Positions 1 through 64,000 of a stretch of DNA of 64,000 nucleotides are shown piece by piece. The position numbers and the translations under genes were made by a program. The stretch spans positions 1,240,001 to 1,304,000 of the forward strand of contig NZ_CP047954.1 of the NCBI RefSeq assembly GCF_014279895.1. Reading direction: 5' to 3'. Position 1 is the first letter of the stretch, and each line of letters opens with the position of its first letter. Below the pieces are notes generated by a model, which was not told the DNA's origin, did no database searches, and saw nothing but the letters and a program-made list of their open reading frames with translations. This stretch comes from Synechococcus sp. M16.1. Its GTDB lineage: Bacteria; Cyanobacteriota; Cyanobacteriia; PCC-6307; Cyanobiaceae.

Positions 1-75
1 CATCTCGGGCTGAGCACAATTACCCATTGTTAAGGGAGATTGCGCAGCATTAAGTTCTCTTCGCATGCACGAGTC

Positions 76-111
76 GTTCCCGAGGAGTGGGCTCTTCGGG
101 AACCTTTTTTT
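76..111 (+). terminator. intrinsic terminator at left edge
   Basis: An 8-bp perfect stem (GTTCCCGA at 76-83, TCGGGAAC at 96-103) with a 12-nt loop is followed by seven T residues. It would end a plus-strand transcript that begins outside the window or within the first 75 bases, where no open reading frame is convincing. Confidence 0.8.
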
Positions 112-112
112 G

Positions 113-462
113 GGTAAGTTCCAATCAGGTGTGTGATGTATCCCGTAGGTGGGCCTGCGGATACATCTCCTCCTAAAGAACGGCCGCTTCTCGCTAACAG
201 CCGAGAGGAGAGGAGCAGGCGAGGGAACCCGCTCCCTATTCCCTCCAGAAGCGTTTGCAGTGGTGCTCGCGCCGGCACGATCATCGGCCATGCGGGAATG
301 ATTCTCATTGAGCTGAAATGCCTATTCCACCTCCTGAGAATTCCCTGAGAAACGCTCCAATCGCACCTCGAACGGCCCTCCACTGATCCACTCTTGGAGT
401 GAAGGCTGTGGTGCCTTCAATGCGTCAAGCAGGAGCGGGCTGAGGGGCCGGCTCTTTTTTTT
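113..462 (+). promoter_or_regulatory. structured leader or small RNA upstream of ggt
   Basis: These 350 bases have no convincing coding frame but hold several hairpins. GATGTATCC (135-143) pairs with GGATACATC (159-167) and the stem continues inward through GTAGG/CCTGC. GAGGGAA (221-227) pairs with TTCCCTC (239-245). A palindromic AATGATTCTCATT at 297-309 resembles a Fur half-site arrangement, and CCTGAGAA occurs twice at 333-351. The stretch ends in a weak stem with eight T residues (433-462), about 60 bases before ggt. It could be a separate RNA gene or an attenuated 5' leader of ggt. I checked for B12, TPP, glycine and glutamine riboswitch signatures, tmRNA, RNase P RNA and SRP RNA and saw none. 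Confidence 0.35.
433..462 (+). terminator. weak stem plus T8 before ggt
   Basis: GAGC/GCTC and GGC/GCC pair around a single G-G mismatch, followed by eight T residues at 455-462. The stem is imperfect but the T run is strong. It lies upstream of the ggt start, so it would act as an attenuator if the leader and ggt share a transcript. Confidence 0.5.
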
Positions 463-523
463 GATCAGAAGGACAGCAGTAGGCCTCACGAGCCACAAGA
501 CTGAAACCAGCCGATCCAACGCC

Positions 524-2287
524 GTGCTCCGCAAGCTCAAAGCGTTGCTGCTGGCGCTGAGCCTTTGGAGCAGCCTCCCAGCATCGGCAGCCCCGATCAG
601 CAGGGACGATCCGGAATCCACAGACCCCGGCCACAAGGGCATCTCCACCGCCCGCGGATCCGCCGTGGTTGTCACCGCCAATCCTCTCGCCAGCACTGCG
701 GCGCTAGCTACGTTGAAGAAAGGCGGCAGCGCCATCGATGCTCTGGTCACAGCCCAGGCGGTGCTGGCGGTGGTGGAACCCCAGAGCTCCGGCCTGGCGG
801 GTGGTGGTTTTCTGCTGCACTGGGATGCCACGCAACGCCAGCTTGCAGTGCTCGATGGCCGTGAAGTGGCCCCCGAACGCAGCCGCCCCGGCGATCTGCT
901 TGATGCCGCGGGGGATCCCCTCCCCTGGCGTCAGGCCACCAGCCAAGCCAACGCCATCGGCATTCCCGGCACCGTGGCCCTGCTCTGGAAGGCCCATCAA
1001 AACCACGGCCAGCTGCCCTGGGCACAAAGCCTGCAACCGGCGATCCGCCTGGCCAGCGCTGGCTTTCTGCCGAGCCCGCGACTGTTGCGCTCCATTCGCT
1101 TGGCCCAGCGTTTCGGCGTGGCCCACAGCCCTGCATTTCAAGCGCTTTACCTGCCCGGCGGCCAGCCACCAGCAGCGGATCATCCCTTCCGCAACCCAGC
1201 CCTGGCACGCACCCTGAAACTGCTGGCCAGGAAAGGGGGACCAGCCTTTTATCAAGGGCCTCTGGCGGAGCAGATCCTGGACGGGGTGAATGCCCTGCAG
1301 GCCAGCGAGCCGAACTTCCGCGGCTGGAGTTCCGCTGATCTGAGCAGCTATGCCGTGGTCCGGCGAACTCCCCTCTGCAGCCAGCAGCTGCAGCACCGGA
1401 TCTGCACGGTGCCGCCCCCCAGCAGCGGTGGCTTGGCGCTGCTGCAAACCCTGGCGCTGTTGAACCAAACCACCAACCTGGCCAGCTCCAGTGCAGCTGA
1501 GCCGCAGGTGTGGCGGCAGCTGGCCTTCGCCCAGGCCTGGGCCGATGCCGACCGGCTCTACTGGGTGCACGACCCCATCGATGGAGCAGTGCCCAGCGCA
1601 GCCCTGCTGGATCCGGCCTACATCGCCTACCGGGCCAGAACCATGCAGAGCACCAACGGCGCAAGGCCAACACCGGGGCTACCCCCAGGCATCGATCACT
1701 TTCCCTACGGCAGGCCAGATCAGGGCATCGAACAGGGCACCAGCCAGATCACCATCGTGGATGCCAGCGGCAACATTGCCTCCTACACCTCCTCGGTGGA
1801 GACGATTTTCGGGAGTCGGCACCTTGTGGGAGGCATGGTGATGAACAATCAGCTCACCGATTTCGCCTTCAAGCCCAGCATTGGCGGCAAACCGGTCGCC
1901 AACCGCCGGCTGCCCGGACGGCGACCGATGTCGTCAATGGCGCCGACGCTGGTGTTCCGCAAGGGCGAGCCGGTGCTGGCCCTAGGCAGCCCCGGCGGCC
2001 GCAGCATTCCCCATCTGCTCAGCCGGGTGCTGTTGGCGTCCTTGGCCTGGAACGAACCGCCGGCGCGGGCGGTGGGCCTTCCCCATCTCTCGCGCCGGCG
2101 CACAATGCTGGTGCTGGAAAGCGATCCACCGCTGCCCTGGCCGTTTCCGCTGCAGCAGCTCAAAAGCGAAGCAAGGCCACGGCGTCAGAGCATCGGCAGC
2201 GGCACCGCTCTGATTCAAAAAATAGGTGCTGGCTGGCAGGGGGCCGCTGATCCGCGCCGCGAAGGCACAGCCCTGGCCCTGCCCTGA
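524..2287 (+). CDS. ggt: gamma-glutamyltranspeptidase (gamma-glutamyl hydrolase)
   Basis: The product is an Ntn-hydrolase that cleaves the gamma-glutamyl bond of glutathione and related compounds, normally in the periplasm. I place the start at GTG 524 because it directly precedes a clean signal peptide (a basic MLRKLK stretch, a leucine-rich core, then an AxA-type cleavage site). The TTG at 461 would add 21 residues in front and falls in a terminator T run. The protein is 587 residues, the usual family length. The autoprocessing nucleophile is expected at Thr406, in GTSQITIVD, followed by DASGNIAS and the GSRHLVGG segment typical of the small subunit. A 5-oxoprolinase gene further along (21970-25635) could complete conversion of gamma-glutamyl compounds to glutamate. 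Family assignment is secure; the physiological substrate is inferred. Confidence 0.93.
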   Translation: MLRKLKALLLALSLWSSLPASAAPISRDDPESTDPGHKGISTARGSAVVVTANPLASTAALATLKKGGSAIDALVTAQAVLAVVEPQSSGLAGGGFLLHWDATQRQLAVLDGREVAPERSRPGDLLDAAGDPLPWRQATSQANAIGIPGTVALLWKAHQNHGQLPWAQSLQPAIRLASAGFLPSPRLLRSIRLAQRFGVAHSPAFQALYLPGGQPPAADHPFRNPALARTLKLLARKGGPAFYQGPLAEQILDGVNALQASEPNFRGWSSADLSSYAVVRRTPLCSQQLQHRICTVPPPSSGGLALLQTLALLNQTTNLASSSAAEPQVWRQLAFAQAWADADRLYWVHDPIDGAVPSAALLDPAYIAYRARTMQSTNGARPTPGLPPGIDHFPYGRPDQGIEQGTSQITIVDASGNIASYTSSVETIFGSRHLVGGMVMNNQLTDFAFKPSIGGKPVANRRLPGRRPMSSMAPTLVFRKGEPVLALGSPGGRSIPHLLSRVLLASLAWNEPPARAVGLPHLSRRRTMLVLESDPPLPWPFPLQQLKSEARPRRQSIGSGTALIQKIGAGWQGAADPRREGTALALP

Positions 2288-2303
2288 GCCAGCCAGCCGG
2301 CGA

Positions 2304-2696
2304 TCAACCCTTGGAGCGCAGGTGCGTGAAGCTGGGCACGCCATTGCCCCAGGCACGGGTGATGGCCAGGATCAACCCCCCGATCAGGGCCAGGTTCATC
2401 GCAAAGCCGCTGTCCACCGGGAAGGTGTGGAAGATCAGCGTGGTGGGCACCAGGAACAGCAGCAGCAGTGAGGCCCCCAGCACCGTGTTGCTGCCGAACA
2501 CCAGCAGGATCGATCCGGCGATCAGCACCACAATCGCCGCCACCAACAGCACAGAGGCCAGGGGTTCGGGAATGCCCTTGGAGGCGATGAAGCCTGCGGT
2601 TTCAGCGAAGTTGGTGAACTTGGCCGGCAGGGCATTCACAAACACAGCCGCCATCAGCACCCGGCCGAGGAAATCGAACAGCTTCGAAGCAGTCAT
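2304..2696 (-). CDS. DoxX-like membrane protein
   Basis: This 130-residue protein has four hydrophobic segments and the N-terminal pattern of the DoxX family (a LGRVLMAAVFVNALPAKF-type first helix). Members are small inner-membrane proteins, in some species linked to quinone or thiosulfate oxidation, but the role here is unknown. The start is the ATG at 2696; a longer frame to 2771 adds a stretch without family similarity. It converges with ggt with a 16-base gap. The nearest upstream minus-strand gene is separated by a terminator, so it probably has its own promoter between 2700 and 2770. Confidence 0.8.
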   Translation of the reverse strand: MTASKLFDFLGRVLMAAVFVNALPAKFTNFAETAGFIASKGIPEPLASVLLVAAIVVLIAGSILLVFGSNTVLGASLLLLFLVPTTLIFHTFPVDSGFAMNLALIGGLILAITRAWGNGVPSFTHLRSKG

Positions 2697-2773
2697 GGGG
2701 ATCAGAAGCCCTTGGGGCAAAGGAGTCGTGATCAGCACACTAGAGAGCAACTGTTCACCAAGAACAGTCATGA

Positions 2774-2801
2774 AAAACCCCTGAGGAGCGAGCCTCAGGG
2801 G
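2774..2801 (-). terminator. intrinsic terminator
   Basis: Nine-base perfect stem (CCCCTGAGG 2778-2786, CCTCAGGGG 2793-2801) with a 6-base loop. Read on the minus strand it is followed by five T residues, so it ends a transcript running leftward from the region right of 2801. Confidence 0.8.
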
Positions 2802-2830
2802 TTGGTCCCCTCATGAACATCCGTCCGACA

Positions 2831-3010
2831 TCAGCGTCGCTTGGGAGGCTGATGAGCGGGGAAAGGAGAACCGAGCGCAACGGTTCGGATCACCCACGCG
2901 CCGTTTGATGCAAACAACGAATTGTCCCCAGATGGGGGATGAATCAGCGGGTTCAGACGCAGTAAGACAGTTCCATTCGAGGCAAAGCCATGAAGCTCGA
3001 CCTTGCTCAA
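2831..3010 (-). CDS. possible small protein or antisense transcript
   Basis: A 59-codon frame starting at TTG 3010 (the open frame extends to 3061) ends 30 bases before the minus-strand terminator at 2774-2801, which implies leftward transcription through this stretch. No family is recognised. Against it, the frame contains the CCCC-N4-GGGG box at 2926-2938 and overlaps the better supported plus-strand gene starting at 2990. An antisense or leader RNA explains the terminator equally well. Confidence 0.3.
   Translation of the reverse strand: MSKVELHGFASNGTVLLRLNPLIHPPSGDNSLFASNGAWVIRTVALGSPFPAHQPPKRR
2926..2938. promoter_or_regulatory. CCCC-N4-GGGG box 1
   Basis: CCCCAGATGGGGG lies 51 bases upstream of the small gene starting at 2990. 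The flanking TTGTCCCC is shared with the box at 4629-4641 (read on the minus strand). It is one of five similar inverted repeats between 2.9 and 5.8 kb, and may be an operator. The binding protein is unknown. Confidence 0.45.
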
Positions 3011-3124
3011 GCACAACCCATGGGAAGCCTCATTGTTGAGGGAACCCACCGGCCATTCCACGCCCTTGCCTGCGCCATTAGGCCAGCAACCGTGCGCATC
3101 GGACGAAAGGTCTCAGCGCAATGA
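2990..3124 (+). CDS. 44-aa conserved small protein, paralogue of 57874-57999
   Basis: This short frame is supported by a second copy 55 kb away. Both begin MK[LI]D, share AQPMGSLI, a P-F-H-A-L-A-C core and an R-x-S/G-RK C-terminus, with many conservative substitutions, which is the signature of coding selection. The stop overlaps the start of the next gene (ATGA), suggesting translational coupling. No signal peptide or membrane segment is present. One Cys and two His in the middle could bind metal, but that is speculation. A CCCC-N4-GGGG box lies upstream. No known family is recognised. Confidence 0.72.
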   Translation: MKLDLAQAQPMGSLIVEGTHRPFHALACAIRPATVRIGRKVSAQ

Positions 3125-3294
3125 CAACTGCATCACAACGTTTTCTGGTTCGATACAAGAAAAACGACGGAAGCCAACACACACTGCAACTCCAGGCGGC
3201 CAATCCCCGGGAAGCACGCATCGTCGCTATGGAAACCGATGCTTATGTGCGCCGTTATCCAACCAGTGTGGATTCGATTCTTCAGGCCGCCTGA
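3121..3294 (+). CDS. 57-aa hypothetical protein
   Basis: The start codon overlaps the stop of the preceding 44-aa gene (ATGA), and the stop is 16 bases before the acetyltransferase gene, so the three probably form an operon. The product is charged and soluble, with an RYKKNDGSQHTLQLQA segment that looks like a beta hairpin followed by a helical stretch beginning NPREARIVAMETDAY. This is typical of small cyanobacterial proteins of unknown function. I recognise no family. Confidence 0.62.
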   Translation: MTTASQRFLVRYKKNDGSQHTLQLQAANPREARIVAMETDAYVRRYPTSVDSILQAA

Positions 3295-3310
3295 CGCCAC
3301 CTGAATAGTG

Positions 3311-4192
3311 ATGCTTGAGATCAAACCGTTCATGCCAGCCGATCTCGACGTCGTGATTGGGATGGCCCGTGAACAGGATTTCGCTCCAGGAATGGGCGAC
3401 ATTGAGATCTATGCCAACACCGATCGCCAGGGAATCTGGTTGGCCTGGCAAGACAACGTGCCAGTGGGCTGCATCGCCGCCGTTACCTACAGCCCCAGCT
3501 ACGCCTTCATCGGCCTGTTCGTGGTGAAGCCGGAGCATCGGGGTCAGGGAATAGGCCGTCGCCTCTGGCAACACGCCTTAAAAACCCTCAACAGCGTGGA
3601 GTGCGTCGGCCTGGAGGCGGCAGTCCAGATGGTGGGTTTCTACGAGCAAGCCGGATTTCAGAAGGACTGCATCACCACACGCCGGCAGATGCTCTGCCGC
3701 AGCGACCAATCAGAACACCCGAACACCACCCTGCTCCAACGCAGCGACATCACCGTTGTGCCACTGCGTGAGATCTCTCTCGAGGCGATTCAGCGCTACG
3801 ACGAACGCCACGAAATCAGCCCACGGCCCCATTTCCTTGAACTGTGGTTACGCCACAGGGCAGGAGACGTGTTTGTGGCAAGAGATTCCCAGGGGACATG
3901 CCATGGCTACGTGCGCATTCGGCCTTGCCTACTCCCCATCGGTGAAGGTTGGCGGGTGGGGCCCTGGCTGGCAGAAGATCCCGCCATGGCATCGCTGTTG
4001 CTGAACAACGCCATCGATCGCCACAAGGGAATCGTTCTGATCGACACCCCAGGGCATAACCCATCTGCCAAAACGATCACGACGGCGAAGGGCTTCAAAC
4101 CCATGGGCTCGACTGTGCGCATGTACAAGGGCCTGATGCCGGAGGGCCACGACCGCAACATTTATGGCCTGGCCTGCCTCGAGCTCGGTTGA
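3311..4192 (+). CDS. two-domain GNAT acetyltransferase
   Basis: The N-terminal half (about residues 1-125) is a GNAT fold with the acetyl-CoA loop HRGQGIGRRLW after a GLFVVKPE strand. The C-terminal half resembles the second acetyltransferase-like domain found in YitH/HolE-type proteins, ending in GFKPMGSTVRMYKG. Length is 293 residues from ATG 3311 (a GTG lies one codon earlier). The acceptor is unknown; family members modify small molecules or protein amino groups. Its 3' end overlaps a convergent minus-strand small gene by 31 bases. It is probably cotranscribed with the two small genes upstream. Confidence 0.85.
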   Translation: MLEIKPFMPADLDVVIGMAREQDFAPGMGDIEIYANTDRQGIWLAWQDNVPVGCIAAVTYSPSYAFIGLFVVKPEHRGQGIGRRLWQHALKTLNSVECVGLEAAVQMVGFYEQAGFQKDCITTRRQMLCRSDQSEHPNTTLLQRSDITVVPLREISLEAIQRYDERHEISPRPHFLELWLRHRAGDVFVARDSQGTCHGYVRIRPCLLPIGEGWRVGPWLAEDPAMASLLLNNAIDRHKGIVLIDTPGHNPSAKTITTAKGFKPMGSTVRMYKGLMPEGHDRNIYGLACLELG

Positions 4193-4338
4193 ATCTGCGG
4201 GTCTAGCAACCACTCCCTGAATTCCTGAGTCAACGCATAGCTCTCTTCATAGCGTTGCTCTTGATCAAGGACGGCAATTCTCTGCATCACATTGCTCACA
4301 ATTTGAGCCCTGATGGCATTAGCTTCGGTTGACATCAT
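4162..4338 (-). CDS. 58-aa hypothetical protein
   Basis: This frame starts at tandem ATG codons (4338 and 4335) and encodes a highly charged, probably helical protein beginning MMSTEANAIRAQIV, with an EQRYEESYALTQEFREWL segment. It lies 6 bases downstream of the small gene at 4345-4572 and is likely cotranscribed. Its 3' end overlaps the end of the acetyltransferase gene on the other strand. No family is recognised; regular codon usage and the operon-like spacing support it. Confidence 0.6.
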   Translation of the reverse strand: MMSTEANAIRAQIVSNVMQRIAVLDQEQRYEESYALTQEFREWLLDPQIQPSSRQARP

Positions 4339-4344
4339 CTCTCT

Positions 4345-4572
4345 TTAGGCATCAGTTACTGACGAAAACTCGGCCTGGATCATCAACATCAACCGCTCGG
4401 GCGATTTGTATTGCCGAGGCAAGGATCGGTGCAACAGGCGCAAACGATCCCAGCAAAGTGTTCGCTCAAGTTCAGTGCTTGTTTTCCCCTGCTTGATCAG
4501 TAGCTTCAAGGCCTTGCAGTACAGCGGATATTTGGCTTCGAGCTCTCCGATGCTGAGGTTGGATGTGCTCAT
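4345..4572 (-). CDS. 75-aa conserved small protein, paralogue of 5770-6009
   Basis: The protein resembles the product of 5770-6009 over most of its length. Shared features are an L-x-E-L start, a central K/R-x-V/L-CW-x-R-L-x-R-LH segment, a second P-x-x-Y motif and an aliphatic end. The Cys-Trp pair and the following R-L-x-x-LH are the best conserved. It is soluble and mainly helical. The start is the internal ATG at 4572, because the copy has no equivalent of the extra 11 residues in the longer frame. A CCCC-N4-GGGG-type box lies about 57 bases upstream, close to the distance seen for the paralogue. Function unknown. Confidence 0.75.
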   Translation of the reverse strand: MSTSNLSIGELEAKYPLYCKALKLLIKQGKTSTELERTLCWDRLRLLHRSLPRQYKSPERLMLMIQAEFSSVTDA

Positions 4573-4628
4573 GGAACCTTCACGCTGCCGAGCAGAACTA
4601 TGCAATGAATGAGGCCGTTTTATCGCCT

Positions 4629-4667
4629 CCCAAATGGGGACAATTGCTCTGTCCCCGGATGGGGGTA
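4629..4667. promoter_or_regulatory. divergent pair of CCCC-N4-GGGG boxes
   Basis: Two inverted-repeat boxes lie in the 121-base gap between divergent genes: CCCAAATGGGGAC at 4630-4642, oriented toward the minus-strand gene, and GTCCCCGGATGGGGG at 4651-4665, followed by TAG, oriented toward the CP12-like gene. Both carry the GTCCCC flank, one on each strand. This mirrored layout is what a pair of operators or activator sites for two divergent promoters would look like. Confidence 0.5.
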
Positions 4668-4693
4668 GCTCAATAATCCAGCCAGCGCGTTAG

Positions 4694-4936
4694 ATGGCTT
4701 GGATTGCAATTTTGAGCGTGGAATCAATCGAAACCCACATCGCCAAAGACCGTGAGGAACTGGCCAAGGCTCAAGCCAGCGGTGATGAGGCCAAGGCGCG
4801 TCACTACGCCACCGAGCTTGAGGGACTCGAGGCGTATCGCAGCCACCATCCCGAGGAGCACAAGGACCCCACCTCCCTCGAGGTGCATTGCGACCTGAAC
4901 CCCGATGCTCCGGAATGCCGCGTCTATGACGACTGA
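4694..4936 (+). CDS. CP12-like protein with only the C-terminal Cys pair
   Basis: The last 20 residues end in NPDAPECRVYDD and carry Cys66 and Cys75, matching the C-terminal redox loop and GAPDH-binding tail of CP12, the disordered linker that inactivates GAPDH and phosphoribulokinase in the dark. The N-terminal 60 residues form a charged helix (about 12-50) and lack the N-terminal Cys pair that in CP12 contacts phosphoribulokinase. At 80 residues it is the usual size. It may bind only GAPDH or another partner. It lies between the box pair and a LuxR-type response regulator. Confidence 0.8.
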   Translation: MAWIAILSVESIETHIAKDREELAKAQASGDEAKARHYATELEGLEAYRSHHPEEHKDPTSLEVHCDLNPDAPECRVYDD

Positions 4937-4999
4937 CGAAGGTCGAAACCAGATGGGCCGATTGGCCCGCAAGGATGGATAAAAGATGCAGGGAAGCCC

Positions 5000-5686
5000 A
5001 TGGATCTGACCCCATACCTGCAAAGTGAGCCCAAGTCTCCCGACGAAGAGCCCCTGCTTTCCGTTGCCATCAGCGGAAGCATTGCCTTGGCAATGAAGGG
5101 ACGATTTTTCCTGCGCTGCTTCTGCGAAAGTTTTAGCGAACGATCTCGTATCGGCTGTGCCGTTACGGATGAAGAGTCCTGCCTGAGTTATCTCAAAAAG
5201 GATTCCTTTGAGCTACTTCTCTGCACGGATCTACTTGAAAAAGGCAACGGCTTTGAGTTGGCGCGCAAAGCCCAAGAGCTTCAATCCGGCCTGAAGGTCG
5301 TGGTGCTGGCATTAAGCGATGCCATTCCGGTGGAATACGACAACGCGCCATGGCTGGAAGCCGTGGTTGCCGAAGCCGACATCATCGAAGACCGCAAACC
5401 TCTTGAAGCAGCTGTGCTGGCAGTGATGGGACATCACTCCTATCGCAGCCCATCACTACGCTCCGACGAACTTCCCTATCTCAGCTGCCCGCGACTGACA
5501 CCTCGCGAATACGAAGTTCTCGACCGCCTCGCCCGCGGAATGTCCGATAGAGAAATCGCCGAGGATCTCATCGTCACCGAAGAAACCGCACGCACCTACA
5601 CCAAACGGCTCCTGCGAACCCTTGAAGTGAACAACCGGGTTCAGGCGGTGCTGAAAGGAATGCGCTGCGGCATGGTTCAGATCTGA
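5000..5686 (+). CDS. LuxR/NarL-type response regulator with degenerate receiver
   Basis: Residues about 165-225 form a LuxR-type helix-turn-helix (LTPREYEVLDRLARGMSDRE, then a TARTYTKRLLRTL recognition helix). Residues about 20-140 look like a receiver domain, with Asp77 in LLLCTDLLEK at the phosphoacceptor position. The first strand reads LLSVAISGS, so the usual acidic pair that binds magnesium is absent, and the domain may signal without phosphorylation. No kinase is adjacent. Boxes of the CCCC-N4-GGGG type lie on both sides of the gene (4651-4665 and 5699-5734), so it is a candidate, unproven, to bind them. Confidence 0.87.
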   Translation: MDLTPYLQSEPKSPDEEPLLSVAISGSIALAMKGRFFLRCFCESFSERSRIGCAVTDEESCLSYLKKDSFELLLCTDLLEKGNGFELARKAQELQSGLKVVVLALSDAIPVEYDNAPWLEAVVAEADIIEDRKPLEAAVLAVMGHHSYRSPSLRSDELPYLSCPRLTPREYEVLDRLARGMSDREIAEDLIVTEETARTYTKRLLRTLEVNNRVQAVLKGMRCGMVQI

Positions 5687-5698
5687 GCCATTGAATCA

Positions 5699-5734
5699 CC
5701 CCAAATGGGGGTAGAGAGCAAGTCCCTAAAGGGG
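5699..5734. promoter_or_regulatory. CCCC-N4-GGGG boxes 4 and 5
   Basis: CCCCAAATGGGGG followed by TAG at 5699-5714 repeats the core and the TAG flank of the box at 4655-4668. A second, shorter copy, GTCCCTAAAGGGG, follows at 5722-5734. They precede the small gene starting at 5770 by 58 and 35 bases and follow the regulator gene by 12 bases. Confidence 0.45.
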
Positions 5735-5769
5735 CATGAATGGATGGCGATAAGTGATGTCGAGAAGTG

Positions 5770-6009
5770 ATGGCAACTATCACCTTCACCCATGAACCAT
5801 CCCTCGCTGAACTGCGAGAAACAGAAGCGGTGTACACCCGCGCCATGGAATACCTGGTGGCAGATGGCGTGAAAGAAGGCGAAGCCAGCAAGAGCGTCTG
5901 CTGGCGACGCCTGTACCGACTCCATCAAGCTCTACCTGAGCGTTACGGCAACCCCCGCGCGCTCTTTCTTTCACTTCGTGCGCATCAGCGAAGCCAGAAG
6001 GCGGCCTAG
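5770..6009 (+). CDS. 79-aa conserved small protein, paralogue of 4345-4572
   Basis: The sequence aligns with the 75-aa product of 4345-4572, including L-A-E-L near the N-terminus, S-x-CW-x-RL-x-RLH in the middle and P-E/R-x-Y-x-x-P-x-x-L near the end. The start is ATG 5770; a GTG one codon earlier is in frame. The protein is soluble, helical and rich in Arg and Glu. It lies directly downstream of the LuxR-type regulator and two boxes and may be a target of that regulator. Function unknown. Confidence 0.75.
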   Translation: MATITFTHEPSLAELRETEAVYTRAMEYLVADGVKEGEASKSVCWRRLYRLHQALPERYGNPRALFLSLRAHQRSQKAA

Positions 6010-6032
6010 TTACCTCGGCACTGAATCAGCCC

Positions 6033-6281
6033 ATGGACAGTGAATATCAGCCAATCAGTCGGGTGGAACGGTTAACGGCAGCTCACCCCTGGTTGCTCGA
6101 GTCCCAGGCCTGGAAATTGCTCAGCATTAAGTACGTGCTGATTGGACCAGAGCTCACCATCCACAATCCCGATCACCTCGAACTGATCATGCAGGAGTGG
6201 GCCGATCATCTGGTGGAGATGGATGACGAAGCACTTCAGCAAATGTGTGCCTGGATCGATCGAAGCCGTCTTGAGGGTTAG
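6033..6281 (+). CDS. 82-aa hypothetical protein
   Basis: An acidic soluble protein (Asp/Glu-rich C-terminal half, EWADHLVEMDDEALQQMCAW) with a predicted helical fold. It follows the previous small gene by 23 bases on the same strand and is probably cotranscribed with it. No signal peptide, membrane segment or known motif is visible. Good codon usage and full-length amphipathic patterning argue that it is real. Confidence 0.68.
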   Translation: MDSEYQPISRVERLTAAHPWLLESQAWKLLSIKYVLIGPELTIHNPDHLELIMQEWADHLVEMDDEALQQMCAWIDRSRLEG

Positions 6282-6324
6282 TGGGGCAAGCCCTGACTCT
6301 TAAGAAAGCAGCACGTGACAAGCA

Positions 6325-6489
6325 TCACTCCACCAGGAATTCGCTGCGCAAAGCCCGAGCATCCTGAATCCGCTGCCCCACCGCGAGCTGGCGGAGGCGG
6401 GTGTTCAGCCAGGCGCGCAGTCGGGTGGATGACACCGACTTGTTGAGCAGACCGTCCGAAGGCTCAGGCGTGCCGAAGGGAATCGTCAT
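6325..6489 (-). CDS. 54-aa hypothetical protein
   Basis: ATG 6489 opens a basic frame starting MTIPFGTPEPSDGL and continuing with an Arg/Leu-rich helix (STRLRAWLNTRLRQLAVGQR). It is convergent with the gene ending at 6281. No family is recognised. Strong G/C preference at third codon positions, like the neighbours, supports it over chance. Confidence 0.55.
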   Translation of the reverse strand: MTIPFGTPEPSDGLLNKSVSSTRLRAWLNTRLRQLAVGQRIQDARALRSEFLVE

Positions 6490-6975
6490 CAGCCACGCGC
6501 GGTGGTTCAGGCTAATCAGATCGCAGCCACGCCAGCCCCACTTTCAGCCGGTTCTGCCCTGAAAGGCAATGCGTGTTCGTGCTGATTGCCAGGGCCTGGC
6601 CCAGCCCCAAGACTGTGTGCATCGAGATCGGAGGCGTCCATGCGAGACGACGATCCAACCGAGCAGACGTCAGAAGCAAGCTGACTTTCAGGCCCCTGCT
6701 CCAACAGTTTTCACACCTCTTGTTGGGTGCGCCCTTCGACAGGCCTTGTGCGAAAGGCCAGGCCGATCGGCACTCCATCTGCACCGTGCCAGGTGCCCTA
6801 AGGAGCTCCCATCACCCGACCCCTTGGAACATGGCCCCAGGCGCCATAAGCCAGACGCTTCGACCTTCCTTCAGCCCCATCTGATGGATTGCGTCATGCA
6901 CAAACGAGCGAGTTAGGCCGCCTGTTCAACGGAACGGGACGGCCACACCAACCCTGAACACTACCGTTCAGACAC
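6490..6975. other. 486-base stretch without an assigned gene
   Basis: Several overlapping frames cross this stretch, the longest on the plus strand from GTG 6573 to 6884 (103 codons), but none shows a recognisable fold, a good ribosome site or the codon bias of neighbours. An inverted repeat CTGAAC/GTTCAG lies at 6953-6970. An 11-mer CCCATCACCCG at 6808 recurs at 8149 and 8303. The stretch may hold a decayed gene or regulatory RNA; I cannot tell. Confidence 0.3.
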
Positions 6976-7012
6976 AGACCCCCGGCCCCTCCGTCACAGG
7001 GACCGGGGGTCT
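6976..7012 (-). terminator. strong hairpin after the 7022-7441 gene
   Basis: AGACCCCCGG (6976-6985) pairs perfectly with CCGGGGGTCT (7003-7012). It lies 10 bases beyond the stop of the minus-strand lipoprotein gene. There is no clear T run, so it may be a 3' stabilising hairpin rather than a classical terminator. Confidence 0.55.
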
Positions 7013-7021
7013 GCTGCTGAT

Positions 7022-7441
7022 TCAGGCCTTGCGCTTTTGATCGGCCTGCCGCAGTTGCTCACGAAGGATGATCGGATCATCACAGTGGGATCTGCGGTAA
7101 AGCGCTTTGATCTTGCGTGACTCCTCATCGAGCAACTCCAGCTCAACCGCGTCTGCCATTCCCACGGTGAAATCTTCGATCTGGCGGTCTTCAAACTGAT
7201 TCTCAAGAGCCATCAACTCCTTCAACGAATCACTCATATACAGACAACTCGACGCCATCAATTTGAGGTTTTCCCGGATCTTGATGTCGGCCTGCTCGCG
7301 AACATCCCGCGCCTTTTCCAGCGTGGCAATCAGATCACCACTGGCCGCCTCCTCAATCGTTGCCGCAGACACCGTTGAGGTTGTTGCACAACCGAGCACC
7401 AGCACCAGCAACAACGCCAGAACGGATTGCAGAACCTTCAT
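7022..7441 (-). CDS. hypothetical lipoprotein
   Basis: The 139-residue product begins with a basic residue, a leucine/valine core and a lipobox-like LVLGC at residues 14-18, so it is probably exported and lipidated. The mature part is helical and charged, with coiled-coil character (repeated E/K/R and L spacing from about residue 40) and two Cys (near residues 66 and 119) that could form a disulfide. I recognise no family. A hairpin follows the stop codon. Confidence 0.72.
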   Translation of the reverse strand: MKVLQSVLALLLVLVLGCATTSTVSAATIEEAASGDLIATLEKARDVREQADIKIRENLKLMASSCLYMSDSLKELMALENQFEDRQIEDFTVGMADAVELELLDEESRKIKALYRRSHCDDPIILREQLRQADQKRKA

Positions 7442-7609
7442 CGGACCCCCATAAGACAGGTCACGTTAAGGGGAGACATCAGACGACGTCCCCTCAGATG
7501 AGGGAGACATTGCTTGGAATCACCACCCCACAACCCCTCGAGTGGGTGATGTGTGGCCCTCAGGTTTTGCCGATGCTGATGGAACACGAGCCGAGGAGAA
7601 CCCAAGAGC

Positions 7610-7786
7610 ATGACCAACACAACCGCCAAAGCCCAACTGCTCGATCTGCTGATCGAACCGCTGAAGGGATGCAAAGGGCTTTATGTCCATCGGCAGAACC
7701 TGATGCAACGGGTGATGCGCATGCCCGATCTGGAGGTGAGCGATCACCTCGATCGGCTCAGGGCCAGCCATTTCCCAGGCACCTGA
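7610..7786 (+). CDS. 58-aa hypothetical protein
   Basis: ATG 7610 is preceded by a purine-rich GAGGAGAA ribosome site 9 bases away. The protein begins MTNTTAKAQLLDLLIEPLKG and continues as two helices rich in Leu, Arg and Met, with one Cys. It is soluble. It starts a run of small plus-strand genes ending at a hairpin near 8102-8130. Function unknown. Confidence 0.6.
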   Translation: MTNTTAKAQLLDLLIEPLKGCKGLYVHRQNLMQRVMRMPDLEVSDHLDRLRASHFPGT

Positions 7787-7820
7787 ACCATGAAGAGCCA
7801 AAGAGCCCAATTCTTAAGGA

Positions 7821-7913
7821 ATGATGAGAGACGCAAAGAAAGCCAAACCCGTATCGGTTGTCGCAGTCCGGTCCAACCATGGATCCGTAGGACAGCTGCA
7901 GTTTCAAACGTGA
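7821..7913 (+). CDS. possible 30-aa small protein
   Basis: Tandem ATG codons preceded by AAGGA open a 30-codon frame beginning MMRDAKKAKPVSVVAVRSNH. It ends 4 bases before the next start codon at 7918. The spacing suggests a translated unit, but the frame is very short and there is no second copy in the window to support it. Confidence 0.35.
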   Translation: MMRDAKKAKPVSVVAVRSNHGSVGQLQFQT

Positions 7914-7917
7914 TCCC

Positions 7918-8100
7918 ATGGCCGAGACCCTGCATCTGCCCTACTCCGTTCAAGGCAATGGAACCGTGGAATCGATCGGCAATCACCTGTATCGGGTCTG
8001 CGGGCCAGCCGGATGCACCGTTGTGATGGGGCTCAGCAACGCCCTTTATCTGAGTCGCAACGTGCCAGAGGTGGAACACCACCACCACTCACATCGATGA
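7918..8100 (+). CDS. 60-aa protein with His-rich tail
   Basis: The frame starts at ATG 7918 and ends in EVEHHHHSHR, giving five His within the last eight residues, a possible metal-binding tail. Earlier it has a beta-rich VQGNGTVESIGNHLYRVCG stretch with two Cys near the centre (residues 28 and 33). It is followed immediately by a hairpin (8102-8130). No family is recognised. The His tail is notable because the window carries a zinc uptake and storage system. Confidence 0.55.
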   Translation: MAETLHLPYSVQGNGTVESIGNHLYRVCGPAGCTVVMGLSNALYLSRNVPEVEHHHHSHR

Positions 8101-8101
8101 C

Positions 8102-8130
8102 AAAAAAATCGCTCCAGCCATGGAGCGATT
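8102..8130. terminator. hairpin, probably bidirectional terminator
   Basis: AATCGCTCCA pairs with TGGAGCGATT around a GCCA loop. On the minus strand the stem is followed by seven T residues. It also sits 1 base past the stop of the plus-strand gene. Confidence 0.6.
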
Positions 8131-8522
8131 CATCCAGCCGAAGCAATCCCCATCACCCGGCTCACAGCACCAGATCTTGATGCGTTGGCCCGATAATACT
8201 CATCCAGCCCCAGATCTAGGGGGAGCACGATTACTTATGTAGAGCTCCTTGATCACACATCAACGCTGCATGTGGTGGCCTTGCTCGTTATATTGAGAGA
8301 CCCCCATCACCCGGCCCGCCTCTTCGGCGGGCTTTTTTGTGGCTTTACGCCAGATGTAGCGCAGGGACAAACACTGCAAAGGAAAGCATAAAAAAGGAAG
8401 GGTTCCCTAATCCCTCCCCTGTTCGACGCAGTTTCCCCCTGTTCTGAGCTGGGGGTTACCTGTTCATTCTGTATCTCCAGGAACCAAACGGCATCGGTGA
8501 TTGCACCTAGCGAACAGTCGCA
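8131..8522. other. 392-base intergenic stretch with an orphan terminator
   Basis: No convincing protein frame is present. A strong plus-strand terminator lies at 8314-8338 with no gene in front of it. A TATATT element at 8289-8294 could serve as a -10 box for a very short transcript, or a longer RNA could start near 8200. The 14-mer CCCCATCACCCGGC occurs at 8148-8161 and again at 8302-8315. The segment is a candidate small-RNA locus. Confidence 0.35.
8314..8338 (+). terminator. intrinsic terminator without an upstream gene
   Basis: GCCCGCC (8314-8320) and GGCGGGC (8326-8332) form a perfect stem with a UCUUC loop, followed by six T residues. The nearest plus-strand gene ends at 8100 and has its own hairpin, so this site may end a small RNA. 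Confidence 0.8.
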
Positions 8523-8702
8523 TCAGCGATCAAGCAGGCCAGCATCGATCTTGGCGTCGGGATTGAGCTTGATCAGCATCCAAAGCAACATGGCCGAGCA
8601 ATCGCGATCACTCACGCCGTAGTCATATTTCCAGTCAGCCACCATTCCCTTGAGCTCATGCTGAGCCTGGGTGATGAACTCATCGTTCCATTCCTGCACC
8701 AA
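8523..8702 (-). CDS. 59-aa hypothetical protein
   Basis: The frame has no ATG but begins at adjacent TTG (8702) and GTG (8699) codons, preceded by GAGGA inside the end of the upstream gene. It encodes an acidic, soluble protein with a VADWKYDYGVSDRDCSAMLL core and an end like NPDAKIDAGLLDR. It lies 5 bases downstream of the membrane protein gene and is probably translated with it. Function unknown. Confidence 0.6.
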   Translation of the reverse strand: MVQEWNDEFITQAQHELKGMVADWKYDYGVSDRDCSAMLLWMLIKLNPDAKIDAGLLDR

Positions 8703-8707
8703 CCGAT

Positions 8708-8977
8708 TCAGTCCTCTTCGAGATCCTCTTCTGTGACGTAGAAGGGCTCATCAGAACCGGGCTGATTGTTCTCCAGCACGAGCACCTTGAGCGAATCATC
8801 GCTCTCAAACACAAAGAGGCCGTCCTCATCTGGATGCACCCCCTTCATTTCAGGGTGCTGGTTGACGAGGCGCTTGAGGCGGCGCTTCTCCTTCCAGAAC
8901 TTGGTCCCTTTTTCAACCAGATAAACCGTCAGAGCCAAGTTCACCAGCACAAGGGCGAGGAACTCCAAGGCCTGCAT
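8708..8977 (-). CDS. small single-pass membrane protein
   Basis: The 89-residue product has one N-terminal transmembrane helix (about 4-21), then a basic KFWKEKRRLKRLV stretch expected on the cytoplasmic side, then an acidic C-terminal tail ending in EEDLEED. The topology is N-out, C-in by the positive-inside rule. No family is recognised. It is the first gene of a two-gene minus-strand unit. Confidence 0.75.
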   Translation of the reverse strand: MQALEFLALVLVNLALTVYLVEKGTKFWKEKRRLKRLVNQHPEMKGVHPDEDGLFVFESDDSLKVLVLENNQPGSDEPFYVTEEDLEED

Positions 8978-9077
8978 AGATCAAAATCGGGTTCTGATGA
9001 CCCTAGCGAGAGAAGCAGGGAGCGCCATAGCAAGCGATACCAACGCCCGCCAAGCTGGGATCAATCAACCGCGACGC

Positions 9078-9335
9078 ATGGTCGACCACAACCAGCAAAA
9101 GCTCACGGCTCGCGAGATGGTTCGAGCTCACGCCTACCCCGTACTAGCGGCCGTCAGCAGTCTCAGCTTGCTCAGCATCACGGTTCTGCTGATTCCACAA
9201 GCCGTCAAAACCCATCGCTACAACCGCTGCATCGATGCGCAGATCGCCATGCGCGCCAGCATCAATCCCAAGGGAGGCACAGACCCCGGCAAGATGAACT
9301 ACCTCAAAGCCGTCGAACACTGCGAAGGCTTCTGA
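9078..9335 (+). CDS. 85-aa small membrane protein
   Basis: A single hydrophobic helix at about residues 21-40 follows a charged N-terminus (MVDHNQQKLTAREMV). The rest contains two Cys and ends HCEGF. I chose ATG 9078 because an open frame from 8997 adds a low-complexity extension overlapping the promoter area of the divergent gene. It lies 4 bases upstream of the DUF3721-like gene and is likely cotranscribed with that gene and the next. Function unknown. Confidence 0.68.
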   Translation: MVDHNQQKLTAREMVRAHAYPVLAAVSSLSLLSITVLLIPQAVKTHRYNRCIDAQIAMRASINPKGGTDPGKMNYLKAVEHCEGF

Positions 9336-9339
9336 ACCG

Positions 9340-9561
9340 ATGCGCGCCATCCAACCCTTATCGGCTCTCAGCTTCGGCGTTTTGGCCCTGTTGGTGAACC
9401 AAACACCAGGGATGGCCCACGGCAAGGGGCTCTACGCCACTGAAGCCGAAGCCCGGCAGCGGGCAGCTGAAATCGGTTGCAGCAGCGTTCACGAAAACAA
9501 CGACCGCTGGATGCCTTGCACTGATGAACGGGAACTCCACCAACAACTGCGCAAGCAATGA
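9340..9561 (+). CDS. secreted DUF3721-like protein
   Basis: A signal peptide (about 1-26, ending AHG) precedes a compact domain with GLYATEAEARQRAAEIGCSS, then a WMPC motif and DERELHQQL. This GxY-T-EAEA...GC...WMPC pattern matches the short DUF3721 domain common in marine picocyanobacteria. Two Cys in the mature part could form a disulfide. Its stop overlaps the start of the next gene (ATGA), indicating translational coupling. Confidence 0.75.
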   Translation: MRAIQPLSALSFGVLALLVNQTPGMAHGKGLYATEAEARQRAAEIGCSSVHENNDRWMPCTDERELHQQLRKQ

Positions 9562-9842
9562 AAGCCTCCAGAACAACCAGCCGGCAGGCGCGGCGCATCC
9601 ATCGCTGGCTTGTGCCGATCGCCGCAGCACCACTGCTGATCACCGCAGGAACCGGCTCCCTATACAGCCTGCTGCTGGAGCAGAACATTGATGCTTTCTG
9701 GCTGCTCAAACTGCACACAGGACAGTTCGGATGGCTCAACCTTCAGCCCGTGTACCCAATCCTGCTGGGAGCTCTCACCATTGTTGTGACCGTGTCTGGG
9801 CTGACGATGCTGCTCAGACCAGCCCGCACGACAGGGGGTTAA
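9558..9842 (+). CDS. small PepSY-type membrane protein
   Basis: The 94-residue product starts with a basic segment and RRIHRWLVPIAAAPLLITAGTG, the typical first helix of PepSY-associated membrane proteins (iron-regulated membrane protein family). A second helix follows at about 65-87. Only the membrane-helix part is present; the large periplasmic PepSY domains of full-length relatives are missing, as in other small cyanobacterial members. It ends the operon and converges with the metallothionein gene. Confidence 0.72.
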   Translation: MKASRTTSRQARRIHRWLVPIAAAPLLITAGTGSLYSLLLEQNIDAFWLLKLHTGQFGWLNLQPVYPILLGALTIVVTVSGLTMLLRPARTTGG

Positions 9843-9856
9843 TCACCCCGGTGGCC

Positions 9857-10027
9857 TCAGTCCGCGCAGGTGCAGCCGCAGGAGCCACTGCCATGGCAGG
9901 GCTCGTGATTGGGGTGACTAGTGGCACAGGCCTCTGAACAAAAACTCTGGCCATCGCGAACAACGGCTTGGGACGATTGCACCTCACAGGTGCAACGCGG
10001 ACAGGCACAGGGCGTAACGGAAGCCAT
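9857..10027 (-). CDS. bmtA: bacterial metallothionein (SmtA/BmtA family)
   Basis: The 56-residue protein has ten Cys (7, 9, 12, 14, 30, 34, 44, 50, 52, 54) in C-x-C and C-x-x-C patterns, His at 38, 41 and 45, and the FCSEACA segment of the zinc-finger half of SmtA. It sequesters zinc in a Zn4Cys9His2-type cluster in the cytosol. A promoter (-10 TATACA, -35 TTGGGC) lies at 10049-10076 and a Zur-type palindrome at 10118-10132, centred about 83 bases before the expected transcription start. That position fits activation, as reported for Zur and bmtA in Synechococcus WH8102. I found no SmtB-type repressor gene next to it. Confidence 0.93.
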   Translation of the reverse strand: MASVTPCACPRCTCEVQSSQAVVRDGQSFCSEACATSHPNHEPCHGSGSCGCTCAD

Positions 10028-10048
10028 CACAACCAATCAACTCGCTGT

Positions 10049-10076
10049 TGTATAGGCCGAAAAAAGATGAGCCCAA
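10049..10076 (-). promoter_or_regulatory. sigma-70-like promoter of bmtA
   Basis: On the minus strand TTGGGC (10076-10071) and TATACA (10054-10049) are separated by 16 bases. The -10 box ends 21 bases before the bmtA start codon. Confidence 0.6.
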
Positions 10077-10117
10077 CACAAACACAGCATATCCACACAC
10101 AATTCATGCGGAAGGAT

Positions 10118-10132
10118 TGACAATGATTCTCA
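10118..10132. promoter_or_regulatory. Zur box upstream of bmtA
   Basis: TGACAATGATTCTCA fits the 7-1-7 Zur palindrome TGA-N-AAT-N-ATT-N-TCA exactly and shares its core with the znu box at 30794-30808. It lies 91 bases upstream of the bmtA start and 41 bases upstream of its -35 element, a position for activation rather than occlusion. Confidence 0.75.
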
Positions 10133-10178
10133 CATCACACAGCGACCTATAAGCAAAGGGCCACTCCCAATAGCAGCA

Positions 10179-10316
10179 ATGAAGAAGAAGAATTACAAGA
10201 CAAACGCCAACAATCACAGCGCAATAGGCCAAATAGCACAAGCGGAAGCAATTAAATTCACTACGAATCAATCAGAAAGCAGAAAAATAACGAGAGCAGC
10301 GACTCAAAGCACATGA
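10179..10316 (+). CDS. 45-aa hypothetical protein
   Basis: A basic, Asn/Lys/Thr-rich frame (MKKKNYKTNANNHSAIGQ start) in an AT-rich stretch. It is supported mainly by the ATGA overlap with the following gene. No hydrophobic segment or recognisable motif is present. It could be a chance frame in low-complexity A-rich sequence. Confidence 0.4.
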   Translation: MKKKNYKTNANNHSAIGQIAQAEAIKFTTNQSESRKITRAATQST

Positions 10317-10492
10317 ACAGTAATGATCAACTGAGAAGCAATACGCTGCGAGAAATCAATGCATGGTGCTACCGACGCGCATCTCACCTTTCACTCACAG
10401 GACACGACCAGGCAGCGCAAGCCCTAACGGAAGAGCACATGGAAGCACTCCAGAACGCTAAGCCCGAAGAGACGCTATGGGTCGAGAACTAA
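10313..10492 (+). CDS. 59-aa hypothetical protein
   Basis: The start overlaps the stop of the preceding short frame. The protein is soluble and helical, with INAWCYRRASHLS, then TGHDQAAQALTEEHMEAL, ending ETLWVEN. Composition and patterning look like a real protein, in contrast to its AT-rich surroundings. It has no recognised family. Confidence 0.6.
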   Translation: MNSNDQLRSNTLREINAWCYRRASHLSLTGHDQAAQALTEEHMEALQNAKPEETLWVEN

Positions 10493-10710
10493 CAGACATA
10501 GCCCCTTTATCGCGCCGGCGCAATGTGTCATATCTTATCTCAAAGAAAGCAAATATCACAAGAGCAGACAAAAGCAGCAAGCCACATCGTGCTATAAAAA
10601 ACATGAAACACGCACAAAATCTTGAACAATCTGTTGATACATAGAAAAAAGATTTTAGCAAAAAAATTAAGCGCATCTTGGCGTAGCAAAAATCACAAGT
10701 CAGCACATCA

Positions 10711-11286
10711 ATGAATACAGATAACGACTCCCGGCCTAAGAGAGGCAGACCAATATCCCTGAATCCGTCCGAAACAATCGGCCTAGAAAGGCCTCAAGCC
10801 GGAAAGAAAATAGAATTAATAGTCAAAAACGGAGTCATCCGGATTGCAGCGAAACAATTCAATAACGCAGAAGACATAACTTTAGCCTTTACATGCAAAA
10901 CAGATGTTTTCAAATTCCAGTATCCAAAAAACCTAGAACTCTCGATAGAGGCCATAACAGACACAACATATACAGTTGAATCAACAAGCAAGACAGAACC
11001 CGACACAAGCGATGCAATTATGGACTGGATCATTCAACTGCATATTGTGAGGCATGAGACAAATCTAGAAAATCGACTGATAAAATTTTTTAGATTACTA
11101 ATAACAAGACTAGGAAAGAGGACATCAGAAGGGCTACTACTAGAGCACACACTGTCTCATGCACGTATTGCTGAAATCGTTGGGTCTACGAGATCGACCG
11201 TATCAAGAACGATTAGTACTCTTAGGAAGACCCGTCAAATTTATATTGATGAGCTAAGGGGCCAGATCGTTCTACCCGTGAATTAA
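10711..11286 (+). CDS. Crp/Fnr-family transcription regulator in AT-rich patch
   Basis: Residues about 140-190 form a Crp-type winged helix (HTLSHARIAEIVGSTRSTVSR, then SRTISTLRK). The N-terminal part is weakly related to a cyclic-nucleotide-like beta barrel but lacks the cAMP-binding phosphate cassette. The same layout is found in the regulator at 16508-17110, including the VRHxxxxExRLxxxxxLLxxRLG dimerisation helix, so the two are distant paralogues. Codon usage is AT-rich, unlike nearly all neighbours, suggesting acquisition or an island. It lies just upstream of a som porin and iron genes and may regulate them. Confidence 0.82.
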   Translation: MNTDNDSRPKRGRPISLNPSETIGLERPQAGKKIELIVKNGVIRIAAKQFNNAEDITLAFTCKTDVFKFQYPKNLELSIEAITDTTYTVESTSKTEPDTSDAIMDWIIQLHIVRHETNLENRLIKFFRLLITRLGKRTSEGLLLEHTLSHARIAEIVGSTRSTVSRTISTLRKTRQIYIDELRGQIVLPVN

Positions 11287-11677
11287 TTAACGCCCACAAC
11301 GACATGTTCCACCTTTCCACTTGGAGCATTTGGATTTCTTGCAACCCTTTTTCTTATTTATCGAAAGACGCTTTTCGGAAGACTCAGCCAAGATCCTAGA
11401 CATTCATTTCAACAACAATACTGCTCATCTCTGGGTTAGAACCACCCTGGAGAAGCAACAAAAGACACAATCTCGTAAGTCATCTGATCAGAGTCAAGGA
11501 ACCTCTGCATAAGATTTCGGGTACTCAGGGAGATACAAACAAACAGTAAGGGCCTAAATCAAAAGAACTCGCAGGCGTATAAAAAGCTACTTTGAAATGA
11601 AGTAAACGAGTAGCAGGCAAAACAGCGGAAGCGCAATATGGGGTCGCCCGTATGGGCTTTCCTGTGTGAGGAATCAA
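11287..11677. other. intergenic region before the first som porin
   Basis: This stretch holds one marginal frame (11321-11512) and the upstream region of som. A TATAAA element at 11579-11584 could be a -10 box. A GCCC-GTAT-GGGC hairpin at 11646-11657 sits just before the ribosome site GTGAGGA and could modulate translation. Nothing else is recognisable. Confidence 0.35.
11321..11512 (+). CDS. marginal 63-aa frame
   Basis: The frame opens at TTG and encodes a short aromatic, charged protein with FLFIERRFSEDSAKILDIHF and NNTAHLWVRTTLE stretches that look like alternating helix and strand. It follows the Crp-family gene by 34 bases. No ribosome site is obvious and no family is recognised. Confidence 0.35.
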   Translation: MEHLDFLQPFFLFIERRFSEDSAKILDIHFNNNTAHLWVRTTLEKQQKTQSRKSSDQSQGTSA

Positions 11678-13222
11678 ATGAAGCTTTTCCAGCAACTGCT
11701 GGTGGCTCCTGCCGCCCTTGGCCTTCTGGCCACCGGCGCCAATGCCGCCGAGCTGAACATCAACGGCGTTTCTGATTACGCGGCTTCCGCTGATCAGGTC
11801 ACCAGCGTCACCCAGTTCTCCGACGTCTACCCCACCGACTGGGCTTATCAGGCTCTGGCTGGTCTGGTTGAGACCTACGGCTGCGTCGCCGGCTACCCCA
11901 ATGGCACCTTCCGTGGCAACCGTGCCATGACCCGCTACGAAGCGGCTGCCCTGCTGAACGCTTGCCTCGACCGCGTCACCGAAGTGACCGACGAGCTGCG
12001 TCGCCTCATGGCTGAGTTCGAGACCGAGCTGGCCATCCTCAAGGGTCGCGTTGACGGCCTCGAGGCCCGCGTTGGCGAACTTGAAGCCACCCAGTTCTCC
12101 ACCACCACCAAGCTGCGTGGTCAAGCTGACTTCTTTATGGGCGCCGTTAAATACGACGATCGTGATGAATGCAACGAGGAAGTAGCCGGAGCTTGCGAAA
12201 GCGACGGCTTCAACTTCTCTTACCGCTACACCCTGAATTTAGACACCTCCTTCACAGGTAAGGATCGGCTGTACACCCGTCTGCGCACGGGCAACATGAA
12301 GAACGTCTGGACGGAATCAGACTCATATCTGTCTGACGCCAAAAGTGGTGATAACACCCTGAAGGTGGACAAGCTCTGGTACAGCTTCCCCATCGGCAAT
12401 GAGTTCAAGGTCACGGTTGGTCCTTTGATCGAGAACTACTACATGATCGAAACTCCAACCCGTTACAAGCCGATCCTCAAGGCCTTCAAACTGGGTGGAT
12501 ACGGTGCTGTCCTGGGTGCTAGCACCGGTCAGGGCTTTGGTGTGCAGTGGCGTCAGGATGTTGATCCTGGTGATGCAGCCTTCAACATTGCGGTCAACTA
12601 TGTTGCCGATGGTGGTGATGGTGCCAAGAGCGAATCCAAAGAGGGGATGTTTGGTGAAGACACCGATGCTTACCTGCTGAGCCAAGTTGGCTACGGCAAC
12701 CGTAAGTGGTATCTCTCAGCGCTTTATGCCCTGAAGAATGCACGCCAACCTGATGGGTCATCGACCGCTAAAGCAGCTATGGGTTATTCAACCCCCACTG
12801 CTAAGAACCTGGCTCACCCGCTGCACGCCGTCGGCCTGCGCGGCTACTGGTCACCTGAGGACGATGGATTCATTCCCACGATCAGCGCGGGTCTGGACTT
12901 CGGCTGGGCAGATAGTGAGTATTACGGCAATGCCGAGGCCGTAAAAGGATGGATGGTTGGCCTGAACTGGAAAAATGCCTTCATGGACGGCAACAAACTG
13001 GGACTGGGCTTCGGTTCCTATTCCAGCTACGCAACCGAAATTCGTGACCGGCCCAATGGCGGCGACCAAAACTTCGCCATCGAGGCTTACTACGACTTCG
13101 CTGTAACCGACAACATCACCATCACTCCTGCAGTGTTCTGGGTTGATGATGCCAAGGGCAAGGATCAAATTGATGGTGCCAACAAGTTTGGCGGCCTGGT
13201 CAAGACCACGTTCAAATTCTGA
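11678..13222 (+). CDS. som: Som-type outer-membrane porin with SLH domain (copy 1)
   Basis: A signal peptide (about 1-23) leads into an SLH domain (TDWAYQAL, then CVAGYPNGTFRGNRAMTRYE) that anchors the porin to peptidoglycan-linked polymer. A coiled-coil (VTDELRRLMAEFETEL, LEARVGELE) and an OprB-like beta barrel follow, ending in a C-terminal aromatic residue (KTTFKF). This is the standard cyanobacterial porin design for diffusion of small solutes and ions. Start is ATG 11678; the four earlier codons add nothing. The first ~140 residues are nearly identical to the copy at 17377-18963, while the barrels have diverged. A terminator follows at 13248-13267. The gene symbol is generic. Confidence 0.93.
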   Translation: MKLFQQLLVAPAALGLLATGANAAELNINGVSDYAASADQVTSVTQFSDVYPTDWAYQALAGLVETYGCVAGYPNGTFRGNRAMTRYEAAALLNACLDRVTEVTDELRRLMAEFETELAILKGRVDGLEARVGELEATQFSTTTKLRGQADFFMGAVKYDDRDECNEEVAGACESDGFNFSYRYTLNLDTSFTGKDRLYTRLRTGNMKNVWTESDSYLSDAKSGDNTLKVDKLWYSFPIGNEFKVTVGPLIENYYMIETPTRYKPILKAFKLGGYGAVLGASTGQGFGVQWRQDVDPGDAAFNIAVNYVADGGDGAKSESKEGMFGEDTDAYLLSQVGYGNRKWYLSALYALKNARQPDGSSTAKAAMGYSTPTAKNLAHPLHAVGLRGYWSPEDDGFIPTISAGLDFGWADSEYYGNAEAVKGWMVGLNWKNAFMDGNKLGLGFGSYSSYATEIRDRPNGGDQNFAIEAYYDFAVTDNITITPAVFWVDDAKGKDQIDGANKFGGLVKTTFKF

Positions 13223-13247
13223 TTACCAACATCAATCAAACAAATGG

Positions 13248-13267
13248 CGCCCTACGGGGCGTTTTTT
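13248..13267 (+). terminator. terminator of som copy 1
   Basis: CGCCC-TACG-GGGCG stem followed by six T residues, 25 bases past the som stop codon. Confidence 0.85.
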
Positions 13268-13271
13268 GTGC

Positions 13272-13298
13272 AAAAAAATAGAGGGGCTAGCGCCCCTC
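13272..13298 (-). terminator. terminator of the 13319-13549 gene
   Basis: GAGGGGC (13281-13287) and GCCCCTC (13292-13298) pair around a TAGC loop. On the minus strand the stem is followed by TA and then seven T residues. It lies 20 bases beyond the stop of the small exported-protein gene and back to back with the som terminator. Confidence 0.85.
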
Positions 13299-13318
13299 AA
13301 ACGACCTGAATCACGGAT

Positions 13319-13549
13319 TCACCAGCAGTTCTCACCCTCACCAATGGGAACACAAACATCTTCTTGTTCAGCTTTTTTGAGAAGAGCCTCAGCCTCTTCA
13401 TTCATCACACTGTCGTCATCGACAGCTTGATCCGTCGACCACTCCTTCAATCCGCCGCCATCTTGGGCCTGGACCACCGGTAAATCAGCTGAGGCCAACA
13501 GCAGAGATGAAGCAGCTAAAAACACAGTGACTGCAGAGGGTTTGGCCAT
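13319..13549 (-). CDS. 76-aa small exported protein
   Basis: From ATG 13549 the protein has a clear signal peptide (basic start, a SAVTVFLAASSLLLASA core, cleavage near VQAQD) and an acidic mature part of about 45 residues, with two Cys near the C-terminus that probably form a disulfide. A Fur-like palindrome (13565-13577) lies 15 bases upstream of the start, so it may respond to iron like the surrounding genes. No family is recognised. Confidence 0.7.
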   Translation of the reverse strand: MAKPSAVTVFLAASSLLLASADLPVVQAQDGGGLKEWSTDQAVDDDSVMNEEAEALLKKAEQEDVCVPIGEGENCW

Positions 13550-13564
13550 GGTCGAACGCCAAAA

Positions 13565-13577
13565 AATCATTCTGATT
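13565..13577. promoter_or_regulatory. Fur-like palindrome
   Basis: AATCATTCTGATT is a 5-3-5 inverted repeat resembling the core of the Fur-like sites at 297-309 and 15481-15499. It overlaps the region just upstream of the small exported-protein gene on the minus strand. Confidence 0.4.
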
Positions 13578-13635
13578 AACGCTAGCGCCTAAGCAGCCAC
13601 GAATGAGTCAGGTCAACGCATCATTTGAAACACCA

Positions 13636-14301
13636 TCAATCCGAGAGCCGCCGCACGGCGTTGGTATAGGCCTGAAAAATGAGATCAAGCTCATCCGAAC
13701 GTCCATGCTTGGCCAGCAATCCGCGCGCCCCAGCATCCAGATTGAACAGCAAGGAACGATCCTCAGCGGATTTCACATAGCTTTCGATCCAGCCGACACA
13801 GGCATAGCGCGTCCCCTGCGTCACTGGCGTAACGCAGTGCAATAAGGAGCTGGGGTACACAACCACCTCACCAGCAGAACAACGAAATTCTTCACCATGC
13901 TGCCCCATCTGCAATTGCAAAACTCCCCCTTGATAGGAGGGCGGCTCGCTTAAAAAAACAGTGAAGGAAAGATCGCGCCGGCCATAACGGGAAAACGGAT
14001 TATCCACATGCCATCCATATCCATCGCCGGGTGCACAGCGGGAGATCAAGACACTGTGCACCTTGCGCATCAAAGTGAAACTCTTGATCAAAGGATCTGC
14101 TTTCAATGCGTTCGACACCGAGTTCGCCACCCGAATTGCCAAAGGGGATTCAGGATCAAGTTGATGGTTCTTTTTAACCGAAGCCGCTTGCTCTCCCGCC
14201 GTGAGTCTTCCATCCAGCCAAGGCAGGCCGGCAGCACTCAGTTGCTGATGAATGGAATCAACATCAGCCTGCAAAAGCAGTGGACGCACAAGATGATCCA
14301 T
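13636..14301 (-). CDS. piuC: Fe(II)/2-oxoglutarate-dependent dioxygenase, PiuC type
   Basis: The 221-residue product carries the HxD iron-binding motif in GYGWHVDNPFSR, a distal His in SSLLHCVTPVTQGTRYA and the downstream Arg that binds 2-oxoglutarate, matching PKHD-type hydroxylases of the PiuC group. PiuC-like genes are often iron regulated and next to iron uptake genes, as here (an Fe3+-binding protein lies on the other side of a ~110-base divergent region). The substrate is unknown. Start is ATG 14301; five upstream codons are in frame. Confidence 0.88.
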   Translation of the reverse strand: MDHLVRPLLLQADVDSIHQQLSAAGLPWLDGRLTAGEQAASVKKNHQLDPESPLAIRVANSVSNALKADPLIKSFTLMRKVHSVLISRCAPGDGYGWHVDNPFSRYGRRDLSFTVFLSEPPSYQGGVLQLQMGQHGEEFRCSAGEVVVYPSSLLHCVTPVTQGTRYACVGWIESYVKSAEDRSLLFNLDAGARGLLAKHGRSDELDLIFQAYTNAVRRLSD

Positions 14302-14410
14302 CCGCAATGAGTGCAAAACCTTTGCACCACCCTAGGCAGCCGACCAAATGATACGAAAACATCGCACAAACTGACTCAGTGAGATCACATCCAAGACCTA
14401 TGATGGTGAG

Positions 14411-15430
14411 ATGAAGAGTAAAGCCATGATGAAGGTTCTCGCTGGACTCTGCCTCGTCGCTCCACTGTTTGGATGCGCCGCTGTTGGTGCGCAGGAAGTT
14501 CGAGTTTATTCAGGCCGCCACTACAACACTGACCGACAGGTTTTTAAACGTTTCAGCGAGAAAACAGGGATCAAAGTCCGCCTGATTGAAGCCACCGGAA
14601 TCTCTCTGGTGGAACGGCTCAAGCGAGAGGGAAGCAACTCCAAGGCAGACGTGATTCTGTTGGTGGATGCTGCGCGCATCAACGATGCAGCCAATGCAGG
14701 ATTGCTACAGCCGGTTCAGAGCAACACACTGAAAGCGAACATCCCCGAGCGCTATCGGGATCCATCCAACCGGTGGTTCGGATTAACAAGGCGCGTGCGG
14801 TCAATCATCATCCACCCCAAGCTTGTTGACCCCTCCACGATCAGCAGCTACAACGATCTCGGCAAACCGGAACTGAAAGGAAAGCTTTGCCTACGCAAGC
14901 GAAAAAATGTCTACAACCAATCCCTTGTTGCTGACCAAATTGTCTTGAAGGGTCAAGCCGGAGCAACAGCCTGGGTCAGGTCAATGGTGGGCAATGTCAA
15001 GCAGCCCTTCTTCTCCGGAGATACATCTCTCATTCGTGCTGTTGGCCAGGGGAAATGTGGCGTTGGCGTTGTGAATCACTACTACCTGGCACGCATGCAA
15101 GCCGGAGACAATGGCAAGGGTGATCAGGAGCTGGCAAAGAATGTGAAATTGATCATGCCCAATCCAGCACACGTGAACATCAGTGCAGCGGGCATTGCCA
15201 CCTCAGCCCAAAACAAACGGGAAGCGCTGAAATTGATTGAATTCCTCTCATCTCGGAATGGGAGCAAGACGCTTGCTGGACCAACCCACGAATACCCGCT
15301 AAAAAGTCAGGGCTCCTCAACCGTGCTGAAACAGTACGGACGATTTACCCCCGACAATGTGTCCATCAGCGCGATCGGTGCCAACCAAAAGAAAGCGATT
15401 CAAGTGATGGCGCAAGCTGGCTGGCGTTAA
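14411..15430 (+). CDS. futA: Fe(3+) ABC transporter substrate-binding protein
   Basis: A signal peptide with a lipobox-like LFGC at residues 19-22 precedes a FutA/IdiA-type ferric-binding protein. Signature parts are VYSGRHYNTD near the N-terminus (Tyr and His iron ligands), the GKLCLRKRKNVYNQSLV hinge region and VVNHYYLARM with the paired Tyr that coordinate ferric iron. Length is 339 residues, usual for the family. No permease (futB) or ATPase (futC) gene lies beside it. It is divergent from piuC and followed by ferritin, and expected to be repressed by Fur when iron is sufficient. Periplasmic iron delivery versus photosystem protection (IdiA-like) cannot be settled from sequence. Confidence 0.9.
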   Translation: MKSKAMMKVLAGLCLVAPLFGCAAVGAQEVRVYSGRHYNTDRQVFKRFSEKTGIKVRLIEATGISLVERLKREGSNSKADVILLVDAARINDAANAGLLQPVQSNTLKANIPERYRDPSNRWFGLTRRVRSIIIHPKLVDPSTISSYNDLGKPELKGKLCLRKRKNVYNQSLVADQIVLKGQAGATAWVRSMVGNVKQPFFSGDTSLIRAVGQGKCGVGVVNHYYLARMQAGDNGKGDQELAKNVKLIMPNPAHVNISAAGIATSAQNKREALKLIEFLSSRNGSKTLAGPTHEYPLKSQGSSTVLKQYGRFTPDNVSISAIGANQKKAIQVMAQAGWR

Positions 15431-15480
15431 AAGCAACTTTTGATTTATTTGCAGGAGAAAGTTCTAAGATCGACTGTTTA

Positions 15481-15499
15481 TTGATAATGAGTCTCATTT
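15481..15499. promoter_or_regulatory. Fur-like box upstream of ferritin
   Basis: TTGATAATGAGTCTCATTT resembles the GATAATGATAATCATTATC Fur consensus, with GATAATGA on the left and TCATT on the right. It lies 77 bases before the ferritin start. Confidence 0.55.
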
Positions 15500-15575
15500 A
15501 ACTTGGTGCAAATGACACGCCAAGCGTGCATTTCAATCCCCCGGTATGTATCGTTTAAACATCAGCGGGAAAAAA

Positions 15576-16160
15576 ATGTTTGCAACATCTAATTCAAGTC
15601 CCTCATCTTCGATTGTTTGCGGTCCAGCCGGTCGAGCAATTGCTGAAGCAATTGATACTGATCTGCTGAATGCCATCCAAGCCCATCTCAATATGGAGAG
15701 GCAAGCCCATGCCTCCTATTTCGCGGCAGCAATCTGGTTTGCTGAACGGGAGTTGAGAGGATTTTCCCGATTCTTCCGAGATGAATCCAACAGCGAGCAT
15801 GTACATGCTGCAAAATTCGCGGAATACATCATTACTCGAGGGCAAAGCGTTGCACTACAAGTGGTCGAAGCCCCCCTGCAGAGCTGGGCATCTCCTGCAG
15901 ATGTGATGGCAACAGCATTTCAAATGGAGGTTGATGTCACAGCTTCGTTGCAACAGCTGTATTCCATGGCAGAGAGAGTGAACGACACGCGTACCACAGT
16001 GTTTCTCGACCCGATGGTGGAAATGCAAACCCAGTCAGAACATGAATTCGCGCACCTTCTTGGACGCGTGAAGTTTGCAGACAATCAAGCTGCAGCTTTA
16101 TTACTCATCGACAATGAGCTTGATCAAGGAAATAACAAGCCTGCGTCTCTTCAAGAATAG
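15576..16160 (+). CDS. ferritin (SynFtn-like)
   Basis: This 194-residue four-helix-bundle protein stores iron by oxidising Fe(II) at a ferroxidase centre. Visible ligands are the Glu in LNMERQAHASY, the Glu pair in WFAERELRG and a Glu/His pair in DESNSEHVHAAKF, plus VFLDPMVEMQTQSEHEFAHLLGR near the C-terminus, which is shared with the prokaryotic Synechococcus ferritin SynFtn. I prefer ATG 15576 because it has a better purine-rich leader; ATG 15546 adds ten residues. It follows futA by about 145 bases with a Fur-like box between them, so it is likely controlled by iron. Confidence 0.9.
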   Translation: MFATSNSSPSSSIVCGPAGRAIAEAIDTDLLNAIQAHLNMERQAHASYFAAAIWFAERELRGFSRFFRDESNSEHVHAAKFAEYIITRGQSVALQVVEAPLQSWASPADVMATAFQMEVDVTASLQQLYSMAERVNDTRTTVFLDPMVEMQTQSEHEFAHLLGRVKFADNQAAALLLIDNELDQGNNKPASLQE

Positions 16161-16220
16161 AAGAGATTAAACGAAAGAAATTCGATGACATACAAGACCA
16201 CAAATACTTTCTAACTTTAT

Positions 16221-16502
16221 TCAGTGCATCCAACATGTCATTTGAATAGTATTAAAACACCTTCGGAGCATTTCTTCAAGCAATAACCTTTGAATCGAAT
16301 GCGGTTTTGAATAGCAATTAATTTCCGGCAATATAGATTTTATCGACAAACATCGGTAGTGGTAGAAAGATATCTCCGCAAGAAGTCGTTCTACTAATCC
16401 CTGATCCTGGCATCGTTGAATTGATCGAGTGGCACATTGCATACGCCGCCAAATCCAATCAACTTCGCTGCAAAGGTCACCAAGTAAACCGAGCGAATTC
16501 AC
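16221..16502 (-). CDS. 93-aa hypothetical protein downstream of Crp-family regulator
   Basis: The GTG start at 16502 lies 5 bases after the stop of the Crp-family regulator, so the two are likely translated together. The protein is helical, Cys-rich (six or more Cys, one pair in RRMQCATRSIQRCQDQG) and contains an HYRC motif. It could bind a metal or be redox sensitive, which would suit a partner of an iron-linked regulator, but this is inference. No known family is recognised. Confidence 0.62.
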   Translation of the reverse strand: MNSLGLLGDLCSEVDWIWRRMQCATRSIQRCQDQGLVERLLAEISFYHYRCLSIKSILPEINCYSKPHSIQRLLLEEMLRRCFNTIQMTCWMH

Positions 16503-16507
16503 AACTT

Positions 16508-17110
16508 TCAGAATTGGAGTGGTGAAGAATCGATGAGCTCAGGTGAAATTCGCATGCTGACATCTCCAGATGCCATAGCCACCAAACCCGCTTGACGCCA
16601 TTTGGAGAGGAGACGTGTTGTGGTTACCCGTGTAGCACCAATCAGCTCACCAAAGCGATCATGAGTGAGACGGAAAGGAAGCTGATAACAATCGCTGCAA
16701 CGGACGCCTAGACGGTTCACCAAAAGAGCCAAAAGAGCGTGAAGACGCTGCTCTGCCTGACCGAGATGGCGGACTCGCAGAAGCTGCAATGTCCATTCGT
16801 TCACTGCATCAAGACCCAGCTCATCCGTTGAGACAGCATCACGCCGAAATTTCAAGGCGGTAAGGGCCTCGATGCACACGCCATCACTGCAGAGACGATC
16901 GGTGCGCAGGCGATCGCCCGACTGCAAAAACGCCAGGGTCATTCCCTCCGTTTCTTCGCAGGGGCAATACACGCGGCACACCCCTTCAATCACCTCAAGA
17001 ACCGTGGCCTGATCACGCCCGGATGGATCAATCAGCACCGTCTGCGAGCGGGGCATGCTCAACGGAGCAATCGGATTGTCCGGCAGGAAGCGGTAGGCGG
17101 ACGCGGTCAC
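16508..17110 (-). CDS. Crp/Fnr-family transcription regulator
   Basis: The 200-residue product has an N-terminal beta-barrel region (LEVIEGVCRVYCPCEETEG, MTLAFLQSGDRL), a long dimerisation helix (VRHLGQAEQRLHALLALLVN) and a Crp-type winged helix (LTHDRFGELIGATRVTTTRLL). Several Cys in the barrel (near 45-51) suggest metal or redox sensing. The cAMP cassette is not evident. It begins with GTG 13 bases from one Fur-like site and 52 from a second, so it is probably iron controlled and may act as a secondary regulator of iron genes, like IdiB in other cyanobacteria (inferred). Confidence 0.87.
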   Translation of the reverse strand: MTASAYRFLPDNPIAPLSMPRSQTVLIDPSGRDQATVLEVIEGVCRVYCPCEETEGMTLAFLQSGDRLRTDRLCSDGVCIEALTALKFRRDAVSTDELGLDAVNEWTLQLLRVRHLGQAEQRLHALLALLVNRLGVRCSDCYQLPFRLTHDRFGELIGATRVTTTRLLSKWRQAGLVAMASGDVSMRISPELIDSSPLQF

Positions 17111-17122
17111 GGATTATCGCGA

Positions 17123-17178
17123 TTGAGAATTACTCGCAACAGTACAGATCTCTTGTCGATATTGCAAGTCATTCTCAA
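17123..17178. promoter_or_regulatory. mirrored pair of Fur-like boxes
   Basis: TTGAGAATTACTCGCAA at 17123-17139 and TTGCAAGTCATTCTCAA at 17162-17178 are the same 17-base site in opposite orientations (reverse complement of the first is TTGCGAGTAATTCTCAA, two mismatches). They are 39 bases apart and precede the Crp-family regulator on the minus strand. They likely form a two-site Fur operator. Confidence 0.6.
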
Positions 17179-17376
17179 TAAGGCCCCTGATTTGAGATCT
17201 TTTCTCAACTGCGGTCGACACCTGCTCGTTGGCGTGCAGCAGCAGGGCGCGGAGCAACTGGGCATCCCCTTGAATCCGAAGCATTGGCGTGGTGACGGGC
17301 TGCCACCACGTTCAACGGGGCCTTCAACACGAGGTTGATCCGTTGCAACCGCGCGACGTCGCGATTGATTCACGGC

Positions 17377-18963
17377 TCAGAACACAAATGTCGTTTTGAT
17401 CAGGCCGCCCAGTTGCTGGAAGGTTGAACCATTCGGTGTGAACCCACCCATCGGACGCGACAGATAGAACAGCGCCGGGGTGACGCCGATGTTGTCGGTC
17501 ACTTGAAACTGATACCACCACTCCCAGATGAACTGACCATCAGCAGGGGTGTCGCCACCTCGCAGATCGGTCGCAAACACGGGCTGGCCGACAGCCATTC
17601 CGGCGTTGTTCCCCGCCATCAACACATCGTTCCACTGCAGCCCAGCCCTCCAGGACTGACTGGTCCTCACCTGGCCTTCGCGCTGGGTGTCGGACTGATT
17701 GATGCCCCAACCGAGTGACAGCGATGGAAGCCAGCCGCTCTCCAATGGCTGCCAGAAACCACCCAGTGCATAGGCGTGAGTCACGCCCCGATCACTGAAG
17801 CGATCCTTGACGAAGGGCGTGGCGTAGACGATCAGGTCTTGACCGTTTTGAACCTTGGAATACAGGGCAGCAACGCCCCAGTTGTCACCCTCCCAACCCA
17901 GCTGCAAAGTGCCGGTGCCTCCCGCCTCGTCGGTGGCGAAACCACCGGTACGGGTGTCGCTTGATGCACCATTGGCCGCCACATAGTTGGCCGACGCGCG
18001 GGCTCCGCTTTCCGCAGCCCAGCTGATGCCCACGCCTGCACCTTTGTTTTTGTTGTAGCCCCCCGGCGCTCCATTCACCGTGAGCACATCGAGAATCGGG
18101 TCACTGGGATAGACGCTCGGCCAGATCGCGAGCATGTCTTCCTGACCAACAATCGGGCCGGTGGTGATGGTGATCTCATCCCCCAACGGGAAGGAATAGA
18201 AGAGCTTGTCGATCGCCACCAGATTGGGGCGATCACCCTCCTGAAACGCAGTTTCCAGGGTGGCCAGACCCGACGGACCACCACTGCCGAAAACGTTGCC
18301 GTCTCCATCGAAATTGCCGCCACGCAACACCGTGGTCAATTGATCCTTGCCGGTGAAGGAGGTCGCCAACCCCAGCTGAAGGTCGTAATTGAATACCGTT
18401 CCGCCGAACTCGGAATTGCTGTCCGAACGCAGCCGGGATGCGGACCCTTTGAAGCGGCTGGCTCCGAACACCCAGGAGGCTTGTCCTTTGAGTTTGGTGG
18501 TGGTGGAGAACTGGGTGGCTTCCAGTTCGCCCACGCGGGCCTCGAGGCCGTCAACGCGACCCTTGAGGATGGCGAGCTCGGTTTCGAATTCCTTGAGCAG
18601 GCGACGCAGCTCGTCGGTCACTTCAGTGATCCGCTCGAGGCAAGCGTTCAGCAGGGCAGCCGCTTCGTAGCGGGTCATGGCCCGGTTGCCACGGAAGCTG
18701 CCGTTGGGGTAACCGGCGACGCAGCCGTAGGTCTCCACCAGGTTGGCCAGAGCCTGATAGGCCCAGTCGGTGGGGACAACGTCGGCGAACTGGGTGACGC
18801 TGGTGACCTGATCAAGGCTGTTGCCAATGGCAGTAGCCGCGTAATCAGAAACGCCGTTGATGTTCAGCTCGGTGGCTTGGGCTGCTGGGCTGTTGACAAC
18901 AGCCAACGGGGCGATCAGGCCAAGGGCGGCAGGAGCCACCAGCAGTTGCCGAACAAGCGTCAT
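17377..18963 (-). CDS. som: Som-type outer-membrane porin with SLH domain (copy 2)
   Basis: Same architecture as copy 1: signal peptide (about 1-31), SLH domain, coiled coil and an OprB-like barrel ending in KTTFVF. The 528-residue product keeps the first ~140 residues almost unchanged at protein and DNA level, but differs in the barrel loops, which suggests different solute preference. A seven-residue insertion (AIGNSLD) sits in front of the SLH domain relative to copy 1. The orientation is opposite to copy 1, so the two 5' ends form an inverted repeat around the iron genes. The gene symbol is generic. Confidence 0.93.
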   Translation of the reverse strand: MTLVRQLLVAPAALGLIAPLAVVNSPAAQATELNINGVSDYAATAIGNSLDQVTSVTQFADVVPTDWAYQALANLVETYGCVAGYPNGSFRGNRAMTRYEAAALLNACLERITEVTDELRRLLKEFETELAILKGRVDGLEARVGELEATQFSTTTKLKGQASWVFGASRFKGSASRLRSDSNSEFGGTVFNYDLQLGLATSFTGKDQLTTVLRGGNFDGDGNVFGSGGPSGLATLETAFQEGDRPNLVAIDKLFYSFPLGDEITITTGPIVGQEDMLAIWPSVYPSDPILDVLTVNGAPGGYNKNKGAGVGISWAAESGARASANYVAANGASSDTRTGGFATDEAGGTGTLQLGWEGDNWGVAALYSKVQNGQDLIVYATPFVKDRFSDRGVTHAYALGGFWQPLESGWLPSLSLGWGINQSDTQREGQVRTSQSWRAGLQWNDVLMAGNNAGMAVGQPVFATDLRGGDTPADGQFIWEWWYQFQVTDNIGVTPALFYLSRPMGGFTPNGSTFQQLGGLIKTTFVF

Positions 18964-19041
18964 GGGTAAAGAGCGATGTGCCCATGACGCAACATCGGTT
19001 TCTGAGCGTCAAGCCATCTGGGCAAGACGCAACAAGAGGTT

Positions 19042-19674
19042 TCAGTCGATCAGGGCCACCCAGGCAAAGGCCATGCCGATGCCCATCCAGATGCCGGCAC
19101 CAAGCCGTTGCCCCTGGGAGCCGAGGCGCTCAACCAGAGACTTGGACCAGTTGCTCACCACCAGCAGCAGTGCGCCTTGGCCAATCAGCAGGCCCAGGAA
19201 ATAGGTGAACAGCGGGGTGGGTTCCGCACCGACGATGGTGCTGCCGAGCAGAAAACCATGCAGGGCCACCAGCGGCAGCAACCAACGGGTGGAGGCCACG
19301 GTGAGAGCCATCAAACCCTCCATCACCAGGCTGAGGGAGACCATGGCCTCCGCCCAGGGAGCCACGGCATCCGGCAGGGGAATGAACTGCGACAGAACAC
19401 TGCCGCCCAGGCCAGCAGCCAGCAGAGGAATCACCCAGGCGCGGGGACGTTGCAGGCCGATGAAGGCGATGGCCAGCAGAAACAGGAGATGGTCAGGACC
19501 CAGCAGCGGGTGACCAATGCCACTGAGCAATCCCTGCAGGGGGGTGAGGGCAGCGCTGTCGCCCATGCCAAAGGGGTGGTGGGCGAACGCCGGACTGGCC
19601 AGGAGAAGAACGGCCAGAAGCGAAGGGCCGGCGATCTGCAGCGGCCTGCGCAGGGCCAGAGGCAAAGAATTCAA
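19042..19674 (-). CDS. hupE: HupE/UreJ-family cobalt/nickel permease
   Basis: The 210-residue membrane protein has an N-terminal signal-like segment, then HHPFGMGD and HPLLGPDHLLFLLA, the His-rich metal-binding helix of HupE/UreJ transporters, with about six transmembrane helices. Family members import Ni or Co. A cobalamin riboswitch in its 5' leader argues for cobalt uptake for B12 synthesis. The start is TTG 19674, 25 bases after the riboswitch; no ATG gives a complete signal segment. It is downstream of, but not coupled to, som copy 2. Confidence 0.9.
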   Translation of the reverse strand: MNSLPLALRRPLQIAGPSLLAVLLLASPAFAHHPFGMGDSAALTPLQGLLSGIGHPLLGPDHLLFLLAIAFIGLQRPRAWVIPLLAAGLGGSVLSQFIPLPDAVAPWAEAMVSLSLVMEGLMALTVASTRWLLPLVALHGFLLGSTIVGAEPTPLFTYFLGLLIGQGALLLVVSNWSKSLVERLGSQGQRLGAGIWMGIGMAFAWVALID

Positions 19675-19699
19675 AAGTCGATCCTCGTCGGTTTGATCT

Positions 19700-19830
19700 G
19701 GCGGGCGTTCTGACTGACGTGGGCGGAGGGCCGACGTTTCACAGCTGCGGGACAGCGGCAGATTTTCACTGCTCTTTCCCCGTTTCCTTCAGCGGCTGTT
19801 CCCCGCTGAAACCAGCACACCACCCTACCG
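19700..19830 (-). promoter_or_regulatory. cobalamin riboswitch
   Basis: On the minus strand the leader contains the conserved elements in order: a GGTTTCAGCGGGGAA start (from about 19813), AAACGGGGAA, AGTGAAAATCTGCC and the B12 box (CTGTCCCGCAGCTGTGA within 19739-19764), then GTCAGTCAG at the 3' side. It controls the downstream HupE/UreJ permease, presumably shutting it off when adenosylcobalamin is plentiful. Confidence 0.93.
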
Positions 19831-19858
19831 GCGCTTGGCCGTCGCGCCTGACCAACAA

Positions 19859-20110
19859 TCATTCGGCCTGTGGCGGTGCATCGGCAAGGTCGGTGGTGTG
19901 GAAATTCCAGCGATCACCGTCTTCCAGCCAGAGCTCCCAGGCCAGGCGACGGCCGCTCCGTTTGAGTCGCAGCTGGCCGCCAAAACCCGCTGGAGAGGGC
20001 TGATAGAGCTCGGTGATGTCGTCAACAGGGGCTCCATCCCGGGTGAACACCTGCTCCACCTGCTCACCCAGCCGAGCCGTCAGGTCGCTGCGCAGCTCAT
20101 CAACCGTCAC
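19859..20110 (-). CDS. 83-aa hypothetical protein
   Basis: The GTG start overlaps the stop of the upstream gene, so the two are coupled. The protein is soluble and starts with a helical DELRSDLTARLGEQVEQVF, followed by a beta-rich half with FGGQLRLKRSGRRLAWELWLEDGDRW. I recognise no family; the pair is a typical conserved cyanobacterial unit of unknown function. It ends just before the riboswitch start region on the same strand. Confidence 0.75.
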   Translation of the reverse strand: MTVDELRSDLTARLGEQVEQVFTRDGAPVDDITELYQPSPAGFGGQLRLKRSGRRLAWELWLEDGDRWNFHTTDLADAPPQAE

Positions 20111-20415
20111 GCCGGCTGACTCGAGAAATCGAGCACCAGATCGCCGACGTCATCCCGGCTGATCTGAAATCCGAAGCCATCAACGGTGCCGGTCCACAGG
20201 CCCGCATCTAGATCCGCCTCGATTCCCTCCAGCTGCTCCACCTTGTGATCAAAGAGCAGGCCGAAGCAATGGGCGGCGACCTGCGCGGCCTGGGACGCAT
20301 CCATTTCATCGAGTTCGTGGGCTTCCACCGGACACCCATCGAGCAGTTCGGCATCGATGACGTTGCCGGACCCGACGTCCTCCACAAGAGCTTGCAAGCC
20401 AGCCAGATCGTTCAT
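20107..20415 (-). CDS. 102-aa hypothetical protein
   Basis: An acidic protein (about one in four residues Asp or Glu) beginning MNDLAGLQALVEDVGSG, with a VAAHCFGLLFDHKVEQLEG helix and an end rich in Phe and Asp. It follows rsmE by 34 bases and overlaps the 83-aa gene by 4 bases (GTGA), so the three likely form an operon. No family is recognised. Confidence 0.75.
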   Translation of the reverse strand: MNDLAGLQALVEDVGSGNVIDAELLDGCPVEAHELDEMDASQAAQVAAHCFGLLFDHKVEQLEGIEADLDAGLWTGTVDGFGFQISRDDVGDLVLDFSSQPA

Positions 20416-20449
20416 TGCCGTCGCCGTTGAAGCAACACACGCAACACCA

Positions 20450-21154
20450 TCATCCCTGGGCCAGAGCGGTGGTGAGGGCCGTGTCCACGCTCAATGTGCG
20501 CGATCCCAGATGCACGGGCTGCGCGATCACCGCCTGGGCCAACTCCAGTTCAAACGGAACAAAACCGCCCTCCGGCCCCACCATCACCACAGCGGCCCCC
20601 GCTGGGGTGTCGCGCAAGGGAAGGGAGGCCCCCATCTGGGCCATCCAGCAGGGCCGTCCGGCACAAAGCCCCTTGAGCTGGTCTTCGACAAAGGGTCGAA
20701 AGCGCCTGTGCTGATGCACCCGGGGCGCCACCGTGTCGCTGGCGCGCTCCATCCCGGCCAGCAGGGCATCGTGCAACTTCTCGGGTGCGAGCAAAGGCGA
20801 CTGCCAATAGCTCTTTTCAACCCGGGCACAGTTGATCAGGTGAAGGTTGGCCACGCCGTATTCGGCCACGGTGCGGAATAGACGGCGCAGCACCTTGGGC
20901 CTCGGCAAGGCCAGAACAATGTCGAACCGATGGCGGGGCGGCGGTGGCTGGTTGAGGTCCACCTCCAGCACCACGGCATCAGCATCCAGGGCACAGATGC
21001 GGCCCTGACCCAGATCACCATTCAGCTCACCAACCCGGATGCTGTCGCCAACCGCAGCCCGTAGCACCGAACGGATGTGATCGGCCCGCCGATCCACAAG
21101 ACGAACCCTCCGTTCATCCAGCCAATCCGAACGGTTGAGAACAACGATGTTCAT
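20450..21154 (-). CDS. rsmE: 16S rRNA (uracil-1498-N3)-methyltransferase
   Basis: The 234-residue SPOUT-family protein methylates N3 of U1498 in 16S rRNA. A PUA-like N-terminal domain (about 1-75, DRRADHIRSVLRAAVGD) is followed by the knotted SAM-binding domain, with VVMVGPEGGFVPFELE and the terminal LGSRTLSVDTALT loop that closes over SAM. Length is standard. It is upstream of two small coupled genes. Confidence 0.95.
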   Translation of the reverse strand: MNIVVLNRSDWLDERRVRLVDRRADHIRSVLRAAVGDSIRVGELNGDLGQGRICALDADAVVLEVDLNQPPPPRHRFDIVLALPRPKVLRRLFRTVAEYGVANLHLINCARVEKSYWQSPLLAPEKLHDALLAGMERASDTVAPRVHQHRRFRPFVEDQLKGLCAGRPCWMAQMGASLPLRDTPAGAAVVMVGPEGGFVPFELELAQAVIAQPVHLGSRTLSVDTALTTALAQG

Positions 21155-21235
21155 GGCTGGATCTCAGGGATCAACAGAACGCCGTCACCAACAGATCAGT
21201 CAGTTCAGCACAACCATCCCCACGGCCAACAATCC

Positions 21236-21541
21236 TCAGCAGTGTTCGAACACCCCGGGGATCAACTCCTGCTCGCGGCGCGCCTGAAACTCAGCGTCGG
21301 CAGCACGCAGCGCCGCAGGATCGTCCTGGAACCAGCAGCCATAAAGGAGATTCAGGATCCGATCAACATCGAGATCACGATCAGCCACGTCCTGCCAGAG
21401 GCGTTGGCTTAATTCAGCATCAGCCAGCTGAAATTGAGCCTGGGCCAGGCGTCGGGCTGCGTCGAAATGGGCCTGTTGCAACTGCCGCGACGGGGAGTCG
21501 TACTGAAGCAACCGTCCCTGGATCGTTTGAAGCAAACCCAT
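21236..21541 (-). CDS. 101-aa hypothetical protein
   Basis: A Gln/Arg-rich helical protein (QLQQAHFDAARRLAQAQFQL, then an acidic ADRDLDVDRILNLLYG half) with no signal peptide. The start is ATG 21541. It lies between rsmE and the exported-protein gene with gaps of about 80 and 120 bases. No known family is recognised, but codon usage matches its neighbours. Confidence 0.72.
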   Translation of the reverse strand: MGLLQTIQGRLLQYDSPSRQLQQAHFDAARRLAQAQFQLADAELSQRLWQDVADRDLDVDRILNLLYGCWFQDDPAALRAADAEFQARREQELIPGVFEHC

Positions 21542-21659
21542 GCCATCAGCTTTGCTGCATTCAGATTGAATCCGCAGATGCCGATCGACAATGGGTCGTC
21601 ATGCTGGTTTTCAAACAGCAGCCCCAAAGCCGATCAGGAAAGATCGATCAAAGGCTCGA

Positions 21660-21938
21660 TCAACACTGATCAAATCCCCGCAGGATTCGGTCCTGCAAGG
21701 CAGCGTGATTGAGGCCTGGACGATGCAATTGCAAGACCGGAAGAAGATCAAGCACAAGATTGTTGGCCCGGCGGGATTCAACGCAAACGCCAACGCGATC
21801 CCCCACGGAACGGGCCAGACGGATCTGATCCATCACCAGCTGCAACTGGAAAATCTGCTGGTCGAGGCTTCTGGCATGGGCAGCCCCGTTGAGGCTGCAG
21901 CCCAGCAGCACGCTCAACCACCAACCCTGTGATCGCAT
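21660..21938 (-). CDS. 92-aa exported hypothetical protein
   Basis: The chosen ATG 21938 gives a clean signal peptide (MRSQGWWLSVLLGCSLNGAA, cleavage after AHA) and a mature helical domain of about 70 residues with two Cys. It starts 31 bases downstream of the 5-oxoprolinase gene, so it may be cotranscribed with it. No family is recognised. Confidence 0.7.
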   Translation of the reverse strand: MRSQGWWLSVLLGCSLNGAAHARSLDQQIFQLQLVMDQIRLARSVGDRVGVCVESRRANNLVLDLLPVLQLHRPGLNHAALQDRILRGFDQC

Positions 21939-21969
21939 CGGCATCACACCACCAGAAGGCATCCCCTCC

Positions 21970-24900
21970 TCAACGTCCCATGCCGCCTCCCCCTGGGGTG
22001 AGCATGCGAATGGCCTCGCCCGCCTGGAGCTCCAGCTGCACGGCACCGGGCAGGGGATGGGCCACCCCCTCACGGTCCAGCCGCAGGTTCTCGCCACAGG
22101 CACCACTGGCCCCACCGTTGAGACCGAACGGGGCCACCTGCCGCGAGCCACTGATCAGCGACACACTCATCGGCTCGAGGAAGCGGATCGTCCGCTCCAA
22201 GCCGTCGCCCCCGGGCCACAAGCCCTGGCCGCCACTGCCGGAGCGCACCGCGAAGGATTCCAAGCGCACCGGATAACGGCTCTCCAGCACCTCGGGATCC
22301 GTCAGCCGCGAGTTGGTCATGTGCGATTGAAGCCCCACCGATCCAGCAAAACCCTCACCCGCGCCGCCACCCCCGGCCACCGTTTCGTAGTACTGGCAGC
22401 GGCCATTGCCGAAGCTGAGGTTGTTCATCGTTCCCTGGCCAGCCGCCTGGGCGCCGAAAGCCGCAAACAGCAGATTGCAGAGGGCTTGAGACACCTCCAC
22501 GTTGCCGGCCACCACAGCGGCGGGGGTCCGCGGATTCAACAGACAGCCCTCCGGCACCACCAGATCGAGCGGCGCGAAACAGCCCTCGTTCAAGGGGATG
22601 TCGCTGTCGAGGAGACAACGGATCACGTACAGCACAGCCGCCCGGGTCACTGCCAGGGGGGCATTGAAATTGCCCGGCCGTTGGGGCGATGTTCCGCTGA
22701 AATCCAAACGCAACCGTTGGCGTTTGGGATCAAGGCTCACCTGCACCACCAGACAGGAGCCGTCATCCAGGGCCAGCTGATGCCGGGCGTCCGTCAGGCG
22801 CAACAGCAGCCGCTGAACACTGCGGGCTGCGTCCTGCTGCAGCAGGGTCATCTGCCGTTGCACCAGGGTCTGCCCCTCCCGCTTCACGAGGGATTGCAGC
22901 GCCACAATCCCCGCCTGATTGGCCGCCACCTGCGCCTGTAGATCGGCCAGCAGTTCCGGAGGGTTGCGGGGCGGCGTCGCCATGCCGCTCCACACCGCTT
23001 CCAAATCAGCGGCGAGAACCCGGCCCTGATGCACGAACAGCTGGTTGCGCAGCAGCAGGCCCTCATCGGCAATGGTGCGACTGAAGGACGGCATCGACCC
23101 GGGAGCGATGCCACCCACATCGGCGTGATGGCCACGGCTGGCCACAAAGAAGCTGGGCTGATCCCCATCGCAGAACACCGGCGAGATGGCGGTGATGTCA
23201 GGAAGGTGGGTGCCGCCATGGAAAGGGTCATTGCTGAGTAGCGTGTCGCCGGGCTGCAGCGGTGCGACATCACCAATCGCCACCTGGGCCAGCAGGTCGC
23301 GAACGCTGTCGCCCATTGATCCGAGGTGCACCGGAATGTGGGGGGCATTGGCCACCAGGGCCCCAGTGGCATCAAACAACGCACAGGAGAAATCCAAGCG
23401 CTCGCGGATGTTCACGGAGCGACTGCTCTGCCGCAGCTGTTCCCCCATCTGTTCAGCGATCGCCATGAAGCGGTGACGAAACAGTTCCGCCTGCAACGGG
23501 TCGTGGGCACCGGCCTGGGCCAGCAGCAGTGATCCGTCTGCGGGATGCGAGCGCTCCAGCAACAGCGTGCCCCCCTCAGCCACCCTGGCCTGCCAGCCCG
23601 GCTCCAGCACCGTGCAGCCCGTGGCTTCGGCGATCAGGGCCGGGCCTGCAAGCCGCTGATTCAGCCGCAGGGCAGCGCGGTTCAGCAACGGCACCTGCGT
23701 CCAACCGCTCGACTCCAGGTGCATCGACACCTGCGGCGATGGCTGCACCTCTGGCGTTGGTTCGGCCTTCTCAGCTGCGGCTGTTGCTGTAGCTGTGGCT
23801 GTGGCTGTGGTTGTGGCGTCGAACTGTTGGGGAGCCGTGACCTCAACATTGAGCTGTTCGACGATGAGGGCCTGATCGGCATCAATGCAGTAGCCGTAGC
23901 GTTGCTGATGGCTCGACTGGAAGGCCGAGATCACGGCATCAACGCCTTGCTCGGCGACCCAAGGGAGCACCAGGGTCTGCTCGGCAGAGGGATAACGCAG
24001 AGCCAGGCTGACCCAGACCTCCGGCTCCCCCGCCTCGGCATCAGCACCATCCCCCTGGCGATGCAACATCTCCCTTGCTTCAGCCATCAGTAGCTCCACC
24101 TGATCCGGCAGGGCCGCCAACAGCTCGGTCGAGAGGGCAGTGCCGAGATGCACCTGCCGCCGGCAGCGCTGGCGGGCCTGACCCATGCCAAAGGCGGAGA
24201 GAACGCCGGCCATGGGATGCAACAGCACCGTGTTCAGCCCCAGTTCGTCCGCCAGGCGACAAGCGTGCTGACCACCAGCCCCCCCGTAGGCCACCAACAC
24301 CCCGCCGCGAATGTCCTCACCGCGATGCAACGAGACCCGGCGAATGGCCGCGGCCATGGTTTCCACCGCCAGTTGCAACGCCCCGGATGCAACCCGCTCC
24401 GGGGTCTGCCCCAGCGCTGCCGCGAGCTCCGCGAAGCGATGCCGCACCACCGCCACATCCGGTGGTAGATCCCCGGACGGTCCGAACACCGCCGGGAAGC
24501 GGTCCACCTGCAGCCGCCCCAGCAGCAGGTTGGCGTCGGTGATAGTGAGCGGTCCGCCGGCGCGATAACAGGCCGGGCCCGGTTGCGCTCCAGCGGAGCG
24601 TGGCCCCACCCGCAACCGCTCCCCCTGGAGCTCCAGCACTGATCCGCCACCGGCCGCCACGGTTTCAATCGGCAGCCGTGGGGCCAGCAACTGCAAACCG
24701 GCAATCTCGGTCTGCTCCTTCACTTGCCGCAAAGCCTGCGCATCGGCGCAAGCCACACAGAACACATCCGTCGACGTTCCCCCCATGTCGAAGCCGAGCA
24801 CGGGCACCCCGTCAAAGCCGGCCATCCGCGCCGCGGCGATCGCCCCAACCATCCCCGCCGCCGGCCCCGAAAGGATGGTGTCTTTGGCCTGCAGCCTGTC

Positions 24901-25635
24901 TGGAGCCTGCAACGCTCCGCTGGAGGTCATCACCCGCAGGGGCGTGGCGGCACCCAACGCCCCCTGCACCTGTTGCAGGTAGCCATCCAGCACCGGATGC
25001 ACGGCCCCCTCCACCAGGGCCGTCTGCCCCCGCGGCACCAGGCGGGGCATCACACTCACCTCGTGGGAGCAGACCACGGTGCGAAAGCCAAGTTCCCGCA
25101 GCAATGCAGCACAGCGCTGCTCATGGGCTGGGTTGCGCTGGGCATGCAACAACGCCACCACGGCGACGTCCAGGCCGGAACGGCGCAGCTCCTCAAGACG
25201 CAACCGCAGCGGCTGATCCAGCACCAGAGGCTCCACCTCCTCACCCCGGGCATCGAGCCGACCGGTCAGCTCCAGCACCATTTGCGCCAGGAAGGGGCGC
25301 TGGAGCTGCTCAAGCGCGAACAGATCATCGCGATGTTGATCGCCGATCCACAGTTGATCCCTCAGCCCGGCATTGGTGAGCAGCAGCACAGGAGAACCAG
25401 CCCCCTCCAGCAGCGCATTGGTGGCCACGGTGGTGCCGAGACGCACGTCGTCGACGTCCCCCAGATCCACGGGCGGTGAAGCCGACGCCAACATCGCTTC
25501 CATGGCCGACACCGCAGGGTCTCCAGCACCGGCCTGCTCCGAGAGCACCTTGCGCACGTGCAGCTGGCCTTCTGGATCGCGACCGATCAGATCGGTGAAG
25601 GTGCCACCGCGATCAATCCAGAAGCACCACCCCAT
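21970..25635 (-). CDS. 5-oxoprolinase, fused HyuA-HyuB form (ATP-hydrolysing)
   Basis: The 1221-residue enzyme combines the hydantoinase-A part (about 1-690, starting WIDRGGTFTDLIG and including GFDMGGTSTDVF for nucleotide binding) and the hydantoinase-B part (about 760-1221, with SNDPFHGGTHLPDIT and PGGGGMG at the C-terminus). The fused form is typical of 5-oxo-L-prolinase, which opens 5-oxoproline to glutamate using ATP. Start is ATG 25635, where homology begins; the frame extends 92 codons further without similarity. The linker carries a Thr-Ala dipeptide repeat. Together with ggt it could salvage gamma-glutamyl compounds. Hydantoinase activity is an alternative. Confidence 0.92.
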   Translation of the reverse strand: MGWCFWIDRGGTFTDLIGRDPEGQLHVRKVLSEQAGAGDPAVSAMEAMLASASPPVDLGDVDDVRLGTTVATNALLEGAGSPVLLLTNAGLRDQLWIGDQHRDDLFALEQLQRPFLAQMVLELTGRLDARGEEVEPLVLDQPLRLRLEELRRSGLDVAVVALLHAQRNPAHEQRCAALLRELGFRTVVCSHEVSVMPRLVPRGQTALVEGAVHPVLDGYLQQVQGALGAATPLRVMTSSGALQAPDRLQAKDTILSGPAAGMVGAIAAARMAGFDGVPVLGFDMGGTSTDVFCVACADAQALRQVKEQTEIAGLQLLAPRLPIETVAAGGGSVLELQGERLRVGPRSAGAQPGPACYRAGGPLTITDANLLLGRLQVDRFPAVFGPSGDLPPDVAVVRHRFAELAAALGQTPERVASGALQLAVETMAAAIRRVSLHRGEDIRGGVLVAYGGAGGQHACRLADELGLNTVLLHPMAGVLSAFGMGQARQRCRRQVHLGTALSTELLAALPDQVELLMAEAREMLHRQGDGADAEAGEPEVWVSLALRYPSAEQTLVLPWVAEQGVDAVISAFQSSHQQRYGYCIDADQALIVEQLNVEVTAPQQFDATTTATATATATAAAEKAEPTPEVQPSPQVSMHLESSGWTQVPLLNRAALRLNQRLAGPALIAEATGCTVLEPGWQARVAEGGTLLLERSHPADGSLLLAQAGAHDPLQAELFRHRFMAIAEQMGEQLRQSSRSVNIRERLDFSCALFDATGALVANAPHIPVHLGSMGDSVRDLLAQVAIGDVAPLQPGDTLLSNDPFHGGTHLPDITAISPVFCDGDQPSFFVASRGHHADVGGIAPGSMPSFSRTIADEGLLLRNQLFVHQGRVLAADLEAVWSGMATPPRNPPELLADLQAQVAANQAGIVALQSLVKREGQTLVQRQMTLLQQDAARSVQRLLLRLTDARHQLALDDGSCLVVQVSLDPKRQRLRLDFSGTSPQRPGNFNAPLAVTRAAVLYVIRCLLDSDIPLNEGCFAPLDLVVPEGCLLNPRTPAAVVAGNVEVSQALCNLLFAAFGAQAAGQGTMNNLSFGNGRCQYYETVAGGGGAGEGFAGSVGLQSHMTNSRLTDPEVLESRYPVRLESFAVRSGSGGQGLWPGGDGLERTIRFLEPMSVSLISGSRQVAPFGLNGGASGACGENLRLDREGVAHPLPGAVQLELQAGEAIRMLTPGGGGMGR
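23774..23815. repeat. hexanucleotide tandem repeat in the oxoprolinase linker
   Basis: Seven copies of a 6-base unit (GCTGTG and variants) encode alternating Thr-Ala in the linker between the HyuA and HyuB parts. Three adjacent copies (23792-23809) are identical. In-frame slippage would change linker length without breaking the frame. Confidence 0.85.
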
Positions 25636-25754
25636 CTCAGGCCCTGGCCAACGTCGTCCCAGCCTGCCGCCCAGGCCGATCAACAAACCATGTCGACGCT
25701 CCCCGATGGGCGAGTTGAACTGAGAACGTTGAGAAGCAACTGCCGCCCGAACGC

Positions 25755-26711
25755 TTGGACAAGCTCGCCACGGCCTGGGCGATCTTTCAGGGGTTACTGC
25801 TGGAAGCCGTTCCTTTTCTGCTGCTCGGCGTTGCCATCGCAGGACTGGCCCGATGGGCCGTGCCACCGGGTGCCTGGATCGAGCGGCTCCCCAAGAATCC
25901 AGTGCTGGCACCGATCATCGGGGCCCTGATGGGTTTTGCACTTCCGGCCTGCGAATGCGGCAACGTCCCTGTCGCTCGCCGTCTGCTGGCCAGCGGTGCA
26001 CCGATGGGCACGGCCTTCGGCTTTCTGTTTGCAGCTCCGGTGCTGAATCCCATCGTGCTGGCCAGCACCTGGGCCGCGTTTCCCGATCAGCCCTGGCTGC
26101 TGGTGGCACGGCCATTGGGGGCCTTTCTGCTGGCGATCTTGCTGAGTTTGTTGCTGGTGCAACTGCCCGAGACGCAGCTCCTGGCCGCTGCGCTTCTGGA
26201 GGAACGCCGCATGAGCCAGCCCCTCAGCAACCTTGGGCTGCTGCAGCGCAGCAGTGGTGTGATCGGCGGATCACCCAGCCCCCCCAGATCCATGAACGGC
26301 AGGCGCCTCAAGGCCTGGCAGGTGCTGGATCAGAGCTGCCGCGAATTTCTCGATCTGCTGGCTCTGCTGGTGCTGGGGTGCGTGATTGCGGCCCTGGTGC
26401 AGACCTGGCTACCGCGCAGTTGGCTGTTAGCCGTGGGGGGCGCGCCGACGGCATCAATCCTGGCCTTGATGCTGCTGGCGGTGGTGGTGTCGGTCTGCTC
26501 AAGCGTGGATGCCTTTCTTGCCCTGGGCTTTGCCGCTCAGATCACCCCCGGAGCCCTGCTGGCCTTCCTGTTGCTGGGGCCCGTTGTGGACCTCAAACTC
26601 GCGGGCCTGTTCACCGTGCTGATACGGCCAAGGGCAATCCTGATCACGGCGATCGGTGCCAGTCTTGGCGTGCTGCTGATCGGTCAGTGGATCAACCTGT
26701 GGCTGCTGTGA
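25755..26711 (+). CDS. permease of the DUF318/UPF0718 (ArsP-like) family
   Basis: The 318-residue protein has eight or more transmembrane helices in two homologous halves. The first half holds FALPACECGNVPVARRL, the Cys-x-Cys-Gly signature of this permease family; the second has VVVSVCSSVDAFLALG. Members include putative organoarsenical and metal-related exporters, but substrates are mostly unknown. It starts at TTG 25755 and is followed by a TIGR03943 gene, the usual partner of this permease. The divergent gene is 5-oxoprolinase. Confidence 0.88.
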   Translation: MDKLATAWAIFQGLLLEAVPFLLLGVAIAGLARWAVPPGAWIERLPKNPVLAPIIGALMGFALPACECGNVPVARRLLASGAPMGTAFGFLFAAPVLNPIVLASTWAAFPDQPWLLVARPLGAFLLAILLSLLLVQLPETQLLAAALLEERRMSQPLSNLGLLQRSSGVIGGSPSPPRSMNGRRLKAWQVLDQSCREFLDLLALLVLGCVIAALVQTWLPRSWLLAVGGAPTASILALMLLAVVVSVCSSVDAFLALGFAAQITPGALLAFLLLGPVVDLKLAGLFTVLIRPRAILITAIGASLGVLLIGQWINLWLL

Positions 26712-26721
26712 GGGGCCGGTT

Positions 26722-27378
26722 GTGCTGAAGCGCGGAACCCTGCTGCTGCTCTGGGGCCTAACGCTGTTGTGGAGCTTCCACAGCGGACGCCTCGATCTGC
26801 TGCTTCGCGGGGTCTTCCATGGCCTGGTGGGGGTCACCGGCCTGGTCTTGCTGATGCTGGGCGTGGCCGTTCTTCTGAAAAGAGAGAAGCAAGAAGAACG
26901 CTGGCGCTGGCCCTGGCTGCTCAGCGGCGTGATGGCTGCGCTGGTGCTGGTCCTTCCGCCGAGTCCCTCCTTCAGCGATCTGGCCAGCAACCGCCCCCAG
27001 GGCCTGCCCGATCCACCGGAATTGGCCTTTGTTTTACCCCCCGAACAACGCAGCCTCACGGAATGGGTGCGCTTGCTGCGCAGCCAGCCCGATCCCGACC
27101 TTGTGGCCGGCAATCCTGTGCGCATCAGCGGTTTTGTCTGGAGGCAACCCCAGGGCCCACCGCTGATCGCCCGGCTCACGGTGCGCTGTTGCCTGGCCGA
27201 TGCCACACCCGCTGGCCTGGCCGTGGAGTGGCCGGAGTCGTTCATCCCTCAAACCAACCAGTGGTTGGCCATTGAGGGAACGATGAGCGTGCAAACGCGG
27301 AAGGAACGGCGCATCCCCGTCGTGATTCCCCAAAACATCACGCCGATTGCCAGGCCCGAGCGGCCCCTGGAACCATGA
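26722..27378 (+). CDS. TIGR03943 (YcgQ-like) membrane subunit
   Basis: Two N-terminal transmembrane helices (about 5-24 and 29-52), a third near 65-80, then a soluble domain with RISGFVWRQPQGPPLIARLTVRC-type beta strands and CC at about residue 155, characteristic of TIGR03943/DUF1980. In other genomes this protein is paired with a DUF318 permease, as here (10-base gap), suggesting a two-component transport system whose substrate is unknown. Start is GTG 26722. Its stop overlaps the next start (ATGA). Confidence 0.85.
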   Translation: MLKRGTLLLLWGLTLLWSFHSGRLDLLLRGVFHGLVGVTGLVLLMLGVAVLLKREKQEERWRWPWLLSGVMAALVLVLPPSPSFSDLASNRPQGLPDPPELAFVLPPEQRSLTEWVRLLRSQPDPDLVAGNPVRISGFVWRQPQGPPLIARLTVRCCLADATPAGLAVEWPESFIPQTNQWLAIEGTMSVQTRKERRIPVVIPQNITPIARPERPLEP

Positions 27379-28697
27379 CGCGGCGGCCCTTGCTGCTGAT
27401 GCTGATGGCCTGCGCCGCAGTTCTGGCGCAGCAACAGCTGCTGTTGCGACAGCCTCCGCGGCTGCTGCGCCTGGTGCCCCAGCTGGTGCAAAGCGGCAGC
27501 GCGGCCATGGATCTGCAGTTCAGTCGCCCGATGGATCGGCCCCAGGTCAGCGAGGCCACTCGAATCACTCCAGCCGTGCCCCATCAGTGGCTGGGGGAGA
27601 CGACAGCACTGCGGATGGTGATTGATGCGGATGTCGTGCTCACGGCTCCGCTCGAGCTATCGATCGCAGGGGAGGACCAGCGCGGGCTGCAGCTGGGGCA
27701 GCAGCAATGGTGGTGGGACCCGAGACCCTGGCTGATCGCAACACGGCCCGTGCCGGGAGGTGAGCAGGTTCAACTGCAGACGCGATCGGGGGCGTGGACG
27801 CCGATCAGTCGGATCTGGCCCGCCATCCCCAGCGTCGTCCCCCTTGGGAATGGCCGGGGCATTGCCCTGGTGGGACGCGATCAGAACGGCACCGAACAGG
27901 TGTGGTGGGACCAACTGACACCCCGCAGCACCGCCAACCGCCGGGCGGCCTTGGGGCCACCAACGCTGAGCCGCACGGAACCACTGTTGAAAGGCGAGGT
28001 GCTCTTCGCCCATCTCAGCAGCAACCTCAATGGTGATCTGCTGGTGCAGAGCGGTGGGTTCCAGCCGGGCAGTGACCAGGCCCTGTTGCTGCAGGCCGAT
28101 GGCAAACGCAAGGCTCTGGCCCTGAAACCCTCCGGCCCGATGCAGTTGCTGCCGGCGGGAGGGGGCGTGGTGATGCCCACCAGCAACGGCCTGAGCCTCC
28201 GCCCCTTGCAAGCAACCGAGCAAAAGCCGCAGATGCTGCCGGGCAGCCGGGAGCTGGGGGCCTTCTGCGGTGCCTCAGGACGTGCCGTGTTGATCCGGCA
28301 CTGGCCGGATTACAGGCGCTCGATCGAGCTGGTGGTTCCAGGGCAGGCACCAAAGCAACTGCACCTCGGTGATCAGGCGGTGCTGGGGGTGGTCTGCGAC
28401 AACCGCGGCAAACGGATCTGGGCTGTGCTCGGGCGCTGGGAGCAGCAACGGGGCAATCACGAACTGGTGCTGATCAGCGACGCGGGAGAACTGACACAAC
28501 GCAGGGCCCTGGAGCCGTGGACGCTCAAGGCGGGCAGCCCCATCCAGTGGAACCCGGTGACCAACCAGCTGTTGATGACGCTGACGCGAGCGAAGCAAAC
28601 CCATGCCCGTGCCGGCCTGATCGATGGCGACAGCTTGAAAATCATCAAGGTGATCAACACACCCATCAGCGAAGCCCAGTGGCTGAATGCGGGCTAA
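27375..28697 (+). CDS. exported or anchored hypothetical protein, beta-propeller-like
   Basis: The start overlaps the TIGR03943 stop, so it is part of the same operon. A hydrophobic N-terminus (about 1-19) acts as signal or anchor. The 440-residue rest is beta-rich, with repeated VLLQADGK-, LIRHWPDY- and VCDNRGKRIW-like blades resembling a WD/TolB-type propeller, although I cannot identify a family with confidence. It may be an accessory factor of the DUF318/TIGR03943 system. A hairpin follows at 28718-28743. Confidence 0.7.
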   Translation: MTRRPLLLMLMACAAVLAQQQLLLRQPPRLLRLVPQLVQSGSAAMDLQFSRPMDRPQVSEATRITPAVPHQWLGETTALRMVIDADVVLTAPLELSIAGEDQRGLQLGQQQWWWDPRPWLIATRPVPGGEQVQLQTRSGAWTPISRIWPAIPSVVPLGNGRGIALVGRDQNGTEQVWWDQLTPRSTANRRAALGPPTLSRTEPLLKGEVLFAHLSSNLNGDLLVQSGGFQPGSDQALLLQADGKRKALALKPSGPMQLLPAGGGVVMPTSNGLSLRPLQATEQKPQMLPGSRELGAFCGASGRAVLIRHWPDYRRSIELVVPGQAPKQLHLGDQAVLGVVCDNRGKRIWAVLGRWEQQRGNHELVLISDAGELTQRRALEPWTLKAGSPIQWNPVTNQLLMTLTRAKQTHARAGLIDGDSLKIIKVINTPISEAQWLNAG

Positions 28698-28717
28698 ACG
28701 ACAAACGCTGAGCAACA

Positions 28718-28743
28718 AAAAAGGAGGGCAATGCTGCCCTCCC
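28718..28743 (-). terminator. terminator of the zinc-locus porin
   Basis: GGAGGGCA (28724-28731) pairs with TGCCCTCC (28736-28743). On the minus strand it is followed by six T residues and lies 32 bases past the porin stop codon. It may also end the plus-strand operon. Confidence 0.8.
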
Positions 28744-28774
28744 GATCAAACAAAGTTCAAGCGATTGTTGAAAC

Positions 28775-29806
28775 TTAGAAGGTAAATGTCACGCCAGTGC
28801 CGACATGGTGCTGCCAACCTTCACCCCAGCCCGATGCATCTTCCCAGGTGTAAACATGCTGCCAGTGCAGAAACAGCGTCGCATCACCAACGGGTACCGA
28901 AAGTTCGATTTCACCAGCGTAATCCGTGCGCGAATCCAACCCTGCGTAGCTGCCTGGAACATAAAAGCTAGGGCCAGCTTCAATCATCAAAGAGATTTCA
29001 TCACCACCAAATGTGAAGCCCAGACCCACACGAGGATCGGTGTAGTTGCCCACATACATCCCATCGGATTCCCAACCCTGACGGTGATCCACCGACAGAT
29101 AAACACCATTCACCAGATCCTCGATGCCATCGCCAAGGGCGAAATTCACATCTCCATCACCCAAAGCCCAGATCGCCTTGGCGCCGAGCTCATTCTTCAA
29201 GCCCTGAATGTCCTCACCCTGGTCTTTGGTGACGTAGTAGGGGTTCCAGGACAGCTCAAAACTTAAGCGGTCGTTAGGTGCATATCGGGCCTGGAGGAAG
29301 CCCTTGATGTCGGTGCGCTTGAAGTCGGTGTCATGGCCGTGGTCGTCATGACCTTTGTGATCGCCATGATCGTCGTCATGGTCGTCTTCGTGATCATCGT
29401 GGTCGCCATGATCTTCATCATGGTCGTCGTGATGATCATGGTCCTTTTGATCATCATCATGGTCATCGTCGTGATCATCGACGTGAACCTTGCCGTAGAA
29501 GTGCTCAGCCTCTCCCCAAACCAAAGCGGGGCCAATGGCAGCTTCGATTGCAAACGAGCCGCCATTGCCCAGGCCCCACTCGAAAACGCCACCAAAAAGA
29601 CCATCGAGGGCGTAATGCCTTGGCTGATCTTCGAGATTGTTGTCGAAACCGCCATGGCCCTCGATGGTGAGAATGGGCGTGAAGTCGAAATCACCAGCTT
29701 CAAGGGCTTCACCCGATCCACCATGGGAGCCATGGGCTTCGGCAGGTGAAATGGAAGCGAACGGGCTCAACAGAAGAGCCAGCAGGGCAAGGCGTGAACG
29801 GAACAT
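28775..29806 (-). CDS. outer-membrane beta-barrel protein with His/Asp-rich loop, putative zinc porin
   Basis: A signal peptide (about 1-24) is followed by an early His cluster (HGSHGG), beta strands, and a loop at about residues 107-161 made almost entirely of Asp and His (16 His in 55 residues). The rest is barrel-like, ending VGTGVTFTF with the C-terminal Phe typical of outer-membrane proteins. The loop should bind divalent metal. It lies 58 bases downstream of znuA, so cotranscription with znuA from the Zur-controlled promoter is likely. It may capture zinc at the outer membrane. Family known only as marine cyanobacterial; function inferred from context. Confidence 0.82.
   Translation of the reverse strand: MFRSRLALLALLLSPFASISPAEAHGSHGGSGEALEAGDFDFTPILTIEGHGGFDNNLEDQPRHYALDGLFGGVFEWGLGNGGSFAIEAAIGPALVWGEAEHFYGKVHVDDHDDDHDDDQKDHDHHDDHDEDHGDHDDHEDDHDDDHGDHKGHDDHGHDTDFKRTDIKGFLQARYAPNDRLSFELSWNPYYVTKDQGEDIQGLKNELGAKAIWALGDGDVNFALGDGIEDLVNGVYLSVDHRQGWESDGMYVGNYTDPRVGLGFTFGGDEISLMIEAGPSFYVPGSYAGLDSRTDYAGEIELSVPVGDATLFLHWQHVYTWEDASGWGEGWQHHVGTGVTFTF
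29324..29488. repeat. low-complexity Asp/His coding repeat
   Basis: The minus strand here is built from GAC/GAT and CAC/CAT codons in short imperfect repeats of D-D-H and D-H-D. It encodes the metal-binding loop of the putative zinc porin. Confidence 0.85.
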
Positions 29807-29864
29807 GAGACGAGACGGAAGAAATAAGAAGAGAGAAGAGGAGAGAAGAGGACGAAGCGTTAAG

Positions 29865-30782
29865 TCACCGGATCGATGACCACTGCGCGTTCAAAGCATT
29901 GGCTCCAGCGGTGTCACAGGAACCGCCCTGGCCCTTGACGATCGTGCAGACGTTGAGGGTCGCCGTCGAAACAGCATTCCGACCAGCAGCAATGCCCTCC
30001 CCATACAGCGGTGTGGACGCAATCGGTAATCCCGTGGCCTTGCTGATGCGCCTCAGGGTTTTGTTGGGAGTGGCCGCAGGGGAAAAGATGGTTTTCGCAC
30101 CGGATGCTTTCACCTCCTGAGTGATTGATTTGAGGCTGGAAGGCCGCAAAACGCCACCGGTGGTGTGGCTGTCCAACATCGCGATCTCAACAAGTCCAAA
30201 GCGATCAGCGAGATGGCTGTAGGTCCTGTGATCAGTCACCAGGACCCGCTGCGCTGAAGACAAAGATCCGAACTGCTTGGCTTCCCAGCTCTGAAGTGCA
30301 TTGAAGACAGCCACAGCCCGCGCTGTGCGTTGCTGCAAGGCCGCACGATCGTTGGCCGCCAGCACGGGGGACAAAGAGCGGGAGATGACCCGCACCATCG
30401 CAGCGGAATTGGCCGGATCGTGCCAGACGTGGGGGTCGCCGCCGCCATAGGACGGCAGAGCGACTTCACCAACCGCCACCACTGTTCCTGGTGACTTGAG
30501 CTTTCTGGCGGAAGGGGTCAACCCAAAACCGATGTGCAAGACCAGATCGCTTTTGGCGATCTGGCTGCGATCACTGGGCTTCAAGCGATAGGAATGGGGA
30601 TCACCACCAGGAGGGATCAGGCAGGTGACTGAGGCGGCACCGGCAGCCAGGGTCTTGGTGAGGTCGCACAGCGTGCCGTCGACGGCCACCACCACAGGTT
30701 GTGCCGCATGGGCGGGAACAACGGCCGCACCAAGGGCAAGGACAACACCAACACCCGCTGATCGAGCCAGGAAAGCACGCAT
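29865..30782 (-). CDS. znuA: zinc ABC transporter, substrate-binding protein
   Basis: The 305-residue cluster-A1 solute-binding protein has a signal peptide (about 1-26), then DPHSYRLKPSDRSQIAKSD with the first metal-binding His, GDPHVWHDPANSA with the second, VTDHRTYSHLADRFG with the third, and a terminal Asp/Glu site near the STPLYGEG segment. The long His-rich loop seen in some ZnuA proteins is short or absent; the porin downstream carries such a stretch instead. Start is ATG 30782; two upstream codons (GTG start) are in frame. A Zur box lies 11 bases upstream, so strong zinc repression is expected. Divergent from znuC-znuB. Confidence 0.93.
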   Translation of the reverse strand: MRAFLARSAGVGVVLALGAAVVPAHAAQPVVVAVDGTLCDLTKTLAAGAASVTCLIPPGGDPHSYRLKPSDRSQIAKSDLVLHIGFGLTPSARKLKSPGTVVAVGEVALPSYGGGDPHVWHDPANSAAMVRVISRSLSPVLAANDRAALQQRTARAVAVFNALQSWEAKQFGSLSSAQRVLVTDHRTYSHLADRFGLVEIAMLDSHTTGGVLRPSSLKSITQEVKASGAKTIFSPAATPNKTLRRISKATGLPIASTPLYGEGIAAGRNAVSTATLNVCTIVKGQGGSCDTAGANALNAQWSSIR

Positions 30783-30793
30783 GACCACCTAGG

Positions 30794-30808
30794 TGAGAAT
30801 GATTATCA
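30794..30808. promoter_or_regulatory. Zur box between znuA and znuCB
   Basis: TGAGAATGATTATCA fits the 7-1-7 Zur consensus TGA-N-AAT-N-ATT-N-TCA exactly. It is 11 bases from the znuA start and 79 from the znuC start and should control both directions. Confidence 0.85.
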
Positions 30809-30887
30809 TTTTGCTGAGCACTTGGTCCCTTGCCAACATGGGGTGTGCAAAACATCAAGAGGCCCACATCCGGCCACTGAAGAGTTG

Positions 30888-31577
30888 ATGAGCCAATCGT
30901 CGTGCGTGCTGAGCACAACCGAGCTGTGCTTCAGCTACGGGGGTCGCAAGACCGTTGACCGCGTCAACCTGCAGCTTCAAGCAGGGACGCTATCGGCGCT
31001 GGTGGGTCCCAACGGAGCCGGAAAGTCAACGCTGTTGCACCTGCTCGAAGGCCGACTGAAACCCAGCCAGGGAACGGTCAACTCCAGCAAGCCCATCGGC
31101 CTGATGCCCCAGCGGGCCGCCATTGATTGGTCGTTTCCGATCACCGCCCGCGACGTGGTGCAGCTGGGGGCGCCCAGAAAGGGCAAAGCCACAGCAGCGG
31201 ACTACTGCGATCAGCTGCTGGAGCGGGTCGGCATGGGAGCCATGGGATCTCAACGCCTCAACCAGCTCTCCGGCGGCCAGCAACAACGCGTCTTGCTGGC
31301 CAGAGCGTTGATGCAGCAGACCGAGATCCTGCTGCTGGACGAACCCTGCAGCGCCATCGATCCACCAACGCGTGAGCACCTGCTCAAGGTGATGCGGGAT
31401 CAGGCGGAAGCCGGCCAGACGCTGCTGGTGAGCAGCCACGATTGGGGCAGTGCCCTCGACAGCTACGACCAGGTGGTGGTCATGGATGGCCAAATCCTGG
31501 CCAACGGATCACCCGACACGGTCCGCGAAAAACTGAGCGATCTGACTTGCATGATGGGGAGTTCCTGCTGTGGCTGA
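30888..31577 (+). CDS. znuC: zinc ABC transporter, ATPase
   Basis: The 229-residue ATPase has Walker A GPNGAGKST at residues 40-48, the LSGGQQQR signature, and Walker B ILLLDEPCSAID, with a switch His in LLVSSHDWG. It powers zinc import with ZnuB and ZnuA. Start is ATG 30888; the frame is open to 30822 but the extension has no similarity. It is divergent from znuA across a Zur box and overlaps znuB by 8 bases. Confidence 0.94.
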   Translation: MSQSSCVLSTTELCFSYGGRKTVDRVNLQLQAGTLSALVGPNGAGKSTLLHLLEGRLKPSQGTVNSSKPIGLMPQRAAIDWSFPITARDVVQLGAPRKGKATAADYCDQLLERVGMGAMGSQRLNQLSGGQQQRVLLARALMQQTEILLLDEPCSAIDPPTREHLLKVMRDQAEAGQTLLVSSHDWGSALDSYDQVVVMDGQILANGSPDTVREKLSDLTCMMGSSCCG

Positions 31578-32364
31578 GCCCGACATCTGGTGGCTTCTGC
31601 CACTCACGATCTCGCTGCTGATCGGAGCCATCTGTCCGGCCACGGGAGCGTTGCTGATCACCCAACGCCGGGTGTTGCTGGCCAACCTGATGGCCCATTC
31701 CGTTCTGCCCGGCTTGGTGATCGCCCTGGCCATCGGCATCGAGCCAAGCATCGGAGGCCTGATCAGTGGACTGCTGGGCGCCCTGGTGGCTGAACGCCTG
31801 AACCGGCGCTTCAAGGGCAGGGAAGAAGGCGCCATGAACGCCGTGCTGGCGGGCTTCACGGCCCTGGGCGTGCTGTTGGTTCCCTTGCTGGATGCCCGGG
31901 TGGACCTGGAAACGATCCTGTTCGGCGACCTGCTTGCCGCCAACACAACAGATCTGCTGCGAACAGCGCTTTCAACCTGCGCTCTGATCGCGATGGTGGT
32001 GTGGGGCTACCGCGACCTGGTGTTCGTTGGCATCGACCCTGAGGGAGCAGCCATCGCCAAACGACCGGTGCTCCTGATCCGGCTGATCTGCAGCCTGATC
32101 ACCGCCCTGGTGGTGATCAGCGCCATCACTGCCGTGGGGGTGATTCTGGTGATTGGCCTGCTGTGCGCTCCGGTGCTGATGCACGTGGAGCGCAGCCGAA
32201 GCCTGAAGGAACTCATGCTGCGCAGCGCGAGCACGGGGCTGCTTCTGTGTGGTGGCGGAATGATGCTGGCGATTGCTGTTGACCTGCCACCGGGCCCACT
32301 GATCGGAACACTGTGCTTGGCGCTTCTGTTCACCTACAGGGTCAACACTGCAGAGCAACAGTGA
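31570..32364 (+). CDS. znuB: zinc ABC transporter, permease
   Basis: The 264-residue protein has about eight transmembrane helices in the ABC-3 permease pattern (ANLMAHSVLPGLV, LLGALVAERLNRR, DLVFVGIDPEGAAI, GVILVIGLLCAPVL). It forms the zinc channel with ZnuC. GTG start at 31570 overlaps the znuC stop, a usual arrangement for the pair. No gene follows on this strand; a convergent gene begins 15 bases on, with GAAGCC-containing short inverted repeats between them. Confidence 0.93.
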   Translation: MAEPDIWWLLPLTISLLIGAICPATGALLITQRRVLLANLMAHSVLPGLVIALAIGIEPSIGGLISGLLGALVAERLNRRFKGREEGAMNAVLAGFTALGVLLVPLLDARVDLETILFGDLLAANTTDLLRTALSTCALIAMVVWGYRDLVFVGIDPEGAAIAKRPVLLIRLICSLITALVVISAITAVGVILVIGLLCAPVLMHVERSRSLKELMLRSASTGLLLCGGGMMLAIAVDLPPGPLIGTLCLALLFTYRVNTAEQQ

Positions 32365-32379
32365 TAAGAGAAGCCTTCT

Positions 32380-32544
32380 TTACGGCTTTTGCTTCAGGAA
32401 CATCCGATCCAGGCGGCGCCGCATTCTCCGCATCAATGTGCGTTCCTGCTCCAGGCGGAAGGTGCGCCGGAAGGCCAGGAACAACACGGTCAGCGTTGAG
32501 GCCATCCCCACGCTGAACAGGGCAATCAAACTTGCATCATTCAT
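32380..32544 (-). CDS. 54-aa small membrane protein
   Basis: One transmembrane helix at about residues 5-24 (LIALFSVGMASTLTVLFLAF) is followed by a very basic tail (RRMRRRLDRMFLKQKP), a topology with the C-terminus in the cytoplasm. Start is ATG 32544; upstream codons add no conserved segment. It converges with znuB and follows another small membrane protein gene. Function unknown. Confidence 0.68.
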   Translation of the reverse strand: MNDASLIALFSVGMASTLTVLFLAFRRTFRLEQERTLMRRMRRRLDRMFLKQKP

Positions 32545-32560
32545 GGCTCCATTCACCCCA

Positions 32561-32794
32561 CTACTGAACAACGGCGAACCAACCACCAGCCAGGGCTGCA
32601 ATCAAGCCACAGGCGAGGGCTTGAAGCACAAATTGGCCTGAATCTTTCTTCTCCCAACGATCAATGGCCTTCGATGCCGTCACAAACGGTTCTTTGTTCC
32701 TGATCAACTTATCGATGAAGCGCTCGATGAACTGATCATCGAGGTCAAGCCGCCGCAGCTTGGAACGAATCTGGTTGAGCTCAAACTGATTCAT
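32561..32794 (-). CDS. 77-aa small protein with C-terminal membrane helix
   Basis: A charged N-terminal part (FELNQIRSKLRRLDLDDQF, then IERFIDKLIRNKEP) predicted as two amphipathic helices precedes a C-terminal helix (about 56-75, ALACGLIAALAGGWF). It is probably tail-anchored. It lies 16 bases upstream of the preceding small membrane gene and is likely cotranscribed. No family is recognised. Confidence 0.7.
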   Translation of the reverse strand: MNQFELNQIRSKLRRLDLDDQFIERFIDKLIRNKEPFVTASKAIDRWEKKDSGQFVLQALACGLIAALAGGWFAVVQ

Positions 32795-32981
32795 GGCTCA
32801 AAACACCGAAACTTTGCAGCCTGTTCATCATTGAAGGGCTGTTCCTCGAAACACAATATTGAATGGCCGAAAATTTTAGCGAGGCTATTCCCTCAGTGTG
32901 ACCCTTTGGCGCAAGAAAGAAAGATGCTGCTGACTGAATCGATCCAAAGCTGATCAATGAACAGCACGTTGAACAACACAT

Positions 32982-33173
32982 CTAAAAGCCTTTGGCACGT
33001 CTTCGCCCCTTCGGTTGCATCACTTCAATTGTTGTTGGCCGTGTCTTGCTGGAATACCAAATGCGTTGCGCTGCGTCGTAGCTCTCGACATCCTTGAACG
33101 ACCCATCACACAACCAGACGCGGTAGTGATGACGGTCATAGGGGTCGGAACTGGTTTCGGTGAACTGTTTCAT
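32982..33173 (-). CDS. 63-aa hypothetical protein
   Basis: Start at ATG 33173 gives a soluble protein starting MKQFTETSSDPYDRHHYRVW, with the DGSFKDVESYDAAQRIWY core and a basic end. The mix of aromatic and charged residues looks like a small beta-alpha fold. Its first bases are 38 from the glycoside hydrolase stop. No family is recognised. Confidence 0.68.
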   Translation of the reverse strand: MKQFTETSSDPYDRHHYRVWLCDGSFKDVESYDAAQRIWYSSKTRPTTIEVMQPKGRRRAKGF

Positions 33174-33211
33174 GCAACTCAATAACGATCGTGTCGAGCT
33201 AGGTCTGCTGG

Positions 33212-34387
33212 TCAATCAGATCCAAGCCTGGTGAATGCTGCGCGGCGAGGATCTCGATACCGCTCCGCCACATGCTTGCCCCATAAGCCTTCCCAGTAGA
33301 AGAAGATCACGCCATGACCGCGTTGCCGGGCCAGGCGGACTTTTTGTTCCAGAACGGCCATCGAGGTGGTGCGTTTGCCGAATCCCGCCAACACGCCAAT
33401 CTGCGAAGGGATGCCCCAGCTGCGCACTTTGCGCAGCGCCGGCTGATCCAGGTCTTTGGCGAATCCTCGAACCGAATAGGCATAGTTCTGAACCACCAAC
33501 TCTTCAATCAGTCCGCCCAAAGCCCAGAGCTCCCAGTCCTGCAGCCAGAGGTTGTAGGCCGAACGGAAGGGACCTGGAGACAGGCTGATTCGGGTGGAAA
33601 GGCGCTCCTGCTTGAGACGTTGCCGCAACTCACGCAAGAGAGAGGTGAGTTGATTGCGCCGCCATTTCATCCACTGCCGATTGCTGTGATCCCGAGGAGG
33701 GACCCGTCCCGTCTCCTGCCGGTATAACGCCACGGTGGTGGGGTCATAACCGAACTGAACCGGCCAGGCGAAGTGGTCGTCCAGTTGCAGGCCATCCATC
33801 GGACAGCGCTTCAGGGTTTCCACCACCAAACCGATGAAACGGGCACGAACCTCCGGATGGGCAGGATTGAGCCAAGCCATCCGATGGTTGCCATGCATCG
33901 CCATCCAACGCTGGCCATTGGCTTTGGCCAACACCCAGCTGGGGTTGTTGCGCACAACGGATGAATCGGCCGGCTCCATCAAGCCGTACTCAAACCAGGG
34001 CATCACCTTGATGCCACGGCGCCGACCTTCAGCCGCCAGGGTGCAGATGGGATCAAGACCGACCCCAGCCTTCTGCAGCGGCGGCTCCACTGGAGCGAAG
34101 CGGCTGCGATGAAACGTGGTGCCACGGCTCCAGACATTGGGCACCACGCGATTGAAGCCCGCATCCTGCAGCTGTTGCATCGCAGCGCTGATGCGCGTCC
34201 GGTCGTAATAGAGCTGGCTGGGGCTGTTGGTCAGCCACACCCCCATCGTGCTGCGATTTCGGAGCAACCGGTCCAATCGGGACTCAGCCATCAGAGGTGC
34301 GGGAAGCCCCGCCATCAGGCTGGCCAGAGCAATACCAAACAGAGGCTTCCACCGCTGAGCCAACGCCGTTGAAGCACCGGGCCTCAA
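33212..34387 (-). CDS. glycosyl hydrolase-like protein (GHL10/DUF187 family)
   Basis: A hydrophobic N-terminus (about 12-34, ending MAES) is a signal peptide or anchor. The 391-residue protein has a TIM-barrel pattern: GVWLTNSPSQ near the start, FNRVVPNVWSRGT, VMPWFEYGLM (acid residue), DGLQLDDHFA (catalytic Asp candidates) and GVIFFYWEGLW. These features match the GHL10 (DUF187) group of predicted extracellular glycosidases. The substrate is unknown, perhaps cell-wall or exopolysaccharide. It probably starts at TTG 34387. Confidence 0.87.
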   Translation of the reverse strand: MRPGASTALAQRWKPLFGIALASLMAGLPAPLMAESRLDRLLRNRSTMGVWLTNSPSQLYYDRTRISAAMQQLQDAGFNRVVPNVWSRGTTFHRSRFAPVEPPLQKAGVGLDPICTLAAEGRRRGIKVMPWFEYGLMEPADSSVVRNNPSWVLAKANGQRWMAMHGNHRMAWLNPAHPEVRARFIGLVVETLKRCPMDGLQLDDHFAWPVQFGYDPTTVALYRQETGRVPPRDHSNRQWMKWRRNQLTSLLRELRQRLKQERLSTRISLSPGPFRSAYNLWLQDWELWALGGLIEELVVQNYAYSVRGFAKDLDQPALRKVRSWGIPSQIGVLAGFGKRTTSMAVLEQKVRLARQRGHGVIFFYWEGLWGKHVAERYRDPRRAAFTRLGSD

Positions 34388-34462
34388 GGATGGCGCGGAT
34401 CAACCGTGATCAAGCCGAACCAAGCCCGATCGTTCAACAGTCCATGGGGCCGCGGCCAACGA

Positions 34463-35458
34463 TCAGCGGAACATCGAGCTCACAGAGCTCTCTTCATGGA
34501 TGCGCCAGATCGCTTCCCCAAGCATGTTGGCCACAGAGAGCACCTTCAGCTGAGGGAAGACCCGGTCCTGCGGGATCGGGATGCTGTTGGTTACCACCAC
34601 CTGCTCAAACAGGCCCTCGACGGACAGGCGTTCGCTGGCGGGGGGAGAGAAGACGGCGTGGGTGGCGCAGGCCAGCACCCGCTTGGCCCCTTGCTCCCTC
34701 AACAAGCGAGCGCCGGCGCAGATCGTGCCGCCGGTGTCGATCATGTCGTCGATCAGGATCGCTGTCCGCCCCGCCACATCACCAATCACCGTGAGGCTTT
34801 CGGCCATGTTGTGGCCGGTGCGGCGCTTGTCGATGATCGCCAGCGGGGCATCGTTCATCTGCTTGGCGAAGGCCCGGGCCCGCGCCACACCGCCCACATC
34901 CGGAGACACCACGACGACATCCCCCAGATCCTGGGTGGAGAGGTAGTCCACCAGCACGGGAGAACCGTAGATGTGATCGCAGGGAATATCGAAATAACCC
35001 TGAATCTGGGCGGAGTGCAGGTCCATTGCCAGCACGCGGTCAACGCCCGACTTCACCAACAGGTTGGCCGTGAGCTTGGCGGTGATCGATTCACGACCAG
35101 CGGTCTTGCGGTCGGCTCGGGCGTAGCCGTAGTAAGGCACCACCGCGGTGATCTGCCGTGCAGAAGCCCGTCTGCAGGCATCCACCATGATCAGGAGCTC
35201 CATCAGGTGATCGTTCACCGGTGCGCAGGTGGGCTGGATCAGGAACACGTCGCAGCCACGGATCGACTCCTGGATCTGCACGTAGAGCTCACCGTCGGCA
35301 AAACGCTTGCAGACGCGGGGACCATCAGGCACCCCGAGATACGCGGAAATCTCCTTGGCCAGAGCAGGGTTCGAGGTGCCGCTGAACAGGCGCAGACGGC
35401 GACTGTCCGGGGTCATCTGCTCCTGTTCGGCACGGGCTGCTGTCAGGAAACTTGTCAC
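34463..35458 (-). CDS. prsA: ribose-phosphate pyrophosphokinase
   Basis: The 331-residue PRPP synthase converts ribose-5-phosphate and ATP to PRPP, the precursor of nucleotides, His and Trp. Signature parts are the flexible loop KTAGRESITAKL, the metal site VLAMDLHSAQIQG and the PRPP loop AILIDDMIDTGGTICAG. I prefer GTG 35458 (VTSFLTAARAEQ) since the frame upstream reaches into the promoter of the divergent gene at 35515. Family and function are secure. Confidence 0.96.
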   Translation of the reverse strand: MTSFLTAARAEQEQMTPDSRRLRLFSGTSNPALAKEISAYLGVPDGPRVCKRFADGELYVQIQESIRGCDVFLIQPTCAPVNDHLMELLIMVDACRRASARQITAVVPYYGYARADRKTAGRESITAKLTANLLVKSGVDRVLAMDLHSAQIQGYFDIPCDHIYGSPVLVDYLSTQDLGDVVVVSPDVGGVARARAFAKQMNDAPLAIIDKRRTGHNMAESLTVIGDVAGRTAILIDDMIDTGGTICAGARLLREQGAKRVLACATHAVFSPPASERLSVEGLFEQVVVTNSIPIPQDRVFPQLKVLSVANMLGEAIWRIHEESSVSSMFR

Positions 35459-35514
35459 GGCGCCCGCGGAACGAATTCTGCTGTAATCCGATGGTAGAGG
35501 TGAGCAGTGCCCCC

Positions 35515-36015
35515 ATGTCCACAGGTTTCCCACTGTTGGTGGGTGCGGGCCCCCTGCCTGAACTCAAAATGCGTAAGGCCTGCGAAGCCCTGGCAAGGGC
35601 TTGCCGATGCCCTCTCACCACGGTGGCCAGTGGTGCATCACCGGCTGAGGTTCTGCAGACCAACCCGGCGGCAACAGGGCTGGTGCGGCTCAGCGGCGAC
35701 GCAGCCCGGCCGACCCCGCAGGGTGATGCCAGCTGGCTGCAGGCCCTGGCCGACTGGCGTCAGCCGGTGCTGCTGCTGACCACTGCTGAACAGGACGGTT
35801 CAATCTCTGGCGCAGCCGCGGCCTACGCCGCTCTCTGCCGGGAACTGCAGGTGCCCCTGTTGGGCCTGGTGCAGCTCCAGGGCCCCTGGAACGGCCCAGC
35901 GCGACGCCGGGACGGCCTCAGCTGGCTGGGCTGGATCCCCGATGAACAGCATCCGGAACAGAGCGAGTGCATCGACGCCCTCGCCCGGAGGCTGCAACTC
36001 CGCAGCCCCGCTTAA
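35515..36015 (+). CDS. 166-aa hypothetical protein
   Basis: ATG 35515 is 56 bases from the divergent prsA start. The protein alternates helices and strands (FPLLVGAGPLPELKMRKACE, QPVLLLTTAEQDGSISGAAAAY, LQVPLLGLVQLQG), resembling a Rossmann-like or P-loop-derived fold without a Walker motif. It may be a degenerate member of a cobyrinate/dethiobiotin-type family, but I cannot confirm it. It converges with the LCP-family gene, overlapping by 4 bases. Confidence 0.72.
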   Translation: MSTGFPLLVGAGPLPELKMRKACEALARACRCPLTTVASGASPAEVLQTNPAATGLVRLSGDAARPTPQGDASWLQALADWRQPVLLLTTAEQDGSISGAAAAYAALCRELQVPLLGLVQLQGPWNGPARRRDGLSWLGWIPDEQHPEQSECIDALARRLQLRSPA

Positions 36016-36944
36016 GGCTGGGGCCAGAGGGGAAGGCTGGCTCCGGCGTCGATCTGGCGCAAGGTCTGCTCACCGGCCCGCTCGGCCAGGGGCAGCCGGC
36101 TGATCCGTGCGGGTTCAGGGCTGGCGATGATCGCCGCGGCCAGGCTCAGCTGCTCCGAACGACTGAGGTTGGTCTCCAGCTCAGTGTTCAGTTGGTTCAC
36201 CAAACCAGGGATCACTTCGATTCCACTGGGGGCCTTGACCTGTTCGATCAGACCCTCAACAAGGATGTTTTGGCGTTGGCGACGCTGGGGGACAGCCTTG
36301 GGATCGGGCAGATGGCGCACCAGCTGTTCCGCCTGGGCACCGTTGAGACGCTGTCGTCCGGCCTGGAGCATGACGGTGTAGTCCTGCGTCTTGTCCTGAC
36401 GTTTGTAGGAGTCGCTCAACACCACCTCCACCTCGCCCAGACCATCCACCAGGCGGCGTAGGGCAGCACGAGGCATCACCACATAGCGCTTGGGATCACC
36501 CTGCTGAAGACCAACAATGTCGCGGATGGCATCGCCAAGAAGACTGACGCCACCCCGTCGCCACAACTGAGCCAAGCGTCCCGGATTCTCTTCGCCAGGG
36601 AGCTGAACAGCGAGCTCCGTGGGGATCTGGAGAACCTGAAGCGGCTCCTGGGCGGCAATGCGAAGCAACAGCAGTGCATCGGCATTGGGGGGCCCCTTGG
36701 GCGCGGCCTGATTGGAGGCGGCACCCAGCCGATCCGCATCAACACCGATCACCAACACCGTCACCGGGACCTCCGGGAAGGGGGCCAGAGTTTTAGGTTG
36801 ATCCGCACTCAGCGGAGCGCCCGCGGCAACGCGATCGGGTTTTGGCCAGAGGGTCGCCATCAACCACCCGGTCACACCAATCCCCAGCACGGCAGCACCG
36901 ACACACAGCGCACCGCGAACTCGGGATGGCGACAACCAGTTCAT
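36012..36944 (-). CDS. LytR-CpsA-Psr (LCP) family protein
   Basis: One N-terminal membrane helix (about 11-32) and an extracytoplasmic LCP domain with [28 protein letters not shown] and a C-terminal [12 protein letters not shown] Arg motif. Such enzymes transfer undecaprenyl-linked polymers to the cell wall. A second LCP protein is encoded at 62762-63706. The canonical Arg/Asp residues are only partly evident in this one, so its activity is uncertain. It is 4 bases from the hypothetical gene on the other strand. Confidence 0.85.
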
Positions 36945-37008
36945 TTCGCTGGACGAACCGCAATGGCGCTTAGTTTCGCCCAGATCTCCAGTTCCTAGCC
37001 TGGGCCCC

Positions 37009-38052
37009 GTGAAGCCGTCATCGATGTCCCTCCGCCACGACTACCGCAGCCGACCACCCGAACAGGTGCGCGTGGTGGTGTTCGGAGCCACGGGCTACAT
37101 CGGCCGCTTTGTGGTGAAGGAACTGGTGGACCGGGGCTACCAGGTGATCGCCTTCGCACGCGAGCGCAGCGGCATCGGTGGTCGTCAGAGCAAAGACGAG
37201 GTGATCGCCGATTTCCCGGGTGCTGAGGTGCGCTTCGGGGATGTCACCGATCCAGCCTCAATCGCAGCCGAGGCCTTCGATCAACCCACGGATGTGGTGG
37301 TGAGTTGCCTGGCGTCCCGCACCGGCGGCCGCAAGGATTCCTGGGCGATTGACCACGCAGCAACCCTCAACACTTATGAGCAGGGACGGGCAGCCGGGGT
37401 GGCCCACTACGTGCTGCTCTCGGCCATCTGTGTGCAGAAGCCGCTGCTGGAATTTCAGAAGGCGAAGCTGGCCTTCGAAGCCGTGTTGCAGGCGGATGAG
37501 GAGATGAGCCACTCCATCGTTCGCCCCACCGCCTTTTTCAAAAGCCTGGGCGGACAGGTGGAAAGCTGCCGCAAGGGCGGCCCCTACGTGATGTTCGGAG
37601 GTGGAACCCTCGCCAGCTGCAAGCCGATCAGCGAAGCCGATCTGGCCCGGTTCATGGCCGACTGCATCCATGACGAGTCCAAACGCAACCAGGTGCTGCC
37701 CATTGGGGGGCCGGGTCCGGCACTAAGCGCCCGGGAGCAGGGAGAGATGCTCTTCCGCGCTCTCAACAAGCCCGAACGGATGCTGTCGGTGCCGATTGCC
37801 CTGATGGATGCACCGATCGCCGTGCTGGACGCCCTGGCTCGCGTGTTCCCAGGCATCAACGACACGGCGGAATTTGGTCGGATCGGCCGCTACTACGCCA
37901 GCGAATCGATGCTCGTCTGGGACGAGCAGAAGCAGTGCTACGACGCGGATGCAACGCCGTCCTATGGAACCGACACGCTGGAGCAGTTCTTTGAGCGCGT
38001 GGCCCGGGAGGGCATGGCCGGGCAGGACCTGGGGGATGCGGCGCTGTTCTGA
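37009..38052 (+). CDS. dvr: divinyl chlorophyllide a 8-vinyl-reductase, BciA type
   Basis: The 347-residue SDR-type enzyme reduces the 8-vinyl group of divinyl chlorophyllide, completing monovinyl chlorophyll. The NAD(P)H loop [14 protein letters not shown] lies at about residues 22-35; [15 protein letters not shown] follows the substrate region. The presence of this gene fits marine Synechococcus that make monovinyl chlorophyll a, unlike Prochlorococcus. GTG 37009 is the longest start; ATG 37024 is an alternative five codons in. The following malQ starts 32 bases later. Confidence 0.92.
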
Positions 38053-38084
38053 AGCCGCCATCCTTGGGTGACAAAGGCCCCCCC

Positions 38085-39653
38085 ATGGATCACTCCACCG
38101 TTGACCCGGCCAAGGCCGGGAGGGGGCGCAGCACCGGGGTGCTGCTGCATCCCACCGCTCTGCCTGGCAGCCCCGTCTGCGGCAGCTTTGGTGAGCCCTG
38201 CCGCCGTTGGCTCCAGCTGCTGGCCGACCATGGCATCGGCGTCTGGCAGATGCTGCCCCTGTCCCCGCCGGATCCCACCGGCTCGCCCTACAGCTCTCCC
38301 TCCTGCAATGCCCTGAACCCCTGGTTCCTCGACGGCCAAGACCTGGCCAACGAGGGGTACATCGGCGAAGAAGCGCTCAGGGCCGCTCCAGGGGCTGATG
38401 CAGCGCTGGAGGGTGCGGAGCGTGTGGAGTTCCAGCTGGCCCAGCAACAGGCCAGTGCCCTGGGGGATGCCCTGCTTGACGCCTGGCCTGAGCAGGATCA
38501 GGTGCGACATGACGCCTTCAATCGCTGGGCGCAACAGCAGCGCAGCTGGCTGCAGGACCATGCCCGTTTCCAGGTTCTGCACGATCAACACAACACCGCT
38601 TGGTGGGAGTGGCCGCTGCCGCTGGCCCGGCATGACAACAAAGCCCTCAAGACCTGGGCGCAGCAACACGATGACGCGTTGCTGCGGGAACAGCTGATCC
38701 AATGGCAGCTCGACCGGCAGTGGCAGGCAATCCGCCGCCAGGCGACCAACCTGGGCATCCAGCTGTTTGGCGATCTGCCCTTCTATGTGAGCAGTGACAG
38801 CGCCGATGTCTGGAGCAACCGTTCGCTCTTCACCGTCAAGGAGAACGGCCAGCTCACCACCCAGAGCGGTGTTCCGCCCGATTACTTCTCGGCAACCGGA
38901 CAGCTGTGGGGCTCACCGGTGTACCGCTGGGGACAACATCGAATCACGCGCTTCCGCTGGTGGCGGCAAAGAATTGCGCGCCAGCGGGAGATGGTGGATC
39001 TGCTGCGCCTGGATCACTTCCGGGCCCTTGCGGCCTTCTGGGCCGTCCCCGGAGGAGACAGCACCGCAGAGAACGGACAGTGGCAGCCCTCGCCGGGTCA
39101 CGCCCTGCTGCGCAAGCTGCGCAGGGATGCCGGTGGCTCTCTCCCCTTGATTGCCGAGGATCTCGGCGTGATCACACCGGATGTGGAACAACTCCGCGAT
39201 GCCTTCCGGTTGCCGGGCATGAAAGTGCTGCAGTTCGCATTCGACGGCGCATCCGACAACCCCTATCTGCCGGAAAACACCGATGGGCATCGCTGGGTCG
39301 TCTACACCGGCACCCACGACAACCCCACAACGCTGGGCTGGTGGAACGCGTTGGATGCCGACAGCCGCGCCCGCATCGCCACGCGGGTGAATGGTGAGAT
39401 CAGTGCTCCGGCCTGGCATCTGCTCGACATGGCCTTTGCCACAACCGCAGGCCTGGTGATCGCCCCATTGCAGGACCTGATGCACCTCGACGACCGGGCC
39501 AGGTTCAACACCCCCGGCACCTGCGACGGCAATTGGAGCTGGAGGCTGGGCAGCTTTGATGCCGCGCTGGGGAATGCCCTGGGCGGCTACGGGAGCAGGG
39601 GAGCGGTCTGGGGGAGGTCGCTCTCCGGAGCCGGCAATTTGTTGACCCGGTAG
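38085..39653 (+). CDS. malQ: 4-alpha-glucanotransferase (amylomaltase, GH77)
   Basis: The 522-residue enzyme transfers alpha-1,4-glucans during glycogen breakdown. GH77 landmarks include SPYSSPSCNALNPW near the N-terminus, QLFGDLPFYVSSDSADVW, LLRLDHFRALAAFW with the catalytic Asp, IAEDLGVITPDVE with the acid/base Glu, and YTGTHDNPTTLGW. Length is usual. It overlaps the convergent rodZ-like gene by 67 bases. Confidence 0.96.
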   Translation: MDHSTVDPAKAGRGRSTGVLLHPTALPGSPVCGSFGEPCRRWLQLLADHGIGVWQMLPLSPPDPTGSPYSSPSCNALNPWFLDGQDLANEGYIGEEALRAAPGADAALEGAERVEFQLAQQQASALGDALLDAWPEQDQVRHDAFNRWAQQQRSWLQDHARFQVLHDQHNTAWWEWPLPLARHDNKALKTWAQQHDDALLREQLIQWQLDRQWQAIRRQATNLGIQLFGDLPFYVSSDSADVWSNRSLFTVKENGQLTTQSGVPPDYFSATGQLWGSPVYRWGQHRITRFRWWRQRIARQREMVDLLRLDHFRALAAFWAVPGGDSTAENGQWQPSPGHALLRKLRRDAGGSLPLIAEDLGVITPDVEQLRDAFRLPGMKVLQFAFDGASDNPYLPENTDGHRWVVYTGTHDNPTTLGWWNALDADSRARIATRVNGEISAPAWHLLDMAFATTAGLVIAPLQDLMHLDDRARFNTPGTCDGNWSWRLGSFDAALGNALGGYGSRGAVWGRSLSGAGNLLTR

Positions 39654-40507
39654 ATCCCCGGCCGCTCTTGATCCACAGGCAGAGGCTCTCCATTCCAGAG
39701 CACCTGATCCTCAGCACCAGCCGGAGGGTCCAGGCGCACCTCGATCGGGGCCATCAACTGCAGAGTGAGCGTGCCGGCGCTCGTTGCGAATTGAACCCGA
39801 TCTCCCCCACCGCTGGAGAGCTGCAGCTCTCTTGGCTCAGCCACAACAACCTCCAGCACCCCCTGGGACTGCGGCAGGGCATCCCGCACCAGATCAAGCC
39901 ACTGCTGAGGCGTGCGTTTCTGAACCTGTTCCAGGGGGCGCAGGGCCGCGATGCCTTCGTCTGAACCCACCGGGTTCGGACCACGGCTAATCGCCTCCAC
40001 ATCAGCACGCACTGGTTCGAGGCTGAGGCTGTTGCGCAGGGCCAGGTCCTGTTGTTGACGGTTGATGGCCAGCAGGCTGAAGGCGATCACTGCCGCATAA
40101 ACGACCGTTCCCTGCCACGTGGTGAACACATCGATGTTGCCCAGGGTGAAGCGACCCAGGCCCGCTTTGGCGGGTCCGCGGCGGAGCAACACCGGCGGGG
40201 GAAGCAGGGGGGCGAGGCATCCGCCGGGCAGGGCCAGGCGACGCTCGATCTGAGGAAGCATCGAGGCGAGGTAGGCCCGCTCGGGCAGGCGATCACGCCA
40301 GCCCCGCTCCAGGGCCTCGATCACGGGGGTGGTGATCCGGGTCTCATTGGCCAGATCACGCAGCGAGAGGCCCAGCTCCTCGCGGCGCCGTCGCAGCAGC
40401 AGCCCCAGATCCTGACGCTGCTGCTCCTGGGCCTCAACCGTGCCGGCATCAGGGCTGGAACCCTTGCGCGGACGTCGCCACCAAAGTCCTGGACGCTTCA
40501 GTCGCAT
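39587..40507 (-). CDS. RodZ-like HTH membrane protein
   Basis: An N-terminal HTH_25-type domain (LLLRRRREELGLSLRDLANET and IEALERGWRD at about 30-80) is followed by a transmembrane helix near 132-150 and a periplasmic beta domain with LTLQLMAPIEVRLDPPAG, matching the DUF4115 C-terminal domain of RodZ. RodZ ties MreB to cell shape; in cyanobacteria the role is less clear. Its tail overlaps malQ. The start at ATG 40507 lies inside the end of the upstream gene (40498-41250), and the two are likely cotranscribed. Confidence 0.82.
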   Translation of the reverse strand: MRLKRPGLWWRRPRKGSSPDAGTVEAQEQQRQDLGLLLRRRREELGLSLRDLANETRITTPVIEALERGWRDRLPERAYLASMLPQIERRLALPGGCLAPLLPPPVLLRRGPAKAGLGRFTLGNIDVFTTWQGTVVYAAVIAFSLLAINRQQQDLALRNSLSLEPVRADVEAISRGPNPVGSDEGIAALRPLEQVQKRTPQQWLDLVRDALPQSQGVLEVVVAEPRELQLSSGGGDRVQFATSAGTLTLQLMAPIEVRLDPPAGAEDQVLWNGEPLPVDQERPGIYRVNKLPAPESDLPQTAPLLP

Positions 40508-41250
40508 GGGCTGTTGGGCCACTCCATCGGGTCAGCCCGTTTGAGCAAGGGCTTCCATTCTCCCTCGCTCAACCAGATCCAGCACCCCTCGGCCAGATCA
40601 CCGAGCGGCAACCCAGCAATGGCCGTGCGCTGCAGGTCCAGCACCGGATGGCCCAGGGCTTCCGCCATCCGGCGGATCTGTCGGTTGCGCCCTTCCCGCA
40701 GCTCAATTTCCAGAAGCGAGCGGTCACCCCAGGCCCGCAACCGGCGCACCCGAGCGGGGCGGGTCAAGCGTCCATCCAAAGGCAGACCCCGACGCCAGCG
40801 ATCGAGGACCGGCTCCGGCGGCACACCCTTCACCCACACCCGGTAGGTCTTGGCGTGGCTGTAACGCGGGTGGGTGAGCTTCAAGGTGAGCTCACCCAGA
40901 TCGGTGAGCAGAAGCGCACCATGGCTGTCGGCATCCAGACGGCCAACGGAGTGAAGACCAGCCCGATGCTGCGGGGGCAGCAGGTCCAGCACCGTGCGGC
41001 GACCCTGCGGGTCATCGCAGCTGCAGATCACCCCCACCGGCTTGTTGATCAGCAGAACCCGCGCCACACCACGGGACGGCAACGGCAGACCATCCACATG
41101 AATCGTCTGCTGCTGCGGATCGGCCTGGTCGCCAACGCGGGCGATCTGTCCATCCACCGTCACGCGGCCGGCCTGCAGCCATTCCTCAGCCCGGCGCCTG
41201 GAGCAGAGGCCGGCAGCAGCGATCAGTTTCTGCAGGCGCTGGCGCGTCAT
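40498..41250 (-). CDS. 23S/16S rRNA pseudouridine synthase (RsuA/RluB family)
   Basis: An S4 RNA-binding domain (RLQKLIAAAGLCSRRRAEEW) precedes the pseudouridine synthase core: LLINKPVGVIC, the catalytic SVGRLDADSHGALLLT with Asp, and EGRNRQIRRMAEALG. This family modifies rRNA (RluB 23S U2605 or RsuA 16S U516 types). Start ATG 41250 overlaps the phoR stop (ATGA). The RNA target cannot be assigned from sequence alone. Confidence 0.93.
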   Translation of the reverse strand: MTRQRLQKLIAAAGLCSRRRAEEWLQAGRVTVDGQIARVGDQADPQQQTIHVDGLPLPSRGVARVLLINKPVGVICSCDDPQGRRTVLDLLPPQHRAGLHSVGRLDADSHGALLLTDLGELTLKLTHPRYSHAKTYRVWVKGVPPEPVLDRWRRGLPLDGRLTRPARVRRLRAWGDRSLLEIELREGRNRQIRRMAEALGHPVLDLQRTAIAGLPLGDLAEGCWIWLSEGEWKPLLKRADPMEWPNSPCD

Positions 41251-42389
41251 TGCAGGGGTTCCCGGGGCAGGAGCAGATCCATGCAGGCTCCACCGGCGGG
41301 ATGGTTGCGAGCTTCGATGCGGCCGCCATGGTTAACGGCGATCTGCTGCACGATCGCCAGTCCCAGGCCACTGCCGCTGCGGTTGGAGCGGGTGCGGGAG
41401 GGATCCCCCCGATAGAAGCGTTGAAACATGCGCGTGAGATCGGCCTCACTCAAGCCAGGGCCATGGTCACGAATGCTGAGCAACCACCAGCCACCGCTCT
41501 GGCGGACGGACACGTCGATGCTGCTCTCATCAGGGGAGTAGCGCAGGGCATTGTCGAGAAGGTTGAGCACCGCACGGTGCAACCGGCGCTGATCACCACG
41601 CAGGGGGCCGGATTCGCTGCGGTCCAGCTGCAGCGTCACCCGCCGTTCCTCCGCGATCGGGCCAATGGATCCCCAGGCGCTGTCCACCAGATCCTCCAGG
41701 GTGAGGGGCACATGCTCGCTGTCGTCCTGCGGCAGGCTGTTTTCCAACCGCGACAGCTCCAGCAGGTCTTCCACCAGCAGCTGAAGACGCCGGAGTTCCT
41801 TCTGCAGCCGTTGCACCAGAGCCGTGTCGTCTTCCTTGACGGCCAGTTCCAGCCGATCGCTCACCAGCATCAGGGCGGTGAGGGGGGTCTTGAGCTCATG
41901 GGCCACATCACTCACCCAGCGTTCCTGCTGCTGTTGCTGGGCTTCGAGGGACTGACGGCTCTGGATCAGCACCAGCCAGCATTCGTCACTGCCCGGCAGA
42001 ACAACTGCCTCCAGCGGGGTCCCCTGTTGATCCCATTCACAACGCTGGGAACGCAGCTGATAGCGGCTGCTGAAGATCAACTCCTCCAAGACAGGAATGT
42101 CGAGGACATCCCGGAGCTTCATGCCACGAACCAGGCGATTGGAGGGGATATGAAGAAGGCGTTCGGCCCGGTCGTTGATGTAGGCGATGGAGTGGTCCGG
42201 GGCCAGGATCATCCAGCCCTGGGTGGCCGCATCAATCCAGGCCAGCAGCTGGGGAGCGTTCAAGACGATGGAGCGATCCTTGGACGTTCGCTTCGACGTT
42301 CCCTTGGACACCAGAACGCGGCGTCGACGCTGCAGCAGAAGCGTGATCCCAATGCCAGCTGCAAAGCCGAGTGCGGCGGAGATCACCAC
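41247..42389 (-). CDS. phoR: phosphate-sensing histidine kinase
   Basis: The 380-residue kinase has an N-terminal membrane helix (about 2-20), a PAS domain (about 45-145), a HisKA domain with phospho-acceptor His164 in VSDVAHELKTPLT, and a HATPase domain with LLDNALRYSPDE, DHGPGLSE and GSGLGLAIVQQI. The size and domain order match PhoR/SphS, which senses phosphate limitation with the Pst transporter. It starts (GTG) 7 bases after phoB, forming phoB-phoR. The gene name rests on this pairing. Confidence 0.92.
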   Translation of the reverse strand: MVISAALGFAAGIGITLLLQRRRRVLVSKGTSKRTSKDRSIVLNAPQLLAWIDAATQGWMILAPDHSIAYINDRAERLLHIPSNRLVRGMKLRDVLDIPVLEELIFSSRYQLRSQRCEWDQQGTPLEAVVLPGSDECWLVLIQSRQSLEAQQQQQERWVSDVAHELKTPLTALMLVSDRLELAVKEDDTALVQRLQKELRRLQLLVEDLLELSRLENSLPQDDSEHVPLTLEDLVDSAWGSIGPIAEERRVTLQLDRSESGPLRGDQRRLHRAVLNLLDNALRYSPDESSIDVSVRQSGGWWLLSIRDHGPGLSEADLTRMFQRFYRGDPSRTRSNRSGSGLGLAIVQQIAVNHGGRIEARNHPAGGACMDLLLPREPLQ

Positions 42390-42396
42390 AGCACCC

Positions 42397-43125
42397 TCAG
42401 CCGAAGCGATAACCGAAGCCGCGAACCGTACGGATCAACTGAGGCGATGAGGGCTCCTGCTCAACCTTTTCCCGCAGCCAGCGGATGTGAACATCCACGG
42501 TTTTGGTGTCACCGATGAAGTCGACACCCCAGATTTTCTCCAGCAGCTGATCGCGACTCCAGACGCGCTTGGGGTTCTGGATGAACAGCTCGAGGATCTT
42601 GTATTCCTTGGGAGAGAGTGTGAGGTCCGTTCCATCCCGGGTGACCCTGCATTCACTGGGATACAGGCACAGGTTGGCGTGAGTGAAGGAATGCTGTTGG
42701 GAGGGCGACGTCTCCGATTGACTTGACCGACGCAGTAAGGCCCTGCAACGGGCCACCAGTTCGCGCAGCCCAAAGGGTTTGACCAGGTAATCGTCGGCGC
42801 CCACCTCAAGCCCCAACACCCGATCGGTCTCACTGTCACGGGCGCTGATCACCAGGATCGGGGTGGTGTTGTTGATGCGACGGAGCTCGCGGCAAAGGTC
42901 AAGCCCCCCCAAGCCGGGGAGCATCAGATCGAGCACGATCAGATCCACCGGATCTGAAGTTTCAGCGGTGATCAGATTGAGGGCTGAGGCGCCATCGGCG
43001 CAGGTTTGCACCTCAAAACCTTCCGCGCGCAGGGCCTCTCCGACTGTTTCCCGGATGCTGTCGTCGTCTTCCACCACGAGGAGACGACGGGTGGAGACAG
43101 CCGCAGACAGGGTTGTCACGTCCAT
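42397..43125 (-). CDS. phoB: phosphate regulon response regulator
   Basis: The 242-residue OmpR-type regulator has acidic residues Asp21/Asp22 in LLVVEDDDS, phosphoacceptor Asp66 in LIVLDLMLPG, Lys in YLVKPFG, and a C-terminal winged helix (LSPKEYKILELFIQNPKRVW, RWLREKVEQ). It would activate Pho-regulon genes through pho boxes when phosphate is low. Start ATG 43125 is chosen; 43140 adds five residues. It heads an operon phoB-phoR-rluB/rsuA-rodZ-like. Confidence 0.93.
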   Translation of the reverse strand: MDVTTLSAAVSTRRLLVVEDDDSIRETVGEALRAEGFEVQTCADGASALNLITAETSDPVDLIVLDLMLPGLGGLDLCRELRRINNTTPILVISARDSETDRVLGLEVGADDYLVKPFGLRELVARCRALLRRSSQSETSPSQQHSFTHANLCLYPSECRVTRDGTDLTLSPKEYKILELFIQNPKRVWSRDQLLEKIWGVDFIGDTKTVDVHIRWLREKVEQEPSSPQLIRTVRGFGYRFG

Positions 43126-43196
43126 AAGGCGGGAGCGCATCCATTCTGACCGAGGACGAAACCCGACAAAGCAGAACAGCGGCTTCGCTTAAGGGC

Positions 43197-43616
43197 TTAG
43201 AAGAATTCGTCGAAGTTGTCGAAATCAACCGCTTTGAACTTGCCCGCTTCTACCTGCTGCATCAGGCGCTCCAGCTGAGAGAACAAGGCACCACCGGTCA
43301 GCAGCGAGAGCAGCAGGGCCACCAGCAGGGCAGCGCCAGAGGCAAACCCGAAGATCTGAAGGCAGCAACCGATGAACAGGGTGACCCCGATGAGGGTGCC
43401 GGCATAGCTGAGGTTGATCTCGGCAGTCCCCAGGGGCATCAGAGGGAGTCGGTCCTGCTTCCAGCCATCCAGTTTGTTCTGCACCTGACGGCCGAAGGTG
43501 AGGCCGCAGAGCACACCCATCAACAGACCGATACCCGCCAGCAGGTAGGGGGGCTGGGGCAGGGTCATCATCTGGAGCAGCTGCTCAAGCTCCTGGGCGC
43601 TGATCTCCTCAGGCAT
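43197..43616 (-). CDS. 139-aa hypothetical membrane protein
   Basis: Three transmembrane helices (about 24-42, 68-90 and 92-113) with short acidic ends (N-terminus MPEEISAQELEQLLQ; C-terminus VDFDNFDEFF). The GLTFGRQVQNKLD segment lies between helices. This is a conserved cyanobacterial type without assigned function. It lies between phoB and the UbiB-like kinase gene, with gaps of about 70 bases. Confidence 0.78.
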   Translation of the reverse strand: MPEEISAQELEQLLQMMTLPQPPYLLAGIGLLMGVLCGLTFGRQVQNKLDGWKQDRLPLMPLGTAEINLSYAGTLIGVTLFIGCCLQIFGFASGAALLVALLLSLLTGGALFSQLERLMQQVEAGKFKAVDFDNFDEFF

Positions 43617-43687
43617 CGACGCCGATCTCAAAGAGCTGAGACCTTAGCGGTGAGTTCCACAATCTCGCTGGAATCGTGATCTCGGGA

Positions 43688-45337
43688 TCACGCTGCCGCC
43701 AACGGGTTGAGGCGCTGCAACAGGCCGCCGGCCAGACGCCCTGGGCCGAAGGTGCGACCCAGCAGGCCGACCAGGGCACGCACGTCGTCGGTGTGAAGAC
43801 GATCGTCACGGATCAGCGTCATCAGCAGACGTTTGCGCAGGTCGGCACCATCTCGGCTGAGCAGCAGCCGCAGACCTGCCCCAGCCACAGGGATCAATTC
43901 CTTCCCAGGAGCGGGAGCGTCCTGACCCACCACATCCAGCAAGCTTTCGAGCCGATCCAGGCGCAGGCGGCCTGATTCATCAAAGATCACCTCCAGCAGC
44001 TTCTCGCGCATTTCGCTGGTGTCACCCGCCAACAGTCGACGGGCCACGTACGGATAGGCCACAGCAATGATTCGGAAGTTCGGATCCAGCCGCAAGGCAA
44101 GGCCTTCCTGACTGACGACGGCCCGGATGATCAAGGCGAAGCGCGCCGGAACCCGGAAGGGGTAATCGAACATCAGCTCCGAGAAACGGTCGGTGATCGC
44201 CTTGAAGTTGAACGATCCAACCGAGTCGCCGAGGCTGCCGCCGAGCACCTCTTCAAGGGCAGGAATGATCGGAGTGAGATCGGCCGTGGGGCTGAGAAAC
44301 CCGAGGGATTGGAAGTCCTTGGCCAACCCGGAGAAGTCACGGTTGATCAGGTGCACCACAGCACCGGTGAGGGTGAGCCGGTCGCTATCGCTGATGGAAT
44401 CCATCATCCCGAAGTCGACATACCCCACATGGCCGAGATCGCCGGTGCGACCCGGCAGGGCGAAGAGGTTGCCGGGGTGGGGGTCGGCATGGAAATAGCC
44501 GAACTCCAGGAGTTGCTGCAGGCCGCAGATCACGCCGGTGCGGATCAACGCCGTTGGGTCAAGACGCTGGGAACGCAGCTCTTCGCTGTCACGCATCTTG
44601 GCGCCATCGATCCAGGTGGTGGTCAGCACCCGGGTGGAGCTGAGCATCCGCTCCACCTTCGGGATGTAGACCGCATCGTTATCTGCAAAAAGCGCCGAAA
44701 ACCGCTCGGCATTTGCCGCTTCCAGGCCGTAATCGATCTCCTCGAACAGGCTGCGGCCGAACTCATCAATGATTCCGCCCAGCCCGAAACCGAGGTTGAG
44801 CGGCAGCAACGGCGCCGTCATCACCCCCAAAGCCCGGATCAACAGCAGATCCCGCCGCAGGATGAAGGTGAGATTGGGCCGCTGCACCTTCACCGCAACC
44901 CAGTGCTGGCCCTGCAGACGGGCCTTGTACACCTGGCCCAGGCTGGCGGCGGCGATCGGGGTGTCGGGAAACTCCTCAAACAATTCCTCTGCCGGCGCAC
45001 CGAGTTCCTCGCGGATGCAAGCCAGGGCGGTGGCATGGGGAAAGGCCGGCAGATCGTCCTGCAGGCGTGTCAGTTCCTCCAGCCAGTCCCGACGCACCAG
45101 ATCAGGTCGGGTGGAGAGGGCCTGTCCCAGCTTGATGAAGCAGGGCCCCAGACCCGTCAGGGTGTTGAGAATGCGACGCGCCAGCCCCTGCTGAACGGCG
45201 GGGTCATTGCTGCCTCCACGCAACAGCAGCACCAGCACCAGCCCCGCCAGGGACCACAGCACCTGAACAAGGCGCGGAATGGCGACCCAGGGACGCAGCA
45301 GCAGCCAGCCGAGATCCCGCCCGGGGTCGTAACGCAT
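43688..45337 (-). CDS. ABC1/UbiB-family atypical kinase
   Basis: The 549-residue protein has the KxGQ motif in CFIKLGQALSTRPDL, the Ala-rich AAASLGQVYKARL loop, VAVKVQRP with the conserved Lys, and FHADPHPGNLFAL, YVDFGMMDS catalytic motifs, ending in hydrophobic segments. Family members (UbiB/AarF, ABC1K) support quinone or prenyl-lipid synthesis and photosystem maintenance in cyanobacteria and plastids. Cyanobacteria carry several paralogues; which one this is cannot be decided here. Confidence 0.92.
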   Translation of the reverse strand: MRYDPGRDLGWLLLRPWVAIPRLVQVLWSLAGLVLVLLLRGGSNDPAVQQGLARRILNTLTGLGPCFIKLGQALSTRPDLVRRDWLEELTRLQDDLPAFPHATALACIREELGAPAEELFEEFPDTPIAAASLGQVYKARLQGQHWVAVKVQRPNLTFILRRDLLLIRALGVMTAPLLPLNLGFGLGGIIDEFGRSLFEEIDYGLEAANAERFSALFADNDAVYIPKVERMLSSTRVLTTTWIDGAKMRDSEELRSQRLDPTALIRTGVICGLQQLLEFGYFHADPHPGNLFALPGRTGDLGHVGYVDFGMMDSISDSDRLTLTGAVVHLINRDFSGLAKDFQSLGFLSPTADLTPIIPALEEVLGGSLGDSVGSFNFKAITDRFSELMFDYPFRVPARFALIIRAVVSQEGLALRLDPNFRIIAVAYPYVARRLLAGDTSEMREKLLEVIFDESGRLRLDRLESLLDVVGQDAPAPGKELIPVAGAGLRLLLSRDGADLRKRLLMTLIRDDRLHTDDVRALVGLLGRTFGPGRLAGGLLQRLNPLAAA

Positions 45338-45387
45338 CGCATCGCGCTGAGTACAGAGAGAGACTTTAAGGAGATCAGGGGGATTTG

Positions 45388-46791
45388 ATGGCGCTTCTGC
45401 CCCAGCTCACCCGTCGCCTCGGTCAGCCCCTGTTTCTGCCGGCCCACGGACGGGGGGCTGCCCTTCCGGATGGACTGCGTCAATTGCTGCGACGCCGCGC
45501 CGGCGTCTGGGACCTGCCGGAACTACCAGCCCTTGGCGGTCCGCTGGAGGCGGACGGCGCCATCGCAGACAGCCAACGCTCCGCCGCGGCAGCGATGGGG
45601 GTGGCGCGCTGCTGGTACGGGGTGAACGGGGCCACGGGGTTGCTGCAGGCCGCACTGCTGGCCATGGTCCGGCCCGGAGAGCGGGTGCTGCTGCCCCGCA
45701 ACGTGCATCGCAGCCTGATTCAGGCCTGCGTTCTTGGGGACCTGCGGCCGGTGCTGTTCGATCTCCCCTTTCAAAGCGACCGGGGCCAGCCGGCACCGGC
45801 GGATTCGGCCTGGATCGAACGGGTGCTTCAGGCCCTACCCCGCGATGGAGCCCCCCTCCGTGCTGCAGTTCTGGTGCATCCCACCTACCAGGGCTATGCC
45901 AATGACCCAACGGCAGTAATTCAGCGGCTGCAGCAACAGGGCTGTTGCGTGCTGGTGGATGAAGCCCACGGCTGTCATTTCGCCGCTGGGGTGGACCATC
46001 CCCTCCCCCCCAGCTCTCTGCACTGCGGCGCTGATCTGGTGGTGCATTCCCTGCAGAAGTCGGCTGCAGCACTGGCGCAAACAGCGGTGCTCTGGCTGCA
46101 GGGGGAGCGTCTGGATCCCGTGCGCGTGGAACGCAGCCTGGGCCTGCTGCAAACCACCAGCCCCAGTGCGCTGCTGCTGGCCTCCTGCGAAGAAGCTCTT
46201 CAACACTGGCAGCGGCCCAAGGGACGCCGTCAGTTGCTGCAGCGTCTGCAGGAGGCGGAAGCGCTCGCCGATGGCCTGCGCCATAGCGGCGTGCCTCTGC
46301 TGAGCAACCAGGATCCTCTGCGCCTGATCCTGCACACGGGGCAGGCGGGCATCACCGGCCTGGATGCCGACGATTGGTTCCTGCCCCGCGGGTTGGTGGG
46401 CGAATTGCCGGAGCCAGCCAGCCTCACCCTCTGCCTGGGGCTGGCACGCCATAGAGGGCTGGAGCGGCAAATGAGACACCACTGGCAGAACCTGCTGCAG
46501 AGCTTCCCCGATCGCACTCCCTTGCCGGCCTTCGAAGCTTCACCGCTTCCGCTGGTCACCTCCCCAGCCCAGTCACCAACCCAGGCCTGGACGGCGGAGC
46601 ATCAACAGGTGGCGTTGAAGGATGCGGAAGGGTGCATCGCGGCTGAATTGCTGTGCCCTTACCCACCGGGCATCCCCCTGCTGATTCCCGGCGAACGCCT
46701 CGATCGCCAGCGGCAGCACTGGCTTGAACGCCAGCAGCTGTTCTGGGGAGACCAGATCCCCGACGCACTTTCTGTGGTGAGCGAGGGCTGA
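45388..46791 (+). CDS. Orn/Lys/Arg decarboxylase-family PLP enzyme
   Basis: The 467-residue fold-I PLP enzyme shows FLPAHGRGAALP, GVNGATGLLQA, LVHPTYQGYANDP, DEAHGCHFA and the Schiff-base Lys in VVHSLQKSAAALAQ. It matches the short cyanobacterial arginine/lysine/ornithine decarboxylase-like form lacking the wing domain. The substrate cannot be inferred. ATG 45388 is one codon after a TTG. It is divergent from the ABC1 kinase gene and followed by cdsA after 84 bases. Confidence 0.88.
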   Translation: MALLPQLTRRLGQPLFLPAHGRGAALPDGLRQLLRRRAGVWDLPELPALGGPLEADGAIADSQRSAAAAMGVARCWYGVNGATGLLQAALLAMVRPGERVLLPRNVHRSLIQACVLGDLRPVLFDLPFQSDRGQPAPADSAWIERVLQALPRDGAPLRAAVLVHPTYQGYANDPTAVIQRLQQQGCCVLVDEAHGCHFAAGVDHPLPPSSLHCGADLVVHSLQKSAAALAQTAVLWLQGERLDPVRVERSLGLLQTTSPSALLLASCEEALQHWQRPKGRRQLLQRLQEAEALADGLRHSGVPLLSNQDPLRLILHTGQAGITGLDADDWFLPRGLVGELPEPASLTLCLGLARHRGLERQMRHHWQNLLQSFPDRTPLPAFEASPLPLVTSPAQSPTQAWTAEHQQVALKDAEGCIAAELLCPYPPGIPLLIPGERLDRQRQHWLERQQLFWGDQIPDALSVVSEG

Positions 46792-46875
46792 TCTGGGACG
46801 GCAGAGGTGCCCTCAAACCTCGGGATCACGACCGACAGCGATTGATAGTGTGAAACCAGGACGCCTCCAATCAGC

Positions 46876-47742
46876 GTGATCCGTGAGGTTGTCCTCGATC
46901 AGAGCCAAGCACCAGCGGCCCGAGCAGCCCTGCGCAAGCGCTTGATCAGTGGCCTCGGTGTAGGCGGCTTTGGCCTGCTGGTGGTGAGCCTGGGGGGGTG
47001 GTGGTTCACCGCCGCCCTGGGGGGAATGGTGCACCTTGGCCTGCTGGAGTTCTTCCGGATGGCGCAATTCAAGGGAATTCGCCCCGCGACCAAAACCACC
47101 CTGGTGGCCTGCCAACTGCTGCTGTTCACCACCCAGTGGGCGATCCAGGGCGGGCTGCCGGCTGATGTGGCTCACGCTGTTCTGCCGCTCTCTGGAGCCG
47201 CCATCTGCGGTTGGCTGCTGCTGCAACCGATAACGGGGTCCATCGCCGACATTGCGGCATCGATCTTCGGGCTGTTCTACCTGGGGTTTTTGCCCAGCCA
47301 CTGGCTGAGTCTGCGCGGTTTGGACAACGGTCTGGAGATCACCCTGTCGGCCTGCCTGATGATCGTGGCCACCGACATCGGCTCCTGGGCCGTGGGACGG
47401 CGTTACGGGCGTCGGCCCCTCTCACCGATCTCCCCAGGGAAAACCATCGAAGGAGCGATCGGGGGATTCATCTCGGCCATGCTGATCGGCCTGATCTGCG
47501 GCCAGCTGATGGGCTGGGCGCTGCATGGCCTGCCGGGCCTGCTGCTGGGGGCGCTGATCGCTCTGTTCGCCCTGGTGGGAGACCTGACGGAATCGATGAT
47601 GAAACGCGATGCAGGCGTGAAGGACTCCGGTGACGTGCTGCCCGGCCATGGCGGGATCCTGGACCGGATCGACAGCTATCTGTTCACCCCAGCTGTGGTC
47701 TTCTACGCGATCGCTCTGTGCCAACCACTGTTGGCCCCATAA
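46876..47742 (+). CDS. cdsA: phosphatidate cytidylyltransferase
   Basis: The 288-residue membrane enzyme makes CDP-diacylglycerol from phosphatidate and CTP, the branch point for phosphatidylglycerol in thylakoids. It has eight or so transmembrane helices and the family signature SMMKRDAGVKDSGDVLPGHG (residues about 242-261) with D-x2-D-type metal ligands near the end. Start GTG 46876 has no closer alternative. It converges with the DUF2993 gene. Confidence 0.93.
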   Translation: MIREVVLDQSQAPAARAALRKRLISGLGVGGFGLLVVSLGGWWFTAALGGMVHLGLLEFFRMAQFKGIRPATKTTLVACQLLLFTTQWAIQGGLPADVAHAVLPLSGAAICGWLLLQPITGSIADIAASIFGLFYLGFLPSHWLSLRGLDNGLEITLSACLMIVATDIGSWAVGRRYGRRPLSPISPGKTIEGAIGGFISAMLIGLICGQLMGWALHGLPGLLLGALIALFALVGDLTESMMKRDAGVKDSGDVLPGHGGILDRIDSYLFTPAVVFYAIALCQPLLAP

Positions 47743-47748
47743 GCAGCG

Positions 47749-48369
47749 CTATGGAGTGACGCTGGCCTGGCCTTTGAGGGCCAGCTGGCCACCCGCCAGC
47801 TGCACCTGCTCGATTCGAATGGCGGGGTCCATCGGCAGCAGGGTGCGCGGTTCATCGGCGGTCTCCGGCAGGAAGCACAGTGTTCCCTGCTCCGCATTGA
47901 GGCGGAAGCGACGGCGAACAGGGTCTTGATGGGCCGCGACGGGCACCTGCAACTCGAGCAGATCCACGTCAATGCGCAGCGCCCCCAACGGGCTGAGCCC
48001 CATCAGCTGTTCAGCCATCCAGTCCCCGAGCCAGCGCCAGGGTTCGGCCAGAAACGCGCTGTTGAGCTGACGGCCGTTGAAACTCACCTCGCCCGCCACC
48101 TGGAACGGCTGCTTCAAGGCCAGCATCTGACCGGGACTGAGCAGCTTCATGTCCACCGCAATCGGACCGCTGCGCAACTCAACATGCTGCAAGGGCAGCC
48201 CCTGGAAACAGGCATCCCTCGCCGTGAGGGTCACACCATCCAGACGCCCCCGCAGCAATGACCAGCTGGAGCCGTTCAGGGCCAGTTCGAGGCTACCGAT
48301 GCTGTCGCATTGGCTGCGAATCCACAGGCGCAGGGCCCCTGCCAGCACATTGAGAACAGGATCAGCCAT
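47749..48369 (-). CDS. DUF2993 (LmeA-like) lipid-associated protein
   Basis: The 206-residue protein has alternating beta strands typical of a DUF2993 fold (LELALNGSSWSLLRGRLDGVTL, LQHVELRSGPIAVDMK), which adopts a lipid-binding tubular beta barrel in LmeA. There is no signal peptide, as in other cyanobacterial members. Its stop is 6 bases from cdsA, on the opposite strand. It starts 8 bases inside the hydrolase gene. Function unknown, possibly lipid handling. Confidence 0.8.
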   Translation of the reverse strand: MADPVLNVLAGALRLWIRSQCDSIGSLELALNGSSWSLLRGRLDGVTLTARDACFQGLPLQHVELRSGPIAVDMKLLSPGQMLALKQPFQVAGEVSFNGRQLNSAFLAEPWRWLGDWMAEQLMGLSPLGALRIDVDLLELQVPVAAHQDPVRRRFRLNAEQGTLCFLPETADEPRTLLPMDPAIRIEQVQLAGGQLALKGQASVTP

Positions 48370-49228
48370 GGTTCAACAGCGCCTGACACCGCTCAGCCAC
48401 CTTGCGGGGCTGATCGATATGGGGGAGATGGCCGCAGGAGGGGAAGGTCTCCACAGGCTGATCCAGCAAGGCCTGAAGCGCCTGCTTCTGCGGGGCACGC
48501 AGAATCCGATCGTTGTCACCCCAAATCACGTGCAGTGATTGGGAGGGCAGGGGATCCCCACATCCGGCGAATCCACCACTGCGTGCGAAGGCCGCCAAGG
48601 CCTCCGCCCAGCCGGGGCATTGCAGGTGCAACGAGGCGATTTGCTCTTCCGGAGCACCCACATCCGCATCGGGATCAGCGAAAGCCTGGCGACAAAGACC
48701 ACGCCGCACACCAGGACGCCCCAGGAACCAGGCACCAAAACGATCCAACAGGGGCGGAACAGGCATCGGACGCCCCGTGAGACCGGCAGGAGCCAGCAGC
48801 AGCAGAGAAGCCACACGCTCGGGATGACGCCGGGCCAGCTCCACGGCTACTGACCCTCCCATGGAGGCCCCGATCAGGCTCAGGGGAGCGTCTGTGGGGA
48901 GCCGCTCCAGCAGGGCATCGAGATGCCGCAACACAGCCTCTGGCCCGTAGGTCAGGCCCCGGGGACGCGGCGAAAAACCAAAACCGAACAGGTCGGGGAT
49001 GAACAGCTGAAAGCGATCGGCCAGGAGGGGAGCCAGGCGCCGGTATTCGAGAAAACTGCTGTCGAAACCATGCAGCAACAACAACGGAGCGCCATGGCCA
49101 AGCACCGCCACCGGGAACGGATCATCCACACCCAGACCTGGCAACGTCCACCACTGCACCTCAGCGGCCAGGGACTCGGCCTGCGGGTCAAGCAGAGCCG
49201 GCCGCAATTGATCCAGAAGCGTCTTCAA
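48362..49228 (-). CDS. alpha/beta-hydrolase
   Basis: The fold is an alpha/beta-hydrolase with LLLLHGFDSSFLEYRRL (oxyanion HG), the nucleophile elbow SLIGASMGGSVAV with Ser, an Asp after WGDNDRIL and a His in SCGHLPHIDQP. I place the start at TTG 49228, which overlaps the upstream stop (TTGA), giving 288 residues; the frame extends 38 codons further but into the upstream gene. Substrate is unknown, with ester or amide hydrolysis likely. Confidence 0.87.
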   Translation of the reverse strand: MKTLLDQLRPALLDPQAESLAAEVQWWTLPGLGVDDPFPVAVLGHGAPLLLLHGFDSSFLEYRRLAPLLADRFQLFIPDLFGFGFSPRPRGLTYGPEAVLRHLDALLERLPTDAPLSLIGASMGGSVAVELARRHPERVASLLLLAPAGLTGRPMPVPPLLDRFGAWFLGRPGVRRGLCRQAFADPDADVGAPEEQIASLHLQCPGWAEALAAFARSGGFAGCGDPLPSQSLHVIWGDNDRILRAPQKQALQALLDQPVETFPSCGHLPHIDQPRKVAERCQALLNHG

Positions 49229-50325
49229 AGGCTGCTGGGGCTGAGTTCGGCAGCGCCCACAAGGGCCTCCAGCAAAGCACCAGGCGTCACAGCGAAAGGC
49301 AAATGATGCAGATCGGAACCCTCGCGGCAGGCGAAGCGGCACACCTCCTGCAACTCACTGAGGCTGGCCTGCGCCAGACACAGATCATCAAGGCTGACAG
49401 GCAAACCAAGCTGCCGCAGCAGCGGCAACAGCTGGCGGTGTGCCTGGCCTGCAAGCCGGTTGCCGCCCAGACGTTCCTCCAGGCGGAGCTGCACAAGAAT
49501 TCCGAAGCCCACCTTCTCGCCATGCAGAACGTGGTGACAGGCCTCCAGCTGGGTGAGGCCGTTGTGAACGGCATGGGCCGCAACAGTGCGGCAACGGGAA
49601 CCGCCCAGTCCTCCCATCACGCCAGCAGTGAGAGCACAGGCTTCGGCGGTGCGCACCCAGGCTTCACTATCTGGATCCTTCAGCGCCGTGAGGCTGTCGA
49701 TCAGCAATTGATCGCGCAGCACCCGTGCCATCTGCACGGCCTGCTGCACCAGACCATCGCTGCTGTCGCCGCTGCTCACCGAGGCTTCGTACCACTTGGC
49801 CAGGGCATCAGCGACACCACTGGCCAGCGTGCGGGGTGGGGCCTGGCGCACCAGGCCGTGATCGAAGACAAGAAGATCAGGACAGCGATCAAGGGCCACA
49901 TCCCCTTCGAAAGCACCCTGAGGGGAATAGATGTTGGAGAGAGCCGTCCAGCCAGCACATGTAGAGGCGCTCAGTGGAACGGTGATGCAGGGCAGGGAAA
50001 GGCGATGGGCCAGCAACTTACCGGCGTCCAGCACTTTTCCGCCCCCGGCAGCCAGAACGGCGTCACAGCCCTGGGCTTCAGCAGCCACCCTCTGGAGATC
50101 CTGCTCACAGCAGTCGAACTGAAGCTGAGCCTGAAGAGGTTGGAGCCCATGGGCCAAGAGATCCGACACCAAACGCTGTCGCTGATCGGCAGTGGAGGCA
50201 CTGCGGCCCAGCACCAGCTGACGTGAACAGAGGGATTTGATCTGAGGCAAGGCCTCATCCCAGGCTCCATCCCCCCGCAAGACGCTGGCGGGGGCAATCG
50301 AGTGGGACGAGATGGATCGAACCAT
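49225..50325 (-). CDS. iron-containing alcohol dehydrogenase, glycerol dehydrogenase-like
   Basis: The 366-residue protein has the family's N-terminal NAD site AVLAAGGGKVLDAGK, the PLSASTCAGWTALSNIYSP region and metal ligands in SGVADALAKWYE, AHAVHNGL and ACHHVLHGEKVGFG. The last two His motifs match GldA-type metal coordination. Substrate could be glycerol or another polyol; the context does not decide. Its start shares a base with the clpC stop (TGATG), so it follows clpC in a tightly packed unit. Confidence 0.88.
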   Translation of the reverse strand: MVRSISSHSIAPASVLRGDGAWDEALPQIKSLCSRQLVLGRSASTADQRQRLVSDLLAHGLQPLQAQLQFDCCEQDLQRVAAEAQGCDAVLAAGGGKVLDAGKLLAHRLSLPCITVPLSASTCAGWTALSNIYSPQGAFEGDVALDRCPDLLVFDHGLVRQAPPRTLASGVADALAKWYEASVSSGDSSDGLVQQAVQMARVLRDQLLIDSLTALKDPDSEAWVRTAEACALTAGVMGGLGGSRCRTVAAHAVHNGLTQLEACHHVLHGEKVGFGILVQLRLEERLGGNRLAGQAHRQLLPLLRQLGLPVSLDDLCLAQASLSELQEVCRFACREGSDLHHLPFAVTPGALLEALVGAAELSPSSL

Positions 50326-52865
50326 CAGACGATGGCACCGGCGAGTTGCGGTGCCGTGTCCACCTGACCTTTATGGCGGACCACCACCTTCTTGTTCTCA
50401 TCGACATCCACTTCGGCGTGGTCGCCGTCCTTGATCCGACCAGACAACACCTCTTCGGCGAGGGAATCCTCGAGAAGACGCATGACAGCCCGACGCAGCG
50501 GACGTGCGCCATAGGCAGGGTTGTAACCCTCCTCCACCAGACGCTCCTTGAAGGCATCGGACACGGTGAGGGTGATGCCCTTCTCGCCCATGCGGCCAAA
50601 GACCTCCTTGAGCATGATCTCGGCGATCTCCTTGACCTCGTCGCGGTTGAGCTGACGGAAGACAATGATTTCGTCGAGACGATTGAGGAATTCAGGCCGG
50701 AAGTACTGCTTGAGCTCCTCATTCACCAGGGAACGGATCCGGGTGTACTGAGACTCCTCAGCGCTCTCACCGGAGAACTCGAAGCCGAGGCCGCCGCCAC
50801 CCTTCTCGATCACCTTCGAACCGATGTTCGAGGTCATGATGATCAGGGTGTTCTTGAAGTCGACCGTGCGGCCCTTGGAATCGGTCAGACGGCCGTCTTC
50901 GAGGAGCTGCAGCAGCAGGTTGAACACGTCGGGGTGTGCCTTTTCGATTTCGTCGAAGAGCACCACGGTGTAAGGCCGACGACGCACCGCTTCGGTGAGC
51001 TGGCCGCCTTCGTTGAAGCCCACATAGCCCGGAGGCGAGCCGATCAGCTTGCTGACCGTGTGGCGCTCCATGAATTCCGACATGTCGAGCCGGATCATCG
51101 CCTCTTCGCTGCCGAAGAAGTAGGTGGCCAGAGCTTTGGTGAGCTCGGTTTTACCCACACCGGTGGGGCCGGAGAAGATGAAGCTGGCGATCGGGCGGTT
51201 GGGGTTCTTCAAACCGACCCGAGCACGGCGGATGGCCTTGGACACCGCCTTGACGGCTTCGTCCTGACCGATCAGGCGCTTGTGGAGGGTTTCCTCCATG
51301 TTGAGCAGCTTGACCGACTCGCTCTCGGTGAGCTTCTGCACCGGAACACCGGTCCAGGAGGCGACGATCTGGGCGATGTCCTCCTCGTTCACCATCGGTG
51401 AGCTGTCCGAAGCAGGCGCTTCTGTTGCAGATGTTTCACCGGATTCGGAGGTTGCGTCAGCCTTGACCTCGTCCTTGTTGGCCTGAAGCAGAGAACGGAT
51501 CTGCTCCCGCAGTTCCACTTCCTTCTCGCGCAGTTCACCGGCTTTGGTGAAGTCCTGATCGCGGACGGCATCTTCCTTTTCCTTCTGGACGGAACGCAGT
51601 TCCTTGTCCACTTCCTTGGCTGCGGGGGGCAGCTTCGAATTGAGCAGACGCACGCGGGAACCGGCTTCATCGATCAGGTCGATGGCCTTGTCGGGCAGGA
51701 AGCGATCCGAGATGTAGCGATCTCCGAGGGTTGCCGCTGCCACAAGGGCGTCGTCGGTGATCTTGAGGCGGTGGTGCTGCTCGTAACGCTCGCGCAAGCC
51801 ACGCAGGATTTCGATGGTGTCGTCGATGGACGGCTCTCCCACATTCACCGGCTGGAAACGGCGCTCCAGGGCGGCGTCCCGTTCGATGTGCTTGCGGTAC
51901 TCATCGAGGGTGGTGGCACCGATGCACTGCAGCTCACCGCGGGCGAGGGCCGGCTTGAGGATGTTGGCGGCGTCGATCGCCCCCTCAGCAGCACCGGCAC
52001 CGATCAGGGTGTGCACCTCGTCGATCACGAGGATCACGTTGCCGGCCGCCTTGATCTCCTCCATGATCTTCTTGAGGCGCTCTTCGAACTCACCTCGGTA
52101 CTTGGTGCCGGCCACCAGCAGACCGATATCCAGGGTCAGGACGCGCTTGTCTTCAAGGATGTCGGGAATGTCGCCCTGCTGAATGCGCTGGGCAAGACCT
52201 TCAGCGATGGCGGTCTTACCGACACCGGGCTCGCCGATCAGAACGGGATTGTTCTTGGTGCGGCGACCCAGGATCTGGATGACGCGATCGATTTCGTTGT
52301 GACGACCCACCACCGGGTCGAGCTTGGCTTCGGTGGCGAGCTGGGTGAGGTTGTTGCCGAACTCGTCGAGGGTGGGGGTTTTGGTGGATCCCTTGGCACC
52401 GCCGCCACCGCCGCCGGCGGAGACTTCAGCGGTTTCACCGAGCATGCGGATCACCTGGGTGCGCACCTTGGCCAGGTCGACGCCAAGGTTCTCCAGCACA
52501 CGGGCAGCGACACCTTCGCCCTCACGGATCAGACCGAGCAGCAGGTGCTCTGTGCCGATGTAGTTGTGACCGAGCTGACGGGCCTCTTCCAGAGACAGCT
52601 CAAGGACGCGCTTGGCGCGGGGTGTGAAGGGGATCTCAACAGCGACAAAGCCGGATCCACGGCCGATGATTTTCTCAACTTCAACCCGGGCATCCTTGAG
52701 GTTCACCCCCATGGACTTGAGCACCTTGGCGGCAACCCCCGTTCCTTCGCCAATCAGGCCGAGGAGGATTTGTTCGGTACCAACAAAGTTGTGACCAAGT
52801 CTGCGGGCCTCTTCCTGGGCCAGCATGATCACCTTGATGGCCTTCTCGGTGAAGCGTTCAAACAT
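50325..52865 (-). CDS. clpC: ATP-dependent Clp protease ATPase, ClpC
   Basis: The 846-residue chaperone unfolds proteins for ClpP. It has two Clp-N repeats (about 1-145), Walker A GEPGVGKT at 211-218, a middle domain with a UVR-like coiled coil (about 420-460), a second Walker [11 protein letters not shown] near 563, and Walker [15 protein letters not shown] and [13 protein letters not shown]. Size is typical for cyanobacterial ClpC. The upstream region carries a 15-base palindrome and short direct repeats (52923-52959) that may regulate it. Confidence 0.97.
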
Positions 52866-52922
52866 CGCTGGGCCAATGCAGTGATGTGACCAAGCTATCA
52901 GGGTTGAGGGACTGCTGCGAGT

Positions 52923-52959
52923 GTTCGGTTTGTTCGGTCACTTTCCAGTCTGAGACTGG
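52923..52959. promoter_or_regulatory. palindrome and direct repeats upstream of clpC
   Basis: GTTCGGT occurs twice with a 9-base period (52923 and 52932), followed by the perfect 7-1-7 palindrome CCAGTCTGAGACTGG (52945-52959). They are 58-94 bases upstream of the clpC start. No known site is matched (not LexA, Zur, CIRCE). Confidence 0.4.
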
Positions 52960-53041
52960 CCTGAAGCGCACAAAAAATAACAATGAATCCCACAAGATTC
53001 ACCGCTTTTTTTGTCTCCCAGGGACGGGAAACCGAACAACT

Positions 53042-53557
53042 TCAAGCCGCCGACGTGGGCGACGGCGCTGACGGGATGCGACACCACTGAATGAGGGCGT
53101 CGCGACCATCGGAGTAGTACCCGGAACGGGTGCCTGCGGTGCGGAAACCGGCTTTGGCGTAAAGCGCCAGAGCGGCAACGTTGTCGCTGGCCACCTCGAG
53201 GGTGGCGTGCACGGCACCGTGCTGTCGTGCCCGTTGCAACAGTGCTTTCAAAAGCACACCTCCATGGCCGCTGCGACGCCTGTCGGGATCCACAGCCACC
53301 GCCGTGATGTGCAGTTCATCGGCCACCATCCAGCCGCAAGCCACCCCCAATAGGGCTTCGGGCTGCACAAGACCGATGCAGAGGCGCCGGGGGTCGTCCA
53401 GCTCACGCCGCCATTGTTCTGCAGTCCAGAGGCCGTTGAGAGCCCGTTGATCCAGTGCCAGACAGGCTTGCTGCCAGGACGGGTCAAGGCGCAGGATCTG
53501 CGCAGTCGGTTCGCCCCCTGCAGGGTCGATTCCTAGATTGCCCTTCGACGCCGCCAC
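53042..53557 (-). CDS. rimI: ribosomal-protein-alanine N-acetyltransferase-like GNAT
   Basis: The 171-residue GNAT protein has the acetyl-CoA loop DPDRRRSGHGGVLLKALL, then HATLEVASDNVAALALYAKAGF and the YYSDGRDALI end typical of RimI, which acetylates the N-terminal Ala of ribosomal protein S18. The frame is open up to 53791 but similarity begins near LDPSWQQACLALDQRALNG, so GTG 53557 or a later start is likely. With GTG 53557, it is 3 bases from the divergent lysA start, which suggests one of the two starts is too long. Confidence 0.87.
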   Translation of the reverse strand: MAASKGNLGIDPAGGEPTAQILRLDPSWQQACLALDQRALNGLWTAEQWRRELDDPRRLCIGLVQPEALLGVACGWMVADELHITAVAVDPDRRRSGHGGVLLKALLQRARQHGAVHATLEVASDNVAALALYAKAGFRTAGTRSGYYSDGRDALIQWCRIPSAPSPTSAA

Positions 53558-53560
53558 TCC

Positions 53561-54940
53561 GTGACCCAAACCATCACCAGTCAACGGCCCTTCGAGGCCA
53601 ACCGGGATGCGGAGAGCCCCAATCGCAACCTGACCCCGATCACCACAGAACTCGACGACACCGACCGTCTTGTTGTGGGCGGGTGTCGTCTTAGCGATCT
53701 GGCCGAGCGTTACGGCACACCGTTGTATGTGCTGGATGAAGCCACCGTTCGGGCCACGTGCCGGGCCTACCGCCAGGCCCTGGAAAAGCATTACGCCGGG
53801 CCATCCCTGCCGATCTACGCCTCCAAGGCCAACAGCTCTCTGGTGATGAGCAGCCTGGCGGCCTCCGAGGGGCTGGGTCTGGATGCGGTGTCAGCCGGTG
53901 AACTGCTGACCGCACTGCGCGGTGGGATGCCCGGAGAGCGGATGGTGCTGCACGGCAACAACAAATCCGACGAGGAGCTGCTGCTCGCGTACGCCAACAA
54001 GGTGACGATCGTTGTGGACAACCAGCACGATCTCGATCGCCTCGCCGAACTGGTGCCCGCTGGAGCCGAACCGGCTCGCCTGATGCTGCGCTTCACCCCA
54101 GGCATCGAGTGCCACACGCACGAATACATCCGCACCGGTCACCTGGACAGCAAGTTCGGCTTCGATCCCGACCAGGTGGAGTCCGTGCTGCGCAGCCTGG
54201 TGGGACAGCCCTGGGCCCAACTCACCGGGCTGCACGCCCACATCGGATCCCAGATTTTTGAACTCGAGCCCCACCGGGATCTGGCGGCGGTGATGGCCGA
54301 CAAGCTGAAACTGGCCCGTGACCTGGGCCATCCCGTGAGCGACCTCAACGTGGGCGGCGGCCTGGGAATTCGCTACGTGGAGTCGGACGACCCCCCGAGC
54401 ATTGAGCAGTGGATCCAGGTGGTAGCCGAAGCCGTCACCACCGCTTGCCAGGAACGGGGCCTCGAGCTGCCACGGTTGATGTGCGAACCGGGCCGTTCCC
54501 TGGTGGCGACCGCCGGCGTGACCCTGTACTCGGTGGGCTCGCGCAAAACGATCCCGAACGTGCGCACCTACGTGGCCATCGACGGTGGCATGAGCGACAA
54601 CCCTCGCCCGATCACTTACCAGTCGCTCTACACCTGCTGCCTGGCCGATCGCCCCCTGGCCAAGCCAGACGAAAGCGTGAACCTGGTGGGCAAGCACTGC
54701 GAATCCGGCGATGTGCTGCTGAAGGACCTGCCCCTGCCCACCACCGAGAGCGGTGACATCGTCACCGTGTTTGCCACCGGTGCCTACAACGCCTCGATGA
54801 GTTCGAACTACAACCGGATCCCGAGGCCCGCTGCCGTTCTGGTGCACGACGGGGCAGCTGAACTGGTGCAGAAGCGGGAGCAGCCGGATGACCTGCTGCG
54901 CTACGACGTTTTGCCAGAACGATTCAACGCGTTACGTTGA
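53561..54940 (+). CDS. lysA: diaminopimelate decarboxylase
   Basis: The 459-residue PLP enzyme converts meso-DAP to lysine. It has the PLP-binding Lys in LPIYASKANSSLV, the GLHAHIGSQIFE segment, NVGGGLGIRY glycine loop, EPGRSLVATAG and the C-terminal FATGAYNASMSSNYNR active site. The start GTG 53561 is nearly back to back with rimI; the first ~35 residues are poorly conserved and the true start could be internal. It is followed by cdaA after 22 bases. Confidence 0.95.
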   Translation: MTQTITSQRPFEANRDAESPNRNLTPITTELDDTDRLVVGGCRLSDLAERYGTPLYVLDEATVRATCRAYRQALEKHYAGPSLPIYASKANSSLVMSSLAASEGLGLDAVSAGELLTALRGGMPGERMVLHGNNKSDEELLLAYANKVTIVVDNQHDLDRLAELVPAGAEPARLMLRFTPGIECHTHEYIRTGHLDSKFGFDPDQVESVLRSLVGQPWAQLTGLHAHIGSQIFELEPHRDLAAVMADKLKLARDLGHPVSDLNVGGGLGIRYVESDDPPSIEQWIQVVAEAVTTACQERGLELPRLMCEPGRSLVATAGVTLYSVGSRKTIPNVRTYVAIDGGMSDNPRPITYQSLYTCCLADRPLAKPDESVNLVGKHCESGDVLLKDLPLPTTESGDIVTVFATGAYNASMSSNYNRIPRPAAVLVHDGAAELVQKREQPDDLLRYDVLPERFNALR

Positions 54941-54962
54941 CAGCAGTGATGAGAAGGGCGGA

Positions 54963-55793
54963 GTGAACGTGTTGGCGGTGGTGGATCCGCGCCTTGTGCT
55001 CGACGTTCTCTTTGCCTCTTCCATCGGCTTTCTGCTTTTTTCCCGCGTCAACGAGCAGCGCACCCTCTGGCTGCTCCGGGGATGGTTGTTTCTGGTGGCG
55101 ATGGCCTGGTTCGTCCAGCGCTTCGCCAACCTGCCCCTCACCACAAAGCTGGTGGACGCGCTCGTCATGGCCTGTTCGCTCTCCCTGGCCATCCTTTGGC
55201 AAGGGGAGCTGCGGCGTCTGATGGAACTACTGGGCACCGGCCGTCTGGCCGTGTTGCTGGGCAATCCCCAGAAAGAGTTCAGCGCTTCGGCAGGCACCGT
55301 CAGCCAGATCACCGAGGCGGCGGGCCGGCTGTCGCAGTTGCGGCGTGGGGCCCTGATTGTGGTGGACCTGGGCAGCGACCTGAGGCCTGAGGACTTTCTC
55401 AATCCCGGCATCCCCATTGGTGCGGTGCTGAGTCGCGAGCTGATGCTCAACCTGTTCGCCGCCGACACCCCCCTCCACGACGGTGCCGTGCTGGTGCGGG
55501 GCAATCGCATCGAATCGGCGGGAGTGATTCTTCCCCTGTCAAGGGACAGCGTGAGCCGTTTCGGCACCCGCCATCTGGCGGCCCTCGGGATCACGGAACG
55601 CTTCGATCGCTGCATCTGCATCGTTGTGTCGGAAGAAACAGGCACGCTGTCTCTGGCGAACCAGGGCAAGCTGGAACGACCGATCACCAGTTCACGCCTC
55701 CAGGAACTGCTCAGGGAGCTGTTCAGCACCGCCGAATCGATGCCGCCAGCACGGCGTACGGTGGGTAGCGCTCCGTCCGAATCGCTGTCTTGA
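54963..55793 (+). CDS. cdaA: diadenylate cyclase (c-di-AMP synthase), CdaA type
   Basis: Three N-terminal transmembrane helices (about 5-85) precede a DAC domain with [17 protein letters not shown] (DGA motif) and [13 protein letters not shown] (RHR-type motif), which make c-di-AMP from two ATP. In cyanobacteria this nucleotide affects osmotic and day-night responses. GTG 54963 is the likely start; the earlier frame overlaps lysA. Its stop overlaps the uppS start, indicating a lysA-cdaA-uppS-bioB operon. Confidence 0.93.
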
Positions 55794-56572
55794 GCCGCCC
55801 TCCGGCCACCAGCACTGACACGGCCGATCGTTCGCTTCTGCCTGCGGACCTCGACCCGGGTCGGCTCCCGCAACACGTGGCCCTGATCATGGATGGCAAT
55901 GGTCGCTGGGCGAAATCCCGCGGTTTGCCCCGCGTGATGGGGCATCGGGCTGGGGTTGAAGCGCTGAAAGCCACTCTGCGACTGTGCAGCGACTGGGGAA
56001 TCCAAGCCCTCACGGCCTACGCCTTCTCCACAGAGAACTGGTCGCGCCCAGGGGAGGAAGTGAACTTCCTGATGACCCTGTTCGAACGGGTGCTGCAGGC
56101 CGAACTGCAGGCGCTCGAGGCCGAACAGGTGCGGATTCGCTTTCTCGGCGATCTGAAGGCCCTGCCCCAGAAACTGCAGGAGCTGATTGCCGATGCCACG
56201 GCCCGGACGGCGGGAAACAACGGCATTCACTTCAACGTGTGTACCAACTACGGCGGCCGACGGGAGCTGGTGCACGCCGCTCAGCGTCTGGCCCAACGCG
56301 CTGCTGCCGGGGAGCTGGACCCCGACAGCATCGACGAGAACAGCATCGCCGCCGAACTGTTCACGGCTGGCGAACAGGATCCCGATCTATTGATCCGCAC
56401 CAGCGGCGAATACCGGATCAGCAATTTCCTGCTCTGGCAACTGGCCTACGCCGAGATTCACGTCACCGATGTGCTCTGGCCTGACTTCAATGCCGATGCA
56501 CTGAAAGCCGCCCTGCTCGATTTCCAACGTCGCCACCGCCGCTTCGGCGGTCTTGATCCGATCCGCCCATGA
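55790..56572 (+). CDS. uppS: isoprenyl transferase (undecaprenyl pyrophosphate synthase)
   Basis: The 260-residue cis-prenyltransferase makes the C55 lipid carrier for cell-wall polymers. [16 protein letters not shown] with catalytic Asp35, the [12 protein letters not shown] substrate motif, and [19 protein letters not shown] are present. The TTG start 55790 overlaps the cdaA stop (TTGA). It also overlaps bioB by 4 bases. Confidence 0.95.
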
Positions 56573-57564
56573 CCCTCAGCATCCGCCACGACTGGACCAC
56601 CGAGGAGATCCAGACCCTGCTGGAACTTCCCTTGATGGAGCTGCTCTGGCAGGCCCAAACCGTGCATCGGGAAGCCAACCCGGGCTACCGGGTGCAGCTG
56701 GCCTCGCTGCTGAGCGTGAAAACGGGGGGCTGCGAAGAAGACTGTGCCTACTGCTCTCAGTCGATCCACAACAGCAGTGACGTGACGGCCTTTGAAGCCC
56801 AGATGCAGGTGGAGCCGGTGCTTCAGCGGGCCCGGGCCGCCAAGGAAGCCGGTGCTGACCGCTTCTGCATGGGCTGGGCCTGGCGGGAGATCCGCGATGG
56901 CGCTCCCTTTGAGGCGATGCTCGAGATGGTGCGAGGGGTGCGCGGCATGGGGATGGAAGCCTGCGTGACCGCGGGGATGCTCACCGACCAGCAGGCGGAA
57001 CGGTTGGCAGAAGCCGGCCTCACGGCCTACAACCACAACCTCGACACCAGCCCCGAGCACTACGACCGGATCATCTCCACCCGCACCTATCAGGAGCGAC
57101 TGGAAACCCTGCAAAGGGTGCGCAAGGCCGGCGTCACCCTCTGCTGCGGCGGCATCATCGGCATGGGTGAAACCCTGCGGGACCGCGCCTCCATGCTGCA
57201 GGTGCTGGCCAGCATGAACCCCCATCCCGAAAGCGTTCCGGTGAACGGGCTGGTGGCGGTGGAAGGCACCCCCTTGGAAGAGCAGGCTCCCTTCGAAGCG
57301 CTGGAGCTGGTGCGGATGGTGGCGACGGCAAGGATCCTGATGCCCCATGCCCGGGTGCGGTTGAGCGCCGGCCGTGAATCGATGAGCCGGGAAGCGCAGA
57401 TCCTCTGCCTCCAGGCGGGGGCCGATTCGATCTTCTACGGCGATATTCTGCTCACCACCGGCAACCCGGACGTGGAGGCCGACCGCCAACTGCTCGCCGA
57501 TGCGGGGGTGACCGCCAACTGGCAGGAGGGCGCGGCGGCTCCGGCCAGCTGCTCGCCCCGTTGA
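56569..57564 (+). CDS. bioB: biotin synthase
   Basis: The 331-residue radical-SAM enzyme inserts sulfur into dethiobiotin. The [4Fe-4S] SAM motif is Cys55-x3-Cys59-x2-Cys62 in [13 protein letters not shown]; the [2Fe-2S] ligands are expected in ACVTAGM and [14 protein letters not shown], and YNHNLDT is present. ATGA overlap with uppS places it in the lysA-cdaA-uppS operon. Full length and family are secure. Confidence 0.97.
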
Positions 57565-57652
57565 TCAGCTGCACCCATGCAACGATCGCCCCACTGGCAC
57601 ACAGGCTGAGCTGGCGGATGGTCAGACAGGAAACAGCCTTCGATGAGGCGCC

Positions 57653-57751
57653 GTGATTGATCCCGTCGTCATCCCCTCGCTGCTCAGCCTGTTTGTTCTC
57701 TCGGTGATCGTGGAAGCGATCAAGGACGACAAGCAGCGTCACCGCTATTGA
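57653..57751 (+). CDS. possible 32-aa single-helix membrane protein
   Basis: GTG 57653 opens a frame with one hydrophobic helix (PVVIPSLLSLFVLSVIVE) and a charged end (KDDKQRHRY). It has the size and layout of small thylakoid or photosystem subunits such as PsbX or PetL, but I cannot assign it to a family. It is 88 bases past bioB. Confidence 0.5.
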   Translation: MIDPVVIPSLLSLFVLSVIVEAIKDDKQRHRY

Positions 57752-57873
57752 GATCGGGCCCGACAGGTTCTGCGCGAACCATCCCGACTGTCACCAACCG
57801 GAAACACTGCACAAAACACTCATTGTGGGTGGCATCCCGCTTGAGCTACACCGTGCTGGTCTGTGGCTCAGCC

Positions 57874-57999
57874 ATGAAGATCGACAGCGCCAACGCTCAA
57901 CCGATGGGAAGCCTGATCTTTGAAGGAGGGCACAAGCCCTTCCATGCCCTGGCCTGTCCCCTGAAGCCGGCTTCGGTGCGGATCAGCAGGAAAGCCTGA
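57874..57999 (+). CDS. 41-aa conserved small protein, paralogue of 2990-3124
   Basis: Starts MKIDSANAQPMGSLI and shares the GSLI-x-EG-x-H/K-PFHALAC core and basic end with the 44-aa product at 2990-3124. ATG 57874 matches the start of the paralogue. No CCCC-N4-GGGG box is evident here, which argues that the two copies are regulated differently. Cys28 is preceded by His24 in FHALAC. No known family. Confidence 0.7.
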   Translation: MKIDSANAQPMGSLIFEGGHKPFHALACPLKPASVRISRKA

Positions 58000-58065
58000 C
58001 AACCAACAACGCGGTGGCACGCCCCGGCCTGATGCAGGCTGGAGGACTGTTGAACCCGTAACAGC

Positions 58066-59064
58066 GTGGATCCAAGCAACCTGGAGCCTGTGCTGGCCAA
58101 GGACAGCCGACTCCTGGTGGCTGCGTTCTATGCCTTCACGCCGCTGGATGAGGAGCGTCGGGAGGCATTGCTGACCAGCTTGCCGAGCCTGGCTCGCGAA
58201 GGCAGCGTGCTCGGATCTGTGTTGGTGGCCCATGAAGGGGTGAACGGCACGATCAGCGGACCAGAGCACGGCGTTGACGCGCTGCTGGATCACCTGCGTG
58301 CCTCGTTGGATCTGGGCGACGACCACTACGCACGGCTCGAGGTGAAGCGCAGCTGGGCCGAACAACCGGTGTTCCGCCGTTTCAAGGCCCGCCGCAAAAA
58401 GGAAATCGTGACCATCGGCGTGGCCAGCGTGGATCCCAGCGCCAGCGTGGGCACCTATGTGGAACCCGAACACTGGAATGCCCTGGTGGATGATCCCGAC
58501 ACCCTGGTGATCGACACCCGCAACAGCTACGAAACGGCGATCGGCAGCTTCGAGGGGGCCATCGACCCCAGCACCGAGAGCTTCCGCGACTTCCCGCACT
58601 GGGCAGAGTCCACGCTGCGGCCCCTGATCGAAGAGCAGGGCAGCAAGCGCATCGCCATGTTCTGCACCGGCGGGATTCGCTGCGAAAAAGCCAGCAGCTA
58701 CCTGCAGCAACGGGGTTTCGGGGAGGTGCACCACCTGCGGGGCGGCATCCTCAAGTACCTCGAGCAGGTGCCGGAAGCCGAGAGCCGCTGGCAAGGGGAG
58801 TGCTTTGTTTTTGATCAACGGGTGGCGTTGAACCACCGGCTGGAACCTGGAGAGCACAGCCTTTGCCACGCCTGCGGCCTGCCGGTGTCAGCCCAGCAAC
58901 GCGAACTGCCGAGCTACATCAAGGGGGTGCAGTGCGTGCACTGCGTGGATCGCTTCAGCGATGCCGACCGGGAACGCTTCGCCATGCGGCAACTCCAAAT
59001 CGATCAAAGCCAGATTGATCAACCCCAGATCGACCAACACAACATCGACCAGCAGCAGGCCTGA
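58066..59064 (+). CDS. trhO: tRNA uridine(34) hydroxylase, rhodanese-domain type
   Basis: The 332-residue enzyme hydroxylates U34 of tRNAs (ho5U). A rhodanese domain (about 130-235, TLVIDTRNSYETAIGSFEGA) carries the active Cys in MFCTGGIRCEKAS; the CHACGLP and VQCVHCVDRF Cys pairs near the C-terminus probably bind zinc. The end has a repeat IDQ (QIDQS, QIDQP, QIDQH, NIDQQ) absent from typical relatives. Start GTG 58066. Confidence 0.94.
   Translation: MDPSNLEPVLAKDSRLLVAAFYAFTPLDEERREALLTSLPSLAREGSVLGSVLVAHEGVNGTISGPEHGVDALLDHLRASLDLGDDHYARLEVKRSWAEQPVFRRFKARRKKEIVTIGVASVDPSASVGTYVEPEHWNALVDDPDTLVIDTRNSYETAIGSFEGAIDPSTESFRDFPHWAESTLRPLIEEQGSKRIAMFCTGGIRCEKASSYLQQRGFGEVHHLRGGILKYLEQVPEAESRWQGECFVFDQRVALNHRLEPGEHSLCHACGLPVSAQQRELPSYIKGVQCVHCVDRFSDADRERFAMRQLQIDQSQIDQPQIDQHNIDQQQA
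58996..59055. repeat. 15-base tandem repeat at the 3' end of trhO
   Basis: Four imperfect 15-base units encode QIDQS, QIDQP, QIDQH and NIDQQ. The units differ at third positions, which suggests an old expansion rather than a recent one. Confidence 0.85.
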
Positions 59065-59112
59065 GCAGTCAGTCCGCATCGGACAATCGCTGCCAGGGAC
59101 CACCCTGATGCC

Positions 59113-60084
59113 GTGCTGCCGATCCTCTACAGCTTTCGACGCTGCCCCTACGCCATGCGCGCCCGCTGGGCTCTGCTCGAAGCAGGACTGTTGGTTCAGT
59201 GGCGGGAGATCGCACTGAAGGCCAAGCCGGCGGAGATGTTGGCGGTCTCCCCCAAGGGCACCGTGCCCGTGTTGGTGTTGCCGGACGGCAGCGTGATCGA
59301 AGAAAGCCTGGCGGTGATGCACTGGGCCCTGGATCAAGCAGACCCTCGCGAGCTGCACAACGCCGGCGATGCCTCAGCGCTGATCGAGCAGAACGACGGC
59401 GCGTTCAAACATCATCTCGACCGCTTCAAATACACCGACCGCTACCCCGGCACCAACAAAGACGAGCAACGGGCCGCCGGGCTGGCCATCCTTCAGGACT
59501 GGAACCAGAGGATCGCTGATCAGGGCTGGCTGCTGGGCGAGCGCTGCTCACTGGCGGATGTCGCCCTCTGGCCGTTCGTGCGGCAGTGGCGCATCGCCGA
59601 TCCCGAGGGATTCGACAACGACAACAGCCTGGAAGCTCTTCGCCACTGGCTCCAGCGCTTCCTCGAGGATCCCCGCTTTGAGCGGCTGATGCAGCGGGCC
59701 GACCCCTGGAATGCCGGGGGGCAACAACACCACTTCCCCGCCGATGCTGTGCCGGTGCCCTTGGATCAGCCTCTGTTTCACCTGACCCTCAAGGCCGACT
59801 GGCAGGGCGCCCAGGCCAACGGCAGCTACCGCATCTCCACCCGGGGAATGAGCTTGGAGCAGGTGGGCTTCATCCACTGCTCCTGGCAGGAGCAGGTGCA
59901 GGCCACCTTTGAGCGGTTCTACGCCGACGCCGGCGAGGTGCTGCTGCTGGAGATTGATCCCGCCGCCGTGAACGCTCCCCTGCGGGCCGATGCCATCCCC
60001 AGCGGCGAGCTGTTCCCCCATCTCTACGGGCCGCTGCCTTTGAAGGCTGTGCGCTCGGTTGGCACCATGCAGGCGGCAGCATGA
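59113..60084 (+). CDS. glutathione S-transferase fused to DUF952
   Basis: Residues about 1-200 are a GST: LYSFRRCPYAMRARWALLEAG (active Cys), then KGTVPVLVLPDGSVIEESLA. From about 225 the protein continues as a DUF952 domain (PLFHLTLKADWQGAQANGSY, VGFIHCSWQEQVQATFERF), a separate beta-rich fold of unknown function. The fusion is notable; in many bacteria the two are separate genes. Start GTG 59113 follows trhO by 48 bases. Confidence 0.85.
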   Translation: MLPILYSFRRCPYAMRARWALLEAGLLVQWREIALKAKPAEMLAVSPKGTVPVLVLPDGSVIEESLAVMHWALDQADPRELHNAGDASALIEQNDGAFKHHLDRFKYTDRYPGTNKDEQRAAGLAILQDWNQRIADQGWLLGERCSLADVALWPFVRQWRIADPEGFDNDNSLEALRHWLQRFLEDPRFERLMQRADPWNAGGQQHHFPADAVPVPLDQPLFHLTLKADWQGAQANGSYRISTRGMSLEQVGFIHCSWQEQVQATFERFYADAGEVLLLEIDPAAVNAPLRADAIPSGELFPHLYGPLPLKAVRSVGTMQAAA

Positions 60085-60094
60085 CCGGACGACC

Positions 60095-60616
60095 ATGACC
60101 GTGGCCAGATCCCGATCGATGCTTGAGCAACTGGAAGCCGAAGCCCGTGATCGGGGACTGCTGCTGAGGTTGCAGGTGGGCCGCCCCCTGGGGCTGTGGA
60201 GCCTGCGGCTGGTGGTGGCCCAGCAAGCCTCCAGCGGCAGCCTGCTGCTGCTGGGGGAAATGAAGGGATGGGCTTATTCCGCCGCCACTGGCCTGCAGCT
60301 CGACACGATGCGGGTGATGCCAAAGGCGCCTACCGGCGTGGGTGATCTGATCTGGGCGGCCACCATGGCCTGGGCCCAGGAGGCCACCCCCTGCTCACGG
60401 GCCCGGTTGCTGGCCATCCGCGACGACGAGCAGCAGCACCGCCGGCTGGTGCGCTACTTCCGCCAACGCGGCTTCAGCAAAACTCGCGATGTGGAAGCGG
60501 CGCTCTGGGATCTGCCCCTGCGCATGGTCTGGGGCGGCGCCGGGGCCCTGATGAGTGGTGATGTGGCCACCGTGCTGGAGCGCAGTCGGCGGGGCTGGCG
60601 TCAGTCGGCGGCGTGA
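60095..60616 (+). CDS. 173-aa protein with GNAT-like C-terminal part
   Basis: The start is ATG 60095 (a frame from 60059 overlaps the previous gene). The protein alternates helices and strands, with [20 protein letters not shown] and [20 protein letters not shown] resembling the C-terminal motif of GNAT acetyltransferases ([11 protein letters not shown]). The acetyl-CoA loop is not evident, so activity is uncertain. Its end overlaps lipA on the other strand by 16 bases. Confidence 0.75.
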
Positions 60617-61500
60617 TAACTGCTGCGCACCAGCGGACCACTGCGCACCTGGGCAAAGCCCAGCTCTCGGGCCACCTCCGCCAGCTCATCGAACTCCTGG
60701 GGCGTCCAATAGCGGGCCACCGGAATGTGCACCAGTGAGGGGCGCAGGTACTGCCCCAGGGTGATCCGTTGGCAATCCACGCTGCGGAGATCCTTGAGGG
60801 TGGCGATTACCTCATCGCGGTTCTCGCCCAAGCCGAGCATCAGGCCACTCTTGGTGGGAATTTCCGGCGCCAGCTCACGGGCGGCCGCCAATAAACCCAG
60901 GGATCGTTCATAGGTGGCACCGCGGCGCACCTCCCCCTGCAACCGCTGCACCGTCTCCAGGTTGTGGTTGAAGCACACCGGTTGGGCCTCAAGCACCGTG
61001 GCCAGCCGCTCCCGTTGAGCCGCCAACGCCTGATCGTGATCCGCCACGCCCCCCCAGAAATCGGGGGTGAGCACTTCAAGGGCAATCAGCGGATTGCGGG
61101 CTCGGATCGCCGCCATGGTGCTGGTGAACAGGCTGGCGCCGTGATCGGCGAGATCATCGCGGGCCACCGCCGTGAGCACCACATAACGGAGCTGCATCGC
61201 CTCAACGGCATCGGCCACCCGCTCGGCTTCGGCGGCATCCACCGGCATCGGGGCCTGGCCCTTGTCCACCTGGCAGAAGGCACAGCTGCGGGTGCAGATC
61301 GAGCCACCCAAGAGAAACGTCGCCGTTCCGGCGGCATAGCACTCGCCGCGGTTGGGGCAGCGCCCCTCCTCACAGATGGTGTGGAGCCGGTTCTGCTTCA
61401 CCAGGCCCTGCACCCGCTCCAACTCCGAGGCGTTGCCGATCGGCCGCCGCAGCCATTCCGGCAATCGTTCGACCGGAGGGATGGCGCTGTACTTGCTCAT
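60601..61500 (-). CDS. lipA: lipoyl synthase
   Basis: The 299-residue radical-SAM enzyme inserts sulfur into octanoyl groups on lipoyl domains. The auxiliary cluster ligands are C43-x4-C48-x5-C54 ([12 protein letters not shown]); the SAM cluster is C69-x3-C73-x2-C76 (CTRSCAFC); HNLETVQRL and GLMLGLGE are present. ATGA overlap with recR places it directly downstream. Cyanobacteria often have two lipA genes; only one is in this window. Confidence 0.96.
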
Positions 61501-62162
61501 ACCGGCCGGCGGCCTTCAAGGGCCCTGCTCAGGGTGACCTCATCGGCGTATTCCAGTTCACTGCCCATCGGCAGGCCGTAAGCAATCCGGCTCACCGAAC
61601 AGAAGGGCTTGAGCAACCGCCCCAGATACAAGCTGGTGGTGTCCCCTTCCACGCTGGGGGTGAGGGCCAGGATCACCTCACTGATCTCCTCGTTGGTGAT
61701 GCGCTGCACCAATTCGGTGACATGCAGCAGCTCCGGACCAATGCCATCCATGGGTGAAATCAGACCACCGAGAATGTGGTAACGCCCCTGGAATTCGCGG
61801 GTGCGCTCGAGGGCCAGCAGATCCCGGGAATCCGCCACCACACAGATCACGCCATTGCGACGCTCGGGGTTGCGGCAGATCTCACATTCGGGATCGGCGG
61901 AGAGGTGGAAACAGGTCTGGCACTGGCCCACCTGGGTGCGGGCCGCCAGCAAAGCGTCAGCGAACTGATGAATCTGCTCCTGCGGTTGGTTCAGCAGATG
62001 CAACGCGAGCCGCTGGGCCGTGCGCGGGCCGATGCCGGGCAGACGCTCGAACTGATCAATCAGTCGAGCCAACGGTTTGGTGAAGCCGCTCAGGGGTCTG
62101 CCGCCGATGCGGGAAATGTAGGAGTTGCGGAGATCATCTGCCGCAACAGGGGCCACGACCAT
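61497..62162 (-). CDS. recR: recombination protein RecR
   Basis: The 221-residue protein acts with RecO/RecF to load RecA at gaps. [18 protein letters not shown] is the helix-hairpin-helix; [16 protein letters not shown] is the Cys4 zinc finger; [14 protein letters not shown] and [14 protein letters not shown] are Toprim motifs. ATG 62162 leaves about 24 residues before the first conserved motif, so an internal start is possible. It is divergent from the PsbP gene. Confidence 0.93.
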
Positions 62163-62206
62163 CAGGCCACAACGGCAGAATGGCCCGTGGATTGATCGCC
62201 CCGCTG

Positions 62207-62761
62207 ATGCAGCTCCTCCAGTCTCTGAGTCGCGTGATCCTTTGCGGCGTTCTGGCTCTGGTGCTGGGGGCCTGCGCGGCGGGACCAACGGCAGGGCTGC
62301 AGTCGTACCAGAGCCCGGATGGCCGTTTCGCCTTCCTCTATCCCACCGGCTGGACCGAGGTGCAGGTGAGCAACGGACCCCGGGTGGTGTTTCACGACCT
62401 CATCCACAGCGATGAAACGGTGAGCCTGATGATCAACAAGGTGAACGAAGACAACGAGCTGAGTGAACTGGGCAGCGCCGTTGCCGTTGGCGAGCGCCTG
62501 CGCCGTGAAGTGATCGCCACCGCCGGCAGCGGCCGCACCGCCGAGCTGGTGGAAGCGCAGGAGCGTGAAGTGAATGGCCACACCTTCTACGACCTTGAAT
62601 ACGCCGTGCACCTGGAAGACCGCGACCGCCACGAGTTGGCGACCGTCGTGGTGGACCGCGGCCGGCTCTACACCCTGGCCACAAGCGTCAACGAAGACCG
62701 CTGGGGCAAGGTGGGTGACCTCTGCGGCCGGGTGGTGCGCTCACTGACCCTGCTGATCTGA
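62207..62761 (+). CDS. PsbP-family photosystem II lipoprotein (CyanoP-like)
   Basis: The 184-residue protein has a lipoprotein signal ending LVLGAC near residue 23 and a PsbP-like domain: [51 protein letters not shown]. In cyanobacteria CyanoP is a lumenal assembly factor of photosystem II. ATG 62180 nine codons earlier is also possible. Convergent with an LCP-family gene, whose stop is adjacent. Confidence 0.92.
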
Positions 62762-63706
62762 TCAGAACAGGAAGCGAAAACGCCGGCCCTTGGGGTCACC
62801 TGAATCGGCGCCAGTGCTCGAGTGCGCCGGCCACTCCGTATCCAGATAGCTGATGCCGTCGGCATCGAACGGAACCGCCCTCAGGCTGGAGGCCTTCAGT
62901 TCGGTGGTGCCCATGGCGGTGACCAACCCGCCCAGTTCCATTGGCCCCAGATCCGTCTCCAACGCCTGCCCCGCCGCAGTGATCAAGGCCGGCAGGCGGA
63001 TCAGATTCTGCGGTTGTTTCATCTGCTCAAACAGCCCCTTCAGCGCCAGCTGCTGCCGTTCCAGCCGGCCGAAATCGCCGCGGCCGTCGTTGCGCCAACG
63101 AAGAAAGCCCTCCAGATCCTTGCCCTTCAACAGCTGAGGTCCTGGCTGCAGGTCGATCAACAGGTTCTGACTGCGATCGACGTAGTACAGGCGCTTGGGA
63201 ACATCCACTTCGATGCCCCCCACCAGGTTGGCCAGGGTTTCGATCGCATCCAGGCGCACCACGATGTGATGACGGATTGGGCGGTTCATCAGGCGCGACA
63301 ACTCCCGCTCCACCGCCTCCACACCGCCATAGGCCATCAGCGCATTGAGCTTGATGCCGCCGAAGCCCTCGGCATCGATGTAGCTGTCGCGGGGGATCTG
63401 GGTGATCGATGTGGTGGTGCCATCCAGCCGCACCGTGAAGATCACATCGGTGTTGCTACTGGTGCGGTCCCGGCCCAGCACCACCACCTCCCTGGCCCCG
63501 AAGCCTGTCCAACCGGCAAACGGGTTGGACAGCGGCGCGGGCTGAAGCAGCGCGAAGGGTTGATCTGCCGTGCTGGATGGCGCCGTGACCAACCGGCTCA
63601 GCGGAACCGAAAGAATCAGGCCACCGCTGAGACCCGCCACCACAGCAGCAACCACCGGCCAATTGATGGCCTCAGATGACGCCTTAGCAGGGGGGGCTTG
63701 TGGCAT
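62762..63706 (-). CDS. LytR-CpsA-Psr (LCP) family protein
   Basis: One N-terminal membrane helix (about 15-36) and an LCP domain: EVVVLGRDRTSSNTDVIFTV, ITQIPRDSYIDAEGFGGIKL, IEVDVPKRLYYVD, and a C-terminal RWRNDGRGDFGRLERQQLA with the Arg residues that bind the pyrophosphate lipid. These catalytic residues are better preserved than in the protein at 36012-36944. It likely attaches glycopolymers to the cell wall. Start ATG 63706; the frame is open to 63745. Confidence 0.92.
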   Translation of the reverse strand: MPQAPPAKASSEAINWPVVAAVVAGLSGGLILSVPLSRLVTAPSSTADQPFALLQPAPLSNPFAGWTGFGAREVVVLGRDRTSSNTDVIFTVRLDGTTTSITQIPRDSYIDAEGFGGIKLNALMAYGGVEAVERELSRLMNRPIRHHIVVRLDAIETLANLVGGIEVDVPKRLYYVDRSQNLLIDLQPGPQLLKGKDLEGFLRWRNDGRGDFGRLERQQLALKGLFEQMKQPQNLIRLPALITAAGQALETDLGPMELGGLVTAMGTTELKASSLRAVPFDADGISYLDTEWPAHSSTGADSGDPKGRRFRFLF

Positions 63707-63771
63707 GGAACACGTGCTGTGAGCATCTTGGCGCGCTCGTCCCATCTCGGGTAGAGGGGCGCAGGCCTCTG

Positions 63772-64000
63772 TTAAACCAACGGATCGCTGATCACCATCG
63801 AGGCGCAGGGGAGCTGACGGATCAATTTGCTGGTGCGATCACTGCCGGGAATCGGCAGACCGGCAACCCGCCTGCGCTGGGTGCGCAGGATCACCAGATC
63901 GTGTTCGCGACTGAGGCGATGAATGGCCCCGTCGATGCCGGGCCCCCGCACGATCACGATGTGGAACCGCTCCTCCGGAATCCCCGGCGGGCGCCAGCGG
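63772..64000 (-). CDS. partial protein with C-terminal USP-like domain, cut by window edge
   Basis: About 75 residues of a frame that continues past the right edge are present: FHIVIVRGPGIDGAIHRLSR, then HDLVILRTQRRR, PGSDRTSKLIRQLPCASMVI. The GSDRTSKLI part is like the nucleotide-binding end of universal stress proteins. In marine Synechococcus this type often ends a Na+/H+ antiporter, but that cannot be seen here. Confidence 0.65.
   Translation of the reverse strand, partial: RWRPPGIPEERFHIVIVRGPGIDGAIHRLSREHDLVILRTQRRRVAGLPIPGSDRTSKLIRQLPCASMVISDPLV

Follow-up and report, generated by a model that had tools for sequence, protein, structure and literature searches.

A conserved, zinc-linked family of predicted outer-membrane barrels with an Asp/His-rich loop encoded beside znuA in picocyanobacteria

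In Synechococcus sp. M16.1, the gene that directly follows znuA encodes a protein with a barrel-like end and a loop made mostly of aspartate and histidine, which raises the question of whether this protein has a part in bringing zinc across the outer membrane. We analysed the locus within a window of 64,000 nucleotides, belonging to a genome of 2,112,236 bases in one contig, and compared it with related loci of other cyanobacteria.

The znu locus and its zinc regulation

The barrel gene (28775..29806, minus strand) encodes 343 amino acids and comes after znuA (29865..30788, minus strand; PF01297, E 6e-42; likely ATG start 30782, judged from the sequence), whose product is a zinc-binding protein. 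On the other side, znuC, encoding the ATPase (30822..31577, plus strand; likely ATG start 30888), and znuB, encoding the permease (31570..32364, plus strand), were identified by profile searches. The divergent znuA/znuC promoter region contains a Zur-like box, TGAGAATGATTATCA (30794..30808), and position 30808, the end of the interval of the original prediction, is the edge of this box and therefore part of the same system. An intrinsic-terminator-like hairpin with a T run lies just 3' of the barrel gene (28722..28743, minus strand), in line with a znuA-barrel transcript; 8 such sites occur in the region against 2.6 expected.

We also looked for the same box elsewhere in the genome. Only four sites lie within two mismatches of the palindromic core, which we chose ourselves and which Fur sites share, and the znuA/znuC site, with one mismatch, is the best of them; the promoter of the putative znuA-barrel transcript thus carries the box expected of a Zur-regulon member, at one mismatch from that chosen core. 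Two further sites are found by the metallothionein gene bmtA and between genes for an iron-type binding protein and a ferritin. The first (10118-10132) is upstream of bmtA (PF02069; 9857-10036, minus strand), a gene activated by Zur in WH8102 according to PMC9337993, so that the window contains counterparts of the two principal Zur targets described in that paper. The second, with the same core (15482-15496, between the binding protein at 14411-15430 and the ferritin at 15546-16160), is probably a Fur site.

The regulation of the positional counterpart of the barrel gene is already in print. According to PMC9337993, a zur mutant of WH8102 shows derepression of the cluster synw0968-0973, and low zinc raises the expression of synw0971 (znuA) and synw0972; the paper describes SYNW0972 as "uncharacterized", Zur-repressed and likely co-transcribed with znuA. 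The arrangement is the same as in our window: SYNW0972 adjoins znuA, znuC and znuB lie beyond znuA, and a single Zur box is located in the znuA-znuC interval (PMC9337993). We take the window gene, by its position, as the counterpart of SYNW0972, and the zinc-dependent expression on which the original prediction hung is in this way documented for that counterpart, under control of both Zur and zinc (PMC9337993). A three-gene run (25755-28697, plus strand), convergent with the barrel gene, encodes an ArsP_1 permease, a DUF1980_C protein and a 440-aa protein; the last gave no Pfam match and may be, by position, the counterpart of SYNW0973, reported to be responsive to both Zur and zinc (PMC9337993).

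The link with zinc uptake extends over the family. We collected 76 barrel loci and excluded 10 with partial barrels; in 63 of the remaining 66, some of which share one genome, znuA immediately precedes the barrel gene on the same strand, at a distance of -19 to 146 bases, in agreement with the originally noted position beside znuA. The three exceptions are L050, cut by a contig edge, L053, with no znuA in the stretch covered, and RCC307 (L076, L198), where the barrel gene directly follows a Fur-family gene that we read as zur and no znuA is near. A zur-like gene occurs in 23 of the 76 barrel stretches searched, which differ in length, and a palindromic box with at most three mismatches from TGATAATNATTATCA lies beside znuA in 47 of the 63 loci, 15 of the 63 having less than 150 bases covered upstream.

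Asp/His tracts bind several metals. It is therefore conceivable, though quite improbable, that the barrel serves nickel, cobalt or copper and that its zinc control is incidental; the gene's place beside znuABC and zur-like genes, and the zinc-dependent expression of the counterpart (PMC9337993) both argue against it.

The leader of the barrel gene deserves a separate comment. The 58 bases that separate znuA from the barrel gene (29807..29864, minus strand) are 88% pyrimidine when read on the coding strand and contain no SD-like motif, in line with the original description. SD-like motifs are also absent from all 63 orthologous leaders checked and before 40 of the 48 long ORFs of the window (with crudely set starts); their absence is therefore ordinary, and the possibly unusual control of translation that had been suggested from it is not supported. 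On sequence grounds, it is the pyrimidine richness that appears unusual and conserved: the 40 bases before the barrel gene reach 0.93, the highest among the 48 window ORFs, and orthologous leaders have a median of 0.72 (58 leaders) against 0.50-0.55 before four neighbouring genes. As the related sequences are not independent and the neighbours' starts were set at the longest ORF, we consider this richness a lead only. A role of ribosomal protein S1 at such a pyrimidine-rich leader is possible.

Predicted fold, conserved residues and the TonB question

The protein begins with a signal peptide (residues 1-24; 29735..29806, minus strand; boundary set by eye), followed by the mature N-terminus HGSHGG, in which H25 and G26 are nearly invariant in the family alignment, and it ends with Phe. 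A 12-stranded barrel region (residues 40-343; 28778..29689, minus strand), delimited by predicted fold, hydropathy and structure alignment, is interrupted by the Asp/His loop (residues 108-160; 29327..29485, minus strand), placed by sequence and AlphaFold2 between predicted strands 3 and 4. The loop contains 16 His and 26 Asp in 53 residues, and the DNA encoding it is made of imperfect tandem repeats; with an assumed His background of 2%, at least 16 His in a stretch of 53 residues has a chance of about 5e-15 per stretch. The count of 16 His and the abundance of Asp given in the original prediction are both right, while its length of 55 residues should be brought nearer to 53 by the bounds used here.

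AlphaFold2 was run on alignment A1, obtained from the 66 loci by dropping the window locus (L001), repeats and one sequence with X, which left 59 distinct references, and by excluding the near-copies L027, L042, L045, L046, L048, L049 and L066, which left 52 references plus the window protein. The resulting model has 12 strands at moderate confidence (mean pLDDT 75, pTM 0.70), the low-confidence parts being the Asp/His tract, modelled as disordered, and the signal region. A short-loop relative with 56% identity, L056 from Prochlorococcus sp. AG-363-P01, showed the 12-strand pattern too (pLDDT 76, pTM 0.74), using a 45-row alignment (A2) with L056 first and the window protein included. VIA-align matched the barrel model to solved outer-membrane barrels with Z up to 18.4, autotransporter domains being among the matches, and with Z of 16.9 for the COG4313 channel 4rl8, 16.1 for KdgM and 11.6 for PcoB; for a predicted structure, we read these matches as a common fold and no more. 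The contrast in family-averaged hydropathy between odd and even positions ranges from 0.9 to 4.1 units across the 12 strands and is smallest in strands 2, 7 and 11.

Considering the signal peptide read by eye, the 12 amphipathic strands in two models and the C-terminal Phe, the window protein is predicted to be an outer-membrane barrel, and the barrel-like end seen at first belongs to a predicted fold to which solved barrels align. Barrels of this kind have their two ends in the periplasm, which would put the loop that connects strands 3 and 4 outside the cell, as far as strand count and parity in the model indicate; the original prediction had left its side to structure prediction.

We asked where the conserved residues fall. 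Invariant positions over the 53 aligned members include H51, H64, H102, H314, H334 and E49, as well as D68, E101, D166, D257 and D295. Of the 12 strand His, Asp and Glu conserved in at least 90% of members, 11 point into the lumen and 10 are in the outer half by our own assignment, whose lumen side rests on hydropathy and is set in part by the same conserved residues. E99, E101, H102 and H108 are found at the base of the loop, and the conserved acids D219, D226 and D269 are in predicted periplasmic turns. The Asp/His/Glu-rich core of the loop itself ranges from 5 to 96 residues over the 66 loci; as it has only 5-9 residues in 9 of them, the core function cannot depend on a long loop. With the barrel core conserved and the loop variable in length, the core seems to be the essential part and the loop an adjustable extra.

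These observations bear on whether the protein could be a zinc buffer of the surface or outer membrane without a channel, in which the loop would store or capture zinc for general porins and the barrel would be a mere anchor. A hypervariable, disordered loop is what such a buffer would be expected to have. However, the His and acids with the highest conservation line the lumen or belong to the loop base instead of the loop, and members with a very short loop retain these lumen and loop-base residues, so that we consider a buffer of this kind rather unlikely.

The original prediction also proposed a TonB-independent route. Searches for the TonB-dependent receptor Plug domain found none in the window protein or in its genome (positive in 3 of 14 control genomes), and a search for the MotA/ExbB domain found none in the genome (positive in 8 of 14 controls). 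A TonB route is therefore unlikely, in agreement with that proposal. The same result weighs on a further possibility, namely that the barrel is the receptor of a zinc carrier and docks a secreted zinc-binding protein or zincophore. An outer-membrane receptor of this sort has been proposed for ZepA of Anabaena (PMC10957091), but the receptors considered in that paper are TonB-dependent and neither Plug nor ExbB was found in the genome of the window; moreover, the predicted extracellular loops other than the Asp/His loop are short, 4 to 14 residues. A carrier receptor is thus improbable.

Distribution of the family and the histidine-rich loop of ZnuA

We searched a class-wide sample of 195 genomes, including that of the window, and found the barrel in 10, all of them in the window's own taxonomic family, Cyanobiaceae; within this family, 46 of 151 genomes have it. 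A close-pattern scan of bacterial and archaeal genome contigs gave matches only in picocyanobacterial or unspecified cyanobacterial sequences, and the related loci include Synechococcus, Prochlorococcus, Cyanobium and Vulcanococcus. Pfam and NCBIfam profile searches provided no family name for the window protein. Several weak matches (Nop14, Zip, CDC45, ZrgA and a PDB Complex I chain) were discarded as reflecting the composition of the Asp/His tract, as were Blast matches between the barrel and loop-bearing ZnuAs; the NCBIfam model of ZrgA zinc uptake, NF047873, scored 17.7 bits against a cut-off of 185, over residues 108-157, that is, over the tract. Taken together, we regard this conserved, zinc-linked family of predicted outer-membrane barrels as real.

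One profile matched by part of the family comes from phages. PF24653 (Phage_OMP), a cyanophage outer-membrane-like barrel, is matched by 35 of the 53 members at E 0.1 or better; when ten members were scanned singly, 6 matched in their C-terminal part (residues ~200-320), 2 of the ten above the cut-off. Unlike the barrel family, PF24653 covers about 120 residues and has no His tract (in one phage protein), and the window protein is itself unmatched, a PF24653 search of the whole window genome, barrel gene included, having found nothing. A scan of viral contigs yielded no barrel homologues, phage records giving weak local matches alone (E 0.04 or worse). In phage S-PRM1 (L235, 1444-1824), a single-domain PF24653 protein is encoded on a stretch that also carries a plastocyanin gene, and in RCC307 (L198, 2594-3364) a second small barrel-like protein with two PF24653 stretches adjoins the first.

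We also tested whether the ZnuA proteins differ between genomes with and without the barrel. The original prediction described the window ZnuA as lacking a long His-rich loop, and indeed it has 8 His only and no such loop; the genome encodes a second PF01297 protein, also loop-less, which looks manganese-type. For the comparison, a loop was defined as at least 5 His between positions 97 and 124 of the window ZnuA, where loop-less proteins have 2 or 3. This allowed classing 112 of the 151 genomes, leaving out G221, which has the barrel and no ZnuA nearby, and 38 barrel-less genomes with no or weak ZnuA matches. Usually one ZnuA-type place was considered per genome and a second in 8 genomes, and more copies may exist.

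Results showed that 42 of 44 barrel-linked ZnuAs have no usual His-rich loop, the loop being present in 2. Among the 45 classed barrel genomes, 36 have only a loop-less ZnuA in the places examined, 7 have a second, loop-bearing one too, and G087 and G246 have only loop-bearing ZnuAs, adjoining the barrel. The barrel-less genomes are loop-bearing in 64 of 67 cases, with 6 to 50 His in the compared region, two of them in a conserved DPHxWH stretch; the three without a loop are G222, G232 (counted once by genome, twice by locus) and G309. Outside the family, ZnuA-like proteins occur both with and without the loop, and the barrel was not found there. Seven ZnuAs (L120-L123, L125, L128 and L129, from genomes of 1.7-2.0 Mb) have a very long loop region of 192-230 residues, with two Asp/His tracts flanking a segment of about 130 residues; in L122, Pfam detects ZnuA only. 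In addition, a HupE/UreJ-type protein is encoded beside znuA in L139 (1919-2521), a locus of a barrel-less genome with a loop-less ZnuA.

A loop-less ZnuA accompanying the barrel is what a relocation of the His loop, out of ZnuA and onto the outer membrane, would predict, and no more than that. A ZnuA tree with 120 rows places the barrel-linked proteins in one group together with three unlinked ones (SH-aLRT 85), with four label changes, two of them forced by starred branches; this leaves between 2 independent contrasts (starred branches) and 4 (all branches), for which a sign test is not significant. Within barrel loci, the His of the ZnuA loop region and those of the barrel loop are uncorrelated (Spearman 0.09, p 0.49, 59 loci). 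As the association amounts to about one evolutionary event, it proves no functional exchange, and as the loop swap has no independent support, we present the pattern as one of lineage. The relocation originally suggested gains support from a family-wide pattern (42/44 and 64/67), though one with roughly a single evolutionary origin.

Comparison with known systems and a proposed route for zinc

By analogy, the nearest working model for the window barrel is PcoB/CopB (PDB 7pge). PMC9210255 proposes that this barrel, with its conserved acidic residues, conducts ions as an electronegative funnel and serves copper import; TonB is unmentioned in the text. PcoB further has a disordered His/Met-rich segment, which matters, and a periplasmic partner in its operon (PMC12509749). 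The two differ in that PcoB handles copper and has its His-rich segment at the N-terminus, while the window barrel has it in an outer loop. Judged by sequence, the window protein is not a PcoB: PcoB/CopB is absent from the 9 Pfam families matched by any of the 53 members (E 0.1). In the fold comparison, 7pge aligns to the model with Z 11.6, and many unrelated barrels with a higher Z.

Import or export by PcoB is disputed between PMC9210255 and PMC12509749, and we considered whether the window barrel might likewise release or sequester metal, as an export or protection device. One group argues so for PcoB, the Caulobacter protein with its His/Met-rich disordered segment being reported in copper efflux (PMC12509749). 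On the contrary, SYNW0972 is up at low zinc and in a zur mutant (PMC9337993), the opposite of an efflux gene, which makes this reading highly improbable here.

Two other systems share part of the theme. In Synechocystis, a His-rich loop of ZnuA itself (PDB 1PQ4, 2OV1) is said to raise zinc near the binding cleft (PMC8786288), whereas here the loop is on the barrel and ZnuA has none. The second system was also compared by profile, and the ZnuD profile left a trace match in 1 of 53 members (E 0.054). ZnuD/TdfJ proteins carry out Zur-controlled outer-membrane zinc import with His-rich surface loops, and they are 22-stranded, plugged and TonB-driven. The window barrel has in common with them the Zur-linked zinc theme and a His-rich loop, and differs by a genome in which no Plug domain was found.

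We favour, with a probability of about 0.6, a zinc-gathering, TonB-independent barrel channel that feeds ZnuA as part of the Zur response. According to this proposal, the barrel would be made from the znuA transcript when zinc is scarce, and its disordered Asp/His loop would bind many zinc ions weakly at the cell surface, raising the local concentration and residence time of zinc. Zinc would then be handed to the conserved group of His and acidic residues lining the lumen's outer half, diffuse through the barrel and, once in the periplasm, be picked up by ZnuA, which has no loop. As ATPase-driven import by ZnuABC keeps the gradient inward, no TonB would be needed. Surface exposure, zinc binding, the pore and the direction of transport are what we infer for the barrel, and zinc could already enter via common porins. 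A stronger version is put forward tentatively, at somewhat less than even odds: these barrels would be a zinc-channel family not recognised before, working without TonB, and their zinc-gathering Asp/His loop would have been transferred to the cell surface from the binding protein of the periplasm.

Within the literature searched, in the portions accessible to us, no description was found of the barrel fold, the loop, the conserved lumen residues or the ZnuA loop pattern. The main text of PMC9337993 mentions no fold, barrel, outer membrane or TonB for SYNW0972, and the terms SYNW0971 and SYNW0972 are absent from Cox and Saito 2013, where tables use bare numbers.

In conclusion, the family offers a specific, Zur-controlled candidate for the crossing of the outer membrane by zinc in picocyanobacteria apparently without TonB transporters. 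With its named residues and a removable loop, it makes the question of zinc entry directly testable in a widespread marine phototroph. If the proposal is true, it would provide another example, alongside PcoB, of metal-ion passage through a dedicated barrel without TonB, and would mean that zinc capture by Synechococcus, abundant in the oceans, begins outside the cell.
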